Shown here: positions 1-64,000 of the stretch, in pieces | Position numbering within the stretch: the stretch's first letter is position 1 | Layout of the letters: each line of letters begins with the position of its first letter | DNA from: an uncultured Bacteroidales bacterium | Lineage (GTDB): Bacteria > Bacteroidota > Bacteroidia > Bacteroidales > Bacteroidaceae | Reading direction: 5' to 3' | Assembly (NCBI GenBank): GCA_902772585.1 | Contig: CACYBB010000002.1 | Location: 1 to 64,000, forward strand | DNA: 64,000 nt | The notes under the pieces: model-generated | The model's database searches: none | What the model saw: the letters and a program-made list of their open reading frames with translations, nothing else | What the model was told of the DNA's origin: nothing | Position numbers and translations under genes: made by a program

Positions 1-173
1 AAGCCCTGCACACGACAATTCTGTGGCACGATATTCTGGCATACACGTGCATTATCCGTGACTTCGCCTCCACCGAAATGCATAAACTGACTGGCGGCAT
101 AAACAGCACCGCATACGATGCAGAGTATTACTATTGTATTATAAATATAGGTCGTTATCTTATTCTTTTCCAT
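1..173 (-). CDS. HlyD/EmrA-family membrane fusion protein, N-terminus only (cut by left edge)
   Basis: Only the first 57 codons are visible, starting at the ATG at 171-173 on the minus strand. Residues 6-27 form one membrane-spanning segment after a short charged start (MEKNK), and the segment is followed by VTDNARVCQNIVPQNCRVQG, which resembles the 'DNAQV...I.P.V.G.V' entry of the barrel-sandwich domain in HlyD/EmrA adaptor proteins. Such adaptors bridge an inner-membrane pump to a TolC-type channel. The gene starts 4 nt after the stop of the TolC-type gene, so both are read as one unit; an MFS or ABC pump is expected beyond the left edge. The family call rests on a short stretch and would need the rest of the gene. 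Confidence 0.7.
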   Translation of the reverse strand, partial: MEKNKITTYIYNTIVILCIVCGAVYAASQFMHFGGGEVTDNARVCQNIVPQNCRVQG

Positions 174-177
174 CTTA

Positions 178-1560
178 TTATAGGGTATTTGTTATATATT
201 TAAGTTTGAAATAATTGTAAAGCATATTGATGCGGGCATTGACCAAAGCCATATCGGCAGAGAGCTTCATGTTTGAGGCATCAAGCATATCGGTGAGCAG
301 AGCCAGGTCGTTGTCGTAACGGTTCTTCACCACCGCATAGTTCTGGTCAGCAAGTTCTACCTGTTTCTCCTGTGTGCTAACCTCTATCGAACTGGTCAGC
401 AGATTGGTATAGCAGGCTTGTACACCATTCTCTATGCCTTCACGCGCCAGCATCACACTTTCGCGTGCCTGGGTGTTTTCATGCTTCGCCTTACGGATAG
501 CATGCTTGTTCTTCCAGAGACTTGACAGATTGTATTTCACGCCAATGCCTACAAACCACACGTTGACGTTGGCATCTTTTGGAATCAGGTCGGAGGTGTA
601 TGGGCCAAGCAGATTGTTTTCTGCTACTACAGCCACTGATGGCCGCGAGGCTGCACGCGTGTTCTTGACTTTCTGTTCCGATATTTCTGAGGCAAGCGAA
701 GCCTGACGGATATCGATATTGTTTTCTGCTGCAGTCTGTTGCCACAACTCCTCTGAGGTGAGTGTCTTGAGTGCCATTCCCTCTTCTTCAAGCGACTGCG
801 TATCCACCTCAAAATCCTCTCCCTCTGGCAGGTGGATGGCTGTGCTTATCTGATGACGGATAATCTTCTGTGCATCATCAAGCTGTGTCTTTGTAAGCAG
901 AAGACTTTGCAGTTGCAGTTCGTATCGTGTGATGTCGTTCTTCAACACCGTCCCCTGTTCTCTGCGAGCCTTCATCTGTGCGATGATTTTCTTTGTCAGC
1001 TCCATGTTTTTCGCTATCACCTGCAGCTGGTTCTGCAGTTTGCTGAGGTCAAGGTAATAACCGGTAAGCAAGAAACGAATCTCTTGTCGATTCTTCTCTA
1101 CATCAAGCTCTGCCAACCGGCGCCCCAGCTTTGCCATTTCAATGCCTGAACGGATGGCTCCACCTGCATAGATGACCTGACTAGCCTGAGCTGTAAAGCT
1201 GTTGCCCCAATGTGGTGTGGGCTGTTTGCCATTCTGCACCTGTTGAGGTCCCAATCCGGGGACAATATACTCTGTAGTGCCACTGGTAGAAAAGCCTCGC
1301 GACATCAGGAATGCATTGCCCGTATAAGAGCCTTGCAAGCTGAATTCAACACTTGGCAACATGGCAGATTTTGCCGATGCCACCCCTTCGTCTACAGCCT
1401 TCAATGCCACTTCGCTGACCTTGATGCGCTGATTCTGACGGTCAGCCAGGTCAAAAAGCGACTGAAGACTCATCTTGTGCTGTGCATACGAAGGTACACA
1501 GCAACTTGCTCCGACTATCATCGAGACTGTCAGAGCACAAAAATTCTTGTGACTACTCAT
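178..1560 (-). CDS. TolC-family outer membrane efflux protein
   Basis: About 460 aa, the usual size of TolC/OprM-type channels. Residues 1-27 (MSSHKNFCALTV...SYAQ) are a signal peptide; two long helical repeats follow, with the alternating hydrophobic pattern and the repeat endings typical of outer membrane efflux protein domains (for example ...NRYDNDLALLTDMLDASN... near the C-terminus). It would form the trimeric exit duct of a tripartite efflux or secretion system together with the adjacent HlyD-type protein. The start at 1560 was chosen because it begins a clean signal peptide; the frame stays open upstream to 1653 with an alternative ATG at 1590, but the extra residues would spoil the signal sequence. 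No clear -7 box was found directly upstream. Confidence 0.85.
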   Translation of the reverse strand: MSSHKNFCALTVSMIVGASCCVPSYAQHKMSLQSLFDLADRQNQRIKVSEVALKAVDEGVASAKSAMLPSVEFSLQGSYTGNAFLMSRGFSTSGTTEYIVPGLGPQQVQNGKQPTPHWGNSFTAQASQVIYAGGAIRSGIEMAKLGRRLAELDVEKNRQEIRFLLTGYYLDLSKLQNQLQVIAKNMELTKKIIAQMKARREQGTVLKNDITRYELQLQSLLLTKTQLDDAQKIIRHQISTAIHLPEGEDFEVDTQSLEEEGMALKTLTSEELWQQTAAENNIDIRQASLASEISEQKVKNTRAASRPSVAVVAENNLLGPYTSDLIPKDANVNVWFVGIGVKYNLSSLWKNKHAIRKAKHENTQARESVMLAREGIENGVQACYTNLLTSSIEVSTQEKQVELADQNYAVVKNRYDNDLALLTDMLDASNMKLSADMALVNARINMLYNYFKLKYITNTL

Positions 1561-1807
1561 TAAAATGTAATTTTTACTCTTACAATTCATTACTCGTACT
1601 AAAAATATTCCTTCCCTCGGAAATACGAATAATGAACCTTCTGGTTCGGACAAACCTCACGTTTGCCACAATGCGCTACAAACCTCTCTGATTAGGGAAT
1701 AAATCAGAAGATGAATTTCGAGCACTATTAATTGCGAAATCCTCTTTTCATCTTAAAAAATCGAAAAAGTGATGCTCTGTAGCGTTCGCAAAATCAACTT
1801 TTTTTAT

Positions 1808-1839
1808 TATTTTTGTAGTGGAATTGTACTACAAAAGTA
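1808..1839 (+). promoter_or_regulatory. Promoter with 9-bp inverted repeat before the small coiled-coil gene
   Basis: TATTTTTG (1808-1815) matches the Bacteroidetes -7 box TAnnTTTG. A perfect inverted repeat, TTTTGTAGT (1811-1819) and ACTACAAAA (1828-1836), straddles the expected start of transcription. Because of the symmetry a second -7 box, TACTTTTG, is read on the minus strand at 1832-1839, so two promoters would face each other over about 10 bp. The repeat could be an operator or a short leader hairpin. Confidence 0.45.
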
Positions 1840-1865
1840 TAAATAACAACGTAATTTTAAGCATT

Positions 1866-2173
1866 ATGTCAAAGACAACAGAAATTCAAATTGAGAAGTC
1901 GCGCAACCTCATTGAGGGTCTGCGTCGTCATGTGAGAGAAATGGGTGAAAGAGGTGTCTCGAACAACGAGATTAACGAGATGGAGAAGACAGTGGCAATG
2001 CTTTCTGAAGCAAATGCCGAAGTGGATCGTCTGCGTGAGGAGTTGACTCCTAAGGTAAAAAAGATGAACGATCTGATGGTCCTCGTCAAAGCATCCTACG
2101 CCGAGTCAAAAAAGACCCTGAAGACTATCCACAGGAACGCTGGCCAGACTACGGCATTCCCGACAAACGATAA
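1866..2173 (+). CDS. Small coiled-coil protein of the '...FGxxDKR' family; native C-terminus lies in the -1 frame
   Basis: Starts at 1866 (MSKTTEIQIEKSRNLIEGL). The protein is helical and highly charged, with a coiled coil through most of its length, and resembles a ~100-aa Bacteroidetes family I know as ending in W..(F/Y)G..DKR; its function is unknown. In the starting frame translation runs through an unrelated tail to a stop at 2217-2219, inside the loop of the terminator hairpin. In the -1 frame the sequence from 2114 reads DPEDYPQERWPDYGIPDKR and stops at 2171-2173, giving 102 aa and the expected C-terminus. The switch point is A AAA AAG (2108-2114), in the correct register for -1 slippage. 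Either a programmed frameshift, or a missing base in the A run (real mutation or sequencing error), explains this. Confidence 0.7.
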
Positions 2174-2207
2174 AAGTGTGATAAGAACAATTTGCACACT
2201 CCAAAGG

Positions 2208-2238
2208 AGACATCGCTGAAAAGCAATGTCTTTTTTTT
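2208..2238 (+). terminator. Intrinsic terminator after the small coiled-coil gene
   Basis: Stem AGACATCGCT / AGCAATGTCT (one mismatch) with a GAAA tetraloop at 2218-2221, followed by eight T. It follows the -1-frame stop at 2173 by about 35 nt, whereas the zero-frame stop falls inside the hairpin. Confidence 0.85.
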
Positions 2239-2294
2239 GTTTTTATAATTTACCCTCGCTTAATCACAGCCCGAACCTGTTTCATATTGCTGCA

Positions 2295-2360
2295 ATTCGT
2301 CACAAATCTGTGTTGTTTATCCCAGAAATTTGTGGATGCTGCAACTTCGTCATACCTTTG
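2295..2360 (+). promoter_or_regulatory. LytTR-type operator and promoter A (outer-membrane barrel gene)
   Basis: CGTCACA at 2298 and TATCCCA at 2318 form a direct repeat (xxTCxCA) with a 20-bp period. Four nt downstream lies TTTG (2329-2332, -33 box) and exactly 20 nt later TACCTTTG (2353-2360, -7 box). The same arrangement is seen at three other promoters in the next 7 kb. The spacing of about two helical turns is typical of LytTR-domain binding sites, and a LytTR gene lies 2 kb away. Confidence 0.7.
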
Positions 2361-2421
2361 CAACGTCTAACAAGATGAAAATGCTTAATCGGAAAAACAT
2401 AAACGATAAAATAGTAAGAAT

Positions 2422-4656
2422 ATGAAAAAGATGCTTTTTAGAATGACACTTATGCTGGTTGCAATGATGATGACAATGACGACCTATGCAGCCAGTGGCG
2501 ATGACAACAATGACGTAGAAGAAGACGAAGAGTGGTTGGATGCCGACACCTTGGCAATAGACACCACCCTATGGTATAACCAGACACAACAACTCGGCGG
2601 CATCGTGGTCAAGGGCCGTCTGCCCAAGACACGCGTCAAGGGTGACGCCATGCGCACCACCGTTGCAGGTACCATATTAGAAAAAGCCGGAACTGTGAGC
2701 GACGCACTCTCTAAAATTCCACAGTTGAAGACTGAGCGCGACGGGAGTGTAGAGGTTCTTGGCCGTGGTGCTGCCGAGGTGTATATCAATGGGCGCAAGG
2801 TACAGGACGTCAGTGAACTCTCTCGTCTGCGCTCTGACCAGATTCAGCACGTCGACGTGGTGCAGAACCCTGGTGCGCGCTATGCTGCCTCGACGAAGGC
2901 TGTCGTTCGCATCACGCTGAAGAAGGCGCAGGGCGAAGGTCTGAGTTTTCAGGATAACGCTGGTGGCATCTATAAGTATGGTCACACGCTGACCAACAAC
3001 CTCGACGTAAACTATCGCACGGGTGGTCTCGACATCACCGCCTCGTTCTGGGTAGGCCGTTATGGTCACCACGAAGGCAAGCAGGATAATGACCTGACTT
3101 ACTATGCCGGTCCCGATTATATTCTGGGCAAGACCACCCAGAACACGAAGAATATCTGGAAGGGATGGTCACCCCAACTGCAGGTGAACTATATGGTCAA
3201 CGAGAAACACAGCTTCGGTGCCTATTACAAGTATGACCGTCATCCCAGTGGTGAACTGACCAGCAATTTCTTTACCGACTCCTATGAGAACGGTAAGTTC
3301 AAGGAGCACTCAGAGAGCCATATCTGGCAGGACGACAACTTCCGCAAGCACATTTTCAACGCTTATTACAATGGTAAACTGGGCAAGTTGGGTATCGATC
3401 TGAACATCGACGGGCTCTTCGATAAGACAGAGACACCAGGCAGCACCACAGAGCAGACAACGGCTGCTCCCGTGGCTGGTGGTTCGCCTGCTAGCACAGA
3501 GTCTCGCCTCATCGAGAGCAACACCAACAGCTCGAACAATTTCTGGGCCTCGAAGCTTATCTTCTCCTATCCTATCTGGAAGGGTAACCTCTCCGTTGGT
3601 GGCGAGTATTCCTACAACCATCGCACGGATGCCTACTCGTTTATATCTACAGAAGCCGTTCCCGTGAAGGCTACTGATACAGAGATTAACGAGAAGTCGG
3701 CAGCAGTCTTTGTGGAGTACGGACGCCAGTTTGGTCGTCTCTTTGCCCAGGTGGGTATGCGCTATGAGCACCTGCAGAACGACTACTACAACTTTGGCGT
3801 ACGTGAAGACGATGTGTGTCGCAACTACGGTGACTGGTTCCCCACAGTTGTCCTCTCAGCACCTGTTGGCAAGATGCAACTGTCGCTGTCGTATCGTCGT
3901 GATATCGAGCGCCCCAGCTATTCAAACTTGACCAGTTCGACCATCTATCTGAATCGCTATGCCTACCAGAGTGGCAACCCCTATCTGAAGCCGACCTACA
4001 CGCACAGTCTCGTGCTGAATGCGGCCTACCAGTGGGCCAACCTGACCATCAACTACGGACGCATCAAGGATGTCGTCACCCTGTCCACCGAGCCTTTCCC
4101 CGGCAGCACGGATCCGCTCGTCAGCCTCGTCCGTCCTATCAACAGTACTGAAGACTACGACCAGCTGTCGTTCAGCCTGTCGGCCCGTCCAACTATCGGC
4201 AAGTGGCACCCGACGTGGTATGCTTATTCTATCTTCCAGAACTATAAGACACCGACTATAGATGGTACGTTGAAGACACTCAACCACCCCTATCTGACCC
4301 TTGCATGGAATAACGACATCGAACTGCCGTATGCCTTCCGTCTGATGGCCAACATGCAGTGGTCTTCGAAGGGCGACTATAACAACAACCGCATCACCTG
4401 CCAGCGTTTTAATACTACGCTGGGTGTGCAGCGCGACTTCCGTCTGGGACGTATGGGCTCATTGACAGCCGACCTGCGTTGCTACGATGTCTTCAATACC
4501 GACAAAACCGATGCCATCATTTACGGTATCCGCGAGTTGACAACCAGTAATCCCGCTCGTCGCACCTTCATGCTCGACCTCACCTGGAAGTTCAACGAGG
4601 CCCGTTCAAAGTATCGTGGAAGTGGCGCTGGAGAGAAACAAAAGGCACGAATGTAG
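2422..4656 (+). CDS. Outer membrane beta-barrel family protein (TonB-receptor-like, no N-terminal regulatory domain)
   Basis: 744 aa. Residues 1-24 are a methionine-rich signal peptide, followed by an unusually acidic linker (about residues 25-43). A plug-like domain follows (about 55-165; ...TVSDALSKIPQLKTERDGSV..., VYINGRKV, IQHVDVVQNPGARY), then a long aromatic-rich barrel ending in FMLDLTWKFN and a short basic tail. This is the architecture of the 'outer membrane protein beta-barrel family' (PF14905) of Bacteroidetes, which lacks the carboxypeptidase-like domain of SusC proteins; ligands are generally unknown. It is transcribed alone from operator/promoter A and ends in a terminator shared with the convergent LytTR gene, which together with the shared operator suggests it is a target of that regulator. 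Confidence 0.85.
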   Translation: MKKMLFRMTLMLVAMMMTMTTYAASGDDNNDVEEDEEWLDADTLAIDTTLWYNQTQQLGGIVVKGRLPKTRVKGDAMRTTVAGTILEKAGTVSDALSKIPQLKTERDGSVEVLGRGAAEVYINGRKVQDVSELSRLRSDQIQHVDVVQNPGARYAASTKAVVRITLKKAQGEGLSFQDNAGGIYKYGHTLTNNLDVNYRTGGLDITASFWVGRYGHHEGKQDNDLTYYAGPDYILGKTTQNTKNIWKGWSPQLQVNYMVNEKHSFGAYYKYDRHPSGELTSNFFTDSYENGKFKEHSESHIWQDDNFRKHIFNAYYNGKLGKLGIDLNIDGLFDKTETPGSTTEQTTAAPVAGGSPASTESRLIESNTNSSNNFWASKLIFSYPIWKGNLSVGGEYSYNHRTDAYSFISTEAVPVKATDTEINEKSAAVFVEYGRQFGRLFAQVGMRYEHLQNDYYNFGVREDDVCRNYGDWFPTVVLSAPVGKMQLSLSYRRDIERPSYSNLTSSTIYLNRYAYQSGNPYLKPTYTHSLVLNAAYQWANLTINYGRIKDVVTLSTEPFPGSTDPLVSLVRPINSTEDYDQLSFSLSARPTIGKWHPTWYAYSIFQNYKTPTIDGTLKTLNHPYLTLAWNNDIELPYAFRLMANMQWSSKGDYNNNRITCQRFNTTLGVQRDFRLGRMGSLTADLRCYDVFNTDKTDAIIYGIRELTTSNPARRTFMLDLTWKFNEARSKYRGSGAGEKQKARM

Positions 4657-4677
4657 TTCGTATTTGCTTCATACGAA

Positions 4678-4710
4678 GAAGCCCTCAATTCAATTTGAGG
4701 GCTTCTTTTA
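4678..4710. terminator. Bidirectional terminator overlapping the LytTR stop codon
   Basis: Perfect 11-bp stem GAAGCCCTCAA (4678-4688) / TTGAGGGCTTC (4695-4705) with T-rich flanks on both sides. It serves the barrel gene on the plus strand and the LytTR gene on the minus strand; the last LytTR codons (KEALKLN) and its stop at 4685-4687 lie within the hairpin. Confidence 0.85.
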
Positions 4711-5539
4711 TTGTGGACATGTTGCTGCGCGAGACGGGGAGTGACTCGTGGCAGTGCTTAACGATGAGTTGAGTGGAGCCGGAATGTGAGACAATCTGCT
4801 CTACCTGACCAAGGTTGACCAAGAAGGCACGATGGCAACGGACAATCATCGGATAGCCCTGCAACGTTTCCTCCATCTGTTTCATGGTGGCGCGAAGCAT
4901 GTCGGCATGCACCTGATTGTCGCGCAGATATCTCACCTTGACGTAGTTGCCCACAGCCTCAATATATAATAGGTGGGAAATCTGGAGCGTCACAGATTCG
5001 TTAGTGGTGCCACGAAGGAGAAGACTCTCCCCCGCCCCCTCCCTCTGATGGAGGGGTGTAGATAGTTTTTCATTCAATTCACGTATCTCTTCCAATTCCA
5101 TCGCCAGATATTTGCTGCGGTACTTGAAGCGCCAATAGAGTCCGATGGCGAAGGAGAGGAATGCGATAATCACAAGCGTTTCCAGATAGTTGCCGAGCGA
5201 CAGTCTGTTGCCTTCTACCAGCTCGCTCATCGCAAAGTGGCGATAGAAACAGATGAGTAGCGACACCAAAGGTGTGTTGATGCATTGGAAACGGAGATTT
5301 CGGTTAATGATATAGCTGACACCACGGTCGTAGGAGCGGGGCATGCGGATTATGTATCGCAGAATGATTTCCGTCAGGAAACAACTAAACATGCCCAATG
5401 CAAATAGTGCCAGCAGATGAACAGAAGCCTGCCATTGCCACATTTCGAGCCCGAAGGGCTTGAAGATGGCGATTGCCAGCACCATGAAGGCGGTGCTGAT
5501 GAAACGTGTGCTGATGGTTGCTTTGTGACCTTTGTCCAT
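4685..5539 (-). CDS. Membrane-anchored LytTR-domain transcriptional regulator
   Basis: 284 aa. Four hydrophobic segments (about residues 12-32, 37-60, 90-110 and 125-147) are followed by a linker and a C-terminal LytTR DNA-binding domain (about 180-284; HLLYIEAVGNYVKVRY, MIVRCHRAFLVNLGQVEQI, LPVSRSNMSTIKEAL). There is no receiver domain, so it is not a classical response regulator; such membrane LytTR proteins are thought to act as one-component switches or with an inhibitor. It is divergent from the LiaF-like gene, with a triplicated operator between them, and the same operator lies before three other nearby genes, so it is the obvious candidate regulator. The linker (about residues 160-172) is encoded by a G/C-rich palindromic repeat. 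Its own promoter has a perfect -33/-7 pair and an almost leaderless start. Confidence 0.88.
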   Translation of the reverse strand: MDKGHKATISTRFISTAFMVLAIAIFKPFGLEMWQWQASVHLLALFALGMFSCFLTEIILRYIIRMPRSYDRGVSYIINRNLRFQCINTPLVSLLICFYRHFAMSELVEGNRLSLGNYLETLVIIAFLSFAIGLYWRFKYRSKYLAMELEEIRELNEKLSTPLHQREGAGESLLLRGTTNESVTLQISHLLYIEAVGNYVKVRYLRDNQVHADMLRATMKQMEETLQGYPMIVRCHRAFLVNLGQVEQIVSHSGSTQLIVKHCHESLPVSRSNMSTIKEALKLN

Positions 5540-5547
5540 ACGGTCAG

Positions 5548-5579
5548 CAAAAGTAATACAATTCTGTTAAATCACCAAA
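5548..5579 (-). promoter_or_regulatory. Promoter of the LytTR gene
   Basis: Minus strand: TTTG (5576-5579), 20 nt, TACTTTTG (5548-5555). The ATG at 5539 lies only 8 nt after the -7 box, so the message is leaderless or nearly so. The operator half-site CGTCAC at 5585-5590 is immediately upstream of the -33 box, allowing autoregulation. Confidence 0.7.
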
Positions 5580-5580
5580 A

Positions 5581-5665
5581 CATTCGTCACATTTCTGCCA
5601 TTTATCACATTTCCATGCTGTTTATCCCAGAAATTTGGAGTGATTAACATTACACTGTAATTTTG
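5581..5665 (+). promoter_or_regulatory. LytTR-type operator and promoter B (LiaF-like gene)
   Basis: Three half-sites: CGTCACA (5585), TATCACA (5603) and TATCCCA (5623). The last two have the 20-bp period of the other operators. TATCCCA is followed after 4 nt by TTTG (5634-5637), then 20 nt and TAATTTTG (5658-5665). It lies between the LytTR gene and the LiaF-like gene. Confidence 0.72.
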
Positions 5666-5700
5666 CACCCAGAAATGTTTAATCATAAAAAGTAAAGGTT

Positions 5701-6252
5701 ATGAAAACAAGAACGATTTTTGGAATCCTGTTGATTGTGGCTGGTGCATGGAAACTGGCCAACATGTGGGGAATCATTGAGAACGACTGGCTGTGGTGCC
5801 AGCCTTGGACAGCATACGTTGCACCAGCGCTATTGTTGTACGTGGGCGCAGGAATTATTGTCGACAGTTATCGTCGTGACCCCGACCAGTGGTTGCAGCG
5901 TCCGCTGCCCATTGGTGAGGACGGCAAGCGCATCTGCTGCTCTGTAAACTATGGTGGCGACGAGTACATCTATCGTGGTGAGGCGTTCCATGGTGCCCGT
6001 CTCGATGCCTTCTGCGGTGGCATCCGCATGGACCTGCGCGAGGCTGTGATTACTGAGGATGAGGAGATAGATATCCACACCTTCTGTGGTGGCATCGAAC
6101 TCTACGTACCCACCCACGTCAACGTTGAAGTGAAGAGCCGCAGCTTCATTGGCGGTGTCGGCAATCATGCCACACGCAATGCCGATCCGAAAGCCCCCAC
6201 CATCCATATTGTCGCCAGCAATTTCTTTGGTGGCGTGGATATCAAGAATTAA
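5701..6252 (+). CDS. LiaF-like membrane protein (two TM segments plus LiaF C-terminal-like beta domain)
   Basis: 183 aa. Two membrane segments (about residues 4-24 and 36-54) are followed by a soluble beta-rich domain built of repeated strands with an F-x-GG signature: DAFCGGIRMDLREA, HTFCGGIELYVP, RSFIGGVGN, NFFGGVDIKN. This matches the C-terminal domain of LiaF/YvqF proteins ('cell wall-active antibiotics response'), which in Firmicutes inhibit an envelope-stress sensor. The gene is divergent from a membrane LytTR regulator and carries that regulator's putative operator. A LiaF-like membrane partner next to a LytTR protein is a frequent pairing in Bacteroidetes; that it restrains or responds to this regulator is inference. 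Confidence 0.8.
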   Translation: MKTRTIFGILLIVAGAWKLANMWGIIENDWLWCQPWTAYVAPALLLYVGAGIIVDSYRRDPDQWLQRPLPIGEDGKRICCSVNYGGDEYIYRGEAFHGARLDAFCGGIRMDLREAVITEDEEIDIHTFCGGIELYVPTHVNVEVKSRSFIGGVGNHATRNADPKAPTIHIVASNFFGGVDIKN

Positions 6253-6263
6253 AAAACTTTTTG

Positions 6264-6271
6264 TATCTTTG
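6264..6271 (+). promoter_or_regulatory. -7 box before the GNAT/CDP-alcohol transferase pair
   Basis: TATCTTTG, 45 nt before the ATG at 6317, in the short gap after the LiaF-like gene. No TTTG at the expected -33 distance and none of the LytTR half-sites found nearby. Confidence 0.5.
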
Positions 6272-6316
6272 CAGTCGAAAACCATCTAACTAACAAAGAA
6301 ATATTGAAATTTAACC

Positions 6317-6967
6317 ATGAATATCAGATTAGAAACCCCTAAAGATTATCGCGAGGTAGAGAACCTTACGCGTGAAGCATTCTGGAACGTTTATCGTCCT
6401 GGATGCACAGAGCATTATGTGCTCAATCAGTATAGAACAAATCCCGATTTTATCCCAGAGTTGGACTTTGTGATGGAGGAAGGCGATGGTGAGCACCAAT
6501 CGCCTGAAAAGATTATCGGCCATGTGATGTTTTCGAAAGCAGAGATTACGCTTGACGACGGAAAGGTTTTCCCTTCATGGACCTTCGGCCCCATCAGCAT
6601 TCATCCTGACTACAAGCGTAAGGGCTACGGGCTGAAACTGTTGCAATATGCGATAGAGAAAGCCAAAGAAATGGGAATCGGTCTTCTGCAGATGGAGGGC
6701 AATATCGAGTTTTACAAGCACGCAGGCTTCTACCTCGCCAGCAAAATGAACATTCACTATCATGCAGAGCCGCGAGAGTCAGAGGTTCCATATTTCCTCG
6801 CTCAAGAACTGATACCAGGCTATTGGGGCAATCGTGAGGGAACCTATTGTCCGCCCAAGGGCTATTTTGTGGCTGACGAGAATCCCGAGGCTTTTGAGGC
6901 TTACGAGGCCACCTTCCCCCAGAAAGAGAAACTCCGCCTGCCAGGACAATTAGGATACGAAGAATGA
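6317..6967 (+). CDS. GNAT-family N-acetyltransferase
   Basis: 216 aa. The acetyl-CoA-binding motif A is clear (FGPISIHPDYKRKGYGLKLL, about residues 92-111: Q/RxxGxG/A type loop KRKGYG), with motif B further on (GNIEFYKHAGF). Proteins of this type acetylate small amines; the substrate cannot be read from the sequence. The N-terminal segment (MNIRLETPKDYREVENLTREAF) is typical of YhbS-like members. Its stop overlaps the start of the next gene by ATGA, so the two are translationally coupled. It has its own -7 box and lies outside the LytTR operator set. Confidence 0.85.
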   Translation: MNIRLETPKDYREVENLTREAFWNVYRPGCTEHYVLNQYRTNPDFIPELDFVMEEGDGEHQSPEKIIGHVMFSKAEITLDDGKVFPSWTFGPISIHPDYKRKGYGLKLLQYAIEKAKEMGIGLLQMEGNIEFYKHAGFYLASKMNIHYHAEPRESEVPYFLAQELIPGYWGNREGTYCPPKGYFVADENPEAFEAYEATFPQKEKLRLPGQLGYEE

Positions 6968-7449
6968 CTCAGCTGCCGAACATCATAACGCTGCTTAGGA
7001 TTGCAGGCTCTTTAGGTCTGCTCCTTTGTGATGTGACGGGTGCGGCATATTGGATAATCTATGCTCTCTGCGGCATCAGCGACATAGCCGACGGATGGTT
7101 GGCAAGAAGGCTAAAATGTGTTACCAAGAAGGGAGCATTGCTGGATAGCGTGGCAGACATTTGCTTCGTAGTGTGTTGTGTTTGGAAACTCTTGCCTATA
7201 CTCGAACTGCCGCAATGGCTGTGGCTGTGGGCAGGAGTAATCGTCGTAATTAAAGTTGTGAATCAGCTTTCAGCCCTTGTGATGTACGGGCATTGCTGCT
7301 TCCCTCACACATTTGCGAACAAAATAACAGGCTTTCTGCTCTTCATCACAGTCCCCATGACATTTTGGTCAATTATCCCCATCGCCATTGTGGCCGCTAT
7401 CGCCACGTTTGCTGCCATGCAAGAGGGTCATTTAATTCGTAGGAAATAG
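6964..7449 (+). CDS. CDP-alcohol phosphatidyltransferase family protein
   Basis: 161 aa integral membrane protein. It contains the complete family motif D-x2-D-G-x2-A-R-x8-G-x3-D-x3-D as DIADGWLAR...GALLDSVAD (about residues 38-66), which binds the CDP-alcohol and metal ions. Members make phosphatidylglycerophosphate, phosphatidylserine or related lipids; the protein is shorter than typical PgsA (about 180-200 aa) and the lipid made cannot be decided. Five or so hydrophobic segments are visible. It overlaps the upstream GNAT gene by 4 nt. Confidence 0.82.
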   Translation: MTQLPNIITLLRIAGSLGLLLCDVTGAAYWIIYALCGISDIADGWLARRLKCVTKKGALLDSVADICFVVCCVWKLLPILELPQWLWLWAGVIVVIKVVNQLSALVMYGHCCFPHTFANKITGFLLFITVPMTFWSIIPIAIVAAIATFAAMQEGHLIRRK

Positions 7450-7452
7450 ACC

Positions 7453-7518
7453 ATTCGTCACATTTCTGTACCATTTATCCCAAATGTTTGGTAGTCTAGG
7501 CTGTTATGCGTAATTTTG
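7453..7518 (+). promoter_or_regulatory. LytTR-type operator and promoter C (Zn-ribbon/PPOX gene)
   Basis: CGTCACA (7456) and TATCCCA (7476), 20-bp period; 4 nt later TTTG (7487-7490), 20 nt, then TAATTTTG (7511-7518). It begins 3 nt after the stop of the CDP-alcohol transferase gene. Confidence 0.72.
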
Positions 7519-7548
7519 CGGTGTCGAAACGTAAAAAATAATAATAGT

Positions 7549-8277
7549 ATGGAACAGAGATTTTGCCAGAGCTGCGGTATGCCGCTCACAGATGATGTGC
7601 TAGGTACGAATGCCGATGGCACGAAGAACGAAGATTATTGCATGTACTGCTACAAGGGTGGCCAGTTCCTGCAGGATTGTACGATGGAAGAGATGATTGA
7701 GCATTGCGCTCAGTTTGTGAATGCTGTTAATGAAGGGTTGCCACAGCCCATCACGAAGGAAGAATACATCGGACAGATGAAGATGTACTTCCCTCATCTG
7801 AAGCGTTGGCGCAAGGAACTAACGATTACAGATTCAGCTCCAGTGGAGAGCCCAGCGCTTACTGGTGTAAAGGAATTGATAGCCACGATGGCCGACACGC
7901 TGCCTGTCACTTATATCTCGTCTGTTGACGAAGAGGGTTTCCCATGTACTAAGACGATGCTGTCGCCACGAGTCCGCGAGGGCATCAAGACGTTCTATTT
8001 CACCACCAACACATTCTCAATACGTGTGGCTCAATACAAGGCTAACCCCAAGGCCTCAATCTATTTCTGTGATGCCAAGGGTTTCAAAAGCATGATGCTG
8101 CGTGGTACGATGGAAGTGCTGACAGATGCCGCCTCGAAGGAGATGATTTGGCGTGATGGCGACGAGCAGTATTACCCCGGAGGTGTCACCGACCCGAACT
8201 ACTGCGTTCTGAAGTTTACCGCCTCCGATGGCCGTTTCTATAGCGATTTTTATCCACGTAGTTTTGTGATTGAGTAA
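7549..8277 (+). CDS. Zinc-ribbon plus pyridoxamine 5'-phosphate oxidase-like (PPOX) protein
   Basis: 242 aa. Residues 1-40 hold a zinc ribbon with Cys6, Cys9, Cys31 and Cys34 (CQSCGMP...CMYC). A linker of the 'putative zinc ribbon' family follows (about 45-90), then a split-barrel FMN-binding PPOX-like domain (about 105-242; VTYISSVDEEGFPCTKTMLSP, FYFTTNTFSIRVAQYKANPKASIYF). Such proteins bind flavin or related cofactors, and some are general-stress or redox proteins; the reaction is unknown. Start chosen at 7549 because it follows promoter C by about 30 nt and begins the zinc ribbon exactly. The next gene starts directly at the stop codon, so the two share one message. Confidence 0.85.
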   Translation: MEQRFCQSCGMPLTDDVLGTNADGTKNEDYCMYCYKGGQFLQDCTMEEMIEHCAQFVNAVNEGLPQPITKEEYIGQMKMYFPHLKRWRKELTITDSAPVESPALTGVKELIATMADTLPVTYISSVDEEGFPCTKTMLSPRVREGIKTFYFTTNTFSIRVAQYKANPKASIYFCDAKGFKSMMLRGTMEVLTDAASKEMIWRDGDEQYYPGGVTDPNYCVLKFTASDGRFYSDFYPRSFVIE

Positions 8278-8772
8278 ATGATGAACAATAAAGCACTTGT
8301 CGTTATCGACATACAGAACGACATCACTAAACACTACCGCGATATCATTGACAATATCAATGCCGCCATCGAATGGGCCACAGCCGAGGGGATGCATGTG
8401 GTCTATATCAAGCATAATAACATCACAGCAGGCACGCGGACATTCAAGCCTGGCAGTAAGGGCGAAGAACTGGTACCTGAGATGAAGGTTGTGTCAGACA
8501 ACATCTTCGTGAAGACGAAGAGTAATGCCCTTACAAGCGAGGCGTTTTATACTTTCATTGCAGCGAATGGCATTAATGAGTTCTACGTGGCTGGCGCTGA
8601 TGCTACGGCCTGCGTGAAATCAACGTGCTTCAACATGGCCAAGGCGGGTTTCACGGTGCATGTCCTCTCCGATTGCGTCACCAGTTACGACCTGAAGAAA
8701 CTCCCAGAGATGTTCGCTTATTACGAAAGTAAAGGCTGTGTTTTAGCGAGAGTAGAGCGATGCTTGCATTAG
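8278..8772 (+). CDS. Isochorismatase-like cysteine hydrolase
   Basis: 164 aa. The catalytic triad of the family is visible: Asp11 (ALVVIDIQND), a lysine at 79 or 81 (FVKTKSNA) and Cys112 (GADATACVKST), with the usual cis-peptide region before the cysteine. Members hydrolyse amides or imides such as nicotinamide, or isochorismate; the specificity is not evident. The ATG follows the stop of the PPOX gene without a gap, so both belong to the unit driven by promoter C. Its last codons run into a short palindromic repeat (from about 8745). Confidence 0.85.
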   Translation: MMNNKALVVIDIQNDITKHYRDIIDNINAAIEWATAEGMHVVYIKHNNITAGTRTFKPGSKGEELVPEMKVVSDNIFVKTKSNALTSEAFYTFIAANGINEFYVAGADATACVKSTCFNMAKAGFTVHVLSDCVTSYDLKKLPEMFAYYESKGCVLARVERCLH

Positions 8773-8830
8773 CTCTGCCGAGCGTGAGCAGGCTCGAACG
8801 GAGTTCAAGGCTCTATAGCCTTCGTGCGAT
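8745..8830. repeat. Short palindrome cluster at the 3' end of the hydrolase gene
   Basis: The stretch contains several overlapping GAGC/GCTC inverted repeats (for example GAGCGTGAGCAGGCTC) and resembles the palindromic leader at 9628-9712 (shared GCGAGA, AGAGC and CTCGGC-type words). Between 8773 and 8998 no convincing gene is seen; a 63-codon frame crosses it but its first half is made of the repeat. Confidence 0.4.
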
Positions 8831-8998
8831 GGCTGGAGGCATTAGCTGCATCTTCGACTTCACTTGGCTGAAATACTTTTCTTCCCTCATTCCCGCCATT
8901 ATCGTATGGTGCTACTGGCCAGGAATCAAGAAAACTTTTAAACAGATATGATAATGAATTATTTTTTTGAGTACAAGAGATAACAAATAACAAGAAAT

Positions 8999-9523
8999 AT
9001 GAGTGATTTCATGATACTACGTCCATTCAACATCAATGATGCAAAGGCCATTCTGAGCTGGTGCAAGGACAAACATACTTTCCGGCTTTGGAGTGCAGAC
9101 AGGTACAAGGAATACCCTGCTAAGCCTGAGGAGATGATGGAGCAGTACGAGGGTGATAATATGTATCCGTTCACAGCTGTCGTGGGAGATGAAATCGTCG
9201 GGCATATCCTATTAAGATTCCCCTTAGAGGATAAAAGTGTCATTCGTTTTGGCTTTGTTATCGTGGACGATTCGAAGCGAGGCATGGGATATGGCAGGCG
9301 ACTTCTCCAACTTGCTATCGATCATGCATGTAATCAGATGGGTGTAAAGACCATTACACTGGGAGTTTTTGCGAATAATCCTTCTGCCCTTAAATGCTAT
9401 CAGTCAGTAGGTTTCAAGATAACAGGTGAAGATTCCTACATGATTGATGGCGAGAAATGGAAAGGATATGAGATGAAGTATGTCAACTATATACAAAAAG
9501 CTTTGAACGAGGCGTTCGAGTAA
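8999..9523 (+). CDS. GNAT-family N-acetyltransferase
   Basis: 174 aa. Motif A is clear (FGFVIVDDSKRGMGYGRRLL, about residues 83-102, with the RGMGYG loop), followed by motif B (NNPSALKCYQSVGFKITGE). The N-terminus (MILRPFNINDAKAILSWC) is typical of RimJ/RimL-like or YjbC-like members that act on proteins or small molecules. It stands alone, about 230 bp after the hydrolase and 200 bp before the CatA-like gene. No operator of the LytTR type precedes it. Confidence 0.84.
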   Translation: MSDFMILRPFNINDAKAILSWCKDKHTFRLWSADRYKEYPAKPEEMMEQYEGDNMYPFTAVVGDEIVGHILLRFPLEDKSVIRFGFVIVDDSKRGMGYGRRLLQLAIDHACNQMGVKTITLGVFANNPSALKCYQSVGFKITGEDSYMIDGEKWKGYEMKYVNYIQKALNEAFE

Positions 9524-9561
9524 GGACAAAGACAACTATTAGAACCATAATTTTCTTTATC

Positions 9562-9627
9562 ATTCGTCACTAATCGACGCAGAATATCCCAAATGTTTGG
9601 CTGTCTCGACAAATATGCGTAACTTTG
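9562..9627 (+). promoter_or_regulatory. LytTR-type operator and promoter D (CatA-like gene)
   Basis: CGTCACT (9565) and TATCCCA (9585), 20-bp period; 4 nt, TTTG (9596-9599), 20 nt, TAACTTTG (9620-9627). Same geometry as A, B and C. Confidence 0.7.
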
Positions 9628-9712
9628 CAAACAAGTTTGCGAGAACGGGCGGCGCCTCGGCAATTAGAGCAAGCTCTATTGCACTCGGCTTGCACCGTCC
9701 TTGCAGTCAAAA
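9628..9712 (+). repeat. Palindrome-rich 5' leader of the CatA-like gene
   Basis: Between the -7 box and the start codon lie GCAAACAAGTTTGC (9627-9640) and an imperfect hairpin GCAATTAGAGC / GCTCTATTGC, both with an AA centre. The transcript would have a structured leader of about 85 nt, whereas other genes here have very short leaders. It may be a mobile palindromic repeat or a regulatory leader. Confidence 0.45.
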
Positions 9713-9722
9713 ATTAAAGACG

Positions 9723-10340
9723 ATGAAACAGGAAATCAATCCAAAAGATACCAGTAGAGCTATTGCCTTTGAGTTGTGGACGAAGTCGCCCATGCCGATG
9801 GTAACACTCACGAAGACGTTTGACGTGACGCGACTGCGGAAAGTGAGCAGGAAGCGGGGCTTGAAGTTCAACATGCTGCTGTGCTGGTGTATCGGCAAGG
9901 CTGCATCAGGGATAGAGGAGTTTTACATGTTGCCCAAAGACGGGAAGCTGTACAAATATGACCGCATGGCCATCAACGTGATAGCGGAAAACGCAAAAGG
10001 AGGACTGAGCTTCTGCGACGTGGCCGTCACTGACGACCTGGAGGCGTTTAACGCCAACTACACGCAGCTGACGGAGACCATCAGCCAGACCTGCCAGGAT
10101 ATCCTCGACGATGAAGCCATCATCGTCGGCACGTCGGCAGTGACAGGCACGGAACTTGACTGCATCACTAACCAGTATAACGGCATCTTCAACAATCCCT
10201 TTTTGGCCTGGGGCCGCTACCGTAAGGGTTGGCTGAGGACTACCCTACCCATCTCCCTCCAGTTCCATCACGCCCAGATGGACGGCAAGCACGCCGCCCG
10301 ATTCCTAGAAGAACTGCAAAGAATCATGAATACGATTTGA
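9723..10340 (+). CDS. CatA-like O-acetyltransferase (chloramphenicol acetyltransferase fold)
   Basis: 205 aa, close to the ~215 aa of type A chloramphenicol acetyltransferases. The catalytic histidine motif is present near the C-terminus (SLQFHHAQMDGKHAARFLEE; HHxxxDG at about residue 182). The N-terminal part (FELWTKSPMPMVTLTKTFDVT) and the central strand (MAINVIAENAKGGLSFCDV) fit the CAT fold. Many such proteins in Bacteroidetes are not resistance enzymes, so the acceptor is open. Start chosen at 9723, after the palindromic leader; the frame extends upstream through the leader but that part is repeat sequence. It carries operator D, linking it to the LytTR set. Confidence 0.82.
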   Translation: MKQEINPKDTSRAIAFELWTKSPMPMVTLTKTFDVTRLRKVSRKRGLKFNMLLCWCIGKAASGIEEFYMLPKDGKLYKYDRMAINVIAENAKGGLSFCDVAVTDDLEAFNANYTQLTETISQTCQDILDDEAIIVGTSAVTGTELDCITNQYNGIFNNPFLAWGRYRKGWLRTTLPISLQFHHAQMDGKHAARFLEELQRIMNTI

Positions 10341-10372
10341 AAAGACGCTATGAATAGCAGACTGGTGTCAAC

Positions 10373-10601
10373 TTACGCGACGCTATAGGCGATAATGATG
10401 ATTCCGACAAGCAGCGATAAAAGACATAAGATGACAAAGGGAATGAAGGCTGCAATGAGTCGCCAGATGGTGCCCCAGTAACCGTAGCCCGACAACTGCT
10501 TGATGGGAATAATGGCTAGCAGCAGGCTCAGCAAATCGTAGTAGATTTCCGCCTTCACGCTGAAGCAGAGCAATGCGGGAATGATGCCAAAGATTATTCA
10601 T
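10373..10601 (-). pseudogene. Small membrane-protein gene with a frameshift near its start
   Basis: A minus-strand frame encodes two strong hydrophobic segments and a conserved-looking centre (IIPIKQLSGYGYWGTIWR...), ending at 10373. It is open back to 10598 but has no ATG before internal residues. An ATG at 10599-10601, 45 nt after a good -7 box (TATCTTTG, 10645-10652), begins in another frame: ATG AAT AAT CTT. Removing one A would join M-N-I to F-G-I-I-P and give a ~75-aa two-TM protein. Either a real frameshift mutation or a sequence error. The family is not recognised. Confidence 0.45.
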
Positions 10602-10644
10602 TGAGAAGGATGGTCACTGTTGCCGTTTTTATTACTCTCGTGTG

Positions 10645-10652
10645 CAAAGATA
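10645..10652 (-). promoter_or_regulatory. -7 box before the frameshifted small membrane gene
   Basis: TATCTTTG on the minus strand. Its survival suggests the small gene was recently intact or is intact apart from a sequence error. Confidence 0.45.
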
Positions 10653-10748
10653 GGGATTAAATTCGGGAAAAACACGGATAAAACATTTAAATATTGTTAC
10701 TTTTTTCTTTTTTGCCAGTTTAGATGCACGATTTAAATTTTAATATTG

Positions 10749-10756
10749 TAACTTTG
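10749..10756 (+). promoter_or_regulatory. -7 box before the GT2-GH3 gene
   Basis: TAACTTTG, about 68 nt before the ATG at 10824, in an AT-rich gap; no TTTG at the -33 distance. Confidence 0.5.
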
Positions 10757-10823
10757 CAATACTTATACTGCTTTCCTAAAGCATGTTCTGAACAAAATAT
10801 TGACAATAAAAAACCTCATCAAG

Positions 10824-12902
10824 ATGAACTATAAAGTATCAGTCGTCACACCATTCCACAACGTGGATATGGATATGTTTGCAGATTGCAAGAAATCCGT
10901 TATGAATCAGACCATCGGATTTGAGAATATTGAGTGGATCATTGTTGTACACAATTGCAAGCCTGGTTATCTGGAATCGCTGACGGAGATGTTTGCCGGA
11001 TGCGACAACGTCGTTATCAAGGAACTGAACAATGAAGCCAGGACTCCCTCATCACCACGCAACTATGGTACCACGTTTGCAACGGCTCCCTATATTTCAT
11101 ACCTTGATGGTGATGACAGCTACACGGACAACAGCCTAGAGGTAACTGTTCGCGAGGCTGCTGAAACACAGTCGGACATTGTCTGGTTTCGAAGAGAAGT
11201 GGCGAAGGAGGACCCCAACATGATTATGCCTATGGCCACAACGCTATGGAACAACACCCAGAAGCGCATCATTGTCGAGAAGGACAATTGGGACGACGAG
11301 AAGATGTTTAGCGGTCTTTTCGGTTTTGCCACGTCATATCTCTACAGACTGGACTTCCTCCGTACGAACCAACTCACCTTCAGCGAGGAGATGCACTTTG
11401 GCGAGGACTTTCTCTTCGTCGTTGAGACCTGTTCAAAAGCCCAGCGCATCTGTTATCTCCCTCAGCATATCGGTTACCATTATTTCGTCAATGGCAACTC
11501 AATGGTACAGAACGGCAGCAAGACAGCCGAGATGATTATCAAGTATGCAGAAGGTTTCCGTGACCTCTTCACGACGATGCGCAACTATGGTATTGATGCA
11601 CAGGAGAATGCACAGATCCAGTGTGGCATCATCATTGCGCGCTTCATCCTTGAATCGCCGCAACTGACCATCGAGGAGCGCAGCAAAATCAAGGAGATTC
11701 TGGGACGCGACGTCAGCAGCATGTATCTCTTGCCTGCCAACAAAAACTTTGATGCACCATCGCGTGAGATGATGCTTCGCATGTCGCAAGACGTTATTCT
11801 GAATCCTGAGAATCCTGGTGAAATGGTTCTCCGCATGATGCTTAACGGCATCAGCGAGATGTACAGGATTCTGCAAGACAATGCTGACACCGACTTCGGC
11901 AGAAGATACAACTTCAAGGGCATCAATTCCATCTTGGCATTCCAATACCGAATACCGCTTACCGATGCCAAATACTATAAGTCGCTTGTCCAACTGCAGA
12001 CAAGAGTGGGCGAAAAGTGGATTTTTGCCGCTGAGCCCATCCATCGCTATTTCCAGACTGCGACAGGCGACCTCGTTCCCAGCACACCCTCGCACTCCAG
12101 GAAATTTGCTGAGTGTTTCTCCTCATTGCTGAAGGGTAAGAAGAATATGCTGATAGCAAGGAGCATGCCGATTATCAGCAAGACCAATGATAATGCGGAA
12201 ATTGACACGCTATCAAGTGCCATCGCAAAAGACTACTTCTCGCAGTTCTTCTACATCGGAGGCATGCAGCAGGCAGAACTCTCCTCCCCCATCAGTACCT
12301 ATTTCAAACAGAACAATGAGCCGGACAACTATCGCGACCTCATCTCGGATGCCTTGATGAATACCGAGATTGAGCAGATAGTCAGCATGAATACAGAGGA
12401 ACTGCTGAAGGCATTCACGCTACTGGAGAATAATTGGCAGTCGATTGTGGAGCAGCTGCCAGCGGGTGAACGTAAGGACGAGGTAAAACGCATCTTGTCA
12501 GAAGGCTTTGACACTCCTATTGTCAAGCGCCTATGGCCCAAGGTGGAGCGCATCATTGCTTTTGGTGCCGGCGAACTGTACGAATCGTTTAATGCCCTCA
12601 AGCGCTACACCGAGGGCATTCCACACAATCATGGCTACTATTTCACCGAAGAGACCATCTTCGGAAAGGCTGTCTCGGATGACTCCAATATGTTTGAATG
12701 CATCCAGAACTATAACGTCTATGAACTGTTGCCTGTCGCAGCAAAGAAAGAAAACGAATCATTGCTATGGAGCGATGTAACCATCGGTAATTCGTATTTT
12801 ATCGTGGTTACCAATCATGCAGGACTATACAGATACAAGACTACCCATATCGTCATCCCATGCGAGATTACTCCCGCATCCATTAAGTTCACAATCTACT
12901 AA
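10824..12902 (+). CDS. Fusion of a GT2 glycosyltransferase with a degenerate GH3-type acyl-adenylate domain
   Basis: 692 aa. The N-terminal part (about 1-280) is a GT2 domain: YKVSVVTPFHN, the metal-binding SYLDGDDS near residue 93, and a later FGEDFLFVVETC. From about residue 350 the sequence follows the GH3 (auxin-responsive promoter) family of acyl-acid amido synthetases: FQYRIPLTDAKYY, RLWPKVERIIAFGAGELYES, a FTEETIFGKAV strand, MFECIQNYNVYELLPV and YFIVVTNHAGLYRY. The ATP-binding SSGTT loop is replaced by a TATGDLVPST-like stretch, and the protein ends just after GLYRY, so the usual GDVV motif and C-terminal lid are missing. It may bind rather than activate a carboxylate. The TTG 24 nt upstream is a less likely start. 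It is followed by a convergent GH43 gene. Confidence 0.75.
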   Translation: MNYKVSVVTPFHNVDMDMFADCKKSVMNQTIGFENIEWIIVVHNCKPGYLESLTEMFAGCDNVVIKELNNEARTPSSPRNYGTTFATAPYISYLDGDDSYTDNSLEVTVREAAETQSDIVWFRREVAKEDPNMIMPMATTLWNNTQKRIIVEKDNWDDEKMFSGLFGFATSYLYRLDFLRTNQLTFSEEMHFGEDFLFVVETCSKAQRICYLPQHIGYHYFVNGNSMVQNGSKTAEMIIKYAEGFRDLFTTMRNYGIDAQENAQIQCGIIIARFILESPQLTIEERSKIKEILGRDVSSMYLLPANKNFDAPSREMMLRMSQDVILNPENPGEMVLRMMLNGISEMYRILQDNADTDFGRRYNFKGINSILAFQYRIPLTDAKYYKSLVQLQTRVGEKWIFAAEPIHRYFQTATGDLVPSTPSHSRKFAECFSSLLKGKKNMLIARSMPIISKTNDNAEIDTLSSAIAKDYFSQFFYIGGMQQAELSSPISTYFKQNNEPDNYRDLISDALMNTEIEQIVSMNTEELLKAFTLLENNWQSIVEQLPAGERKDEVKRILSEGFDTPIVKRLWPKVERIIAFGAGELYESFNALKRYTEGIPHNHGYYFTEETIFGKAVSDDSNMFECIQNYNVYELLPVAAKKENESLLWSDVTIGNSYFIVVTNHAGLYRYKTTHIVIPCEITPASIKFTIY

Positions 12903-12907
12903 AGTCC

Positions 12908-14569
12908 TTATTGGGCAAAAGTGAACTTTAGGTTTTCGAGGGTGCAGAGCGACTTATCCTTGAAATCCGACTTGAAGACCAGGAAGATGGCGTGCTTGCC
13001 GGCGAGGTCATGATTCTTGGCCTCGTCGGAGATGCCTGCCGACACGTCCCACTCGCCCTTGTTCATGTTGGGCATGAGTTTCGCCTCGCCTATCTTCTTA
13101 CCACCCTGCGACGCCCAAGGACGATCCATCCACACCTCGATAGTGCCCTCTAAGCCCTCGGGGATGAGGTGCATGGTGAGCATCAGACAATTCGGATTCT
13201 GCAGGCGCTCAGCATCGAAGTTGAAATACTTGTAGCCCACGATAGAGCCATCGGTATTGTTCACCACGGGATTGGTGTTGTTCTTCAGGTCGTAAGGTGC
13301 ATCGAACTTATCGTCTGTACCATAGCCGGCAGCGACATAAGAGCCATAGAACGTGTTGTTAGGCCACTCGTGGGTAGCAGGCTTCGGACCTGTGTACCAA
13401 CAGCAGATACCTGCTGAATGACACTCGAAGGGGTCGAGACCATTGAGGGCAAAGCCGTTCGAGTTGTATTCGCCCTCGCTGATTTCCACCTTGCCACCTT
13501 TACCCTCTTCCACCTTGACCTCGATGGGAGCCACCATTGCCTGACGAGCATACTCGTTGGTACCCGTCTGACGATGATAGAACACATACCACTGACCATT
13601 GATTTCGCAAATGCTGCCATGCGTATTGCCATCAGGGGTAGCAGAAGCAATCACGTTGCCTTGCTCGTCCTTCTCGCGACCACGTCCATCAATGATGGTA
13701 CCGCCATAGGTCCAAGGCCCCAGAGGATTGTCGCTGTAACAGTAGGCCAACGTATAGTTCGACGAAGGCAGTCCGAACTCGCCTTCCTCGGTAAAGCGGC
13801 TATAGATAAAAACATACTTATCTTTAATCTTACGGATGCTGGAAGCCTCGAAGAACTTGAAGCGTCCCTGCTGGTTGCGACCACTAATCATGTCCTCGAT
13901 AACCTTTGTGCCAGGCTTGACAGTAGCCATCGTCTGCGGGTCGAACTCGGCAGCATAAGAGCGCTCGAAGCCCCAGTAGCCATACACGCGACCATCATCA
14001 TCGACGAAGACGGCAGGGTCGAACTGCAGAACGCCGTCCACCAGATTGGGATTCTCCTTGCTCCAGTTGCACACCTCGAAGGGACCATCAGGGCGGTCAC
14101 TCTTAGCAATCAGACCATTGCGCGAGCCCGTCTGGTCGTTGGGGAAGAGCCAATAGGTCTTCTTGCCGTCCTTATCGGTGGTCATCGTCACATCAGGAGC
14201 ATAGAGCACATCGGCAGTACCTACCGAGTCAAACTTCTCGCCATCACGATTCTTATCGACCACCAGAATGACACCATCGTAGCGCCAACGGTTCAGGCTG
14301 TCCACCGAAGCAGACCATACCACCTGGTCGCGTCCGCAATACTCAGTAATCAGATTGTCGTGCGAGCCATAGACATAGACACGATACTTGCCCGGCTGGT
14401 CAGGGTCCTCAAACACGTAGGGCTCGCCATCGGGAATGTGCTCCCAAAGGGGCATATAGGGGTTGCCAACGGTAGTCAGTTCAGTCTCTTTCATCTCGGT
14501 AGTTTTGGTAGCACAGCCCATCACCATTGCCAAGCAACAGGCGGCTGCCATGAGGTTTCTGATAGTCAT
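12908..14569 (-). CDS. GH43-family glycoside hydrolase, lipoprotein
   Basis: 553 aa. A lipoprotein signal (LAMVMGC, Cys19) indicates membrane anchoring. The five-bladed propeller of family 43 spans about residues 35-370 with the catalytic set recognisable: an Asp in the first blade (IPDGEPYVFED), the Asp in LQFDPAVFVDDDG and the general-acid Glu in FKFFEASSIRK. The C-terminal ~150 residues form a beta-sandwich resembling a CBM6-type module (EVWMDRPWASQGGKKIGE). The family acts mainly on arabinose- or xylose-containing glycans; the exact linkage is not readable. The gene is transcribed alone from a possible -7 box TATTTTTG at 14609-14616 and converges on the GT2-GH3 gene, 5 nt apart. Confidence 0.85.
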   Translation of the reverse strand: MTIRNLMAAACCLAMVMGCATKTTEMKETELTTVGNPYMPLWEHIPDGEPYVFEDPDQPGKYRVYVYGSHDNLITEYCGRDQVVWSASVDSLNRWRYDGVILVVDKNRDGEKFDSVGTADVLYAPDVTMTTDKDGKKTYWLFPNDQTGSRNGLIAKSDRPDGPFEVCNWSKENPNLVDGVLQFDPAVFVDDDGRVYGYWGFERSYAAEFDPQTMATVKPGTKVIEDMISGRNQQGRFKFFEASSIRKIKDKYVFIYSRFTEEGEFGLPSSNYTLAYCYSDNPLGPWTYGGTIIDGRGREKDEQGNVIASATPDGNTHGSICEINGQWYVFYHRQTGTNEYARQAMVAPIEVKVEEGKGGKVEISEGEYNSNGFALNGLDPFECHSAGICCWYTGPKPATHEWPNNTFYGSYVAAGYGTDDKFDAPYDLKNNTNPVVNNTDGSIVGYKYFNFDAERLQNPNCLMLTMHLIPEGLEGTIEVWMDRPWASQGGKKIGEAKLMPNMNKGEWDVSAGISDEAKNHDLAGKHAIFLVFKSDFKDKSLCTLENLKFTFAQ

Positions 14570-14692
14570 AAATCGCTTTAATTGTTAGTCAATACAAGTT
14601 TCAGAGCGCAAAAATAATAATAATTTCTGAATAATCCAATATTGCAACGATAAAAAAACGCTTATTCATGGTGGTAATTCAAAAAATGTTTG

Positions 14693-14700
14693 TAACTTTG
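14693..14700 (+). promoter_or_regulatory. -7 box of pgi
   Basis: TAACTTTG, about 58 nt before the pgi ATG; no good -33 element found. Confidence 0.55.
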
Positions 14701-14758
14701 CAGACACTGACAAAATATATAATATATAGCCAAAATATCAAACTCTAAAAGTATTATT

Positions 14759-16114
14759 ATGAACAACATCAAACTTGACATCACGAAAGCCGCCTGTTTT
14801 CTGGAGGCTGGCGCAGTGAAGGCTTTTGAGCCGAAGGTAAAGGCCGCACAAGAGGCTTTGGAAAATGGTACATGTCCTGGTAACGACTTCCTGGGTTGGC
14901 TGCACCTGCCCACCAGCATCACACCTGCATTCCTGGATGAGCTGCAGGCTTGCGCAAAGGTGCTCCGCGACAACTGCGAGGCAGTGGTAGTAGCCGGTAT
15001 CGGTGGTTCGTATCTGGGTGCCCGTGCCGTCATTGAGGCATTGAGCAATTCGTTCGGCTGGCTGATTCAGGACAAGAAGAATCCCACCATTCTCTTTGCT
15101 GGTAACAACATCGGTGAGGACTATCTGTTCGAACTGACTGAATACCTGAAGGACAAGAAGTTTGGCGTTATCAATATCTCCAAGTCAGGTACAACCACAG
15201 AGACTGCCCTGACGTTCCGTCTGCTGAAGAAGCAGTGCGAGGCTCAGCGTGGCAAGGAAGAGGCCAAGAAGGTCATCGTAGCCGTAACGGATGCCAAGCG
15301 TGGTGCTGCCCGTACCTGTGCTGACAAGGAGGGTTACAAGAGCTTCATCATCCCCGACAATGTGGGTGGTCGCTTCTCTGTACTCACTCCAGTAGGCTTG
15401 CTGCCCATTGCTTGCGCAGGCTTCGACATCAAGCAGTTGGTAGGTGGTGCTCAGGACATGGAGAAGGCTTGTGCCCCCAGCGTTCCCTTCGAGGAGAACC
15501 CTGCAGCCCAGTATGCTGCCGTACGCAATGGTCTGTACCAGAACGGCAAGAAGATTGAAATCATGGTGAACTACCAGCCCAAGCTGCACTTCTTCTCAGA
15601 GTGGTGGAAGCAGCTGTACGGCGAGAGCGAGGGTAAGGACAAGAAGGGTATCTTCCCTGCCAGCGTAGATTTCACTACCGACCTGCACTCTATGGGTCAG
15701 TGGATTCAGGACGGCGAGCGCACCATCTTCGAAACCGTACTCTCTATTGAGGAGCCCGAGAAGAAGCTGTTGTTCCCCAACGACGAAGAGAATCTGGACG
15801 GACTGAACTTCCTGGCAGGCAAGCGTGTGGACGAGGTGAACAAGATGGCAGAACTGGGAACCCGTCTGGCTCACGTAGATGGTGGTGTGCCCAACATCCG
15901 CATCAGCATTCCCAAGTTGAACGAGTACTATATCGGACAGCTCATCTACTTCTTCGAGATTGCCTGTGGCATCAGTGGCAACGTGCTGGGTGTGAACCCA
16001 TTCAACCAGCCTGGTGTAGAGGCCTACAAGAAGAACATGTTCGCCCTGCTGGCTAAGCCCGGCTACGAGGCAGAGACCAAGGCGATCCGCGAGCGTCTGG
16101 CAAAAGAGCAATAA
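14759..16114 (+). CDS. pgi: Glucose-6-phosphate isomerase
   Basis: 451 aa, matching the short (about 445-450 aa) bacterial form of phosphoglucose isomerase. It interconverts glucose 6-phosphate and fructose 6-phosphate in the cytoplasm. Two SIS-type sugar isomerase domains are visible: [19 protein letters not shown] (about 79-97), [17 protein letters not shown] (about 138-154), the [16 protein letters not shown] stretch and the C-terminal [12 protein letters not shown] with the conserved lysine. It begins at 14759 after a -7 box. A HAD phosphatase follows after a ~100-bp spacer containing a large inverted repeat. Confidence 0.95.
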
Positions 16115-16126
16115 ATAATTTAGCAG

Positions 16127-16201
16127 CGGACGAACACGGACTTACACAGACTTCTTGTCTTGATACTGATATAAATAGTCCGTGTCAGTCCGTGAAGTCC
16201 G
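16127..16201. repeat. Inverted repeat built of 10-bp CGGAC/GTCCG units
   Basis: Left arm: CGGAC words at 16127 and 16137 and CAGAC at 16147. Right arm: AGTCCG at 16177 and 16187 and again at 16196. The arms can form an imperfect stem of about 25 bp. It fills most of the spacer between pgi and the HAD gene, and a close relative lies inside cbiB (58125-58196). Confidence 0.7.
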
Positions 16202-16217
16202 ATGCAAAAGAAATAAA

Positions 16218-16943
16218 ATGAACGATGCTATTCAGCAATATTTAGAGAAGCACGGTTTTGAGCAGTTTTGCCCGAAAGCCGTGCTTTTCGATATGGATGG
16301 TGTCATCTACGACTCCATGAAGAATCATGCTGTGGCGTGGCACGAGGCGATGGACAGCTACGGACTGACAATGGCGTACAGCGATGCCTACGAGTATGAA
16401 GGTATGCGAGGAGTAGAGACCATCAAACTGCTGACCCAGCAACAATGGGGCAAGGCCGTCAGCGATGAAAAGGCCAAAGAGATGTATCAGCACAAGTCGA
16501 GGCTGTTTGCCGAGCATTGTCTGCAGACACCCGCAGGCATCATGCCTGGCATCAAGGAACTGATGCAGCAAATCAAAGACTGTGGAATGAAAATATGTGT
16601 GGTAACGGGCAGTGGTCAGCACACGCTGTTAGACAAACTGCTGGGCGATTTTCCAGGGCTGCTCAGCAAGGAACTGATGGTGACAGCCTTTGACGTGACA
16701 CACGGGAAACCTGACCCAGAACCATATATAATAGGTACGCGAAAATGTGGCATAGAACCTTGGGAAGCCATTGTCGTAGAGAATGCTCCTTTAGGCGTGC
16801 GGGCTGCGCATGCCGCCCACTGTTTCACCATTGCCGTGAACACCGGTCCCCTACCCGACGAGATGCTCCTCCGTGAGGGTGCCGACCTTATCTATCCGAA
16901 GATGACTGCACTCAGCGAGGACTTTACACGTCTTCGTCAGTAG
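16218..16943 (+). CDS. HAD-superfamily hydrolase (beta-phosphoglucomutase/phosphatase-like)
   Basis: 241 aa. Motif I is AVLFDMDGVIYDS (about residues 22-34; nucleophile and acid/base Asp), motif II VVTGSGQ, the lysine of motif III lies in HGKPDPEPY, and the final acidic motif is VVENAPLGVRAA. The alpha-helical cap sits between motifs I and II, as in beta-phosphoglucomutase and GPP/2-deoxyglucose-6-phosphatase types. Position after pgi suggests a sugar phosphate substrate, but this is inference. Start at 16218 was chosen because the upstream codons of the open frame are the repeat spacer. Its end overlaps the convergent DUF4738 gene by 20 nt. Confidence 0.85.
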   Translation: MNDAIQQYLEKHGFEQFCPKAVLFDMDGVIYDSMKNHAVAWHEAMDSYGLTMAYSDAYEYEGMRGVETIKLLTQQQWGKAVSDEKAKEMYQHKSRLFAEHCLQTPAGIMPGIKELMQQIKDCGMKICVVTGSGQHTLLDKLLGDFPGLLSKELMVTAFDVTHGKPDPEPYIIGTRKCGIEPWEAIVVENAPLGVRAAHAAHCFTIAVNTGPLPDEMLLREGADLIYPKMTALSEDFTRLRQ

Positions 16944-17502
16944 CCTGTTCGGAAGAATTGTTCTTATCCTCTGGCGTAGAGTCCATCTGGGTATCACGTT
17001 TGATAACCAACTCACCCATACGCGACAGACGGAAAATCAGCGGAATATATTCGTCGCTCTGCGGATGACCCACACTGGCGCCAAAGAAGAGATAGTCGCC
17101 TTCAGCCTTGTCGAAGACCAATCCCTCGAAGACTCCCGTCTTGTTGAAATCATCATCCAGATACTGTGACAGCGCCTTCTTCGTAAAAGTACGGGAGAAG
17201 AATACGGAGCCGTCCTTGCGCGAGACTGTCATGCGGAACACATTATCAACATATTTCTGCCCCGTCTCGTCCTTGACCATTGGCAGTGAGTCGCTGGGCT
17301 GACGACCGACAGTAACATAATAGGTCTTACCAATCCATGAGACCTGCTTCTCATCCAGATAAGGCTGCATGCGAATAGGTTCTTTGGGTTGTACCTTAAC
17401 AATGCGCGGAGCAATGATATTTTCGCTTTTCTTCTTTCCTCCACAGGCAACCAGCATGACAGCCATACTGCCCAAGAGGACCACTGATAGTATCTGTTTC
17501 AT
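16924..17502 (-). CDS. DUF4738-family lipoprotein
   Basis: 192 aa. A lipoprotein signal peptide ends at Cys20 (AVMLVACGGKK), followed by a short Lys-rich linker and a domain resembling DUF4738 of Bacteroidales (KTYYVTVGRQPSDSLPMVKDETGQKYVDNVFRM...), then an acidic C-terminal tail. Function unknown; such small lipoproteins are attached to the cell envelope. Start chosen at the MKQILS methionine; an alternative ATG is 9 nt upstream (MFI). A -7 box TACTTTTG is at 17526-17533 on the minus strand. Confidence 0.75.
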   Translation of the reverse strand: MKQILSVVLLGSMAVMLVACGGKKKSENIIAPRIVKVQPKEPIRMQPYLDEKQVSWIGKTYYVTVGRQPSDSLPMVKDETGQKYVDNVFRMTVSRKDGSVFFSRTFTKKALSQYLDDDFNKTGVFEGLVFDKAEGDYLFFGASVGHPQSDEYIPLIFRLSRMGELVIKRDTQMDSTPEDKNNSSEQATDEDV

Positions 17503-17572
17503 AATAAACATATCTGATGATGTTGCAAAAGTAATAAAAAACAACGAGATATGCAAGGAAATCGGAGAAAAA

Positions 17573-17603
17573 TAGATGCCCCGCCTACTAAGCGGAGCAT
17601 CTA
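17573..17603. repeat. 12-bp inverted repeat upstream of the DUF4738 gene
   Basis: TAGATGCCCCGC (17573-17584) pairs with GCGGAGCATCTA (17592-17603) with one mismatch and a 7-nt loop. It lies about 20 bp upstream of the -33 position of the DUF4738 promoter and has no T run, so an operator is as likely as a terminator. A second imperfect hairpin (GTGGTTA...TAACCAC) lies in the rest of this ~285-bp gap, just past the end of trmO and possibly its terminator. Confidence 0.5.
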
Positions 17604-17788
17604 TATGTCGTCCTGAGGTCTTCTTGCCAAGACTTTTTATACCCTCTTGAAAAGGCACGCTTGCCATTAAAACACTATGTTAACCTAAATCACTATGATG
17701 TTTTTCAGACAATATATATAAAGGTTTTTGTGTGGTTACTGTTCTTTTGACGCAGATAACCACAAAAGGTTTAATAGATTCATTTAAA

Positions 17789-18457
17789 TTAACTTTTTTC
17801 CCATCCGTCGATAAATAACGCCTGATCAGCGACATGAAAGCGGATGTCGTAGCCCATGAAAGGCATACCATACTGACGTGTGGCGTCTTGTTGGTAGTGT
17901 GGACGAGGATCAAGAGCCAACGTTTGGCGAAGCACTTCCAAATCGGCAGCCGGAAGCAGCCGACACAGTTCCTCTGGCATCACCACTTCCAGTTGTTGCC
18001 ATTGGTGATTGTCCGTAAAGCCACCACGAGCCTCCGGATGACTGTCGGCATAAGGCAGATAAGGCTTGATATCGTAGATGGGAGTACCGTCCATCAGGTC
18101 TGCCCCCAACACCTCTATCGTCATCTGTTCCATATCGATTCTGCTAATACGCACAGACGAAAGCCCCAGATTGTTAGGACGGAACGGCGAACGAGAGGCC
18201 CACACCCCTACCCGCTGGTTACCACCCAGCAAAGGAGGGCGCACCGTAGGGTGTTTCTGGGCGGAGACATTCTCTGAGAATCCCCAGATGAGCCAGAGGT
18301 AGTCATAGTCTTCCAGTCCGCGTAAGGCCTCAACCTGACGATATTTCGCCACAAATTCTATCTGTCCACGCAACTCGCTGACGATGCCACTTTGACGTGG
18401 GACACCGAACTTACTGGTCAGCGGAGAATGGAAAAAAGCTATCGGTTCAATATTCAT
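17789..18457 (-). CDS. trmO: tRNA (N6-threonylcarbamoyladenosine37-N6)-methyltransferase
   Basis: 222 aa. It methylates t6A37 of threonine tRNAs using S-adenosylmethionine. The UPF0066/TsaA beta-barrel core is clear: IAFFHSPLTSKFGVPRQ at the N-terminus, GLEDYDYLWLIWGFSE, the signature VGVWASRSPFRPNNLGLSSV (about residues 84-103) and GADLMDGTPIYDIKPYLPYAD. A C-terminal extension as in E. coli TrmO (Asp-Pro-Arg-Pro segment) is present. The -7 box TATCTTTG (18462-18469) ends only 4 nt before the ATG, so the message should be leaderless. Confidence 0.93.
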   Translation of the reverse strand: MNIEPIAFFHSPLTSKFGVPRQSGIVSELRGQIEFVAKYRQVEALRGLEDYDYLWLIWGFSENVSAQKHPTVRPPLLGGNQRVGVWASRSPFRPNNLGLSSVRISRIDMEQMTIEVLGADLMDGTPIYDIKPYLPYADSHPEARGGFTDNHQWQQLEVVMPEELCRLLPAADLEVLRQTLALDPRPHYQQDATRQYGMPFMGYDIRFHVADQALFIDGWEKS

Positions 18458-18461
18458 ACTG

Positions 18462-18469
18462 CAAAGATA
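18462..18469 (-). promoter_or_regulatory. -7 box of trmO (leaderless start)
   Basis: TATCTTTG on the minus strand, separated from the ATG by only 4 nt. Confidence 0.6.
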
Positions 18470-18494
18470 TACAAAAAAGATTTATTTATGGAAA

Positions 18495-18563
18495 GAAATT
18501 ATGGGAAATTTTGGGAAATTCTAATCATGTAACGTTGTATTTCTTAATTATTTATTACCTTTG
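18495..18563 (+). promoter_or_regulatory. Promoter of the AI-2E permease gene with three helically phased GAAATT tracts
   Basis: GAAATT occurs at 18495, 18505 and 18515, exactly 10 bp apart, 36 bp upstream of the -7 box TACCTTTG (18556-18563). The ATG at 18569 follows the -7 box by 5 nt, so the mRNA is leaderless. Phased A-tracts at this distance would bend DNA or act like an UP element. Confidence 0.55.
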
Positions 18564-18568
18564 CACCC

Positions 18569-19660
18569 ATGGAACAGAAAAAAATCACTTTTGACAGCTT
18601 TGTACGCAACGTCATGTGGGTACTTACTGCTATTGGTATCGTCATGTTGCTAAACTACCTCAGTGGCGTACTATTGCCATTCTTCCTGGCATGGCTCATT
18701 TCCTATCTGCTGTTCCCACTGGTGAAGTTCTTCCAGTATCGTTGTAAGCTGAAATTCCGCATTCTGGGCATCTTTGCCGCTGTATTGACGGTAGGCATTG
18801 TACTGACAGGCCTTTTCATGCTGATGATACCGCCCATGATAGAGGAAGGAGCACGTGTGAAAGACCTGCTCATCGCCTATGTGTCGCACGATGAGTTCAT
18901 GAGCAACATCCCTAACCTGTTGGAAGACTTTATCCACGACCACTTCACCAGCGAGGATATCAAAGCCATCGTCACACAGGAGGGTTTCATTGACAGCGTC
19001 AAGCAGACCATCCCCAAAGTATGGGCCGTGATATCTCAATCGTTTAACATCCTGTCAAGCGTACTGACGCTGACGATGGTACTGCTCTACACCTTATTTA
19101 TATTATTAGACTACGAGCAGTTCTCCAATGGTTGGATACTGATGTTCCCTGAACGTCTGCGCCCCTTGGCCACACAGGTGGTCAGTGACGTCGAGCAAGG
19201 TATGAACAAGTACTTCCGCGGACAGGGTCTCGTAGCTTTCTGCGTGGGTATACTCTTCAGCATTGGTTTCCTGATTATCGACTTCCCAATGGCTATCGGT
19301 CTGGGTATGTTTATCGGACTGCTGAATATGGTACCTTACCTGCAACTGCTGGGATTCATTCCTACCATTATTCTGGCTATCGTCAAAGCAGCAGATACGG
19401 GTGAGAGTTTCTGGATTATCATGTTGTCGGCAGTCATTGTCTTTGCGGTAGTACAGGCCATTCAGGACACCATTCTCACACCGAAGATTATGGGTAAGGT
19501 CATGGGCCTCAACTCAGCCATCATCCTGTTGTCACTCTCTATCTGGGGTGCCTTGCTGGGTATCATGGGTATGATTATCGCACTGCCCATGACGACGTTG
19601 CTGATTACCTATTATCAGAAATATATTGTCAACAAAGAAAAGCTAAACATTAAAGAGTGA
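18569..19660 (+). CDS. AI-2E family transporter (PerM-like permease)
   Basis: 363 aa, with about seven to eight membrane segments in the typical order: an N-terminal pair (VLTAIGIVMLLNYLSGVLLPFFLAWLISYLLFPLV), a hydrophilic insert (about 95-160) and a C-terminal bundle including the conserved GLLNMVPYLQLLGFIPTIILA and ALPMTTLLITYYQKY. The family includes AI-2 exporters and Na+/H+ antiporters; the substrate cannot be inferred here. It is the first gene of a three-gene run with a porin and a sodium symporter on the same strand. Confidence 0.85.
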   Translation: MEQKKITFDSFVRNVMWVLTAIGIVMLLNYLSGVLLPFFLAWLISYLLFPLVKFFQYRCKLKFRILGIFAAVLTVGIVLTGLFMLMIPPMIEEGARVKDLLIAYVSHDEFMSNIPNLLEDFIHDHFTSEDIKAIVTQEGFIDSVKQTIPKVWAVISQSFNILSSVLTLTMVLLYTLFILLDYEQFSNGWILMFPERLRPLATQVVSDVEQGMNKYFRGQGLVAFCVGILFSIGFLIIDFPMAIGLGMFIGLLNMVPYLQLLGFIPTIILAIVKAADTGESFWIIMLSAVIVFAVVQAIQDTILTPKIMGKVMGLNSAIILLSLSIWGALLGIMGMIIALPMTTLLITYYQKYIVNKEKLNIKE

Positions 19661-19704
19661 AAGTCAATAATTAACGGGCTAAACGATTTAACCATAAATA
19701 TAAG

Positions 19705-20766
19705 ATGAAATTAGTTAGAATTATCAGCTTGATGATGCTGTTCTCTATGACAGCTGCTGCTCAGGAAAAGAAAGAGATTGACTGGTTGAAAGAGTTGTCG
19801 AGCCGCATCACCATCAATGGCTACATGCAAGGTGGCTATGAATACGGTGACAAGGGCGGCCAGACCACCAGTACGTTTAATTTCAAGCGAGCCATCTTCT
19901 GGGGCCGTGCACGCATTACCGACCGTTGGTCGTTTATGTTCATGAACAACTTTGCCTTGTCGAAGGGCGTTTTGGAGTTCTGGACTGACTATCGCATAAC
20001 CAACAACAAGGCACTGACCGTTCGTGTCGGACAGTTCCAACACCCGTTCTCTATGGAGAGTCCAATGACCCCCACCATGCTCGAACTCGTGGACATTACC
20101 TCACAGGCCGTTACCAATCTGGCCAATGGCAACGAGCCATTGCTTGGTCCTAACTATGGACGTGATCAGGGTATCATGCTGTTGGGCGACCTCTTCAATG
20201 ACCACTTCCACTACGAGTTGGCTGTGATGAACGGACAGGGCATCAATACCAACGATGGCAATACTGACAAGGATGTCATACTGAAGTTAGAATATCGTCC
20301 CAGTAAGGAGTTTCGCCTTGTAGCCTCAGGACAGAAAGGTCGCGGACATGCTATCAACACTGTTGCATGGAATGATATTGCCGTAGGCGATGACTATCGT
20401 CGCGACCGCGTCAGCTTTGGTGGCGAAGCAAAGATTCCTACTGTTTGGGGACGCAAGTCGACTAGCGGCGGCATCTGTCTGCGTAGCGAGTTCCTTGCTG
20501 GCAAGGATGGCGACATTGGCAGTCGCGGTGCCTACTTCACAGGTTCTGTAGCACTGGGTAAGGGTATCGACATCATTGGTTCTGCTGACTACTACGATCG
20601 TAACACATCAGAAAGCGGATGGCAACAGACCAATGTCACTGGTGGTATGCAATACTGGTTCTATCCCAAGTGCCGTCTGCAGGTGCAGTACACCCACAGT
20701 TTCTGTGGCCACCTGATGGGCGACGACTACAACCGCGTACAGGCACAGGTGCAGGTTGCATTCTAG
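19705..20766 (+). CDS. Phosphate-selective porin (OprO/OprP)-like outer membrane protein
   Basis: 353 aa. A signal peptide (residues 1-19, ending AAAQ) is followed by a beta-barrel with alternating strands: INGYMQGGYEYG, FNFKRAIFWGRARITDRWSFMFMNN, VRVGQFQHPFSMESPMTP, and a terminal QVQVAF with C-terminal Phe as expected for an outer membrane protein. The arrangement matches the OprP-like porin family. It lies 44 nt after the permease gene and 41 nt before the sodium symporter, suggesting co-transcription and perhaps uptake of the same solute. Confidence 0.8.
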   Translation: MKLVRIISLMMLFSMTAAAQEKKEIDWLKELSSRITINGYMQGGYEYGDKGGQTTSTFNFKRAIFWGRARITDRWSFMFMNNFALSKGVLEFWTDYRITNNKALTVRVGQFQHPFSMESPMTPTMLELVDITSQAVTNLANGNEPLLGPNYGRDQGIMLLGDLFNDHFHYELAVMNGQGINTNDGNTDKDVILKLEYRPSKEFRLVASGQKGRGHAINTVAWNDIAVGDDYRRDRVSFGGEAKIPTVWGRKSTSGGICLRSEFLAGKDGDIGSRGAYFTGSVALGKGIDIIGSADYYDRNTSESGWQQTNVTGGMQYWFYPKCRLQVQYTHSFCGHLMGDDYNRVQAQVQVAF

Positions 20767-20807
20767 AGACTCGAAACCTCGAAATAACGTAATAACGACA
20801 TAACGAA

Positions 20808-22328
20808 ATGTTTATTAAAGTTCTTCTTACCGTCATCTTCCTGGCCGTGATGATTGGCGTGGGTCTCTACACCCGTAAGCAGGCCAGCAGTGTGGATGGT
20901 TTCGTACTTGGCGGACGTGCTGTAGGTCCGTGGCTCACCGCCTTTGCCTTTGGTACCAGTTATTTCTCGGCAGTGGTATTCGTGGGCTATGCCGGACAGT
21001 TCGGGTGGAAATACGGACTCTCCAGTGCGTGGATTGGTATCGGTAACGCCATCATTGGTTCGTTGCTGGCTTGGATTATTCTCGGCAAACGTACCAAATT
21101 GATGACTCAGCATATTGAAAGCCGCACTATGCCCGACTTCTTCGGTACCCGTTTTCAGGACCAAGGATTGCGCGTAGCAGCCTCTATCATTGCCTTCGTA
21201 TTCTTGATTCCCTATACTGCAGGTGTGTATAGTGGTATCTCACGACTCTTCGAGATGGGATTCAACATCCCCTACGAATACTGTGTCATCATCATGTCAG
21301 TACTCACTGCCGTCTATGTCATCCTCGGTGGATATAAGGCAACAGCCATGAACGACTTCATTCAGGGTATCATCATGCTCTTCGGTATTGTTGCCGTCAT
21401 CGCTGCTGTGCTCAATGCACAGGGTGGCTTGGTGGTTGCTGTTGACAAGCTGGCTGCCCTACCCTCTGATGTGGACCCCGACATGAATGGTGGTTTTGCC
21501 TCGTGGTTCGGTCCCGACCCCTGGGGACTGCTGGGTGTAGTCATCCTGACATCACTGGGTACTATGGGACTGCCACAGATGGTAGGTAAATTCTATAGCA
21601 TTACTGACGAGGCTGCCATCAAGCGCGGCACCGTCATCTCCACCCTCTTTGCCTTCGTCGTTGCCGGCGGATGCTACTTCCTTGGTGGCTTTGGCCGTCT
21701 CTACGACCCCGTTATCGCTGCCAATGGCAAGATAGCCTACGATAGTATCATTCCTGCCATGCTGGTAACATTGCCCGACGTACTCATCGCACTTGTCGTG
21801 CTGTTGGTACTCTCCGCTTCTATGTCAACGCTGGCCTCACTGGTACTGACATCTTCAAGTACGATGACCCTCGACCTCATCTATCGCGACAAGAAATCAT
21901 TACCTGGTGAAGTGGAGGAAGGAACTATCGACGACCTGGTCGCTGAGAAGATTGAGCGCCGTAAGGTAGTAGTGATGCGTGTGCTCATCATGTTCTTCAT
22001 CGCTATCTCCCTGCTCATCGCCCTCAACCCACCGACCTTCATTGCCCAGCTGATGGGTATCTCGTGGGGTGCACTGGCTGGTGCTTTCCTTGCACCTTTC
22101 ATGCTGGGTCTCTACTGGCGTGGCGTTACCACTACCAGCGTATGGGCCTGCTTCTTCTGGGGCGTCGGCCTGACTGTTGTCAACATGTTGCTGGGCAACC
22201 CCATCAATCCCATCAACTGTGGTGCTATCGCCATGCTGGGTGGTTTCCCTGTAGTATGGATTACCAGTCTGCTGACCAAGAAGATGGATACCACTATCGT
22301 CTCCAAGATTTTCGAGTGCTATAAATAA
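20808..22328 (+). CDS. Sodium:solute symporter (SSS family)
   Basis: 506 aa with about 13 membrane segments. Family landmarks include FVLGGRAVGPWLTAFAFGTSYFSAVVFVGYAGQFGWKYG near the N-terminus (sodium and substrate site), YKATAMNDFIQGIIMLFG and the TLASLVLTSSSTMTLDLIYRD stretch. The family couples sodium entry to uptake of sugars, amino acids, vitamins or carboxylates; the substrate is not evident. The spacer to the upstream porin gene is a run of AATAACG micro-repeats, also found before purD. Confidence 0.88.
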   Translation: MFIKVLLTVIFLAVMIGVGLYTRKQASSVDGFVLGGRAVGPWLTAFAFGTSYFSAVVFVGYAGQFGWKYGLSSAWIGIGNAIIGSLLAWIILGKRTKLMTQHIESRTMPDFFGTRFQDQGLRVAASIIAFVFLIPYTAGVYSGISRLFEMGFNIPYEYCVIIMSVLTAVYVILGGYKATAMNDFIQGIIMLFGIVAVIAAVLNAQGGLVVAVDKLAALPSDVDPDMNGGFASWFGPDPWGLLGVVILTSLGTMGLPQMVGKFYSITDEAAIKRGTVISTLFAFVVAGGCYFLGGFGRLYDPVIAANGKIAYDSIIPAMLVTLPDVLIALVVLLVLSASMSTLASLVLTSSSTMTLDLIYRDKKSLPGEVEEGTIDDLVAEKIERRKVVVMRVLIMFFIAISLLIALNPPTFIAQLMGISWGALAGAFLAPFMLGLYWRGVTTTSVWACFFWGVGLTVVNMLLGNPINPINCGAIAMLGGFPVVWITSLLTKKMDTTIVSKIFECYK

Positions 22329-22336
22329 CCAATTTT

Positions 22337-22447
22337 ATGAGGTCTGATGTGTGGTACACCATCGACGGTCGCCGCGTCAGTGGCAAGCCGACGCAAAAGG
22401 GCCTTTACATCGTGAATGGCAAGAAGGTTGTGAATCCTGGCTATTAA
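22337..22447 (+). pseudogene. Orphan C-terminal tail of a secreted protein
   Basis: A 36-codon frame (ATG 22337, TAA 22445-22447) reads YTIDGRRVSGKPTQKGLYIV followed by NGKKVVNPGY. This is the short C-terminal motif seen at the end of many Prevotella secreted proteins ('DLxGRxV...KGIYIxNGKKxxx'), but here no protein precedes it: a stop codon in frame lies at 22322. It is probably the remnant of a deleted or recombined gene. The 3' end overlaps the convergent nuclease gene by 4 nt. Confidence 0.6.
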
Positions 22448-23313
22448 CCAGTTAACCCCCAATCGCTGATATCAGCCTTGGCTTCCACCTCGTTCTCGAT
22501 ATCATCAGGCAGGGCTGGGAAGAAGTCGATACCCGTAATGCGCTCCACCTGATCTATGGAGTTATAATAGAGGTCGCGCTTCTTCGTTCCCTCGTTGTTA
22601 CGTGTGATGAAACCGAAACCTGCAGGCTTTGGTTTCAAGCGAAGCACGACCTTGAAGAACGCCTCAGGAACCTGCACCTTGTTAGGTCCGATGGTCTGGT
22701 GCTTGCCTTTCGTCCAAACAGGGCCACAGACAATAAACACCTCACCATACTTTCGGGCCCATTGACGACAGTCCATCTCCATGCTGTTCCATACGCCACT
22801 GTTATGTTTCGAATCCTGCGGACAGACGTTAACCAGTGAAAATGAGTCGTACATCGCCTCGCGACTCCACTTGTTGTCACCTGCTGGACACATGTGTCCT
22901 CGCGACCATCCGCTGCCCTTATAGTCCTGCAACGTAGCCCTAGGCCGAGGGCAGTCTTCGTCCTCGTGGAAGTTGTTCATACGCTTCAGTTCACCATCCG
23001 TATGGTCGGCTGTCAACTGCCACGCCACCCAGTTTGGACAACGTGTCTGCTTGTTGTACGACACCACATACGATGTCCGTTGAAGCACTATCTCTGGTAT
23101 TTTTGTTAGTGGTGCTGCCGTACAGAGCTCAACAACCGAGTCAGGCATCGTTGTCCACGATACGCCAATCTCTTTGGCCTGCTCTTGCTGAACGACCGCC
23201 TTCTCTCTTCTCTGTGCCTCTGGTTGCCACGAGAACGAATGCAATGCAAAGGCGAGGACGAGCAATACCGCCACCATCCATAGCGTCGAACTATTTCGTT
23301 TCTTCTTTCTCAT
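22444..23313 (-). CDS. DNA/RNA non-specific endonuclease (NucA-like), membrane-anchored or secreted
   Basis: 289 aa. An N-terminal hydrophobic segment (about residues 10-29, after MRKKKR) acts as signal or anchor. The beta-beta-alpha metal domain has the catalytic motif as SRGHMCPAGDNKWS (the usual DRGH with Asp replaced by Ser) followed by the metal-ligand region SLVNVCPQDSKHNSGVW. Such enzymes degrade nucleic acids outside the cytoplasm. Start at 23313 was chosen because a -7 box TATCTTTG (23322-23329) lies 8 nt upstream; the longer open frame to 23352 would include the promoter. Confidence 0.85.
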   Translation of the reverse strand: MRKKKRNSSTLWMVAVLLVLAFALHSFSWQPEAQRREKAVVQQEQAKEIGVSWTTMPDSVVELCTAAPLTKIPEIVLQRTSYVVSYNKQTRCPNWVAWQLTADHTDGELKRMNNFHEDEDCPRPRATLQDYKGSGWSRGHMCPAGDNKWSREAMYDSFSLVNVCPQDSKHNSGVWNSMEMDCRQWARKYGEVFIVCGPVWTKGKHQTIGPNKVQVPEAFFKVVLRLKPKPAGFGFITRNNEGTKKRDLYYNSIDQVERITGIDFFPALPDDIENEVEAKADISDWGLTG

Positions 23314-23380
23314 AGATACCGCAAAGATAGTAAAAAAAGAGAATATGCGCATACTTTTTCATGAAAATTTAATCAAAATA

Positions 23381-23787
23381 CCCTCACATACTCACATGAC
23401 AAGCCTCAAACCCTTATATACAGAGCGTTTGAGGCACGTGAGGGAGAACGAAAGTCCCTCACGTTACCCTCACATTTTGGAGCACATTCACTCACATTTT
23501 GGAGTCCTTGAACACTTCTTTTTCTATGTCTGCGACACTACACGAATTACCATCATTTGTTTCTTAAAACATTAATTACCATTAATTTTCCGTTAATTAT
23601 TCATTAATGATAAATTATATGGGTGATTACATGATAATTATATGTTAAACGTCATTATGCCATAATATAATAATGTGAGTGACGAGTTAAAAAAGTGAGG
23701 GAGACGTGAGGGAGAACAAACATCCCTCACGTGCCCTCAGCCCTTTATACATCGGCATTTGAGAGGGGTCATGTGAGTATGTGAGGG
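23381..23787. repeat. 407-bp non-coding element with perfect 20-bp terminal inverted repeats
   Basis: The segment starts with CCCTCACATACTCACATGAC (23381-23400) and ends with its exact reverse complement (23768-23787). Each arm (about 95 bp) is itself a set of hairpins: TGAGGGAGAAC paired with TCCCTCACGT, and CTCAAA... paired with ...TTTGAG. The centre (23560-23680) is AT-rich with repeated CATTAAT words. No gene is seen in it and no clear target-site duplication flanks it. It resembles a MITE or a structured regulatory element. Confidence 0.65.
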
Positions 23788-23883
23788 ACATCGAATTCCT
23801 TGATTTTTGCGTCAAAAGGGTCAACCTACATTACAAATAAGACTACAAGTAGTCAACCTACATCACAAATAAGCCTAAGACTC

Positions 23884-23946
23884 AGTCCGAATAATGCAAA
23901 CTCCCAGTCCGAAGGCTTCGGACTCGTAGTCCGAAAGGAGCGGACT
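23884..23946. repeat. 22-bp-period array of AGTCCGAA units
   Basis: AGTCCGAA occurs at 23884, 23906 and 23928, exactly 22 bp apart. The middle copy is a perfect palindrome (AGTCCGAAGGCTTCGGACT, apart from the centre), the others are partial. Same unit as in cobB (54852-54913). It lies 46 bp beyond the serpin stop codon. Confidence 0.75.
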
Positions 23947-23991
23947 CAAGAAGGCTGGGTTATCAGAACGAGGGTCCTGTATTTATAGTTA

Positions 23992-25308
23992 TTATCTTCC
24001 GCAGAATTGTCCGATGAAGAAGATGGCTCCTGTTTCCTGATCAGAAATCAGATACAGGAATGGGTGGTCTGCTGTGAAGTAACGCTGTGGATAGTCCGTG
24101 TTCTTCGGCTGGCCGTCATCGCCAGCAGACGTAATTTCCATTTCGGCTATCGTGACAGCAGCGCCCTCGCAACCTTCTTCGTCGATACCCAGCGATGCTC
24201 TCTGCCACATGTTAGAGACATACAGCTCGTCGGTAACGTTCTGTATCATGTCAGGGAACTTCGCATTGGGGCCGAAAGCATCCACTATGCCCACGTTCTT
24301 CAGTATTGGTATCAGCATAATCTCATTCTCCGTACGGAAGATGGGCAGTGCTGTCTTCACGTCATACTCCTTGAAGTCCAACTGGCTGATGACATTGCCA
24401 TTCAGCTGCTTAAGCATATCCTGCAGTCCGTCTTTCTTCAGGGGCAGTAATATCGTCATGGAGTAGCTGCCATTACCCAATGGCAATTGCAGTGCCTGGA
24501 ACGTTGTGTTCTCATAATACTTCTCCTGACCGCGTCTGCAAGCCATACGGATTAGTTCTATTCCTCGGCCAGCGAACCCTTGTGGAGTCGAAGCTGCCTT
24601 GTCAAAAGGAGTGGTCCATCCACCTTTGAAATATACGGCGTCAAGCAGATATGCAACAGCGCTGGGACTAATCATGTCTATAATCTTTGGTATCACTCCG
24701 TTGGTATGCTCATAGCACCAATTATTGATGGTGTTCGCGGTCATTGGGTCAGAGAAGTTCAGAGAGTATGCCGATGCCTGATAATAGTCGGCCATCACCT
24801 TCTCATACTGCGGCAACAGTTTATACATGTTGTTTACTGTGATGTTGTTTGCCAGACTTACAGCCACAGACTGGTCAATGGCACTCACGCCCTTGACAAT
24901 CTTCGACATCAGCAGGTTGATGTCATCCTTCGTCTTGTCTGTCAGTCCTAGCGCCTTCTGTATCTCACCACAGGTATTTCCTGATGCACCTTCGTTCAGC
25001 ATACCCAGCACGATGGCTACGCTCAGTGGAGACACCACCGTGCTGTTGTCAGCTCCCACCTGCGTACTGACTTCCCTGAACAGGTTAATAGAGAAATCGT
25101 TCAGTGGGGTCACTGCAGCCTGCTGTGCAGCTGTCATCTCGAACACTCCTGTTGTCTTCGTGTCCGTATCCGTCAGTCCTCGCTTGGCAGGGTTTTCAGG
25201 TTCGGGTGCAGGATTTGTAGTATCATTCTTGTCATCATCATTGCTGCATGCAGTAAATCCAGCCATCAGCATCATGAACAATGCGATAAACAAATAATTC
25301 TTTTTCAT
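23992..25308 (-). CDS. Serpin-family protease inhibitor, lipoprotein
   Basis: 438 aa. A lipoprotein signal ends at Cys21 (MLMAGFTACSNDDD), with an acidic, Pro-rich linker to about residue 60. The serpin fold covers the rest: NSTVVSPLSVAIVLGMLNEGASGNT, the NNWCYEHTNGVIPKI helix, YFKGGWTTPFDKAAS and the C-terminal FTADHPFLYLISDQETGAIFFIG. The reactive-centre hinge is EEGCEGAAVTIAEMEITS, giving Cys at P14 where Thr or Ser is usual, and a scissile bond near the I-T-S region. Bacteroidetes surface serpins can inactivate host or bacterial serine proteases. It is a single-gene unit with a -7 box TATCTTTG at 25344-25351. Confidence 0.9.
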   Translation of the reverse strand: MKKNYLFIALFMMLMAGFTACSNDDDKNDTTNPAPEPENPAKRGLTDTDTKTTGVFEMTAAQQAAVTPLNDFSINLFREVSTQVGADNSTVVSPLSVAIVLGMLNEGASGNTCGEIQKALGLTDKTKDDINLLMSKIVKGVSAIDQSVAVSLANNITVNNMYKLLPQYEKVMADYYQASAYSLNFSDPMTANTINNWCYEHTNGVIPKIIDMISPSAVAYLLDAVYFKGGWTTPFDKAASTPQGFAGRGIELIRMACRRGQEKYYENTTFQALQLPLGNGSYSMTILLPLKKDGLQDMLKQLNGNVISQLDFKEYDVKTALPIFRTENEIMLIPILKNVGIVDAFGPNAKFPDMIQNVTDELYVSNMWQRASLGIDEEGCEGAAVTIAEMEITSAGDDGQPKNTDYPQRYFTADHPFLYLISDQETGAIFFIGQFCGR

Positions 25309-25393
25309 ACGTTTCTATATGTTTTAAGTTTATAATTTGATTGCAAAGATACATATTTTTTGAGACAACAAAGAAAAAAGATGAATAATTTTG

Positions 25394-25470
25394 GATATAG
25401 CAACGATATAGCAAGGATATCGCTAGGATATAGCAAGGATATCGCTAGGATATAGCTAGGATATAGCAAT
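25394..25470. repeat. Tandem array of seven 11-bp units (GATATAGCAAG / GATATCGCTAG)
   Basis: Seven perfect 11-bp steps at 25394, 25405, 25416, 25427, 25438, 25449 and 25460, alternating between GATATAGCAAG and GATATCGCTAG variants. It lies upstream of the serpin promoter (about 45 bp) in the 326-bp gap between serpin and GH31. Confidence 0.85.
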
Positions 25471-25528
25471 GAGATGCATCAACAATGATAATGCATCATC
25501 CTCTAGGATCCCATTGGGAGCTTCGACG

Positions 25529-25631
25529 GTTTCCAGTGGTTTCTCAAGGAGAAACCGATGGTTTCCAACGGAGAAACCGATGGTTTCCTGCGGAGGAACC
25601 ATCGGTTTCAAGCTTAGAGACCATCGGTTTC
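25529..25631. repeat. Array of 15-bp palindromes at 22-bp period (GAAACCGATGGTTTC)
   Basis: GAAACCGATGGTTTC at 25551 and 25573, GGAACCATCGGTTTC at 25595, GAGACCATCGGTTTC at 25617, and a degenerate copy at 25529: each exactly 22 bp from the next. The array ends 3 bp before the GH31 stop codon, so it lies at the 3' end of the lacI-sensor-GH31 operon. Each palindrome could fold into a small hairpin in RNA. Confidence 0.85.
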
Positions 25632-25634
25632 TGA

Positions 25635-28571
25635 CTATAGGTTAACCACGAGCTGATTGCCCTTATAGTTGACGACAGGGACATTCTGGGGTTCTAAGTC
25701 GAGGGCACGAGGTTGGTCGGCTGTCACATAGACAATGCGGAAGGTGCGCTCCTTGAGCATACCCTTATAGTCACCGTTGCGCTTGCCAAAGGTCAGCGTC
25801 TTAGCGGCATCATCATAGGTGATATCAATGGTAGAGAACTTACCCTTCTCGTAGTTGTAGTTAATACCCTCGTCCTCATAGAGTTGGAAGTTGCCATTAC
25901 TACCTGCATAGACATACAGCGTGATGTTGTCAGCAGGACGCTCGTCGCTATACTGCATCTCAGGACCATAAGGAATGATACTTCCCTCACGAACGAATAC
26001 AGGGATGCGCTCGTAAGGAGCATCGACAACAAGACGCTGACCACCAGCGATGTGCTCTCCTGTGTACAGATCATACCAACCCGTCTGCTTGGGGAAATAG
26101 ACACTGCGGTTGCGAGCCTTATAGTAACCTACAGGACAAGCCATCAGGGCTGGACCAAACATCCACTGGTCCTTGATATCATAGATTTCACGATCACCAT
26201 TGAAGTCCATCACAAGACCACGCATCATGGTATAGTCCTTGGTGTGTACCCAGCCTGCCATTGAATAGAGGTAAGGCATGAGGCGATAGCGCAACTTGTC
26301 ATAATAGACAAACGACTTGTAGGCAGGATGATTGTCGGGAGCAATGTTCCAGATTTCGCGCAATGGCCACTGACCATGAACGCGGAACAAAGGAATGAAC
26401 GTGCCGAACTGACTCCAACGGGCCTGCAATTCGCGCCACTCCTTGAGGTCTTCATTCTCTACCTTAGTCTGGTCGTATAACTGCTGTGCCTTCACATAAC
26501 GGTCTTCCACACAGAAGCCGCCCTGGTCCATTCCCCAGAAAGGAAGTCCCGACATACAATAGTTCAAGCCTGCCGTCATCTGTGCACGCATATCCTCCCA
26601 GCGAGTGCCGATGTCACCACTCCACGTGGCAGTACTGTAGCGCTGTTCACCAGCGAAACCACTACGTGTCAACAGGAATACACGTTGGTTGGGATTGACG
26701 GAACGCTGTCCGTTATAGATAGCATCGGCATTAACAATACTGTAGGCATTGAAATACTCCGTAGAGGTGCCTAATGCAGTAGGACCACTGAGCGCCTTGC
26801 GATACCACATGGGGGTACAGTCGCGAACGTTAGGCTCTGAGGCATCCATCCACCAGGCGTCTATACCATATTTATATTTAGAATAGAGGTTGTCGTTCAT
26901 CTGGCGCCAGAACATCTTACGGGCTCCAGCATCGTAGGCATCATAGAACGAGCCCACATAGCCAGGACCTACCCAGTCATGGATATCGTCCTTAACGGCC
27001 TGGTGGTACATCCAACCATTCTTATCGAGTTCCTTGTAGTTGTCAGTATTGCAATAGAACTTAGGCCAGACGGAAATCATAAAGCGACCACCCATCTGGT
27101 GCACGCTGTCGAGCATAGCCTGCGGATTGGGGAAGCGTGACTTCTCGAACTGGTGAGAACCCCACTGGTCTTCTACCCAGTAGTTCCAGTCCTGCACAAT
27201 GTTGTCACAGGGAATCTGGCGCTTGCGGAACTCAGCGAGTGTGCCAACGATTTCATCAGAGGTTTTATAGCGCTCACGACTCTGCCAGAAGCCCAGCGTC
27301 CACTTCGGATAGACGGGAGCCTTACCTGTCAGTGTACGATAGCCTGCAATAATCTCATCGGCATTCTTGCCCGCAATGAAATAATAGTCCATATCCTGTG
27401 CCATCTCCGTCCAGATGCTCAGTCGACCTTGGACACGTTTTTCCACAGAGGCACGCAGTCCACAATAGCTGACGGAACCATCAGGCTTCCATTCAATGCG
27501 CAACTGGTAGCGACGATTCTTGAAAAGATTTTTACGGAACTTATAGGTATTAGGATTCCAAGCCGTACGCCAACGTTCGGGCACCACCTCTTCGCCACCG
27601 ATATATACCTTGATATAACCAGCATAGTAGAGAATGAAATTGAAGTTAGAAGTCTGATTGGGCTCTATGTAACCTTCATAAACCACATTGGCACCATTAA
27701 GCACGAAACCCTTGGGCAGATTCTTGATGCCACCAGGCTCAGTCTGCTGTGCCAACTCCGACTTCTCTGGCGTATCGAACTCGTAATAGAGCGAGTCCTC
27801 CTGACGCACCAGTGTCTTACCATTTGCATCGGTATAGGTTCCTGTAAGGTGTCCCTCTACCCCACGCTTGTCATATAGCTTGAAGATACGGTTCAGCTGC
27901 TGGTAGTCGTCAGGATTACCAAAGCGACCATAGGAATAGGCATCCCACAGCACGCCATAGTTATTGCTGGACAGGACGAACGGTACGCTGACCTTCGTAT
28001 TATACTGGAAGAGGTCTTCGTTCTTGCCATACATGTTCAACTCCTCCGACTGGTGCTGACCAAGACCATAGAGATTACCTGGGACACCATCAAACTGCAG
28101 ATGCCACGACAGTCCGTTACGTTGTTTCTCCGGAACCTTGGATATATCAACACCTATCTCACGATCAGGCACACGGAAGGGTTTGAAGGTCTTGCCCTGC
28201 TCGGCCTCGCGGATAATCATCTTGCCAGCAGCATCATAGAAACGCACCTGTCCTGTCTGCTTGTCAACACGGGCCTCGATATTGGCCGCCTTGACACGCA
28301 CCAAATCACCATCAGTGACCTCAAACTTTGGTTTAGCAGTCTGCTTAACAACTATCAGGCTCTGCTTCTCAGGCAACTGTGCCTCAGATGTAGCCTGCAC
28401 ACGGATTATATTGTCTGTAACAACCTGCAGACGTACCACCTTAGCACCATCGGCCTGTGGTTGCTGTACAGGAATAGTGATGAATTGTCCCGTGACTGTG
28501 TAGTCGGCAGCCATCAGCAGCGATGTTGCCATTGACAGCATTCCCACTGTCATTACTCTCAAAAGTTTCAT
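25635..28571 (-). CDS. GH31 glycoside hydrolase, alpha-xylosidase type with PA14 insert
   Basis: 978 aa with a signal peptide (residues 1-22, ending LLMAAD). After an N-terminal beta-sandwich, a PA14-like domain is inserted at about residues 280-385 (EGYIEPNQTSNFNFILYYAG, YQLRIEWKPDG), an arrangement known from the Bacteroides alpha-xylosidase BoGH31A of xyloglucan utilisation. The catalytic barrel has the nucleophile in AWWMDASEPN (about 575) and the acid/base Asp in TWSGDIGTRWEDM (about 650). The C-terminal part matches DUF5110 (LYVYAGSNGNFQLYEDEGINYNYEKG). It is the last gene of the operon lacI - propeller sensor - GH31, 29 nt after the sensor gene. Substrate specificity is inferred from domain layout only. 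Confidence 0.88.
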   Translation of the reverse strand: MKLLRVMTVGMLSMATSLLMAADYTVTGQFITIPVQQPQADGAKVVRLQVVTDNIIRVQATSEAQLPEKQSLIVVKQTAKPKFEVTDGDLVRVKAANIEARVDKQTGQVRFYDAAGKMIIREAEQGKTFKPFRVPDREIGVDISKVPEKQRNGLSWHLQFDGVPGNLYGLGQHQSEELNMYGKNEDLFQYNTKVSVPFVLSSNNYGVLWDAYSYGRFGNPDDYQQLNRIFKLYDKRGVEGHLTGTYTDANGKTLVRQEDSLYYEFDTPEKSELAQQTEPGGIKNLPKGFVLNGANVVYEGYIEPNQTSNFNFILYYAGYIKVYIGGEEVVPERWRTAWNPNTYKFRKNLFKNRRYQLRIEWKPDGSVSYCGLRASVEKRVQGRLSIWTEMAQDMDYYFIAGKNADEIIAGYRTLTGKAPVYPKWTLGFWQSRERYKTSDEIVGTLAEFRKRQIPCDNIVQDWNYWVEDQWGSHQFEKSRFPNPQAMLDSVHQMGGRFMISVWPKFYCNTDNYKELDKNGWMYHQAVKDDIHDWVGPGYVGSFYDAYDAGARKMFWRQMNDNLYSKYKYGIDAWWMDASEPNVRDCTPMWYRKALSGPTALGTSTEYFNAYSIVNADAIYNGQRSVNPNQRVFLLTRSGFAGEQRYSTATWSGDIGTRWEDMRAQMTAGLNYCMSGLPFWGMDQGGFCVEDRYVKAQQLYDQTKVENEDLKEWRELQARWSQFGTFIPLFRVHGQWPLREIWNIAPDNHPAYKSFVYYDKLRYRLMPYLYSMAGWVHTKDYTMMRGLVMDFNGDREIYDIKDQWMFGPALMACPVGYYKARNRSVYFPKQTGWYDLYTGEHIAGGQRLVVDAPYERIPVFVREGSIIPYGPEMQYSDERPADNITLYVYAGSNGNFQLYEDEGINYNYEKGKFSTIDITYDDAAKTLTFGKRNGDYKGMLKERTFRIVYVTADQPRALDLEPQNVPVVNYKGNQLVVNL

Positions 28572-28600
28572 TCGTTTCTAAATTATGTTTGTTATGATTA

Positions 28601-31600
28601 TCAATCATCTAATAAGACAGCGTCTTCTATCACTTCAGCAGGCGGAAGGGTGATAACGAAGATGGTGCCACCGCCAGGATTGTCCTGAATGCGGATAGTA
28701 CCCTCATGAGCATCAATGATAGCCTTGACACGGTCCAGACCGATACCTTCATCATTGACCATAGGATCAAAGGCATGTTCTTTGAACTCGTCCTTAATAC
28801 CAATGCCATTGTCAGCCACCTGTATCTGGACATGATTATCCTGCTGACGGACAACACCCACACTGATGATACTATCGTCATGGGCAAAGAGTACAGAGTT
28901 ATTGAACAGCGTCTGCAAAGCCTCTGACAACAAGGTGGCATCATATTCTGCCTCCAACTCTGCCAAAGGCGAGAAGAAGTTGACTTTGACACTCTTCGTC
29001 TTGTCTGGCGAGGCATAGTCCTCACAGAACTGACGCAGGAAATCGACAATATCACCAAGATGACGACGAGCAATCACATGATAACCAGGATCGGCCTCGC
29101 CAGGATGGTCGGTTGACCCACTCTTCTCGGCAAACTCTTTCTTCAACTTCATACGTGTCTCGTTCATCCACTGCTTCTTCTCCAGTTCGCGACGTATGCT
29201 CTCTGTCTCCATACGACGACCCTGACGCTTCATGAACCAACGGCGCCACAGAAGTGCAATACCGACAACAGCCAGCATATAGATCAGGAATGCCCAACGT
29301 CTACGCCAAAGAGAAGGCAGGATCGTTATTTCCATGCGTGCCTCTTCCTCTCCTATAGAGCCATCGTCGTTGAGCATACGTACACATAGCGTATAGTCAC
29401 CATCACGCAAAGAGTTATACGTGATGTTGGGGTTCAGTTCAGAGGTCTTTACCCAGTTATCGTTAAACCCTTCCAGCTTATAGACAAAACGCTTACCGTT
29501 ATTGACAATACCAGCATCGCTCGCCAACTGGATGGTAAACTGGTCATTGAAGTTCAGAGTAATCTCACGACACTCTTCCAAGGCCTCGTCCAGAATGACA
29601 CGGCCATCAATCTCACCACCAACAGGCACATCAGCGTCAAACAACTGCAGTCCGCTGAATATTGGGCGTTCCTTGCTCTTCGTGTCGGTCATCGCCTTGG
29701 GATTGATGATATCAAGACCGCCCTGACCACCAATCAGTATCTTTCCATCGTGCGTCAGGCACGTCGAACGCTGGTTATACACTGCCTGCTGCAGTCCGTC
29801 GCGATTGTTATAGCTACTGATATTAAACAGCCACGTACCATCCTTCTGCTGTTGGGGCACAACCTTCGACACGCCGTGGTCAGTGACAATCCAGATGTTA
29901 TGCTGTTGGTCCTCAATGATGGAACAAACACTGGAGCCGAACAATCCGTCCTGCATATCAAAAAGACGAACAGTCTTTCGTTTCTGGTCGAAGGCAAGGG
30001 CACCACAGAACGAGCCCTGCCAAATGATGCCACGTGAGTCCTCCATCACCGAAACGGTATTACCCGACTGCGACGGGAAACGTTTATAGTCAGGTATCTC
30101 GCGGGGGCACAGCTGACCAGTCACAGGATTCACGAAACACCAATACCAGCTGGTACCTATCATCAGCCAACCCTTATTGATCCATGAAGCAGAAGTAACG
30201 TAGTTGGCATTGATCTTGGTATTACTAGTATCCCATGTGCGGAACTTACCCGTCTTCAGGTCGAGCATCTGAATACCGGAACCCAGCGTACCAATCCAGA
30301 TGCGGTGCCATTTATCCTCCGTGACACTCCACACATTATCAGTGGCAATACCACCAGATTCACCCGTAAAGTGATAGTTGATGATGGTCGCCTCACCATT
30401 GCTATTCTTGGGGATACAACGCGTCAGACCACTATTGTAGCCGCCAAACCAGATACTGCCGTCGCTAGCGCGGTAGGTACCTACCATGATATTGCCAAAC
30501 ATTGGACTGTTCTCCTTCGTATAGTGGGCTACAGTCTCCTGTGTCTTCGGATTATAGACGATGATACCGCGGTCGTTCGTACCCAGCCAGTAGTTACCAA
30601 AACGATCCTCGCTGACGGCATTGATATCGCCCAACTCCACGTTCATCATGCTGGCAGAAGCCTCCCTATACATATTCACACCATTCTTGAAGGAACCGAC
30701 CCACACCAGTCCATGGGCATCCATATATATATTACGGAGGGTATTTTCGCTGATGGATGACTCGTCAAACTTATTATTTAGGAACTGCCGCATTTCACGG
30801 TTCTTCAGGTCAATCACCAACAGGCCCTCGTGGTCGGTAGCCAACCAGATACGTCCCTTGGCATCCACCTTCAGATCCCAAACCTGCAAGTCCTCAGGTA
30901 TATTCTCTATCTGGTATTCACGGAACAGATTGGCATAACCGACACGCCACTTACCGTCCTTTGCCAATCGAACGTAACTATAGTTTTCTGCCGACGCCCA
31001 GATATTACGGTCGTTGTCCACACACAGGTGGTATTCCCTGTTCTCTGGCGAACCATGTTGACGCATCCACTTGTCATCAAACACCTTCATACCTTTTTCA
31101 CCATCGAAACAAACCAGTTCACCATTCGAGGTAACCATCATCACCCCGTCTTTACAGTCAGCATAAGCCATAAAGTTATAGGTAGGGTTCAGCTCATTAT
31201 CGCCATAGCCGAAGTTAAAGTGGCAAGTCTTTTTGGTGTTGGGATTATAGTAGTACAGGCCTTTCTCGTAGAACTTTACCCAGAAATTCTTCTTTGCATC
31301 GATGTACATCTGCTCAACGCCCGTATTGAAGCCGAAAAATTTCTCCAATTCATTGGAAATATTACGTTCAAAAGTCTCTGTCACGGGGTCATACACACAA
31401 TAGTTCATACCCTGATGGAGCCAAAGCTTGCCGTCGAAACTCTCCATAATCTCCGACGTGTTATTGTCGCGCATAGTAGTAGTATCGCGCGTATTGGCAT
31501 AGAACGTCTTCACACGATAGCCGTCATAGCGGTTCAAACCGTACATCGTGCCTATCCACACGTAACCCTTCGAGTCGCGGAACGTACAATTTACCTGAGA

Positions 31601-31714
31601 GTTCGACAAACCATTACGCGTATCCAGTCTACGAAATTTCATATCTGGAATAGCGGCTTGCAAACCTAATGGCAACAAGATAAGAAGTAATAAAGCATAA
31701 ATGGTTTTTCTCAT
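28601..31714 (-). CDS. Two-component-propeller sensor with pseudo-kinase C-terminus
   Basis: 1037 aa. After a signal peptide (residues 1-20) comes a large periplasmic region of repeated propeller blades (VNCTFRDSKGYVWIGTMYGLNRYDG; later ...DRFGNYWLGTNDRGI..., ...EDKWHRIWIGTLGSGI), then a Y_Y_Y-type domain (GFNDNWVKTSELNPNITYNSLRDG), one membrane segment (about 808-828) and a HATPase domain (FNNSVLF, DNGIGIKDEF, NDEGIGLDRVKAII). It is built like a hybrid two-component sensor of glycan-utilisation loci, but the histidine phosphorylation motif (HExRTPL) cannot be found and there is no receiver or AraC domain. It lies between a LacI regulator (13 nt upstream) and GH31. A role as ligand sensor without phosphotransfer is inference. 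Confidence 0.85.
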   Translation of the reverse strand: MRKTIYALLLLILLPLGLQAAIPDMKFRRLDTRNGLSNSQVNCTFRDSKGYVWIGTMYGLNRYDGYRVKTFYANTRDTTTMRDNNTSEIMESFDGKLWLHQGMNYCVYDPVTETFERNISNELEKFFGFNTGVEQMYIDAKKNFWVKFYEKGLYYYNPNTKKTCHFNFGYGDNELNPTYNFMAYADCKDGVMMVTSNGELVCFDGEKGMKVFDDKWMRQHGSPENREYHLCVDNDRNIWASAENYSYVRLAKDGKWRVGYANLFREYQIENIPEDLQVWDLKVDAKGRIWLATDHEGLLVIDLKNREMRQFLNNKFDESSISENTLRNIYMDAHGLVWVGSFKNGVNMYREASASMMNVELGDINAVSEDRFGNYWLGTNDRGIIVYNPKTQETVAHYTKENSPMFGNIMVGTYRASDGSIWFGGYNSGLTRCIPKNSNGEATIINYHFTGESGGIATDNVWSVTEDKWHRIWIGTLGSGIQMLDLKTGKFRTWDTSNTKINANYVTSASWINKGWLMIGTSWYWCFVNPVTGQLCPREIPDYKRFPSQSGNTVSVMEDSRGIIWQGSFCGALAFDQKRKTVRLFDMQDGLFGSSVCSIIEDQQHNIWIVTDHGVSKVVPQQQKDGTWLFNISSYNNRDGLQQAVYNQRSTCLTHDGKILIGGQGGLDIINPKAMTDTKSKERPIFSGLQLFDADVPVGGEIDGRVILDEALEECREITLNFNDQFTIQLASDAGIVNNGKRFVYKLEGFNDNWVKTSELNPNITYNSLRDGDYTLCVRMLNDDGSIGEEEARMEITILPSLWRRRWAFLIYMLAVVGIALLWRRWFMKRQGRRMETESIRRELEKKQWMNETRMKLKKEFAEKSGSTDHPGEADPGYHVIARRHLGDIVDFLRQFCEDYASPDKTKSVKVNFFSPLAELEAEYDATLLSEALQTLFNNSVLFAHDDSIISVGVVRQQDNHVQIQVADNGIGIKDEFKEHAFDPMVNDEGIGLDRVKAIIDAHEGTIRIQDNPGGGTIFVITLPPAEVIEDAVLLDD

Positions 31715-31727
31715 GACTACGCAGGTA

Positions 31728-32756
31728 TTATTTCATCACTTTGGCAGAAGTATCACGAATAACCAATTGCTGAGGAACTATTTTCTTATAGACCTTGGTA
31801 TCGCCCTGAATATTCTTAAGCAACAATTGACAGGCAGTAACACCCATCTGGTGCGACTGGTCAACAATCGCTGACATACGAGGAGTGACATAAGCTGCGT
31901 GGACATCGTCCGTAAATCCTATCAGCGCCACATCATCAGGGATGCGCAACCCACAATTCTTAATAGCAGTAAAGGCAGCAAAGGTAATGATGTCGTTGAA
32001 GGCGACAATAGCATCAGGTCGGTCACTACGGCGTAACAATCCCTCGGCATTATTCAGAGCCACCTCATAATCTATCTTGTCACACACGACCATCTCACGA
32101 TCTACAGGAAAACGGTTCTCGTGCAATGCCTCCAGATAGCCATGCTTACGACGACGGACCATATCCAAATGATTAGGGCCTCCTAAAAAGGCAATACGTC
32201 GACTACCCGTATCAATCAGGTGCTGAGTAGCCATCTGGGCTGCTTCGTCACCATTAGCAGTCACTGAAGAAAACTTATCAGTCAGGCAAGTACGTCCGAA
32301 GAAAACCAAAGGAATACCCATTTCAGCGATTTCCTCAAAATGATGGTAATCGGTGGTTCCTTGTGCCAGACAGGCGATGATACCCTCTACGTGCATACCG
32401 ATAAAATTATCGATGGCGTGAGCCTCATCCTCGTAACTCTCATGACTATTGGCACTGATGATACTATACCCTGCCCGACGTGCCTCATCCTCAATACCAT
32501 CGAGTACGGCGGCATAGTAATGGGTTACCAGATTGGGCACTACCACACCAATAACCTTTGGAGCCTCTTTGCGTAGACTCTGCGCAAAGGGATTAGGTCT
32601 ATAGTTCAATTTCTTGGCAAGGTCTTTAACACGTTGCTGCATCTCTGCACCAATCTCAGGAGAATTGCGCAGGGCACGACTGACAGTGGCAATGCTGACA
32701 CCCAGTTCCTTAGCCAAATCTTTAAGCGATATGCGATGCTGCTTTTTTATATCCAT
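31728..32756 (-). CDS. LacI-family transcriptional regulator
   Basis: 342 aa. The N-terminal helix-turn-helix and hinge helix are clear (SLKDLAKELGVSIATVSRAL, about residues 10-29; PNPFAQSLRKEA hinge), followed by a periplasmic-binding-protein-like sugar domain (VIGVVVPNLVTHYYAAVLDGIE, GIPLVFFGRT, RPDAIVAFNDIITFAAF). It is the first gene of an operon with a propeller sensor and a GH31 enzyme, and a palindrome of LacI type (AAACGTTT) overlaps its own -33 box, so autoregulation and control of the GH31 gene are likely. The effector is presumably a sugar from the GH31 substrate; that is inference. Confidence 0.93.
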   Translation of the reverse strand: MDIKKQHRISLKDLAKELGVSIATVSRALRNSPEIGAEMQQRVKDLAKKLNYRPNPFAQSLRKEAPKVIGVVVPNLVTHYYAAVLDGIEDEARRAGYSIISANSHESYEDEAHAIDNFIGMHVEGIIACLAQGTTDYHHFEEIAEMGIPLVFFGRTCLTDKFSSVTANGDEAAQMATQHLIDTGSRRIAFLGGPNHLDMVRRRKHGYLEALHENRFPVDREMVVCDKIDYEVALNNAEGLLRRSDRPDAIVAFNDIITFAAFTAIKNCGLRIPDDVALIGFTDDVHAAYVTPRMSAIVDQSHQMGVTACQLLLKNIQGDTKVYKKIVPQQLVIRDTSAKVMK

Positions 32757-32782
32757 TGGTTAGTCGAAATAATAAGTCTCCG

Positions 32783-32819
32783 CAAAGGTAATAAAATACA
32801 AGCAAAATCGCAAACGTTT
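32783..32819 (-). promoter_or_regulatory. Promoter of lacI-sensor-GH31 with overlapping LacI operator
   Basis: Minus strand: TTTG (32811-32814), 20 nt, TACCTTTG (32783-32790). The -33 box lies inside the palindrome AAACGTTT (32812-32819, centre CG), extended imperfectly as CGCAAACGTTTACG, the classic LacI-family operator form. Confidence 0.75.
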
Positions 32820-32833
32820 ACGTGTTTTTTTTT

Positions 32834-32874
32834 AGTTTTTACGTTACTTCTTACGTAAAAACTCCGTATCTTTG
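32834..32874 (+). promoter_or_regulatory. Perfect 11-bp inverted repeat and plus-strand -7 box
   Basis: AGTTTTTACGT (32834-32844) and ACGTAAAAACT (32853-32863) are exact inverted repeats with an 8-nt spacer. TATCTTTG (32867-32874) follows on the plus strand. The repeat occupies the -33 region of this promoter and so could be a repressor or activator site, possibly for the adjacent LacI protein. Confidence 0.6.
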
Positions 32875-32879
32875 CACCA

Positions 32880-32973
32880 GAAATCAGAAAAATAGAATGA
32901 GTAATGAATAGTTGATAATAAGTTAGTTAGAAGCTAAGGCTAAGGATGTCGTGAGATATTTTTAGCCTTTTTT
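32880..32973 (+). ncRNA. Possible small RNA between the divergent-operator region and the DUF5686 gene
   Basis: A plus-strand promoter (-7 at 32867-32874) is followed about 60 nt later by a terminator-like stem AAGGCTAA (32936-32943) / TTAGCCTT (32962-32969) and a T run (TTTTTTCTTTTT). No gene is on this strand here: the only ATG frame reads MSNE and stops. The product would be about 95 nt. Whether it is made is unproven; the 18-nt loop makes the terminator moderate, and the transcript would run towards the 3' end of the minus-strand DUF5686 gene. Confidence 0.35.
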
Positions 32974-32996
32974 CTTTTTCAGAGCCATCCTTCTTT

Positions 32997-35510
32997 TCAG
33001 AACATCAACGTAAAGCCTAGACGCACACTATTCTTTGGTCCGAAGCGATTATCGTTATAGTTCATGCGGCGCACGTATTCCACTTGGAAGAATCGGAAGA
33101 TACTACGAATACCCAGCGAGATTTCCCAATAAGGGATATCAGGATTCATAATACGCGTTCGTTCAGGGAAGGGCATGAGGATGTTACTACCTGCATTCTG
33201 CTCCAGGTAAGGGTTGTTCTTGTCTGACAGAGCACCCCACAACATCTTGGCACCAACATATTCACGCCAATGCAGTCGGCGAATCAACGGAATGCGGTTA
33301 AATATCTTTCCCTGCATATCCCAGTTGAAATCAACACTGACGAAACGGTCATTCATGAACTCCATTTCATTGATCAGGTTGAACATGTGCTTATGGCTGA
33401 AATAAGACAGATTAGAAGCAGGCATACACAACAACGGGAAAGGAACCTTATTCCACTGTACTCCGGCCCGAGTAAAGAGGTCAAGGCGTCCCCAAGAGCC
33501 AAACCAGAAGCGCTTAAAGATGCTAGCCTCAGAATAGTTATAGGTGTAGTCGCCACCCAACAACCCCTCGACGCCAGTAGCGTGACTGACCGTTATAATC
33601 GGCGCTTCACGGTTCACCTTATGACGCCTCATCTTGGAGTTAACATACAGGGCACCAGGACTATACTCTATTTCACCACGCAGTTCAGTCGTACGGAATT
33701 TAAAATAGGGCATATTGCCAGCGGCCTCATTTTCCTCAGCCTTAAAACTAAATAAAGTCCGCAAGCCCCATTGTTCTTCACGTTCAAAGGTAATCTTCTG
33801 GCGCTTATAGAACATCATCTTATCGGCCTTGGCCCATTTCCAAGCAGTAAAGACATTATCCTTATCAGTACTTAGGAACTTATCAGAGGGAGACATAACA
33901 TCGTAAGTCGCCAATAAAGAGATATTGCGTTTGGGGAATTCTTCAGGGGTATATTTTTTCTTATTGAGTGACCAAGTCATCTCGCCTTTATAATAGGTAT
34001 TCTTACTCTTCATACCACGAGCAACATACCCTTTCCAAAACAGGTGGCGACTCAGATTACCCGTGGTCTGTGCACCAAAACGAAGACGCAAGCCATCAAT
34101 AAAGTTACTACTAACCATAGAGGTTACCGGTCCGATATCCACCTTACTCTTCTTGCTTGTCTCTATATAATTCTCCATGAGAATTTTCAGAGTAGCCAAC
34201 ACATACTTGAAACCACCCGTACTCTGCATACCACTAAGGAAGTCGCCCATAGAATCTTCACTCTTGGTCAACTGTACCTTACGGTGTTCCTGCCAAAAGC
34301 TGTCGTCCTGCATTTCTGCATCTGGATCCACAGCAGTCTTGGCTTTACCACGGAACAATTGCTTAGGAATCTCATCAAAAGCATAGTCGGAAAGACGGGT
34401 AGTCTTGATAGCGACACCTTTCTGCACAAAGTCAAAGAGCGCCATTTCTACGATCATGTCATCAACTGACAAAACCCACTCGCCTGTAGGCAACTTAGAG
34501 AACTCCTGCACCATTTTGAGACTTTCAACAAAGTTGACATCTGTTTGGTTGGGGAGAATCAGTTCACAACGCTTTACCTGACACGATGAATCCTTCAATA
34601 CATACAAGTCGCCACGGAAGCCAAAGTCCTGTTGGTTATTGGGCAGGAAATGCAAGTGAATACAACTGTCACGATCAACAACGAGTGTATCCTCTATATA
34701 ATAGCGATAGAACGAAATGGCACCATCGCTGATAGGCGACTCAAACGGGTGTTGCAAGATGCGTACATGGTCGTCGTAAATATTGATATCAGTGAAAACA
34801 TCTTTCGTCATTTTATTCACGATATCGCCAGTCTGAAAGAAATCGTTAACACCCGACGAGCGCTGCCCCTTGACAATCTCCTTCTCATCATGAGGAGTTC
34901 GACGATAGATTTTTTGTATGACCGTTTCATCAACACTGAGTGGAAGTATCAGTTTCCCTGTCAGTTCATTGGTTTCCACTTGTTTGAGAAGCCAGGGAAA
35001 TTTACTCAGCTTGGGATTAGCCAACATTTGTGGATTGACATCATTGAGAGCCAGTGTCAGCTTTTGGTATTTCTGATATTGATAGTAGTCACGCAATGCC
35101 AGATTTGTCACTTTCTTATTGGCTATGACACGCTTCATCAACTCAACAGCAGGATTATTCTTTCGACTATAACGTGTACGTTTTTTCTTGACAGTTACCT
35201 CTTTCAACGCCTTGGCATCCTGACGCAATGAGACAAATAGTTTTTCACTATCATCAGAAACATCGACAACTCGAGTTTTATAACCTAAGACGCTAAATGT
35301 CAAGCGTTTGCCCTTTAACAAGCGAATAGTAAACTTACCTTGCGGGTCGGTAATGGTCACCAAGTTAAGTCCCTTATACTGTACACTGGCAAAACCAATG
35401 CCTTCACCTGTTGCCTCATCAACAACACGTCCTTTGATAACCTCCTGCGCCTGCAAAGGCATCAGAAGCGTCATCATCAACAACAATCCTATAATTCTAA
35501 ATCTATTCAT
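32997..35510 (-). CDS. DUF5686 / carboxypeptidase-regulatory-like outer membrane protein
   Basis: 837 aa. Signal peptide to about residue 21 (MPLQAQ), then a carboxypeptidase regulatory-like domain (about 22-95: VIKGRVVDEATGEGIGFASV, TDPQGKFTIRLLKGK), then the large DUF5686 region with a C-terminal beta-barrel ending in SVRLGFTLMF (terminal Phe). Members are outer membrane proteins of unknown function common in Bacteroidales. Its start overlaps the end of the upstream histidine kinase gene by 4 nt, so the kinase and this protein are translationally coupled, an unusual pairing. Confidence 0.85.
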   Translation of the reverse strand: MNRFRIIGLLLMMTLLMPLQAQEVIKGRVVDEATGEGIGFASVQYKGLNLVTITDPQGKFTIRLLKGKRLTFSVLGYKTRVVDVSDDSEKLFVSLRQDAKALKEVTVKKKRTRYSRKNNPAVELMKRVIANKKVTNLALRDYYQYQKYQKLTLALNDVNPQMLANPKLSKFPWLLKQVETNELTGKLILPLSVDETVIQKIYRRTPHDEKEIVKGQRSSGVNDFFQTGDIVNKMTKDVFTDINIYDDHVRILQHPFESPISDGAISFYRYYIEDTLVVDRDSCIHLHFLPNNQQDFGFRGDLYVLKDSSCQVKRCELILPNQTDVNFVESLKMVQEFSKLPTGEWVLSVDDMIVEMALFDFVQKGVAIKTTRLSDYAFDEIPKQLFRGKAKTAVDPDAEMQDDSFWQEHRKVQLTKSEDSMGDFLSGMQSTGGFKYVLATLKILMENYIETSKKSKVDIGPVTSMVSSNFIDGLRLRFGAQTTGNLSRHLFWKGYVARGMKSKNTYYKGEMTWSLNKKKYTPEEFPKRNISLLATYDVMSPSDKFLSTDKDNVFTAWKWAKADKMMFYKRQKITFEREEQWGLRTLFSFKAEENEAAGNMPYFKFRTTELRGEIEYSPGALYVNSKMRRHKVNREAPIITVSHATGVEGLLGGDYTYNYSEASIFKRFWFGSWGRLDLFTRAGVQWNKVPFPLLCMPASNLSYFSHKHMFNLINEMEFMNDRFVSVDFNWDMQGKIFNRIPLIRRLHWREYVGAKMLWGALSDKNNPYLEQNAGSNILMPFPERTRIMNPDIPYWEISLGIRSIFRFFQVEYVRRMNYNDNRFGPKNSVRLGFTLMF

Positions 35511-36766
35511 TTGTAGGGTACATCAACCCAGAACAATGAGCCACGCCCCAACTCAGACTCCATACCGACCTTGCCACCCAATGTAAGTGCAAGACTACGG
35601 CAGACACTCAGTCCAAGACCTGTACCCTGTTCAAATTCATCAATTTTCACAAAACGCTCAAAGAGCTTATCACCACAAAATTCAGAGTCAATACCCTTTC
35701 CTGTATCACGCACCCAAACGCGCATGTTACCGACTTCTATATTACAACCAATCGTCACCCCACCCTCAGTAGTAAACTTTAGTGCATTATCAACATAATG
35801 GTAAACAATCTGCATCAGACGATTGCGATCGGTATAGGCCTCCAAATTCTCCGAATGTTCATCTATTATCAAAGACAGATGTTTCTTAGATGCCTGCTCA
35901 GCATACTTTTTTACCACTTCCTGCAAGAATTCATCCATTTGGAAACGTGTCTTTTGAACGGATTCAACACCAGCATCCAACTTAGACATATTTACCATAT
36001 CATCGAAAAGTTGCAACAGGTGGGTATTATTCTGTCGAATCAAGTCTGATAGCTGTTGGCGTTCGCTCTCTGAAGCCGTTTCTGTCAGCACTTCACTAAA
36101 GCCGACGATAGCATTAAGCGGAGTACGTACCTCATGACTGATATTGGCAAGGAAAGCTGTCTTCAAGCGGTCACTCTCTTCAGCCTGATTACGGGCTTTG
36201 ATCAGTGCCATTTCTATCTCTTTCTGTTTATCAATACGCATGGAAGTGCCCACAATGGTCAATGGCCGACCATTAGCATCACGTTTATCCACAACGGCAT
36301 AGGTCTCGCCCCAGTTTATGGAGTCGCCCAACGTAGAACGTGACTGATACTGTTCATGAACCAAATCGACGCGTCCTTCCACCAAATCCCTCATACGTTC
36401 AGCGATACGTTTCTTATCCTCAGGCAATAAGTTATCACAGAACAATTCCACATCAGTGCCTGGTGGTACGGAGGGGATATCCAGTGCTTCACGATAGTCG
36501 CTATCATAAGTAATGGTACGCTCTTGAACATCGATATGCCATACTGCCAATTTCATAGCCTTTAACACCAGATCATACTCAATTGTACGACGCTTGACAC
36601 CATTCAACATGGTCAGTTCAGAGTCAAGTATCTTATACTGCTGTTGCTGCCAAATCAGATACATCAGCAACAGTAGCACCACTAGGAGTGCTATCAACCA
36701 GAACAGAATGTCTATCTGCATCAGGTCGGCAAGAGCTATGAGTGGAAGTAATTCTATCGCATTCAT
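35507..36766 (-). CDS. PAS-domain sensor histidine kinase
   Basis: 419 aa. An N-terminal membrane segment (about residues 14-38) is followed by a PAS fold (about 60-180, VLKAMKLAVWHIDVQERTITY...YAVVDKRDANGRPLTIVGTSMRI), HisKA with the phospho-acceptor in FLANISHEVRTPLNAIVGF (His at about 212), and HATPase (N box YHYVDNALKFT, G1 DTGKGI, G2 GTGLGLSV). No receiver domain is attached and no response regulator gene is nearby, so the partner is elsewhere. Start chosen at the ATG at 36766; a GTG 12 nt upstream is possible. Promoter on the minus strand: TAACTTTG at 36790-36797. Confidence 0.9.
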   Translation of the reverse strand: MNAIELLPLIALADLMQIDILFWLIALLVVLLLLMYLIWQQQQYKILDSELTMLNGVKRRTIEYDLVLKAMKLAVWHIDVQERTITYDSDYREALDIPSVPPGTDVELFCDNLLPEDKKRIAERMRDLVEGRVDLVHEQYQSRSTLGDSINWGETYAVVDKRDANGRPLTIVGTSMRIDKQKEIEMALIKARNQAEESDRLKTAFLANISHEVRTPLNAIVGFSEVLTETASESERQQLSDLIRQNNTHLLQLFDDMVNMSKLDAGVESVQKTRFQMDEFLQEVVKKYAEQASKKHLSLIIDEHSENLEAYTDRNRLMQIVYHYVDNALKFTTEGGVTIGCNIEVGNMRVWVRDTGKGIDSEFCGDKLFERFVKIDEFEQGTGLGLSVCRSLALTLGGKVGMESELGRGSLFWVDVPYK

Positions 36767-36789
36767 TCGGCTAAGCACTTATGAATGCG

Positions 36790-36868
36790 CAAAGTTACGA
36801 AAAAGATTCAGAAAACCAAAGAAAAATCCAAATTTCTTTGGTTTTTTGCTCTGTTTACACTACCTTTG
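36790..36868. promoter_or_regulatory. Divergent promoters for the histidine kinase and the RNA methyltransferase
   Basis: Minus strand: TTTG (36817-36820), 19 nt, TAACTTTG (36790-36797). Plus strand: TTTG (36837-36840), 20 nt, TACCTTTG (36861-36868). The two -33 boxes are 16 bp apart, back to back, so the two transcripts may compete for polymerase. Confidence 0.7.
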
Positions 36869-36895
36869 CACCATATTTATATATATAATTACATA

Positions 36896-38386
36896 ATGGC
36901 ACAGCAATTTGAAATCATCGCCAAGACCTTTATGGGCTTAGAACCCGTCTTAGCGAAAGAGTTAGCGCAACTGGGCGCAAGCGACGTACAAGTAGGACGC
37001 CGAATGGTATCATTCAAGGGTGATAAAGAGCTCTTGTATCGCGCTAATTTCCAACTGCACACCGCAATACGTATTCTTAAACCCATCAAGCATTTCCGCG
37101 CGTTATCCGCTGACGACGTATATGAAGGCATAAAAGATATCGACTGGAGCGAGTACATTGCTCTTGACAAAACCTTTGCCGTCGACTCGGTAGTATTCTC
37201 TGAAGAGTTCCGTCACTCCAAATTTGTTGCCTATAAGGTCAAGGATGCTATCGTTGATCAGTTCCGTGAGCGTACTGGCAAGCGACCTAATATCAGTATC
37301 ACTAATCCTGACATTCGCCTACATATCCACATTGCAGAAGACCAGTGCACACTCTGCCTTGACTCCAGCGGTGAATCACTGCACCGCCGCGGTTATCGTC
37401 AGGAGTCTGTAGAGGCTCCCCTCAATGAAGTACTGGCTGCAGGTATGATTCTCATGACAGGTTGGCATGGTGAAACGGACTTCATCGACCCCATGTGCGG
37501 CTCGGGCACCCTACTCATTGAGGCAGCCCTTATTGCTCGCAATATGGCTCCTGGTCTTTTCCGCAAGGAATTCGCTTTCGAAAAATGGCCCGACTTCGAT
37601 GCCGACCTTTTCGACAAGATTTACAACGACGACTCTCAGGAGCGTGAGTTCACCCACCACATCTATGGTTACGATGTCGACATCAAGGCTGTTAACACAG
37701 CCCGTCTGAATGCAAAAGCTGCTGGTCTGACCAGTGACATTACGGTTGAGGAACGCGATTTCAAGGATTTTACCCAACCCAAGAACAAGAGCATCATGGT
37801 CACTAACCCACCCTACGGCGAGCGTATCTCTACGCCCGACTTGCTGGGTACCTATAAGATGATTGGCGAGCGTCTGAAGCATCAGTTCACAGGCAACGAG
37901 GCATGGATTCTTTCTTATCGCGAGGAGTGCTTTGCCCAGATTGGTTTGAAGCCCAGCATCAAGATTCCCGTATTCAATGGATCATTGGAGTGTGAGTTCC
38001 GTAAATACCAGATGTTCGACGGTAAGATGAGTGTCTTCCGTGAAGAGGGTGGCGTCGTCAAAACGGACGAAGAAAAGCGTCAGATGGCAGAGAAGCGTCG
38101 CTTCAAGCAGAACCGCGAGTTTAAGAAGCGTCTCGACGAGGAACAAGAGAATGCCGAGGCCGACATCCGCTCATTTAAGTTCCGCTCGCTGGAGCGCAAG
38201 GAGAACAAGGAGCGTAGAGAGCCCAGAGAAGATAGAGGTTCTAGAGATGCCAGAAACTCAAGAGGCTCTAGAGATTCTAGATTTTCTAGAGACTCCAGAA
38301 ACTCGAAGGATTTCAGGAACTCTCGCGATTTCAAAAAGTCTTTTAAGAAAAACAACCGACGTTTCGACAATGATGATGAAGATTAA
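36896..38386 (+). CDS. THUMP-domain class I SAM-dependent RNA methyltransferase (RlmL-type)
   Basis: 496 aa. It has a THUMP RNA-binding domain (about residues 50-160) and a Rossmann methyltransferase domain with FIDPMCGSGTLLIEAALIA and the catalytic MVTNPPYGERIST (N-PPY type motif IV at about 303), as in 23S rRNA G2445 methyltransferase RlmL. The C-terminal ~105 residues form a highly charged tail, ending in a Ser-Arg-rich stretch (RGSRDSRFSRDSRNSKDFRN) likely to bind RNA. Start chosen at 36896 after promoter elements; the frame stays open upstream through the promoter. The stop overlaps the start of the S9 peptidase gene by 17 nt. Confidence 0.88.
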   Translation: MAQQFEIIAKTFMGLEPVLAKELAQLGASDVQVGRRMVSFKGDKELLYRANFQLHTAIRILKPIKHFRALSADDVYEGIKDIDWSEYIALDKTFAVDSVVFSEEFRHSKFVAYKVKDAIVDQFRERTGKRPNISITNPDIRLHIHIAEDQCTLCLDSSGESLHRRGYRQESVEAPLNEVLAAGMILMTGWHGETDFIDPMCGSGTLLIEAALIARNMAPGLFRKEFAFEKWPDFDADLFDKIYNDDSQEREFTHHIYGYDVDIKAVNTARLNAKAAGLTSDITVEERDFKDFTQPKNKSIMVTNPPYGERISTPDLLGTYKMIGERLKHQFTGNEAWILSYREECFAQIGLKPSIKIPVFNGSLECEFRKYQMFDGKMSVFREEGGVVKTDEEKRQMAEKRRFKQNREFKKRLDEEQENAEADIRSFKFRSLERKENKERREPREDRGSRDARNSRGSRDSRFSRDSRNSKDFRNSRDFKKSFKKNNRRFDNDDED

Positions 38387-40451
38387 GCACCTACTCATCT
38401 TCGCCTTCCTCGTATTTCCTCTCGCAATAAATGCTCAAGAGGGCAAACAGGAAGACAAAAAGGCTGAGGAAATCATTGACATGCTATTTGATAAGATGCA
38501 GAAGCTTTTCTCTCTTGAAGACCTGAACTTCGGTGGCAACAACTACCGTAACCTGCTGCCCGAGAACAAATGGTATGCATGGTGGGATGATGAACTGGTA
38601 CGCATCGACAAAGAACAGTGTTTCATCGTTGACAAGAAGACAGGCAAAGACATCCGTCCCCTTACAGATGACGAGAACAGCAATCGGAAGGAGGGTGCGA
38701 AAGCCACAACCATTATCAAGGACCATCAGCTGTATGTCGTTGACGCCCAGGGCAAGGAGCGCCAGCTGACCACCGATGGTAGCCGTAGTATTGTCTATGG
38801 TTCTGCCGTACACCGCAATGAGTTCGGCATCAATAAAGGTACGTTCTGGAGTCCTGACAGCGCGCGACTGGCTTTCTATCGCATGGACCAAAGCATGGTG
38901 ACGGACTATCCGCAGGTGAACATCTTCCCACGCGAGGCAACCTACGAGCCAGACAAATACCCCATGGCGGGCATGAACGCTCACGTGGTGACAGTAGGTA
39001 TTTATGACATAAACACAAACAAAACGGTCTACCTCAAGACCCCTGTCGGTTCCGTATGTGGTGACTCTGTCGCCACCTCTACCCCCATCTATTTTACCAA
39101 CATTGCCTGGGGTCCCGATGGCAAGACCATCTATATGTTCGAACTGAATCGCGACCAGAATGACTGCCGCCTCGTGTCGTACGACGCTACAACAGGCGAG
39201 CGCATTGCTGAACTCTATCGCGAGACCAGCAAGAAATATGTAGAGCCCCTGCATCCCATCCAGTTCCTACCTTGGGACAGCGACAAGTTCATCATGCAGA
39301 GTCAGCGCGACGGCTATAACCACCTATATTTATATAATAAGGAGGGGAAACTATTAAAGCAGCTGACCAGTGGTTCCTGGGTTGTTCAGAATGTTCTTGG
39401 CTTCAACGCCAAACAGAAGAGCATCATCTTCGAGGGCAACAAATACCACCCATTACATCGCCAGATATACAGCGTTAATGTCAATAATGGCAAGATGACG
39501 CAACTGACCACCGACGACGGTATTCATCATGGTGAGTTGTCAGCATCGGGGGCTTTCCTGATTGACCGTCATTCGGCACCTAATCAGCCTCGCAATATCA
39601 GCGTGATTGATATCTGTAGCGGCAAAACCGCTAAAAGCATACGTTTGTTCACAGCTTCTGACCCTTGGGACGACTACGAGCAGCCCATCTTCGAGTGCGG
39701 TAGCATCAAAGCTGCAGATGGCGTGACCGACCTCTACTATCGCATGGTGAAGCCTCACAACTTCAACCCCAACAAGAAATATCCAACCGTAGTTTATGTC
39801 TATGGTGGTCCTCACGCTCATAATGTGGAGGCTGGCTGGCACTGGGCCAGTCGTTCGTGGGAAACGTATATGGCACAGAAAGGCTATATTGTCTTTATTC
39901 TCGACAATCGTGGTTCGGAGTATCGTGGCCGCGACTTCGAGCAGGCCACTTTCCGCCAGTTGGGACAGATAGAGATGCAAGACCAGATGAAAGGTGTGGA
40001 GTATTTGAAGAGCCTCCCCTATGTCAATGCTGACAAACTCGGCGTTCATGGGTGGTCATTCGGTGGTTTCATGACCATCTCGCTCATGCTCAACTATCCT
40101 GATGTATTTAAGGTGGGCGTGGCCGGTGGTCCTGTCATCGACTGGAAATGGTATGAGGTAATGTACGGTGAGCGTTATATGGATACGCCCCAGCAGAATC
40201 CTGAGGGGTACGAAAAGACGAGTCTCATCAATAAAGCAGGCAACCTGAAAGGAAAGCTCCAGATTATCACGGGTTATAATGACAACACAGTCGTGCCACA
40301 GCACTGTCTGTCGTTCCTCGATGCCTGTATCAAGGCAGGTACCCAGCCGGACTTCTTTGCCTATCCCGGCGAAGAACACAACATGCGAGGGCACGCCAGC
40401 GTTCATCTGCACGAACGCATCACACAATATTTCGAAGACTACCTGAAATAA
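38370..40451 (+). CDS. S9 family prolyl peptidase, DPP-IV type, exported
   Basis: 693 aa. A signal peptide (FAFLVFPLAINAQ) follows a start at the first of three consecutive ATG codons (38370, 38373, 38376; any may be used). An N-terminal eight-bladed propeller (DPP IV N-terminal domain, about 60-450) precedes the alpha/beta hydrolase: Ser in HGWSFGGFM (about 560), Asp in GYNDNTVV (about 635), His in EEHNMRGH (about 670). It releases dipeptides from proline- or alanine-penultimate peptides in the periplasm or at the surface. The upstream open frame to 38031 lies in the methyltransferase tail and is not part of the gene. Confidence 0.9.
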   Translation: MMMKIKHLLIFAFLVFPLAINAQEGKQEDKKAEEIIDMLFDKMQKLFSLEDLNFGGNNYRNLLPENKWYAWWDDELVRIDKEQCFIVDKKTGKDIRPLTDDENSNRKEGAKATTIIKDHQLYVVDAQGKERQLTTDGSRSIVYGSAVHRNEFGINKGTFWSPDSARLAFYRMDQSMVTDYPQVNIFPREATYEPDKYPMAGMNAHVVTVGIYDINTNKTVYLKTPVGSVCGDSVATSTPIYFTNIAWGPDGKTIYMFELNRDQNDCRLVSYDATTGERIAELYRETSKKYVEPLHPIQFLPWDSDKFIMQSQRDGYNHLYLYNKEGKLLKQLTSGSWVVQNVLGFNAKQKSIIFEGNKYHPLHRQIYSVNVNNGKMTQLTTDDGIHHGELSASGAFLIDRHSAPNQPRNISVIDICSGKTAKSIRLFTASDPWDDYEQPIFECGSIKAADGVTDLYYRMVKPHNFNPNKKYPTVVYVYGGPHAHNVEAGWHWASRSWETYMAQKGYIVFILDNRGSEYRGRDFEQATFRQLGQIEMQDQMKGVEYLKSLPYVNADKLGVHGWSFGGFMTISLMLNYPDVFKVGVAGGPVIDWKWYEVMYGERYMDTPQQNPEGYEKTSLINKAGNLKGKLQIITGYNDNTVVPQHCLSFLDACIKAGTQPDFFAYPGEEHNMRGHASVHLHERITQYFEDYLK

Positions 40452-40463
40452 GAAGTAAAAGTT

Positions 40464-41693
40464 ATGAAAGAGGAGCAGATATTAGTTCGCATCACAGGAC
40501 AAGACCGTCCTGGACTGACAGCAGCCGTTATGGCTATTCTTGCGAAGTACGATGCACAGGTACTTGACATTGGTCAGGCAGACATCCACAGTACGCTATC
40601 ACTCGGTATCCTGATTCGTATGGACGAGATGAAGTCAGGACTGGCCATGAAGGAACTATTGTTCAAAGCTACTGAGTTAGGGGTCAACATTGGATTCGCA
40701 CCCATTAGCGACGACGAGTATGAGGACTGGGTGGGCCATCAAGGCAAGAACCGCTACATCCTCATGATGTTGGGACGACAGTTGGAAGCCCGTCAGATAC
40801 AGGCCGCTACGCAGATTCTGGCAGACCAAGGGCTGAACATCGACTCCATCCTCCGCCTCACAGGTCGTAAGAGCATCAAGCAACTAGACAAGCACACACG
40901 TGCCTGTATTCAGTTCTCACTACGTGGCGAGCCCACCAACCGTCAGGAGATGCAGTCGAAACTGATGAAGTTGTCACAACAGATGGAGATAGACTTCTCG
41001 TTCCAGAAGGACGACATGTTCCGACGTATGCGCCGACTCATCTGCTTCGATATGGACTCGACACTCATCCAGACAGAGTGCATCGACGAACTGGCTGAGC
41101 GCAACGGTGTAGGTGCCGAGGTCCGTGCCATCACGGAGAGTGCCATGCGTGGTGAAATCGATTTCAAGGAAAGTTTCACCCGTCGTGTATCCCTGCTGAA
41201 GGGTCTTGACGTCAGCGTCATGCAGGATATTGCCGAGCATCTGCCCATCACTGAGGGTGTAGACCGTCTCATGAACATCCTCAAGACCTGCGGTTATAAA
41301 ATTGCCATCCTCAGTGGTGGATTTACCTATTTTGGCGAATACCTCCAGCGCCGCTACGGCATCGACTATGTCTATGCTAACGAACTGGAGATTGGAGAAG
41401 ACGGCAAACTGACAGGCCGCTATGTGGGTGAAATAGTCGACGGACACCGTAAGGCAGAGTTGCTGAAGCTCATTGCCCAGGTCGAGAAGGTGAACCTCGC
41501 CCAGACCATTGCCGTAGGTGATGGTGCCAACGACCTGCCCATGATCTCTGAGGCCGGTCTGGGTATTGCTTTCCACGCTAAGCCTCGTGTGGTGGCCAAC
41601 GCCAAGCAGAGCATTAACACCATTGGACTAGATGGTGTACTCTATTTCCTGGGCTTCAAGGACAGCTATCTTGGCGACCAAGGCAAACTTTAA
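40464..41693 (+). CDS. serB: Phosphoserine phosphatase with N-terminal ACT domains
   Basis: 409 aa. Last step of serine biosynthesis, dephosphorylation of O-phospho-L-serine. Two ACT-like regions (about 1-80 and 95-170; ILVRITGQDRPGLTAAVMAIL) precede the HAD domain: FDMDSTLIQTECIDELAERNG (about 193-212), AILSGGFTYF and GDGANDLPMI. The length agrees with the ACT-containing SerB form. It follows the peptidase gene by 12 nt and precedes purD by 28 nt. Confidence 0.95.
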   Translation: MKEEQILVRITGQDRPGLTAAVMAILAKYDAQVLDIGQADIHSTLSLGILIRMDEMKSGLAMKELLFKATELGVNIGFAPISDDEYEDWVGHQGKNRYILMMLGRQLEARQIQAATQILADQGLNIDSILRLTGRKSIKQLDKHTRACIQFSLRGEPTNRQEMQSKLMKLSQQMEIDFSFQKDDMFRRMRRLICFDMDSTLIQTECIDELAERNGVGAEVRAITESAMRGEIDFKESFTRRVSLLKGLDVSVMQDIAEHLPITEGVDRLMNILKTCGYKIAILSGGFTYFGEYLQRRYGIDYVYANELEIGEDGKLTGRYVGEIVDGHRKAELLKLIAQVEKVNLAQTIAVGDGANDLPMISEAGLGIAFHAKPRVVANAKQSINTIGLDGVLYFLGFKDSYLGDQGKL

Positions 41694-41721
41694 AATAACG
41701 ATATAACGTAATAACGACACA

Positions 41722-43008
41722 ATGAAAATACTACTTTTAGGCAGTGGCGGCCGTGAGCACGCCTTAGCATGGAAGATTGCACAGAGTGAGAAATGTGAGA
41801 AACTGTACATCGCACCAGGTAACGGCGGTACAGGCAACTGCGGAGAGAATGTGGCTATCAAGGCTGATGACTTCGAAGCCATCAAGCAGTTCTGCGTTGA
41901 CAAAGCCATCGACATGGTAGTCGTTGGTCCGGAAGACCCGCTGGTGAAAGGCATCTACGACGACATGAAGACTGACGAGCGCACAAAAGACATCCCCGTT
42001 ATCGGTCCTTCTAAGGCTGGTGCCGTATTGGAAGGGTCCAAGGATTTCGCCAAAGCGTTCATGGTACGCCACAACATCCCCACAGCACGCTATGAGACCT
42101 TTGACGGCGAACACGTGCAGGAGGGTTTAGCCTTCTTGGAGACACTTCAGGCTCCCTACGTGCTAAAGGCCGATGGCCTTTGTGCCGGCAAGGGCGTTCT
42201 CATCCTCCCCACCCTCGACGAAGCCAAGAAGGAGCTGCAGGAGATGCTGGGCGGCATGTTTGGCAATGCCAGCAGTCGTGTGGTCATTGAGGAGTTTATG
42301 AGTGGCATCGAGTGCTCTGTCTTCGTCCTGACAGATGGCGAGCACTATCAGATACTCCCTGAAGCCAAGGACTATAAGCGTATTGGCGAGCACGATACCG
42401 GTCTGAATACTGGTGGTATGGGTTCTGTCAGTCCCGTTCCCTTTGCTACCAAGGAGTGGATGAAGAAGGTGGAGGACCGCATCATCCGTCCTACCGTAGA
42501 GGGTCTGAAAGCTGATGGCATCGACTATAAAGGTTTTATCTTCTTTGGTCTTATCAATAGAACAAACACCCCCACTGGCTCGCCAGAACCCTATGTCATC
42601 GAGTACAATTGCCGTATGGGCGACCCAGAAACTGAGAGCGTCATGCTGCGTTTAAAATCAGACATTGTTGACCTTTTCGAGGGTGTAGCTGCTGGTAACC
42701 TCAACCAGCATCCAATTACATTCGACGAGCGTGCTGCTGTCTGCGTCATGCTGGTCAGCGGTGGTTATCCTGAAGCATACAAGAAAGGTTACCCCATTAC
42801 GGGTATTGAGAATGTAGAGGGGAGCATCGTCTTCCACGCAGGAACAGCATTGAAAGATGGACAGATAGTCACCAACGGAGGTCGTGTCATTGCCGTTTCT
42901 TCCTATGGAGCCAACAAGGAAGAGGCTCTCAAGAAATCTTTCACCGAGGCTCAGAAGATACAGTTCACCGACAAGTATTTCCGTCGTGACATTGGTGCAG
43001 ACCTGTAA
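41722..43008 (+). CDS. purD: Phosphoribosylamine-glycine ligase
   Basis: 428 aa, the usual length. It joins 5-phosphoribosylamine and glycine in purine synthesis using ATP. The N-terminal [18 protein letters not shown], the ATP-grasp lid region ([16 protein letters not shown]) and [15 protein letters not shown], ending in the metal-binding [13 protein letters not shown], are all present. The spacer upstream consists of AATAACG-type micro-repeats, and the spacer downstream of AAGTAAGAGG-type micro-repeats. Confidence 0.96.
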
Positions 43009-43046
43009 GAGGTAAAAAGTAAGAAGTAAGAGGTAAGAAGTGAGAG

Positions 43047-43988
43047 GTGAGGAAGCGACTGCAAAATAGGATTGCGGAAAGCAAGATGACCATGCCCGCC
43101 ACCACCATCTATGCGCTGGTGGTGTGGCTTTTATGTGGCATGCTGACCAACCACTGGTGGTGGCAGATAGGCTGCTTTGCCGTCACCACCTACCTGATGG
43201 TACAACTAAACAACACCAATGTCCTGATACGCATCTTCTCACGCATGGTGAGCAGTGCGTTTCTGGCCTTGTCGTGTACGGCCTGCTTCCTCTTTCCTGT
43301 CTTGCGCGAAGCTGTCATGATTACCTTTCTGACAGCCTTCACCCTATTGCTGTTCCACACCTATCAGGACAAAAAGGCCGTAGGACTAACCTATTATGCC
43401 TTCCTCCTCTTCGGAGTGGCATCAACAGCCTATGTCCACGTGCTTTTCTTCCTGCCACTCATCTGGCTGCTGATGATTACCAACATCATGTCGATGTCAT
43501 GGCGCACATGGGTAGCATCACTCTTAGGACTGGTGACACCTTACTGGTTTGGCAGCATCTGGTTGCTCTACCAGAAGAGCTACACATTAGCCATAGAACA
43601 CTTCTCGGCACTTACCGTCTTTGAAGAACCCTTCAACCTCTATGGCATCACAGACAGTCAGAAGGCGACATTAGCACTAGTCATTCTGCTGGCCATTATC
43701 GGTGCCATACACTTCATCCACAAGAACTTCCTTGACAAGATACGCATCCGAATGTACTACGGGTTCTTTATGTGGATGGACTTGGCTGCTTTGGTGTTCT
43801 TACTGCTGCAACCACAGCATTTCAATGCCATGTTGCTCATCATGATAGTGAACACCTCACCGCTGATAGCACACTTCGTGGCGCTAACATCCACCAAGAT
43901 AACTAACATCGCCTTTCTGGTGCTTAGCGCCATCACATTCCTGCTGACAGTATATAATATATGGATTACATCATCTCTCTTCTCATAA
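43047..43988 (+). CDS. Integral membrane protein of unknown function
   Basis: 313 aa with eight or nine membrane segments and little soluble sequence. No catalytic motif is recognisable. A GTG at 43047 is preferred because the residues before the first TM (LQNRIAESKMTMPATTIYAL) resemble the N-terminus of related Bacteroidales membrane proteins; an ATG at 43086 is the alternative. The preceding 38 nt are a purine micro-repeat (AAGTAAGAAGTAAGAGGTAA...), so no ribosome site can be discerned. It overlaps the YqaA-like gene by 28 nt. Confidence 0.7.
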   Translation: MRKRLQNRIAESKMTMPATTIYALVVWLLCGMLTNHWWWQIGCFAVTTYLMVQLNNTNVLIRIFSRMVSSAFLALSCTACFLFPVLREAVMITFLTAFTLLLFHTYQDKKAVGLTYYAFLLFGVASTAYVHVLFFLPLIWLLMITNIMSMSWRTWVASLLGLVTPYWFGSIWLLYQKSYTLAIEHFSALTVFEEPFNLYGITDSQKATLALVILLAIIGAIHFIHKNFLDKIRIRMYYGFFMWMDLAALVFLLLQPQHFNAMLLIMIVNTSPLIAHFVALTSTKITNIAFLVLSAITFLLTVYNIWITSSLFS

Positions 43989-44413
43989 GCTACGGCTATT
44001 GGGGCATGCTCGTCACAGCCTTCGTCGCCGGTTCCTTCTTCCCGTTCTCCAGCGAGGCGGTAATGACAGGACTGCTGGCTGCAGGTCTGGACCCTTGGGG
44101 ACTGATTATCTATGGTACCATCGGCAATGTGGCAGGCGGTATGTTCAATTATTTCGTAGGACGTATGGGTAAGCTGGAATGGATAGAGAAATACCTGCAC
44201 GTCAAGCAGAAAGACCTTGACAAAGCCACCCGTTTCATGGGCGGTCGCGGAGCCTGGATGGGCTTCTTTGCCTTTGTACCGCTGCTGGGTTCGGCCATTA
44301 CCATCGTCCTTGGACTGATGCGTGCCAACATTCCCATTTCACTGACCAGTATCGCATTGGGTAAATTCCTGCGTTATGTGCTACTCATCTATGGTGCACA
44401 ACTGCTTATCTAA
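43961..44413 (+). CDS. YqaA/DedA-like membrane protein (SNARE-associated Golgi family)
   Basis: 150 aa. The DedA-type core is visible: SFFPFSSEAVMTGLL, GTIGNVAGGMFNYFVGR, a charged amphipathic region and FFAFVPLLGSAITIVLGLMRAN with the conserved proline. The family contains lipid flippases/scramblases important for envelope lipid recycling; the YqaA subgroup is the shortest form. The start lies within the end of the upstream membrane protein gene, indicating coupling. Confidence 0.85.
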   Translation: MDYIISLLISYGYWGMLVTAFVAGSFFPFSSEAVMTGLLAAGLDPWGLIIYGTIGNVAGGMFNYFVGRMGKLEWIEKYLHVKQKDLDKATRFMGGRGAWMGFFAFVPLLGSAITIVLGLMRANIPISLTSIALGKFLRYVLLIYGAQLLI

Positions 44414-44482
44414 TAATTTCCCTTAATTTCCACTAATTTCTTTCGTAAAATTCTCCTTTCTCGATTATATATATTACCTTTG
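44414..44482 (+). promoter_or_regulatory. Promoter of the DUF2723 gene with three phased TAATTTC tracts
   Basis: TAATTTC at 44414, 44424 and 44434 (10-bp period), ending 35 bp before the -7 box TACCTTTG (44475-44482). The arrangement mirrors the GAAATT array at 18495-18520 in distance and period, in reverse-complement sequence. Confidence 0.55.
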
Positions 44483-44517
44483 CAGGTTGGAATAGAAAAT
44501 TAATAGACCATCAAATA

Positions 44518-47500
44518 ATGAAACAATTCAGAATCGTGGACAACATCATGGGTTGGCTGGCCTTTGCCATTGCTGCCATCGTGTACTGTTCCACCGTCGA
44601 ACCGACAGCATCATTTTGGGACTGTCCGGAATTCATCTCCACAGGTTACAAACTGGAAATCGGTCACCCGCCCGGGGCACCGTTCTTCATGCTGACAGCC
44701 AATCTGTTCTCTCAGTTTGCCAGCGACCCGTCACAGGTAGCCATCATGGTGAACATGATGAGTGCATTGTTGTCTGCAGCAACCATCCTGTTCCTGTTCT
44801 GGACCATCAGCCACTTGGTGCGCCGTCTGCTCATCAAGCAGGAAGATTTCCGCAATGCCGTTACACTGAAGGATATCCCTATGTACAAGTGGATAGCCAT
44901 CGAGGCATCATCCATGGTGGGCGCACTCATCTACACCTTCAGCGACACCTTCTGGTTCTCGGCTGTCGAGGGTGAGGTGTATGCCTACTCATCGGCTTTC
45001 ACCGCTGTTGTCTTCTGGCTGATTCTGAAATGGGAAGACCAGGCCGACCAGCCCCATGCAGACCGTTGGCTGGTGCTGATTATGTACATGACAGGTCTTT
45101 CTATTGGCGTTCACCTGTTGAACCTGTTGTGTCTGCCAGCCATCGTACTGGTTTATTACTACCGCAAATTCCCCATCGACGACCCCAAGCGCGACCTGAA
45201 GGGCTCACTCATTGCCCTGTTCATCTCAGTAGTCATCCTGGCTGCTGTGCTCTATGGTGTCGTACCTGGCATCGTACAGGTCGGTGGTTGGTTCGAGTTG
45301 TTCTTCGTCAACGTACTGGGTTGTCCGTTCAATACGGGTGAGATCGTCTATATCTTCCTCCTTGTAGCAGTCATCATCTGGGCTATCTACGAGACCTACA
45401 ACGACAAGGCTCCCAAGCGTCAGAACGCAGCCTTCCTGCTGGCTGTCGCCATGCTGGGTATTCCGTTCTACGGACACGGCTACTCAGCAGCCATCATCGG
45501 CATCGTGGTACTCGTCGTTATGTGGTTCATTCTTGGCTATCAGGTCAAGGTCAATGGCCAGAAGCCTAAAGCCCTTGTCAGCGCCCGCATCAAGAACACC
45601 TCGCTGCTCTGCATGCTGATGCTGATGATTGGCTACTCCTCATACGCCCTCATCGTTATCCGTTCGTCAGCTAATCCGCCGATGGACCAGAACTCACCAG
45701 AGGACATCTTCACCTTGGGCGAATATCTGGGTCGTGAGCAGTATGGCCAGCGTCCCCTATTCTATGGTCAGGCCTACACCTCACAAGTCGCTTTGGAGAA
45801 AGACGGTGAATACTGCAAGCCTGTCATGAAGAAGGGCGACCCCGTCTGGCAGCGAAAGGAAAAGGCCTCGCCTGACGAGAAGGATGAGTATTTCGTAGTA
45901 CGCACCAAGGACGAGTACCAGTATGCACAGAACATGTTCTTCCCCCGCATGTACAGCTCTGCCCATCGTGGCAACTATGAGAGTTGGATGGGCGAAATCA
46001 GTGGTCGCGAAGAGATGTACGACCGTTGTGGTGAGATGATTAGCGTCAAGGTGCCCTCACAGTTCGAGAATCTGCGCTTCTTTATCAGCTACCAGTGCAA
46101 CTGGATGTACTGGCGCTACTTCATGTGGAACTTTGCAGGCCGCCAGAACGACCTGCAGGGTAATGGCGAACTGGAGCACGGCAACTGGCTGTCAGGCTTT
46201 GACTGGTTCGACAACTGGCGCTTAGGCGACCAGAGCAAACTGCCTGATGAACTGAAAGAGAACAAGGGACATAACGTCTTCTACTGTCTGCCGCTCATCC
46301 TGGGTCTTATCGGACTCTTCTGGCAGTCATTGGGCAAGCACCATAACAATATCAAGGACCAGACGGGTATCCGTCAGTTCTGGGTGGTCTTCTTCCTGTT
46401 CTTCATGACAGGTCTGGCCATCGTTATCTACTTGAACCAGACACCTTCTCAGCCTCGTGAGCGTGACTACGCCTACGCTGGTTCGTTCTATGCTTACGCC
46501 ATCTGGTGTGGTATCGGTGTGGCAGGTATTATCGAATTGCTAAGCCAAAAACTCAAGAGAGTCAATATGGTTGTTCTCGCCTCACTGGTATCACTGGTCA
46601 CCCTGGCCGTTCCTGTTCAGATGGCCACTCAGACTTGGGACGACCACGACCGCTCAGGCCGTTACACCTGCCGTGACTTCGGACAGAACTACTTGATGAC
46701 ATTGCAGGATAAAGGCAATCCGATTATCTTCACCAATGGCGACAACGACACCTTCCCCTTGTGGTACAACCAGGACGTAGAAGGTGTACGTACCGATGCC
46801 CGCGTGTGCAACCTGAGCTACCTGCAGACTGACTGGTACATCGACCAGATGCGTCGTCCTGCCTACGACTCTCCCAGCGTGCCCATCTCGTGGGAGCGCA
46901 TTGAGTACTGCGCAGGCACCAACGAGTATGTCAGCATTGAACCAGAGATGAAGGAGGCCGTACTTGACCACTACCGACAGCATCCTGACGAGGCCCGTCA
47001 GCAGTTTGGCGACGAGCCCTTCGAACTGAAGAACGTCCTGAAGTACTGGGTACGTTCTAAGAATGCAGACCTGCACCTGATACCTACCGACACGCTCTAT
47101 ATGACCATCGACAAGGAAGCCGTACGCCGCAGTGGTATGCTGATGGCTACCGACTCCATCCCCGACAAGATGGTTATCTCGCTGAAAGGCAAGCGTGCAC
47201 TGTATAAGGGCGACCTCATGATTCTGGAGATGCTCGCCCAGTGCAACTGGGAGCGTCCTATCTATGTGGCCGTCTCTGTTGGCGACGACAATTACATCAA
47301 TCTGGGTGACAACGTTATCACTGAGGGTCTGGCCTACCGCATCACGCCGTTTACGACGACACACGATGGCAAGCCTATCCCAGGTGTCAAGAACTTCGAT
47401 ACGGAGAAGACCTACGACAACGTGATGCATCGCTTCAAGTTTGGTGGCATCGACAAGCCTGGCATCTATCTTGACGAAACGGTCATGCGCATGTGCTACA

Positions 47501-47925
47501 CCCATCGTCGCACCATGTCTAAACTGGCCCTTGAACTGATGTACGAAGGCAAGGACAAGAAGGCTGAAGAGGTTCTGCGCTATACAGAGAAGATGATTCC
47601 TGCGTACAACGTGGGCCACAACTACAGCTCTGGCTCGCTCGATATGGCTCGCACATGGGCTTCGCTGGGCAACAAGAAGGAAGCACTGAACATCATCAAC
47701 CAGATGTGGAAGAACTCCGTGCAGTACATGAAGTGGTTCTGTTCGCTGGAGCAATATCGTTTCGATGCTGCCAAGCACGACTGCCTCATCAACTTCTACA
47801 TCCTCGAGCAGCTGGCATCACTCACTGAGATTGTCGATAAGAACACCTACGAACAGCAGATGAAGGAACTCACGCTCCTTGGCAACATCTTCGAGCAGCG
47901 TGGTGGCAAGTTGTATGAAGACTAA
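44518..47925 (+). CDS. DUF2723 membrane protein (GT-C glycosyltransferase-like)
   Basis: 1135 aa. The DUF2723 signature is at the N-terminus (STVEPTASFWDCPEFISTGYKLEIGHPPGAPFF, here with the acidic D-C-P-E cluster and a GHPPGAP loop), followed by about ten to twelve membrane segments up to about residue 690, interrupted by a soluble insert (about 390-560). The C-terminal ~400 residues are soluble with helical TPR-like repeats near the end (KKAEEVLRYTEKMIPAYN). DUF2723 proteins resemble protein O-mannosyltransferases and are thought to transfer sugars from lipid carriers across the membrane; donor and acceptor are unknown. Confidence 0.82.
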   Translation: MKQFRIVDNIMGWLAFAIAAIVYCSTVEPTASFWDCPEFISTGYKLEIGHPPGAPFFMLTANLFSQFASDPSQVAIMVNMMSALLSAATILFLFWTISHLVRRLLIKQEDFRNAVTLKDIPMYKWIAIEASSMVGALIYTFSDTFWFSAVEGEVYAYSSAFTAVVFWLILKWEDQADQPHADRWLVLIMYMTGLSIGVHLLNLLCLPAIVLVYYYRKFPIDDPKRDLKGSLIALFISVVILAAVLYGVVPGIVQVGGWFELFFVNVLGCPFNTGEIVYIFLLVAVIIWAIYETYNDKAPKRQNAAFLLAVAMLGIPFYGHGYSAAIIGIVVLVVMWFILGYQVKVNGQKPKALVSARIKNTSLLCMLMLMIGYSSYALIVIRSSANPPMDQNSPEDIFTLGEYLGREQYGQRPLFYGQAYTSQVALEKDGEYCKPVMKKGDPVWQRKEKASPDEKDEYFVVRTKDEYQYAQNMFFPRMYSSAHRGNYESWMGEISGREEMYDRCGEMISVKVPSQFENLRFFISYQCNWMYWRYFMWNFAGRQNDLQGNGELEHGNWLSGFDWFDNWRLGDQSKLPDELKENKGHNVFYCLPLILGLIGLFWQSLGKHHNNIKDQTGIRQFWVVFFLFFMTGLAIVIYLNQTPSQPRERDYAYAGSFYAYAIWCGIGVAGIIELLSQKLKRVNMVVLASLVSLVTLAVPVQMATQTWDDHDRSGRYTCRDFGQNYLMTLQDKGNPIIFTNGDNDTFPLWYNQDVEGVRTDARVCNLSYLQTDWYIDQMRRPAYDSPSVPISWERIEYCAGTNEYVSIEPEMKEAVLDHYRQHPDEARQQFGDEPFELKNVLKYWVRSKNADLHLIPTDTLYMTIDKEAVRRSGMLMATDSIPDKMVISLKGKRALYKGDLMILEMLAQCNWERPIYVAVSVGDDNYINLGDNVITEGLAYRITPFTTTHDGKPIPGVKNFDTEKTYDNVMHRFKFGGIDKPGIYLDETVMRMCYTHRRTMSKLALELMYEGKDKKAEEVLRYTEKMIPAYNVGHNYSSGSLDMARTWASLGNKKEALNIINQMWKNSVQYMKWFCSLEQYRFDAAKHDCLINFYILEQLASLTEIVDKNTYEQQMKELTLLGNIFEQRGGKLYED

Positions 47926-47971
47926 ATAGCAAATTGTCTAATAGTAAATCGTCAAATAGTCAAATAACAAC

Positions 47972-48583
47972 GTGTTTATTGAGCAACCATCCAAATGGCT
48001 GCGCTGGATGTACCCCAAGGCACTCTGGCGTATGGACCCCAACGAGAAGGCCGTCTATCTGACCTTCGACGACGGGCCCATCCCTGAGGCTACACCCTTC
48101 ATCCTCGACACGCTGGCGAAGTATGGCGTCAAGGCCACCTTCTTCATGGTGGGTGACAACGTCCGCAAATACCCAGAGTTGCACCAGCGCGTCGTTGCCG
48201 AGGGCCACCGCATCGGTAACCATACCCACAACCACATGGGTGGTTTGCGCCATTCCGTCCGCGAATACAGCTACAATGTGGAGAAGGCCAACGCCTATCT
48301 GCATACCAATCTGGTGCGTCCGCCTCACGGATGGATGCGTCACGACCAGTATGCATGGCTCAGTCGCAAGTTCAAGATTGTCATGTGGGACCTTGTGACG
48401 CGTGACTACTCTAAATGGCTGACGGCTACCGACGTGTTGAACAACGTAAAGCGCTATGCCCGCAATGGTAGCATCATCACCTTCCACGACTCGCTGAAGA
48501 GCATCGAGAAGTTGCGCATTGCCCTACCCGCCGCCATCGAGTGGCTGCTTGCCGAAGGCTATGCCTTCAAGATCTTTGAGTAA
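47972..48583 (+). CDS. Polysaccharide deacetylase (NodB-type, CE4)
   Basis: 203 aa. NodB motifs are intact: TFDDGP (about residue 31, catalytic and metal Asp), HRIGNHTHNHMG (about 80, metal His pair), RPPHGWM, and IITFHDS near the end with the catalytic His. It would remove acetyl groups from peptidoglycan or another amino-sugar polymer. There is no signal peptide, so it may work inside the cell or on lipid-linked intermediates. The start is a GTG at 47972, in keeping with family N-termini (FIEQP...W); the spacer before it is AAATAGTC-type micro-repeat sequence. A strong terminator follows. Confidence 0.87.
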   Translation: MFIEQPSKWLRWMYPKALWRMDPNEKAVYLTFDDGPIPEATPFILDTLAKYGVKATFFMVGDNVRKYPELHQRVVAEGHRIGNHTHNHMGGLRHSVREYSYNVEKANAYLHTNLVRPPHGWMRHDQYAWLSRKFKIVMWDLVTRDYSKWLTATDVLNNVKRYARNGSIITFHDSLKSIEKLRIALPAAIEWLLAEGYAFKIFE

Positions 48584-48597
48584 TAAGCAACTAATTG

Positions 48598-48641
48598 TAT
48601 ATAAAATAGGTGGAACCCGCAGGCTCCACCTATTTTATATA
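48598..48641. terminator. Strong bidirectional terminator
   Basis: A perfect 17-bp stem (48598-48614 with 48625-48641), rich in A/T at the base with a GGTGGA / TCCACC core. It lies between the convergent deacetylase gene (+) and the secreted protein gene (-). Confidence 0.9.
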
Positions 48642-48655
48642 TAAGGTACGCGCAA

Positions 48656-49330
48656 TTACTTCTGCAGCATCTTGACACCGTTCTTAATCACAATACCCTT
48701 GAAGTCGTTACCAACCTTCTGGCCTGCGAGGTTGAATACAGCGCCGTCGTTAGCCTGAGCTGCCTTCACAGTCTGGATAGCAGTAGCACCATTACCTGCT
48801 TCAAATCCGTAGAAGTTCATAGAACCAGTAGGATAAGTGAGCACAACTTCTCCTGCAGCAACCTCAACTGTAACAGCTGGATAAACCTTTGTCTCCTTTT
48901 CAGGATCTGTTTCGTCCAAACCCTTTACCAATACAGCATCACCTTCCTGAACGACTTTATTATAAAGTTCTGTTTCGTTCTGAGTAATTATCAGGTTACG
49001 ATCAGTAGCACCGTTTGAACCAGTACGTACATACACTTTCAATGTGCCAGCTTCAGCAATAGCCAAATGGATTTGATTTTTAGAGCTGCTCTTACCACCA
49101 GACTTCAGTCGATATGAAAACTTGGTCTGCGTATTAGCATCACCAAAATAAGCATTGTTGGCATCAATAGCCATTTTTCCATCAGTATCAACTAAAGTAA
49201 TAAAATCTGCAAAGGTTTTTCCGTCTAAAGAACCTGCGGATGCGACATCACCCTCTTGGAAATAATACTTCTGTGCATTAGCACTCAATGCCATAGCGGC
49301 AACTGCAATAAGCGTAAAAATTTTCTTCAT
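48656..49330 (-). CDS. Secreted protein with a short C-terminal GQKV...NGVKMLQK tail
   Basis: 224 aa. A signal peptide (residues 1-20, ALSANAQ) leads into a beta-rich domain without recognisable family motif (KYYFQEGDVASAGSLDGKTF..., IHLAIAEAGTLKVYVRTGSNG), perhaps a pectate-lyase- or CBM-like fold. The C-terminus, VFNLAGQKVGNDFKGIVIKN plus a basic end, is the conserved tail of Prevotella secreted proteins, proposed to aid anchoring or sorting. The second ATG (49330) gives the better signal peptide. Transcribed alone from a perfect promoter at 49394-49425. Confidence 0.7.
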   Translation of the reverse strand: MKKIFTLIAVAAMALSANAQKYYFQEGDVASAGSLDGKTFADFITLVDTDGKMAIDANNAYFGDANTQTKFSYRLKSGGKSSSKNQIHLAIAEAGTLKVYVRTGSNGATDRNLIITQNETELYNKVVQEGDAVLVKGLDETDPEKETKVYPAVTVEVAAGEVVLTYPTGSMNFYGFEAGNGATAIQTVKAAQANDGAVFNLAGQKVGNDFKGIVIKNGVKMLQK

Positions 49331-49393
49331 AAGCATTTTTGTTTTGGTTTATAAATTATATGTTTGAACTTGTTTCGTAGTACAATTACCCTG

Positions 49394-49425
49394 CAAAGAT
49401 AGAGATTTTATCTGAAAGTTCCAAA
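49394..49425 (-). promoter_or_regulatory. Promoter of the secreted-protein gene
   Basis: Minus strand: TTTG (49422-49425), 20 nt, TATCTTTG (49394-49401). The spacer is nearly the same as in the promoter at 60199-60230. A GTTCC...GGAAC inverted repeat surrounds the -33 box. Confidence 0.72.
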
Positions 49426-49509
49426 TATAAGGAACAAAAAACGATTTTTATCGTCGCAAAGGTTTACGTGAAAGTTGATAAAGAAAAACAAAAATAATTG
49501 TCTATTTAT

Positions 49510-49540
49510 TTTGTATTGTCCTCGCTTATTAGTAATTTTG
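49510..49540 (+). promoter_or_regulatory. Promoter of the cobalamin riboswitch and uptake/synthesis operon
   Basis: TTTG (49510-49513), 19 nt, TAATTTTG (49533-49540), directly before the riboswitch. Confidence 0.7.
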
Positions 49541-49682
49541 CAGGCGAATTGGTCAGGGAATGAGGTGCAAATCCTCAACTGTCCCGCAGCTGTAAGCAGC
49601 CAAGAGCTGGTGCGAACACGATGTCACTGATATTTTTGGGAAGACGTTCGCCACCGGGTTGCAAGTCAGAATACCTGCCTCT
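49541..49682 (+). ncRNA. Cobalamin (B12) riboswitch
   Basis: The sequence has the core of the adenosylcobalamin riboswitch: GGGAATGAGGTGCAAATCC at about 49556-49574, ACTGTCCCGCAGCTGTAAGC, and the B12 box AAGTCAGAATACCTGCC (49663-49679). It is followed by the BtuB-like TonB receptor, a common Bacteroidetes target. Binding of cobalamin should reduce expression of the downstream uptake and synthesis genes. Confidence 0.93.
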
Positions 49683-49751
49683 TCAAACAAATGCACCACT
49701 GCCAGTCTCTGGGGTTAGACTGCAAGGTGCGATACGTGTATTATTATATAA

Positions 49752-49796
49752 GTCTCAGGGAGGCTTATGTCGTGAGACAAGGGTCTCCCACTTTTT
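49752..49796 (+). terminator. Riboswitch expression platform: terminator and competing hairpin
   Basis: GTGAGAC (49772-49778), an AAGG loop and GTCTCCCAC (49783-49791) followed by TTTTT form an intrinsic terminator 25 nt before the receptor ATG. GTCTCA (49752-49757) can instead pair with TGAGAC (49773-49778), opening the terminator; GGGAG (49758-49762) can also pair with CTCCC. These exclusive structures suggest transcription attenuation by the upstream riboswitch. Confidence 0.65.
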
Positions 49797-49820
49797 AAAT
49801 TGAGAATTAAGAGAAAACTG

Positions 49821-52169
49821 ATGAGGAAACGATGGCTGGTGACAGTGGCGATGATGTGTTCGCTGACTGCACTACAGGCACAGACGACAGACAAAGAGGC
49901 ACGCATAAAGAAAAGCGTGCCAGACCTTGAACAGCAGTTGCATGAGGTCGTCGTAACAGGTACTGGCACTCAGCACCTGCTGAAAGATGCGCCCGTACAG
50001 ACCGAGGTCATCAGCGGAAAAGCCCTGCGCAGCTTCCTCTTGCTATCAGGCTCGCAGTCCGTTAACGGACAGTCGAAGAAAAAGAAGCCTGACATGCAGA
50101 AAGACACTATCGCGCTGCAAGGCGTGACAGTTGTCGGTAAGACGAATACCCAGCGACTGCGCGAGGGAGCGCTGTCGGTGAATGCTATTGACGTGCGTTC
50201 TATGGCCAGCTCTATCCATTCCATCAGTGAACTGGTAGACCGCACGGCAGGCGTGAAGATTCGCGAGGAAGGCGGCATGGGCTCTGACTTCGACCTGAGC
50301 ATCAACGGCATGACGGGAAGCTCGGTGAGATATTTCTTGGATGGCGTCCCCCTAGACACGAAAGGTTCAGGGGTCACGCTGGCCAATATTCCCGTCAGCA
50401 TCATTGACCACATAGAGGTCTATAAAGGTGTGGTACCCACCTGGCTCAGCAGCGATGCGCTGGGCGGTGCCGTGAATATTGTGACGCATCGCAAGAAACA
50501 GAACTACTTGGATGCCTCCTACGGGTTCGGCTCGTTTCATACCCATCGGGGTGACATCAATGGACAATACGTATTCAAGAACGGGCTAACGCTACGCCCC
50601 ACCCTAGGTGTGAACTACTCCAAGAACGACTACATGATGCATGATGTGGAGGTGTGGGACGAGTCCGTACGCCAATACCAGCCCCAAGACCGTCGCCGTT
50701 TTCATGACGATTACTTCAGCCTATTAGCACAACTGGAGGCAGGCTTCACAGACAAGTGGTGGGCAGATGAGTTTTTCGTAACAGCATCGTTCCAGACAAC
50801 GCACAAGGAATTGCAGACGGGTCAGGTACAGACACGCGTCATCGGACAGGCCGAGCGTGAATCGAAGTCGTGGAGCATTGGTGCCCGTTACCAGAAACGC
50901 CACTTCCTGCTGAAAGACCTGAGTCTCAACCTCTCGTTGTCGCATACCTGGGACCACAGCATTACAACGGATACTGCCCACCGCCAGTACGACTGGAACG
51001 GTGACTATATCAAGAGTTCACGCAACGAGATAAACGGTCGTGCCTTCTCGCAGCGCCACATCAAGCGCCCATTGACCACAGTACGTGGCGACCTTGGGTA
51101 CCATTTTTCTGATCAGCACGCGCTAAACCTCAGCTACTCGTTCCAACGCATTGGCAACGACCGCTGGGACGAGGTTCAAAAGGATTTTGAACCCGCCAAC
51201 GATGTAATGGCGAAACACATCATCGGACTGGCGTACAACCAGTCGCTATTGGGTGGCCGACTGTATAACACCTTCTTCCTGAAAGACTATATCAACTATC
51301 TGTCCGTAGAACAAACCGACCTCCAGTTTCTTACTGGTGTAAGGGAGGTGGAGGCTTCCAATACCCAGAGCAGTTGGGGTGGAGGCATCGGTACTCGCTT
51401 CGAAATCTTCAAGCCACTTGCTGTCAAAGCCAGTTACGAGCATAGCGTGCGCCTGCCCTTGGCACGAGAGTTGTTGGGCAATGGTACCACCATCTATGCC
51501 AACCTGGCCCTGCAACCAGAGAAGAGCGACAATCTGAACCTGGGACTCTTTGGTACCTTGAGGACTGATCTGCATACCTTTTACTATGAGGTCAATGGTT
51601 TCCTGCGTTTTGTCGATAACTACATACAGCCACAGATAACAGAGAAGGAGGGTACCATGCAGTATGCCAACGAACCTGCTATACACATCAAGGGTGTAGA
51701 AGGCGAACTTCGTTACGATTGGAATCGACGCCTGCAGGTGGTTGCCAACATGTCGTGGCAAGATGCGCGCGACAAGCACCAATATCTTTCAACTGGCAAA
51801 CAATCGGTAACCTATAATAATCGCGTGCCCAACCGCCCGTGGCTCTTCGCCAATGCAGAGGTGCGCTACGATGCAGCCCATTTGGTCTCTCACCTCCTAC
51901 CACTCACCTCTCACCTCTATATCGGTGCAGACTACCAATGGGTACACTGGTACTACCTATCGTGGGAGGCCTATGGTGCCAAAGAAACAAAGGCCCGTAT
52001 ACCAGAGAAAAGTATCTTTGGCGCCAACATCACCTATTCGTGGATGAAGGAGCGCTACAATATATCACTCACAGCAGACAATATCTTCGACCAGACGGTC
52101 TATGATAACTATAAGTTGCAGAAACCTGGACGCTCCTTATTTGTGAAATTCAGATTATTATTACAATAA
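49821..52169 (+). CDS. BtuB-like TonB-dependent outer membrane receptor with chimeric N-terminus
   Basis: 782 aa. The signal peptide ends at AQ (about residue 21). Residues about 40-73 (LHEVVVTGTGTQHLLKDAPV) look like the TonB box and plug start of one receptor, then the sequence jumps into a second start (IALQGVTVVGKTNTQRLREG) that continues through a normal plug (VDRTAGVKIREEGGMGSDFDL) and a 22-strand barrel ending in FVKFRLLLQ. Control by a B12 riboswitch and the cobalamin genes downstream indicate corrinoid uptake. Start at 49821; the open frame extends to a TTG just upstream. Residues about 689-700 (SHLLPLTSHLY) are encoded by a CACCTCT micro-repeat. Confidence 0.85.
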   Translation: MRKRWLVTVAMMCSLTALQAQTTDKEARIKKSVPDLEQQLHEVVVTGTGTQHLLKDAPVQTEVISGKALRSFLLLSGSQSVNGQSKKKKPDMQKDTIALQGVTVVGKTNTQRLREGALSVNAIDVRSMASSIHSISELVDRTAGVKIREEGGMGSDFDLSINGMTGSSVRYFLDGVPLDTKGSGVTLANIPVSIIDHIEVYKGVVPTWLSSDALGGAVNIVTHRKKQNYLDASYGFGSFHTHRGDINGQYVFKNGLTLRPTLGVNYSKNDYMMHDVEVWDESVRQYQPQDRRRFHDDYFSLLAQLEAGFTDKWWADEFFVTASFQTTHKELQTGQVQTRVIGQAERESKSWSIGARYQKRHFLLKDLSLNLSLSHTWDHSITTDTAHRQYDWNGDYIKSSRNEINGRAFSQRHIKRPLTTVRGDLGYHFSDQHALNLSYSFQRIGNDRWDEVQKDFEPANDVMAKHIIGLAYNQSLLGGRLYNTFFLKDYINYLSVEQTDLQFLTGVREVEASNTQSSWGGGIGTRFEIFKPLAVKASYEHSVRLPLARELLGNGTTIYANLALQPEKSDNLNLGLFGTLRTDLHTFYYEVNGFLRFVDNYIQPQITEKEGTMQYANEPAIHIKGVEGELRYDWNRRLQVVANMSWQDARDKHQYLSTGKQSVTYNNRVPNRPWLFANAEVRYDAAHLVSHLLPLTSHLYIGADYQWVHWYYLSWEAYGAKETKARIPEKSIFGANITYSWMKERYNISLTADNIFDQTVYDNYKLQKPGRSLFVKFRLLLQ

Positions 52170-52198
52170 ACATTAAACAACAAACAATTAAGACAACA

Positions 52199-53461
52199 AT
52201 GAAAAAGCTAAGTTTCTTACATTCAGCTATGGCAGCACTGATGCTGACCGCTGCATTCACATCTTGTTCAAAGGACGACGATGGCGACAGTAATCCGCTC
52301 CCAAGTACCGCTCACTACGATCTAACAGTTACTGTCGGACTTCATGGTGGAATGAGCAAGGACAAGACGCACATCACACTTGGTGTCAGCTCTTTGGATG
52401 ACGCGACCCAGACCATCAATTTCGAAGGTAATGGTGCCGAAATTACAGACTACACCATGGAAGCTGCCTATGACGGTAAGTATATGTACCAGATACCTAA
52501 CAGTGGTGGTCGTTTCTCGAAACTACAGCTTGTAGGCAAAGAGATGAAAGTTATTCAGGAGCAACCTTTCGTCAAGAACACCTACACCGCTCGAAAGTTC
52601 ACTCACGCATGGGTTGGTCGTACGCTGATTATCATGGCTGCTGATGGCGAAAACAAGAATATCCTGTGGACAAAGCTTAATGCCGACGACATGACTATCG
52701 TTGATGAAGGCACATTGGCTCTTCAACCTACAGAGGGTTACGACAAACTGACCACTACAGGCATTCTGACCTATCGCAAGAGCGATAAGAAATTATTTTA
52801 TTTCTACTATGGCAAAGGTATAGTGGCAGGTGACAGCAAGGACACCAACGAGCCATACTTCCATATTGCCGTTATCAGTCCTGAGACAATGGCTGTCGAG
52901 CAGGACTTCGTCAACACCGCAAAGGCTTCTCAGATGCAAGGTTCAGCCTACGGCGAGTTACTGCAGGACTTCGTCTTCTTCGACGAGCAGGACAACCTCT
53001 ACCTCTCTATATTTAATAAGGTTGGCAAGAAAAACATTGGACAGGTAGTGCGTATCAAGAAGGGTGAGTTCGACTTCGAACAGGGTTACAATGCCTTCCC
53101 CGATGCACTGGGTAAGATTTGCACTATCCAGTACCTTGGTGGCAATAAAGCACTAGCTTACTCTGGCGATGCTAGTGCTGGAACAGGCATTCAGGATGTT
53201 GCTTACTACTACTCTATCCTGGATCTGAATGCAAAGACTGCAACCCGTCTGCAATATAATGGCAACGACATTGCCTATAGCGCAGGTAGCTTCTCACAGC
53301 GTTCAGTATACAACGCAAAGGAAAACAAGGCTTATATCGGTGTCAGCACAAAAACTGAGGAGTGCATCTACATCTATGACGTAGCATCTGGCAACGTTAC
53401 CAAGGGCATAACCATTGCTCCAGGCTACTATTTTGACCAGATTCGCTTCTTCGAAGAGTAA
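52199..53461 (+). CDS. DUF4374 surface lipoprotein (candidate BtuG-like corrinoid binder)
   Basis: 420 aa. A lipoprotein signal ends at Cys23 (AAFTSCSKDDD) with an acidic, Ser/Asp-rich start typical of surface export in Bacteroidetes. The rest is repeated beta-strand units with spacing of a seven- or eight-bladed propeller (YMYQIPNSGGRFSKLQLV, FHIAVISPETMAVEQDF, CIYIYDVASGNVTKGITI) and fits DUF4374. In Bacteroides, the propeller lipoprotein BtuG partners with BtuB and captures B12; this protein holds the same position between a B12-regulated receptor and cobI, so an analogous role is plausible but not shown. Confidence 0.75.
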   Translation: MKKLSFLHSAMAALMLTAAFTSCSKDDDGDSNPLPSTAHYDLTVTVGLHGGMSKDKTHITLGVSSLDDATQTINFEGNGAEITDYTMEAAYDGKYMYQIPNSGGRFSKLQLVGKEMKVIQEQPFVKNTYTARKFTHAWVGRTLIIMAADGENKNILWTKLNADDMTIVDEGTLALQPTEGYDKLTTTGILTYRKSDKKLFYFYYGKGIVAGDSKDTNEPYFHIAVISPETMAVEQDFVNTAKASQMQGSAYGELLQDFVFFDEQDNLYLSIFNKVGKKNIGQVVRIKKGEFDFEQGYNAFPDALGKICTIQYLGGNKALAYSGDASAGTGIQDVAYYYSILDLNAKTATRLQYNGNDIAYSAGSFSQRSVYNAKENKAYIGVSTKTEECIYIYDVASGNVTKGITIAPGYYFDQIRFFEE

Positions 53462-53481
53462 TATCAACTTTTCTATTTACT

Positions 53482-54168
53482 ATGAAAAAGCCCGTATCAT
53501 TCCTCTCGCTTGGTCCTGGCGACCCTGAGTTGTTAACGCTCAAGGTCGTCAAAACCTTGCGGGAGGCTGATATCGTGGTGATTCCCAGTACAGCAGGAAG
53601 ATCGAGGGCTGCGGAGATAATCCGAGAGTGGTGCAACGGAGACAAGATGTATCGCTACGAACTGCCCATGCAGAAAGACCGCTCGGCAGTCCGTAAGGTC
53701 TATGACGACATCTGTCAGCAGGTCGTTGCGTGGTACAACGAAGAACGCCGCATCGCCATCGTTGTCGAGGGCGACGTCAACATCTATGCGTCTATCCACT
53801 ACGTGCTGGACGAACTGAAACGGATGGACATTCCTGTCATCCAACAACCAGGAATCCCCTCATTTATTGCTGCTGCAGCAATGGCAGACCTCTCGCTGGT
53901 CAGCGGACAACAACGTCTGGTAGTTTTGCCTGGTGATGCTGATGGCGAGACGCTAAAACAGCTATTAGCCAGCAACCACGTGGTAGTCATCATGAAACTG
54001 TCGCAATGTGCTGAGGCACTGAAGGATTTCCTGCGCCAGCATCCTACTATCACTTGTCATTATTTCGAGAACGTAGGTACCACAGAGGCCTTCCATACAT
54101 CTGTGTGTGACGTGATTCTGTCACGTCAAATCCCCTATTTCTCACTTTGCATCCTTTTTCCTGCTTGA
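53482..54168 (+). CDS. cobI: Precorrin-2 C20-methyltransferase
   Basis: 228 aa. It transfers a methyl group from S-adenosylmethionine to C20 of precorrin-2 (or its cobalt form) in corrin ring synthesis. The tetrapyrrole methylase fold shows FLSLGPGDPELLTLKVVKTL at the N-terminus, VVEGDVNIYAS (the family's GDxxxY motif, about 93-103) and VVIMKLSQ. The length agrees with CobI/CbiL. No other ring-contraction or methylation enzyme (cbiE, cbiT, cbiF, cbiG, cbiH, cbiJ) is in the window, so the remaining genes must be elsewhere or absent. It begins 20 nt after the DUF4374 gene. Confidence 0.9.
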   Translation: MKKPVSFLSLGPGDPELLTLKVVKTLREADIVVIPSTAGRSRAAEIIREWCNGDKMYRYELPMQKDRSAVRKVYDDICQQVVAWYNEERRIAIVVEGDVNIYASIHYVLDELKRMDIPVIQQPGIPSFIAAAAMADLSLVSGQQRLVVLPGDADGETLKQLLASNHVVVIMKLSQCAEALKDFLRQHPTITCHYFENVGTTEAFHTSVCDVILSRQIPYFSLCILFPA

Positions 54169-54185
54169 CTTTGCAGGATTTTTTG

Positions 54186-54193
54186 TATCTTTG
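54186..54193 (+). promoter_or_regulatory. Internal -7 box before cobB
   Basis: TATCTTTG, 5 nt before the cobB ATG at 54199; a leaderless internal start that could express cobB and later genes independently of the riboswitch. Confidence 0.5.
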
Positions 54194-54198
54194 TCCCC

Positions 54199-55458
54199 AT
54201 GAAAAGCGCTTTTCTCATCGCAGCACCCACTAGCGGCTCTGGCAAGACAACGATTGCCAGAGGACTGATGGCATTGTTCACAGAGAAAGGCTACAAGGTA
54301 CAACCCTTTAAATGCGGACCTGATTATATCGATACGAAGTTCCACAAGGCGGTATGCGGACGGCCCAGCATCAACCTCGACACGTTTATGGCTACGCCAG
54401 CGCACGTTCGTGAGCTCTTTGAAGACTACGGACAGGATGCTGACATCTGCGTGGTAGAAGGTATGATGGGACTTTTCGATGGCTACGATCGCGACAAGGG
54501 TTCCTCAGCTGAGATTGCTCGCATATTGGACATTCCCGTCGTGCTGGTCGTCGATGCCAAGAGTGCTGCCTACTCAATGGCCCCACTCTTACAGGGGTTC
54601 CTCAATTTCCGCAAAGATGTCAGCATCGCAGGAGTAATATTTAACAAGGTGGGCTCGAAGCGCCACTTCGAGATGCTTCGTCAGGTGTGCGACGACCTGC
54701 ATATTGAGTGTTTCGGCTGCCTACCCAAAGATGCTTCGCTGGAACAAGGTTCACGCTATTTGGGCTTGGATTTCTCAGAAAAGGCAGAAAGCAAGGAACT
54801 CATCAAACTGATAGAGGCACAGGTCGATTGGAGGGGACTCAGTTCGCTGTCAGTCCGAAGGCGTCGGACAACAAGTCCGAAGGCGTCGGACAACAAGTCC
54901 GAAGGCGTCGGACTAAGAGTTTGCTGCGCTTCAAACACAGAGAGCTTCAGTTTCCTCTATCAGGAGACAATAGACTCGTTTAGCACAGTACGGTTTTTCG
55001 ACCCTGAGACGGAGGTGCCATCGCTTAAAGATATCGACCTGCTCTATCTGCCTGGTGGCTATCCAGAGAAGCATTTGGAGGCATTGGTGCAAAATGAGGT
55101 CTGCCGCAAAGCCATCAAGGACTATGCCGAACAGGGGGGACGCATCATCGCTGAGTGTGGTGGCATGATGTATCTCTGCCAAGCCATCGTGACAGATGAT
55201 GGCAGCTACCCCATGTGTGGCGTACTGCCCTACTCCATCACGGCTCGCAAGACAGAGCGCAAACTGTCTCTTGGCTATCGTCGCTTTGTCCTTGATGGCA
55301 AAGAATATCGTGGTCATGAGTTCCACTATACGCAATTCTTAGGCGAAAAACCTGCTTCCGCCACACAGGTTTATAACGCCAAGGGTGAGCCTGTCGACAC
55401 ACCCGTTTTCAAGTACAAGAATGTTTTAGCCAGCTATACGCATCTATATGTCCACTAA
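54199..55458 (+). CDS. cobB: Cobyrinate a,c-diamide synthase
   Basis: 419 aa; cbiA in the anaerobic nomenclature. ATP-dependent amidation of the a and c side chains. The N-terminal ATPase domain has FLIAAPTSGSGKTTIARGL (about 5-23) and VVEGMMGLFDGYDRDKGSSAE; the C-terminal class I glutamine amidotransferase domain has LYLPGGYPEKHLEAL and the Cys in IIAECGGMMYLC, with HEFHYT near the end. Between the domains (about residues 218-239) the protein reads SVRRRRTTSPKASDNKSEGV, encoded by a three-copy 22-bp palindromic repeat. A leaderless promoter is possible at 54186. It overlaps cobQ by 11 nt. Confidence 0.93.
   Translation: MKSAFLIAAPTSGSGKTTIARGLMALFTEKGYKVQPFKCGPDYIDTKFHKAVCGRPSINLDTFMATPAHVRELFEDYGQDADICVVEGMMGLFDGYDRDKGSSAEIARILDIPVVLVVDAKSAAYSMAPLLQGFLNFRKDVSIAGVIFNKVGSKRHFEMLRQVCDDLHIECFGCLPKDASLEQGSRYLGLDFSEKAESKELIKLIEAQVDWRGLSSLSVRRRRTTSPKASDNKSEGVGLRVCCASNTESFSFLYQETIDSFSTVRFFDPETEVPSLKDIDLLYLPGGYPEKHLEALVQNEVCRKAIKDYAEQGGRIIAECGGMMYLCQAIVTDDGSYPMCGVLPYSITARKTERKLSLGYRRFVLDGKEYRGHEFHYTQFLGEKPASATQVYNAKGEPVDTPVFKYKNVLASYTHLYVH
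54852..54913. repeat. Three-copy 22-bp palindromic repeat inside cobB
   Basis: AGTCCGAAGGCGTCGGAC at 54852, 54874 and 54896, separated by ACAA-type spacers to a strict 22-bp period. It adds about 22 codons in the linker between the ATPase and amidotransferase domains. The same unit forms the array at 23884-23946. Confidence 0.9.
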
Positions 55459-56887
55459 GTTACACCCCATCATGTTCGCAGGAACAGGCAGCGATGTTGG
55501 CAAGAGCATCGTGGCAGCAGCGTTCTGTCGCATCTTCAAGCAGGACGGTTACCATCCTGCCCCATTCAAGGCACAGAACATGGCGCTGAACTCCTACGCC
55601 ACACCCGATGGACTGGAGATTGGTCGTGCACAAGCTGTACAGGCCGAGGCAGCAGGCATCCCCTGCCATACGGACATGAACCCCTTGCTGCTAAAGCCCA
55701 ACTCCGACCACACCTCGCAAGTTGTCCTGAATGGTAAGCCGATAGGCAATAAAGATGCCTACGACTATTGGCGACAAGGCACATCGGAAATTGACTTCCG
55801 CTCCGAGGTTCATGCCGCCTTCGATCGCCTTGCCTCGCGCTATAATCCTATCGTGATGGAGGGTGCTGGCAGCATTGCGGAGATTAACCTGAAGGACCGC
55901 GACTTGGTCAACATGTCGATGGCACAACATGCAAAGGCCGATGTCATTCTAGTGGGCGACATCGATCGTGGGGGCATCTTCGCTTCTGTCTATGGCAGTA
56001 TCATGTTACAAAGTCCTGAGGACCGCAAACGCATTAAAGGCATCATTATCAACAAGTTCCGTGGCGACATGCGTCTCTTCGACGAGGGGCGCAAGATGCT
56101 CGAGAATATCTGTGGCATTCCCGTGCTTGGCGTCATACCTTATTATAAAGACATCTACATAGACGAGGAGGATAGCGTGGCGTTGGAACAGAAGCGCAAG
56201 CAATTGGCTGATGACAAGGTAAACGTAGCTGTCGTCCTTTTACGACATATTAGCAACTATACCGACTTCGACACCTTGGAGCGCGACCCTCGCGTCAACC
56301 TCTTCTATACCAACAACACCAAGGACATCGAACAGGCGGACATCATCATTCTGCCTGGTACGAAGTCAACACTCGACGACCTGCTGGAACTGCGTCGCAA
56401 TGGTTGCGCACAAGCCATCCAGCGTGCCCATCGTGATGGCAAGCTGGTCATTGGCATCTGTGGTGGTTACCAGATGCTGGGACAGACTGTCAACGACCCC
56501 GAAGGTATCGAGGGTAGCATCAGCAGTCTGCCTGGTCTGGGACTGTTGCCCATTAACACCACGATGACGCAGGAGAAGACCACCCGTCAGATGACGTTCC
56601 TGTTCGATGGTCAGGAGTGTCAGGGCTACGAGATTCATCAAGGTGTCAGTGATACTGACGAGACCATCCTCCAGACAGCCCATTGCATCGGCACCTACAT
56701 TCACGGCTTCCTCGACAATGCCCCCGTCATTGAGCAGTTGCTGAGCCATCTTGCGGTTCAGCGGTCTCCGCTGAACGCTCAGAGTATCACCACTTTCAAG
56801 GACCAGCAATACGACAAGCTGGCTGCTCATGTCCGCCAATATGTCGATATGGAACGCATCTATCAAATCTTGACCAGCGATGATTAA
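55448..56887 (+). CDS. cobQ: Cobyric acid synthase
   Basis: 479 aa; cbiP in the anaerobic nomenclature. It amidates side chains b, d, e and g of adenosylcobyrinate a,c-diamide. The ATPase domain shows IMFAGTGSDVGKSIVAAAFCR, PFKAQNMALNSY and VMEGAGSIAEINL; the amidotransferase domain has IIILPGTKSTLDDL, the Cys in VIGICGGYQMLGQ (about 335), and ending HGFLDN. It overlaps cobB upstream and cobD downstream by a few bases, a tight operon. Confidence 0.95.
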   Translation: MSTKLHPIMFAGTGSDVGKSIVAAAFCRIFKQDGYHPAPFKAQNMALNSYATPDGLEIGRAQAVQAEAAGIPCHTDMNPLLLKPNSDHTSQVVLNGKPIGNKDAYDYWRQGTSEIDFRSEVHAAFDRLASRYNPIVMEGAGSIAEINLKDRDLVNMSMAQHAKADVILVGDIDRGGIFASVYGSIMLQSPEDRKRIKGIIINKFRGDMRLFDEGRKMLENICGIPVLGVIPYYKDIYIDEEDSVALEQKRKQLADDKVNVAVVLLRHISNYTDFDTLERDPRVNLFYTNNTKDIEQADIIILPGTKSTLDDLLELRRNGCAQAIQRAHRDGKLVIGICGGYQMLGQTVNDPEGIEGSISSLPGLGLLPINTTMTQEKTTRQMTFLFDGQECQGYEIHQGVSDTDETILQTAHCIGTYIHGFLDNAPVIEQLLSHLAVQRSPLNAQSITTFKDQQYDKLAAHVRQYVDMERIYQILTSDD

Positions 56888-57881
56888 AGGACACGGCGAC
56901 GACGCATACCAATATCCGCACATTGTTTCCGATTTCTCGTCAAACATTTGTGCAGGCAAGAGCCATCAGGCCTTGATGGGCTTTTTGGCTGCTCATCCTG
57001 AACTGACCAGCCACTATCCAGAGCCCGAGGCGTGGTCGCTGGAACGCATGATTGCTGAGCAGCATGATTTGAATCCAGAACAAGTCATCGTCACCAATGG
57101 TGCTACAGATGCCATCTACCTCATCGCACAGGCTTTCCCCATGCAGGCGGATATTCCTCGTCCTACGTTCAGCGAGTACGAAGATGCCTGTCTGCTGTTT
57201 CCTCGAACAGACACAGTCCACCGCATACTATGGCTCTGCAATCCCAACAACCCCACTGGCGACGTCTATGACCAGGCTGTCATTGACAAGATGATGGTGA
57301 AGTACGACCTTGTGGTGGTTGACCAGTCGTATGAGAACTACACCAACCGTTTCATCATGAATCCACGTTGGGCAGCACGCATGCCTAACCTCATCCAGAT
57401 TCACTCGTTCACCAAGACCTATGCGATTCCTGGTTTACGCTTGGGCTACATCACCGCTCATGCCTCGCTGACAGCGCACCTGCGTCAGTTCCTGCGTCCT
57501 TGGAGTGTGTCAGCATTGGCTATCGAGGCAGGCAAGTTCCTGCTACGTAATGACGACGAGTTGCGTTGCACACCCGACCTGAACGAAGCCCAGCGACTAC
57601 GTGAAGAGTTACAACAAATTGAAGGCATCATCACACAAGAAACACAGACCAACTTCATCCTTTGTCAATGCGTTCCACACTTCGATCTTCAGGTCGAAGA
57701 ATTCGAAAATGGTAGTGCAGCCCAACTAAAGGACTATTTGGCACGTCAGCACCAAATGCTGATTCGTGACTGTTCCAACTTTAAAGGACTTACCCCACGC
57801 CATTTCCGCATCGCAGCCCAGACACCCGCAGAAAACGACGCCCTCGTGGCAGCCATCCGTCAATTCGTAAAATCCATGTAA
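56880..57881 (+). CDS. cobD: L-threonine-O-3-phosphate decarboxylase (PLP enzyme)
   Basis: 333 aa. It makes (R)-1-amino-2-propanol O-2-phosphate, the linker of the nucleotide loop. The fold-type I aminotransferase pattern is present: DFSSNICAGKSHQAL, VIVTNGATDAIYLI, LWLCNPNNPTGDVYDQ, DQSYENYT and the PLP lysine in HSFTKTYAIPGLRLGY. Histidinol-phosphate aminotransferase is the close alternative, but the position between cobQ and cbiB and the N-terminal HGDDAYQY (HGGD-like) favour CobD. Overlaps cobQ by 8 nt. Confidence 0.88.
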   Translation: MIKGHGDDAYQYPHIVSDFSSNICAGKSHQALMGFLAAHPELTSHYPEPEAWSLERMIAEQHDLNPEQVIVTNGATDAIYLIAQAFPMQADIPRPTFSEYEDACLLFPRTDTVHRILWLCNPNNPTGDVYDQAVIDKMMVKYDLVVVDQSYENYTNRFIMNPRWAARMPNLIQIHSFTKTYAIPGLRLGYITAHASLTAHLRQFLRPWSVSALAIEAGKFLLRNDDELRCTPDLNEAQRLREELQQIEGIITQETQTNFILCQCVPHFDLQVEEFENGSAAQLKDYLARQHQMLIRDCSNFKGLTPRHFRIAAQTPAENDALVAAIRQFVKSM

Positions 57882-57884
57882 TCC

Positions 57885-58949
57885 GTGCTATCCGTGTTCG
57901 CCATATTACCCTTGCTCCTCGGCTGGTTCCTCGACCTGCTCATTGGCGATCCTGCATGGTTGCCCCACCCCGTCGTAGGCTTTGGCAAGATGATTGCCTT
58001 TGGTGAACGGCATCTCAACAAGGGTCACTATCGCAAACTGAAAGGTGCCCTCATGGCAATCGGACTGATTCTACTCATCTTTGTTCTCACATGGATTCTG
58101 CGCTACGGAATCATTTCTTTGCAACGGACTGACACAGACTTACTCGGACTTTCTTCATGGACTATTGCCAAGTCCGTGTCAGTCTGTGTCAGTCCGCTGC
58201 TAATACTCTTTGATGCTCTTGCCGTCTTCTATTGCCTCGCTGGCACCACGCTGATTCGTGAGGTTCGCCAAGTCTTCCTTGCTGTTGACCGTTCACTCGA
58301 CGAAGGTCGTAAGCAGGTTGCTCGCATCGTGGGTCGCGACACCTCAGAGCTCTCTGCCCAAGAGGTACGCACAGCCGCATTAGAGACGTTAGCCGAAAAT
58401 CTCTCTGATGGCGTCATTGCTCCACTCTTCTGGTTTGCCATCCTTGGTGTTCCAGGCATGTTAGCCTATAAGATGGTGAACACCCTCGACTCCATGATTG
58501 GCTACAAGACTGACCGCTACCGTGATTTCGGCTGTTGGGCAGCCCATATCGACGACATCGCCAACTACATCCCTGCTCGTCTCACTGCCCTGCTGATGAT
58601 ACTTTTTCCCCCTAAGTTCTTTGACCTTAACGGTACAAAGTGTGGCGTTGCAATAGGGGGAATCAAAGGGGGTCTGAACAGACTAAAGTTCGTATATCAA
58701 TACGGACGACACCACGCCTCGCCAAACAGCGGTTATCCGGAGGCAGCATTGGCAGGCATCCTCAACTGTCGCTTTGGTGGTCCTCACTATTACTTCGGCC
58801 AACTCTTCGACAAACCCTTCATCGGCACCAACGAGCGCCCCTTAACCACTGACGACATGAAAAAAGCCGTCCTGATAAACAGAACGGCAGAAATCTTGAT
58901 GGTAGTAATCGTTAGCTGTTTGCTATTAGCCATCACAAGCGTTTCATGA
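57885..58949 (+). CDS. cbiB: Adenosylcobinamide-phosphate synthase
   Basis: 354 aa integral membrane protein joining aminopropanol phosphate to cobyric acid. Conserved segments: LLLGWFLDLLIGDPAWLPHPVVGFGKMI, TLAENLSDGVIAPLFWFAI, NTLDSMIGYKTDRYRDFGCWAAHIDDIANYIPARLTAL and HHASPNSGYPEAALAGIL...RFGGPHYYFG. GTG start at 57885, embedded in an ATCCGTG repeat (three 9-bp units); a GTG at 57894 is an alternative. Residues about 81-104 (RTDTDLLGLSSWTIAKSVSV...) come from a large inverted repeat and are absent in usual family members as far as I can judge. The 3' end overlaps the convergent gene by 17 nt. Confidence 0.92.
   Translation: MLSVFAILPLLLGWFLDLLIGDPAWLPHPVVGFGKMIAFGERHLNKGHYRKLKGALMAIGLILLIFVLTWILRYGIISLQRTDTDLLGLSSWTIAKSVSVCVSPLLILFDALAVFYCLAGTTLIREVRQVFLAVDRSLDEGRKQVARIVGRDTSELSAQEVRTAALETLAENLSDGVIAPLFWFAILGVPGMLAYKMVNTLDSMIGYKTDRYRDFGCWAAHIDDIANYIPARLTALLMILFPPKFFDLNGTKCGVAIGGIKGGLNRLKFVYQYGRHHASPNSGYPEAALAGILNCRFGGPHYYFGQLFDKPFIGTNERPLTTDDMKKAVLINRTAEILMVVIVSCLLLAITSVS
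58125..58196. repeat. Large inverted repeat inside cbiB
   Basis: CGGACTGACACAGACT (58125-58140) is the exact reverse complement of AGTCTGTGTCAGTCCG (58181-58196); the stem continues inward with CGGACTT / AAGTCCG to about 27 bp, with an ~18-nt loop. Both arms are built of 10-bp steps. The same repeat type lies between pgi and the HAD gene (16127-16201). Confidence 0.9.
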
Positions 58950-60150
58950 TACGTGCAATAGCACGATTGAGCGACTCTGTGGGTTCAATGATGTTATAAT
59001 CCTGCCAGAATACAGGGTCAAGGAAGTAATCAACCTTGTCGAAGAAGGCATCGCGCTGGTCAAACGACTCACGACCACGGATGGGATGCGCTGTAGCGAC
59101 ATCCTGACCTGTAACAACCATCTCGCAACAAGCCGTAAAGGACGTAGCAAAGAGTCGACGACGCCAGTCACAATTGAAGCGGAACAGAGTGCGAATATAG
59201 CTGATGCGCGTAACATCGTTATCCTGACGGAAGTCCACCAACAGCGACAACTCCTTAGGACGGAAGCGCACACCTAGAGGTTTCTTTACCAGCATCATCA
59301 TTGTTGCTTTGTTACGGTCTTTCATATCCAACTCCAGTTCTGCACGGGTGAAGGCCAGCGTCTCCTGATCAATATACAGCTTACCGTAATAGAGTGCGTA
59401 AGGCATGATGCGACGCGGACGGATACTCACAACATATTGGTGACGGTCACCAATGGTGGTCGGCACCTCCATCTGCATCTGATAGCAGTCCAGATCCTCT
59501 TCATTCAACAGGAAATCACGCTGTTTGACAATATCCAGTTGGATAGGCAACACAGGACCACCCGTCACCTTAACACTCAGCGTATCGCCCTTGCGAGGAC
59601 TTAGCAAGCGACGTCCCTTACGGATGGCCACGCGGTCGTCAGCATTCTCCCAATAGGCATAGGACGACTTATACATGTCCACAACTCCCTCAGCTATCAT
59701 GATATAGTTCTGGCGCTTCTGAGCTGTTTCCCGATAGAAGCAATGGAACAGTTCAGGATGCTGGCTATAGTTCTTAGGAATCTTGCTGATGGCTGCCATT
59801 ACTAAATCGCGGGCATTCGTGTTCATGACCAGTACCTCTTGCAATTGGATGGTTGCCGGACTCAGACTGATGCGCAACTCCCCACGCTGCAACTGATCCA
59901 GTCGCACACGCTGGGCACGAAATCCTACATTCGACACCGTAATCGTCTTCAGTTCCGATTCCGCTTTCAACACAAAGTAGCCATCACCATTCGTCACCAC
60001 AGTATGTCCCCCACCCGTCACGCTGGCACCTACCAACGGCTTTCCTGTAGTACGGTCTAGCACCGTTCCACTCACCTGCGTAATCGTCTGTGCGCTGACA
60101 TCCATCAAAGCCAGCACCGCCAATAATCCTATGAACAATATCCTCCTCAT
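58933..60150 (-). CDS. Carboxypeptidase-regulatory-like (CarboxypepD_reg) envelope protein
   Basis: 405 aa. A signal peptide (residues 1-20, ALMDVSAQ) is followed by a CarboxypepD_reg-like beta-sandwich (about 24-100: VSGTVLDRTTGKPLVGASV, TNGDGYFVLKAES) and a domain without recognised family (NARDLVMAAISKIPKNYSQ..., FHCFYRETAQKRQNYIMIAEGV) that resembles part of DUF5686 proteins without the barrel. Function unknown; probably periplasmic or outer-membrane associated. It is on the strand opposite to the cobalamin operon, overlapping the end of cbiB by 17 nt, and has a perfect promoter at 60199-60230. Confidence 0.72.
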   Translation of the reverse strand: MRRILFIGLLAVLALMDVSAQTITQVSGTVLDRTTGKPLVGASVTGGGHTVVTNGDGYFVLKAESELKTITVSNVGFRAQRVRLDQLQRGELRISLSPATIQLQEVLVMNTNARDLVMAAISKIPKNYSQHPELFHCFYRETAQKRQNYIMIAEGVVDMYKSSYAYWENADDRVAIRKGRRLLSPRKGDTLSVKVTGGPVLPIQLDIVKQRDFLLNEEDLDCYQMQMEVPTTIGDRHQYVVSIRPRRIMPYALYYGKLYIDQETLAFTRAELELDMKDRNKATMMMLVKKPLGVRFRPKELSLLVDFRQDNDVTRISYIRTLFRFNCDWRRRLFATSFTACCEMVVTGQDVATAHPIRGRESFDQRDAFFDKVDYFLDPVFWQDYNIIEPTESLNRAIARIMKRL

Positions 60151-60198
60151 CACAGTATCCTCCCCTTGCGTCATCATTATTGGTTCTTGTGTACTTTG

Positions 60199-60230
60199 CA
60201 AAGATAGCGATTTTTTCAGAAAGAACCAAA
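60199..60230 (-). promoter_or_regulatory. Promoter of the CarboxypepD_reg-like gene
   Basis: Minus strand: TTTG (60227-60230), 20 nt, TATCTTTG (60199-60206), with a spacer almost identical to the promoter at 49394-49425. Confidence 0.72.
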
Positions 60231-60264
60231 TAATTGTGTATCATTTTTTTGAGAAAAATCTCTC

Positions 60265-60420
60265 ATCTCTCCCATCATCATTGGGAAAGCCTTTGTACAA
60301 AAGGATTCCGGCACGGGAGAGATAATTTTTATCCCTCCCAAATCTCTCCCTCATCCCTCCGTCACACAATGCAGAGATTGCTATCGAAAGACGTGGATAC
60401 TTTGAGCCGACGGGAGAGAT
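60265..60420. repeat. Alternating inverted copies of ATCTCTCCC / GGGAGAGAT
   Basis: ATCTCTCCC at 60265-60273 and 60342-60350; GGGAGAGAT at 60315-60323 and 60412-60420. Together with GGGA/TCCC hairpins they recall the arms of the 407-bp element at 23381. No gene is seen in the 486-bp gap from 60231 to 60716. Confidence 0.6.
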
Positions 60421-60519
60421 GGACCACTTTTCGTTAATAACCCCTCGTTATTCGAAAATAAGGCACACCCTTATTGTTCAATAACCAGACATTAAAAGTT
60501 CCTATCATTCGTTTTAAGT

Positions 60520-60598
60520 AACGCTATTCATTCCCAGTTTGGGAATTATTGATTCCCAGTCTGGGAACAAAACATTCCCAGGCAGGGAATAAGCGTTC
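60520..60598. repeat. Array of 15-bp palindromes at 22-bp period (TTCCCAGNNTGGGAA), flanked by an inverted repeat
   Basis: TTCCCAGTTTGGGAA (60531), TTCCCAGTCTGGGAA (60553) and TTCCCAGGCAGGGAA (60575), exactly 22 bp apart. An outer imperfect inverted repeat, AACGCTATTC and GAATAAGCGTT, closes the array. It lies about 100 bp upstream of the -7 box (TACCTTTG, 60701-60708) of the BACON gene. Confidence 0.8.
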
Positions 60599-60700
60599 GC
60601 CATTTCTATCAAAATCCGCAACTATAATTCTAACATGCCACACTGTAAAATACTAATGTTAAATATCAATAAATTATATTGCATTATACTCGATTTGCAC

Positions 60701-60708
60701 TACCTTTG
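60701..60708 (+). promoter_or_regulatory. -7 box of the BACON lipoprotein gene
   Basis: TACCTTTG, 8 nt before the ATG at 60717; no clear TTTG 20 nt upstream. Confidence 0.55.
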
Positions 60709-60716
60709 CAGTAATT

Positions 60717-62366
60717 ATGAAAAAAGTTTTGATTTTTACTGTATTAGGGATACTGTTACTCATCAGCTGCTCAGGTGAGCATGAAGAAAACCGTGAACAA
60801 CCAAAGGAACTGATTAAGTTAGGAATTTCATACATTAGTGCTGGTTATGAATCAGGAAGAGACTATGTCGGAGTTATGACCGATTTGCCATGGAAAGCCA
60901 GCACGTCGGCCGACTGGCTCAGCATCTCGCCAGCATCTGGCAAAGGCAATGATAAGATATTGGTGAGCTGGAAGGAAAACCAGACGTTTGAGGACCGCAA
61001 AGCCACTATCGTTTTTTCTGTTGATGGGAAACAGGTGAATCTGACCGTTACACAAGGGCATAAACGCGAAGCATCACATATTGTGAGTGTTAGACCCGTC
61101 TACGGCAATTGGGTGGACAATGAGAAGGATTCTGTCGAAGTGGTGTTTGACAGGCCTACGATGATGCTTTACAACGACTACGGCTCCAAGAAGTATGACG
61201 GCGGAATGCGCTGGCAAGTGTTAGTTGGAGGAATGGCAGGTAACGAAGTTGAAGTAACATTCACATACATGTCGCTCAATGACAGCATTCGGAATAAAGA
61301 AACGTTCACAGTACCATTTTACGATAGGAAGTTTCTGATGCCCGAGCAAGGTGACGCAATCAGGTTTTCAACGCTTTCTCTTGACAAGAAGAGCCTTTGG
61401 CTATCGGTCACCAACGAACAGACTGCGCTTTACAGGGTATTGCAAGTGTCGCTCAAAGACATGACGGTGACAAAGAACATCAAGATGCCTTTCGACCCCA
61501 GGTTTCTCTGCGTCAATCCCTATAACGGGCTGCTGTATGTACTGCCATATAGCGCCAATCAATTCTCTTATTACGACTACTTCTGCGTGGTTGATCCCGA
61601 ACAAGGCAAAATCATGAAGACTATAAATATAGAGCCGTCACCAATAGCACATCCGCAATATCCCGAAGTATGTCCCGAGGAGATAGCGTTCACGAAAGAT
61701 GGTTTTGGCATTCTTCTGCTGAAGGCTGCAGGAAGCACAGGACTTGAATGGCGAACCATCGACAGTACCGACGATGACAAGATTACGTGGAGTGGATACA
61801 ATTGGGATGTTCACAACATAGAGCATTTGTATACCAACTATAACTATTCGCGCATCTATGCCAATATGTATCCGAGAGTCTGCACCACGCTCGAATGGTA
61901 TAACAGGGAACATCCGACTCCTGTAGAAATCAGCGTCCACAACAAGTTCAACTCTGATGAGTACTATGCTGGTGGCTATCTGATGGAGATGGCTATGTCG
62001 CCCTTTTCCAATAAAGCATTCATCTGTACGTCACCAGCATGTCATGTCGTGGTCGGCCTCGATGCTCCTTTGACATATTCTAAAGTCTATATCGGAGAAA
62101 CCAGAGGCAGCACGGAAAGTACTTGGGATGAACTGGTACAGGATCGAGACTACGTATATAAGATATGCACTCTACAAGATTATCCATATCTGGAGCTATA
62201 CGATATGACGAAAAGTGACTTGATATATGCCATACCTCATATTTTTCTCTTAACCAATCAACTAGTAGATTGCCACTTCCTACCTGCCACAAACCAACTG
62301 GCCGTGACAAGTATTCAGGGCGTCTGGCTTTTCAATGCCGCAGACATCAAGAATAAAGCGAAGTAA
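60717..62366 (+). CDS. BACON-domain lipoprotein with propeller-like C-terminus
   Basis: 549 aa. A lipoprotein signal ends at Cys18 (LLLISCSGEHEEN) and a BACON domain follows (about 30-115: DLPWKASTSADWLSISPASG, KATIVFSVDGKQVNLTVTQG), a module common in Bacteroidetes surface proteins binding glycans or mucins. The remaining ~400 residues carry repeated beta-strand units (LWLSVTNEQTALYRVLQVSL, FLCVNPYNGLLYVLPYS, YFCVVDPEQGKIMKTINI) suggesting a propeller. It sits between the two arms of the cobalamin locus but has its own promoter; a role in corrinoid capture is possible but only from position. Confidence 0.7.
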   Translation: MKKVLIFTVLGILLLISCSGEHEENREQPKELIKLGISYISAGYESGRDYVGVMTDLPWKASTSADWLSISPASGKGNDKILVSWKENQTFEDRKATIVFSVDGKQVNLTVTQGHKREASHIVSVRPVYGNWVDNEKDSVEVVFDRPTMMLYNDYGSKKYDGGMRWQVLVGGMAGNEVEVTFTYMSLNDSIRNKETFTVPFYDRKFLMPEQGDAIRFSTLSLDKKSLWLSVTNEQTALYRVLQVSLKDMTVTKNIKMPFDPRFLCVNPYNGLLYVLPYSANQFSYYDYFCVVDPEQGKIMKTINIEPSPIAHPQYPEVCPEEIAFTKDGFGILLLKAAGSTGLEWRTIDSTDDDKITWSGYNWDVHNIEHLYTNYNYSRIYANMYPRVCTTLEWYNREHPTPVEISVHNKFNSDEYYAGGYLMEMAMSPFSNKAFICTSPACHVVVGLDAPLTYSKVYIGETRGSTESTWDELVQDRDYVYKICTLQDYPYLELYDMTKSDLIYAIPHIFLLTNQLVDCHFLPATNQLAVTSIQGVWLFNAADIKNKAK

Positions 62367-62471
62367 GCTAACCTTCTACGTTGAGGACACTAGCAGAAGA
62401 ACTTCTATTTTTTCGGCTACGCTCAATAGCACGGTCTTAAAAGAACATACTAAATTCCCCCAGTTTGAACA

Positions 62472-63515
62472 TTAGAAGTATTTCGTAATCTTTGCATTGT
62501 CGAAGTTGTTCATTTCGTTCATCATACGGACAGCAGAGTCGACGATGGGGAAGGCACAGAGAGCACCAGTACCCTCGCCAAGGCGCAAGCCAAGATGCAA
62601 CAGGGGCTTGGCACCAACAATGTCGAGCATGCGCTTGTGACCACTCTCGTCACCACAATGGGTGAAGATCATGTAGTCCTGGACGGCAGGATAGAGACGG
62701 ATGGCAGCAACAGCACAGGCTGTCATGATGAAGCCATCAACTAATATAATAAGGTGTTGCTCGGCAGCACGCTGCATGGCACCAATGGCAGCCACCATTT
62801 CGAAGCCACCGAAATAGCGAATAATGGCTGATGTCTGATGTTTGATGTCTGAGGGGCATCGCTCTAAGGAAATACTCAGTACCTTATATTTATGACGAAT
62901 GCCGTCGTTGTTGAGACCAGCACCTGCACCAATACACTCCTCCAAAGGGATGTTGCCAAAAAGGTGCATCCAGATGCTGCTGGGCGACGTATTAGCAATA
63001 CCCATCTCACCAATGCTAAGTACACGACAACCCTCAGCACAGCAGTCATCAACTAAATCGACGCCTACCTGAATGGCCTTATCAAATTCCTCTTCGCTCA
63101 TCGCTGATTCATAGAGGAAGTTCTTGGTGCCATAGGCTACCTTCCGATTGATAATACCTGGAACGTTTGACAAGTCGTAGTCCACGCCAACATCCACCAC
63201 ACGAAGCTTGAAACAATGCTGTCGACAGAACATATTGACACCTCCGCCACCACGGGTGAAGTTAATCATCTGTTGCCAGGTAACCTCACGAGGCGAGACG
63301 CTGACGCCCTCACGCTCAATACCATGATCGCCACCTAAAAGCAGATGACAGGGATGGGCCAGCGATGGTTCCAGCGTCTGCTGAATCAGGCATACCTGCA
63401 TGGCTAACTCCTCCAAACGCCCCAACGAACCCTTGGGTTTGTTCAGGTTATCTATTTTTTCCTGAATGGTTGTTTTCAGAGATGTATCAACAGGTTGTAT
63501 ATCGAATGCTTTCAT
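62472..63515 (-). CDS. cobT: Nicotinate-nucleotide-dimethylbenzimidazole phosphoribosyltransferase
   Basis: 347 aa, the usual length. It activates the lower-ligand base to its alpha-ribotide. Conserved parts: NLNKPKGSLGRLEELAMQ, LLGGDHGIEREGVSVSP, TRGGGGVNMFCRQH, IGEMGIANTSPSS, the GAGAGLNNDGIRHK loop and FGGFEMVAAIGAM, with EGTGALCAFPIVDSA near the end (catalytic Glu region). Residues about 221-229 (SDIKHQTSA) are encoded by a TGATGTC micro-repeat (62827-62852). Start at 63515, overlapping the end of cobU by ATGA. The open frame extends upstream into cobU and was cut. Confidence 0.94.
   Translation of the reverse strand: MKAFDIQPVDTSLKTTIQEKIDNLNKPKGSLGRLEELAMQVCLIQQTLEPSLAHPCHLLLGGDHGIEREGVSVSPREVTWQQMINFTRGGGGVNMFCRQHCFKLRVVDVGVDYDLSNVPGIINRKVAYGTKNFLYESAMSEEEFDKAIQVGVDLVDDCCAEGCRVLSIGEMGIANTSPSSIWMHLFGNIPLEECIGAGAGLNNDGIRHKYKVLSISLERCPSDIKHQTSAIIRYFGGFEMVAAIGAMQRAAEQHLIILVDGFIMTACAVAAIRLYPAVQDYMIFTHCGDESGHKRMLDIVGAKPLLHLGLRLGEGTGALCAFPIVDSAVRMMNEMNNFDNAKITKYF
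62827..62852. repeat. TGATGTC micro-repeat inside cobT
   Basis: Consecutive TGATGTC/TGATGTT words in 7-bp steps, encoding SDIKHQTSA in the minus-strand cobT frame just before the conserved FGGFE motif. Confidence 0.7.
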
Positions 63516-64000
63516 TTGATTTTCATTTCTATTCCACTTACCATCAGTATCACTTCGTCTGCTTTCTGTGCAATATACTGGTTCATCCAACCCTGCAGGT
63601 CCGTGAACTTGCGCTGGAGAGCATTGTCGCTGACACCACCCAAGCCTATCTCGTTGGTCACAAAGATATAAGTGGCATCATGCTGGGTGAAGGCATCGAA
63701 CTCACGCTTGGCCTCAGTGAGGATGGCATCGACATTATCGTTAACCATCAACCAGTTAGTCAGCCACAAGGTCACGCAGTCGATGGCCACTACCCTACCC
63801 GTCAGGTCGTGACGGCTGAGGTGTAGCTCTTCCTCGATGTTCGTCCACTCAGGTCCACGACGTTCCTGATGGCGACAAACCCGTTCACGAAACTCATCGT
63901 CCCACACATGGGCAGTAGCCAGATAAACAGGATTCGTACTCAGACTCAGCGCCAAGGCCTCAGCTTTCTCGCTCTTGCCAGAGCGCTGACCACCAGTAAT
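63512..64000 (-). CDS. cobU: Adenosylcobinamide kinase/adenosylcobinamide-phosphate guanylyltransferase (5' end beyond right edge)
   Basis: About 162 codons are visible; the start lies beyond position 64000. The P-loop ITGGQRSGKSEKAEALALS is at the very edge, followed by YLATAHVWDDEF, RRGPEWTNIEEELHL (guanylyl-accepting His region), VVAIDCVTLWLTNWL and FVTNEIGLGGVSDNALQR. The enzyme phosphorylates adenosylcobinamide and attaches GMP to form adenosyl-GDP-cobinamide. The family is about 170-180 aa, so only a few residues are missing. It overlaps cobT by 4 nt; cobS/cobC may follow upstream of it on the same strand. Confidence 0.93.
   Translation of the reverse strand: MTGGQRSGKSEKAEALALSLSTNPVYLATAHVWDDEFRERVCRHQERRGPEWTNIEEELHLSRHDLTGRVVAIDCVTLWLTNWLMVNDNVDAILTEAKREFDAFTQHDATYIFVTNEIGLGGVSDNALQRKFTDLQGWMNQYIAQKADEVILMVSGIEMKIK

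What the first reader, a model, noticed from the sequence alone, without database searches (positions are those of the whole stretch)
2295..9627. Local LytTR regulon: four promoters share one operator in strictly conserved geometry
Promoters at 2295-2360, 5581-5665, 7453-7518 and 9562-9627 each hold a direct repeat xxTCxCA (CGTCACA or TATCACA, then TATCCCA) with a 20-bp period, then exactly 4 nt, TTTG, exactly 20 nt and TAnnTTTG. Other promoters in the window with good -33/-7 boxes do not have the repeat. A membrane LytTR regulator is encoded at 4685-5539, divergent from site B, where a third half-site is present next to its own promoter. LytTR domains are known to bind two direct repeats about two helical turns apart. 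The targets (outer-membrane barrel, LiaF-like protein, Zn-ribbon/PPOX plus isochorismatase-like hydrolase, CatA-like acyltransferase) suggest a coordinated envelope or xenobiotic stress response; that function is inference.
Basis: partly seen in the sequence, partly recalled or inferred. Interest (0 to 1): 0.82.

Follow-up and report, generated by a model that had tools for sequence, protein, structure and literature searches.

The report
Operator of a membrane-bound LytTR regulator
Four gene promoters in this Prevotella-like bacterium share one precisely spaced DNA signal that tends to travel with a membrane-anchored LytTR regulator gene in related bacteria, so the two very probably form one gene-control system, although binding has not been tested.

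Summary
Sites A-D (2293-2333, 5598-5638, 7451-7491, 9560-9600) match one exact grammar, RTCMC-N14-TRTCCC-N5-TTTG-N20-TAnnTTTG (4 hits, 100 shuffles 0.00). Five other TTTG-N20-TAnnTTTG places in the window lack it. The profile model finds only these four in the genome. In 80 relatives' LytTR loci (best of 482) it finds 125 operators, against none in one shuffled copy. Among 121 family genomes the operator occurs in 13 of 13 with a strong LytTR orthologue and 5 of 108 others. The genus figures (18 of 20 against 3 of 40) are partly circular, because 15 of the 18 gave training sites; of the 5 that gave none, 3 have it. The usual place is the promoter divergent from the LytTR gene (68 of 80 loci), often with extra half-sites. 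The distal half-site can be letter-for-letter the AlgR box CCGTTCGTC. Best reading: a one-component, membrane-tethered LytTR activator with autoregulation and envelope/detoxification targets. It is a variant of published LytTR/LRS-like systems. Binding, direction of control and signal are untested.

The parts
4685..5539 (-). Membrane-anchored LytTR regulator, 284 aa: three hydrophobic stretches (residues 7-34, 36-64, 113-140) and a LytTR DNA-binding domain at residues 182-281
   Evidence: Pfam LytTR 58.7 bits, cut-off 22.6; simple hydropathy; 15 other orthologues 51-83% identical
5548..5579 (-). Probable promoter of the LytTR gene: TTTG (5576-5579), N20, TACTTTTG (5548-5555)
   Evidence: Sequence and row WIN_B; the same geometry in some relatives
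5580..5591 (+). Extra (third) half-site ACATTCGTCACA, 18 bp upstream of the distal half-site of operator B, abutting the LytTR -33 box
   Evidence: extra half-sites in 46 of 68 divergent promoters of relatives
5598..5638 (+). Operator B (distal half-site, proximal half-site TATCCCA, -33 TTTG at 5634-5637)
   Evidence: (E 5.7e-12; a training site of the model)
5658..5665 (+). -7 box TAATTTTG of the promoter under operator B
5701..6252 (+). LiaF-like membrane protein (LiaF-like C-terminal domain; LiaI-LiaF-like TM match below its cut-off); commonest target in the LytTR-divergent position
   Evidence: Pfam; 33 of 68 divergent sites in relatives precede this family
2293..2333 (+). Operator A with -33 TTTG (2329-2332)
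   Evidence: (E 5.4e-10; training site)
2353..2360 (+). -7 box TACCTTTG under operator A
2422..4656 (+). Outer-membrane beta-barrel protein (OMP_b-brl_3), target A
   Evidence: Pfam 212.7 bits
7451..7491 (+). Operator C with -33 TTTG (7487-7490)
   Evidence: (E 1.2e-8; training site)
7511..7518 (+). -7 box TAATTTTG under operator C
7549..8277 (+). Zn-ribbon plus pyridoxamine-phosphate-oxidase-like protein, target C
   Evidence: Pfam Zn_ribbon_2, PNPOx_N
8278..8772 (+). Isochorismatase-like hydrolase, probably co-transcribed with target C
   Evidence: Pfam; its start directly follows the stop codon of the previous gene; in relatives an operator precedes this family directly at 3 sites (cluster 4)
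9560..9600 (+). Operator D (distal half-site TCATTCGTCACT) with -33 TTTG (9596-9599)
   Evidence: (E 6.3e-10; training site)
9620..9627 (+). -7 box TAACTTTG under operator D
9723..10340 (+). CatA-like O-acetyltransferase, family 2, target D
   Evidence: NCBIfam CatA_like_2 318.7 bits, cut-off 250

Best explanation
The gene at 4685-5539 encodes a one-component, membrane-tethered LytTR transcription regulator. Its LytTR domain binds as two subunits to two tandem half-sites on the same face of DNA, 20 bp (about two turns) apart: distal CCRTTYRTCACA and proximal, near GAATATCCCA. The proximal one lies 4 nt upstream of the -33 TTTG box of Bacteroidota promoters, the position of an activator that touches RNA polymerase. 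It switches on its own locus and a small set of envelope and detoxification genes. Here these are an outer-membrane barrel, a LiaF-like membrane protein, a Zn-ribbon/PNPOx plus isochorismatase operon, and a CatA-like acetyltransferase. Extra half-sites in the divergent LytTR/LiaF promoter load more subunits and couple the LytTR gene's own promoter to the target promoter (autoregulation). By analogy with LRS systems, the LiaF-like protein may feed back on the regulator. Shown here: anatomy, rarity, conservation, co-occurrence, spacing. Inferred: binding, activation rather than repression, the signal, the LiaF feedback.
For: Exact grammar at four promoters of the window only. 125 operators in 80 LytTR loci of relatives, 0 in one block-shuffled copy; 102 of 110 unique sites were not in the training set. 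Site in the LytTR-divergent promoter of 68 of 80 loci. Co-occurrence in family genomes: 13 of 13 vs 5 of 108; without the window's own genome 12 of 12 vs 5 of 108, Fisher 5.9e-13. With the exact grammar instead of the model: 10 of 13 vs 5 of 108 (6.0e-9). Generic LytTR proteins do not explain it: 28 further genus genomes have only generic or diverged LytTR matches and 25 of them lack the operator at E<=1e-6. Taking promoters in the 80 loci by ATCC[CA]A-N4-T[TA]TG-N20-TAnnTTTG alone, 80 of 84 have RTCMC exactly 20 bp upstream. TTTG to TAnnTTTG is 20 nt in 104 of 125 sites. The half-site equals the AlgR box CCGTTCGTC in L035 (AlgR box from PMC4064291). Distant membrane LytTR genes of another genus have the exact grammar beside them (L208, L209), and three further loci a variant of it (L210, L211, L206).
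Against: No binding or expression data exist. The genus table (18 of 20 vs 3 of 40 at E<=1e-6; 18 of 20 vs 7 of 40 at E<=0.01) is partly circular: 15 of the 18 positive genomes supplied training sites. Of the 5 LytTR-bearing genomes that supplied none, 3 have the operator (p 0.013) and 2 do not (G040 and G056, 80% and 62% complete, gene fragments of 152 and 82 aa open frame). Operators occur without a close orthologue in 3 of 40 genus genomes (G025, G049, G059) and 5 of 108 family genomes. 3 of 80 relatives' loci have no site in the DNA fetched, and 8 in all have none in the divergent promoter (four more were set aside because the longest reading frame starts beyond the site). 19 of 125 sites have no TAnnTTTG in the expected stretch. 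Of 7 loci with distant membrane LytTR genes looked at, L214 and L222 showed no clear operator. Thresholds were set after seeing the tables, and related genomes are not independent trials.
Confidence: 0.78

Rival explanations
1. The operator belongs to the membrane LytTR, but the regulator is a repressor that releases its targets on signal, as CoxC does.
For: CoxC, a membrane LytTR protein, represses through three direct repeats that overlap the -35 box (PMC11347149, abstract and passages). The proximal half-site here is only 4 nt from the -33 box, and in some divergent promoters the half-sites fill the space between two -33 boxes.
Against: The repeats lie upstream of, not over, the -33 box, as in activating LytTR systems (S. 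mutans LRS: repeats 4-11 bp upstream of -35, PMC6193735, passages). The fixed distance to the promoter suits contact with RNA polymerase.
Confidence: 0.2
2. Another regulator, such as an unrelated one-component factor or an ECF sigma factor encoded nearby in some genomes, reads the motif; the LytTR gene is merely one of its targets.
For: Some operators stand near ECF sigma genes (G025 L258, Pfam Sigma70_r2; G060 L294, similar sequence by eye). A few genomes have operators without a close LytTR orthologue.
Against: The promoters keep ordinary TTTG/TAnnTTTG boxes. Two-turn direct repeats and the AlgR-like half-site are LytTR features. The motif follows the LytTR gene in the family sample and reappears beside distant membrane LytTR genes.
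Confidence: 0.08
3. The four sites are recent duplications of one promoter segment and carry no shared regulation.
For: The four sites lie within 7.3 kb on one strand. Over 80 nt they are 42-50 letters alike, and C and D (50) and A and B (48) share more than the motif letters, so promoter copying may have helped to spread the operator.
Against: Targets are unrelated families. Relatives show the same motif before the same and other families, also on other contigs, and in other genera.
Confidence: 0.02

Closest known systems
Bacteroides 'LRS-like' operons (B. thetaiotaomicron Btheta7330_RS19920/19915, B. ovatus), PMC6193735 (passages read)
   Same: LytTR regulator with several transmembrane segments, a partner membrane protein with a DUF2154/LiaF-type domain, direct repeats upstream of a Bacteroidota promoter, presumed autoregulation
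   Different: There a two-gene operon with the membrane protein first, 11-bp repeats 11 bp apart (22-bp period) and 11 bp from the promoter. Here the genes are divergent, the period is 20 bp, the gap is 4 nt, the half-sites are asymmetric, and several targets share the operator
LytTR Regulatory Systems HdrRM and BrsRM of Streptococcus mutans (PMC6193735, passages)
   Same: LytTR regulator, direct repeats just upstream of the promoter, positive autoregulation, DUF2154 protein (HdrM)
   Different: Regulator is soluble and the membrane protein is a separate inhibitor in the same operon; here the regulator itself appears membrane-anchored
CoxC of Afipia carboxidovorans (PMC11347149, abstract and passages)
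   Same: One-component membrane LytTR regulator reading tandem direct repeats
   Different: MHYT sensor, repressor, three repeats over the -35 box; the window protein matches no MHYT model at E<=0.001
AlgR of Pseudomonas aeruginosa (PMC4064291, passages)
   Same: LytTR domain; box CCGTTCGTC, identical to the distal half-site in some relatives (for example L035)
   Different: Regulator of the AlgZR two-component system; its boxes are not necessarily arranged as 12-bp-spaced direct repeats
Transmembrane transcription regulators (TTRs), PMC10269533 (passages)
   Same: DNA-binding and transmembrane parts in one protein; common in Bacteroidota
   Different: A broad architectural class; the passages seen define no such operator

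Membership tests
LytTR family transcription regulator | LytTR domain PF04397 above the curated cut-off | tested here: met
   58.7 bits against 22.6
LytTR family transcription regulator | Binding site of two direct repeats about two helical turns apart | tested here: inconclusive
   The candidate site has the 20-bp period at all four promoters and at 80 of 84 promoters in relatives; whether the protein binds it was not tested
Transmembrane transcription regulator | Transmembrane segments and DNA-binding domain in one protein | tested here: met
   Hydrophobic stretches at residues 7-34, 36-64, 113-140 by simple hydropathy; 3-5 windows counted in each of 16 aligned proteins. No dedicated topology program was run
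LRS of the S. mutans type | Soluble LytTR regulator and adjacent downstream membrane inhibitor in one operon | tested here: not met
   Regulator has its own hydrophobic stretches; the LiaF-like gene is divergent
LRS of the S. mutans type | Direct repeats a few bp upstream of the promoter of the regulator's own operon | tested here: inconclusive
   Repeats lie in the shared divergent region, and the outermost half-site abuts the LytTR -33 box, but in inverted orientation relative to the LytTR gene
LRS of the S. mutans type | Membrane protein inhibits the regulator | not testable with these tools
   Needs genetics
Bacteroides LRS-like operon | LytTR regulator with several transmembrane segments plus DUF2154/LiaF-type membrane protein | tested here: met
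   Hydropathy; Pfam LiaF-like_C 39.4 bits, cut-off 29, in the divergent gene; that PF09922 is the former DUF2154 is recalled
Bacteroides LRS-like operon | Two-gene operon, 11-bp repeats 11 bp apart, 11 bp from the promoter | tested here: not met
   Divergent genes, 20-bp period, 4 nt to TTTG
CoxC (MHYT-LytTR) | MHYT sensor domain | tested here: not met
   No MHYT hit in the Pfam scan at E<=0.001

The most novel reading that the evidence does not exclude
A membrane-tethered LytTR regulator of Prevotella and its relatives controls a dispersed multi-gene regulon through a polar operator. The distal half-site is almost always TCAC, the proximal almost always TCCC, with a fixed register to both promoter boxes, and the regulator's own divergent promoter can carry an expandable, phased array of half-sites (up to four seen) that locks two face-to-face promoters together. 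The polarity would impose ordered filling of the two halves, and the tether would oblige unlinked targets to visit the membrane.
Probability: 0.45. Interest if true: 0.72.

Novelty: new variant of a known kind. Interest (0 to 1): 0.6.

Why it matters
How a transcription factor that cannot leave the membrane reaches unlinked promoters is poorly understood (stated so in the abstract of PMC10269533). Here is a system with a sharply defined operator, a likely regulator and countable targets: 26 of 62 genus operators lie on other contigs than the regulator gene. In G055, for example, several sit on a 118-kb contig while the LytTR gene lies inside a 333-kb one. That makes the question testable, and it gives a ready genome-wide operator model for gut Prevotella relatives. 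The polar half-sites and arrays are a natural series for studying LytTR cooperativity.

Tried and rejected
Chance similarity: rejected by shuffles, reversed-pattern controls and conservation. Generic LytTR proteins as the reader of the sites: rejected, since 25 of the 28 genus genomes with only these or diverged ones lack the operator at E<=1e-6. Motif restricted to the LytTR locus: rejected. A wholly symmetric operator: not seen, 103 of 110 unique sites have distal TCAC and 105 of 110 proximal TCCC; two have distal TCCC, none proximal TCAC. The model used to collect the sites could favour this, though the four window sites already show it. Structure prediction of the membrane half was not available. 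A sequence search of solved structures listed two matches, both in the LytTR-domain part (3d6w, 4cbv). (a looser pattern) was badly spaced by me (two N too many): it found B, C and D out of register, missed A, and gave 21 matches against 10 in the reversed control, so it says nothing. Eight paper searches listed nothing whose title, shown abstract or passages read describe this operator or regulon; the library holds open-licence papers only.
Full report
Observation. The four sites are real. A rewritten grammar, RTCMC-N14-TRTCCC-N5-TTTG-N20-TAnnTTTG, matches all four and nothing in 100 shuffles. In the whole genome (2.86 Mb, 88% complete) the exact operator part matches only A, B and C (D has TCACT), and the profile model R1 finds the four sites and no other at E<=0.01 (the tool warns that its filters lose some weak matches). 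Over 80 nt the sites are 42-50 letters alike; C and D share more than the motif.

Genes. The protein at 4685-5539 has a LytTR domain at residues 182-281 and three hydrophobic stretches before it. Targets: outer-membrane barrel (A), LiaF-like protein (B), Zn-ribbon/PNPOx plus isochorismatase-like hydrolase (C), CatA-like family 2 acetyltransferase (D). The GNAT genes at 6317 and 8999 and the CDP-alcohol phosphatidyltransferase gene at 6964 have no operator directly in front of them.

Relatives. The LytTR protein has matches of 50% identity or more in 20 of 60 genus genomes, the window's own included (some are fragments). The window protein and 15 others align with 51-83% identity to it. 19 operator sequences, four of them from the window, made the model. 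A scan of named public genomes found 482 relatives of the protein and kept the best 80 loci, titled Prevotella, Prevotellaceae, Bacteroidaceae or Bacteroidales, nearly all metagenome assemblies, many from ruminants by their titles. They hold 125 sites above 24 bits in 1.16 Mb (two overlapping registers of one array in L059 counted apart), with none above 16 bits in one block-shuffled copy. 77 of 80 loci have a site and 68 have it in the LytTR-divergent promoter. Four of the remaining 12 (L059, L064, L071, L093) have the site upstream of the aligned start but inside the longest reading frame's 5' extension, and 8 have none there.

Co-occurrence. Family: operator at E<=0.001 in 13 of 13 genomes with a strong orthologue (E<1e-100) and in 5 of 108 others. 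Without the window's own genome this is 12 of 12 and 5 of 108 (p 5.9e-13); no other family genome gave training sites. Two of the five exceptions (G114, G149) have a diverged LytTR homologue on the same contig. With the exact grammar, 15 of 121 family genomes match: 10 of the 13 and 5 of 108. Genus: operator at E<=1e-6 in 18 of 20 genomes with the orthologue and 3 of 40 without, or 7 of 40 at E<=0.01. This table is partly circular, because 15 of the 18 supplied training sites from beside their LytTR genes. Of the 5 that supplied none, 3 have the operator (p 0.013). Relatedness makes all these p values too small. In the order, 3 of 198 genomes match the exact grammar, one being the window's own; the reversed pattern matches none of the genomes shown in either search. 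Of the two outside the family, one (G205, L281) lies beside a LytTR homologue (53 bits) and one (G289, L282) has no LytTR in the 3 kb fetched. Two family matches (G090 on C2, G165) begin ATCCC or GTCCC, have no R1 support at those places, and may be chance or divergent.

Geometry. Taking promoters in the 80 loci by ATCC[CA]A-N4-T[TA]TG-N20-TAnnTTTG alone, with nothing required further upstream, 80 of 84 have RTCMC exactly 20 bp upstream and 4 have none within 45 bp. The next commonest distances are 41 (25) and 32 (9), which are extra half-sites. The spacing TTTG to TAnnTTTG is 20 in 104 of 125 sites, 21 in 2, and not found in 19. Several of the 19 are outer-membrane-barrel promoters with ATGGGG in place of TTTG; others with ATGCAG keep the -7 box at the right distance. 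The half-sites are polar: distal TCAC in 103 of 110 unique sites, proximal TCCC in 105 of 110.

Divergent promoters. 46 of 68 carry one or more extra half-sites; 29 have one at exactly 40 bp (two periods) upstream, where the background rate of 0.00057 per base predicts about 0.04. Others sit 12 (8), 30 (7) and 21 bp (7) upstream. L042 has four half-sites, the first three in identical 20-mers. In 15 of 44 unique promoters with extra half-sites (window B among them), TAnnTTTG stands 24 nt beyond the outermost half-site on the LytTR strand, and in 12 TTTG abuts it directly. The window has both. In most of the other loci no such LytTR promoter was recognised. Of 57 non-divergent sites with enough upstream DNA, 13 have extra half-sites.

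Targets. Downstream of the 68 divergent sites in named loci: LiaF-like 33, outer-membrane barrel 13, other clusters 14, none recognised or contig end 8. Among 122 sites in genome loci (overlapping loci repeat some sites, and two window sites are included): outer-membrane barrel 27, LiaF-like 16, GNAT or Zn-ribbon/PNPOx 12, a TonB-type receptor cluster 6, ABC ATPase 5, CatA-like 4, flavodoxin/FMN reductase 4, a family without Pfam hit 4, membrane acyltransferase 3, another family without Pfam hit 3, PhzF 2 and rarer ones including DJ-1/PfpI, GyrI-like, S41 peptidase and choloylglycine-hydrolase-like proteins (Pfam of one example each). This suggests envelope and small-molecule defence; no experiment supports it.

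Linkage. Of 62 operators (E<=1e-5) in genus genomes with the LytTR orthologue, 20 lie within 1.2 kb of it, 16 at 1.2-25 kb on the same contig, 26 on other contigs. In the window's genome all four are local.

Distant relatives. Of 7 loci with distant membrane LytTR genes looked at, L208 and L209 have the exact grammar just downstream, before an outer-membrane gene; L210 and L211 have the 20-bp repeat with an altered -33 box; L206 has a 21-bp period; L214 and L222 show none clearly.

Known context. LytTR sites are described as two 9-11-nt repeats 11-13 nt apart (PMC4847170 passages; similarly PMC11347149 passages). AlgR reads CCGTTCGTC, and CCGTTCATC at rhlI (PMC4064291 passages); the distal half-site CCRTTYRTC includes both. 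The nearest published relatives are the Bacteroides LRS-like operons (PMC6193735 passages), from which this differs in gene order, repeat period, distance to the promoter and number of targets. LytTR together with LiaF-type (Toastrack) proteins is also noted for Firmicutes (PMC11237479 passages). YpdB's ordered filling of two unequal sites (PMC4847170 passages) is a possible model for the polarity seen here. Eight paper searches listed nothing on this operator.

Verdict. The regulatory direction, the signal and the stress function are inference. It is a new, well-defined variant of a known kind.

Noticed in passing
L216:1498-3147 (G108) and L217 (G082): 550-aa proteins ending in a LytTR domain, with the same type of operator in their divergent promoter; the one scanned (L216) has TPR repeats and a DUF6377-like stretch in front of LytTR.
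   Followed up: partly
L069, L078, L080, L156, L257, L261, L262; and L073, L086, L114, L259, L260: Promoters, mostly of outer-membrane-barrel genes, with both half-sites intact but the -33 TTTG replaced: by ATGGGG (no -7 box found) in the first set, by ATGCAG (-7 box kept at the right distance) in the second; perhaps a different promoter class of the same regulon.
   Followed up: no
L294 (G060) and L258 (G025): Operators near ECF sigma factor genes (Pfam for L258, by eye for L294); in G060 a LiaF-like and outer-membrane-barrel pair follows the operator and no LytTR match at E<=1e-25 was found.
   Followed up: partly
L208, L209, L210, L211, L206: In other genera a distant membrane LytTR gene is followed, on the same strand, by an operator-like repeat and an outer-membrane or secreted protein gene, so the pairing may be older than the family sample shows.
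   Followed up: partly
window 178-1653, minus strand: TolC-family outer-membrane efflux protein near the regulon but without the operator.
   Followed up: no
L240, positions 57-137: An outer-membrane-barrel promoter about 4 kb from the LytTR gene with four 20-bp-phased half-sites.
   Followed up: no
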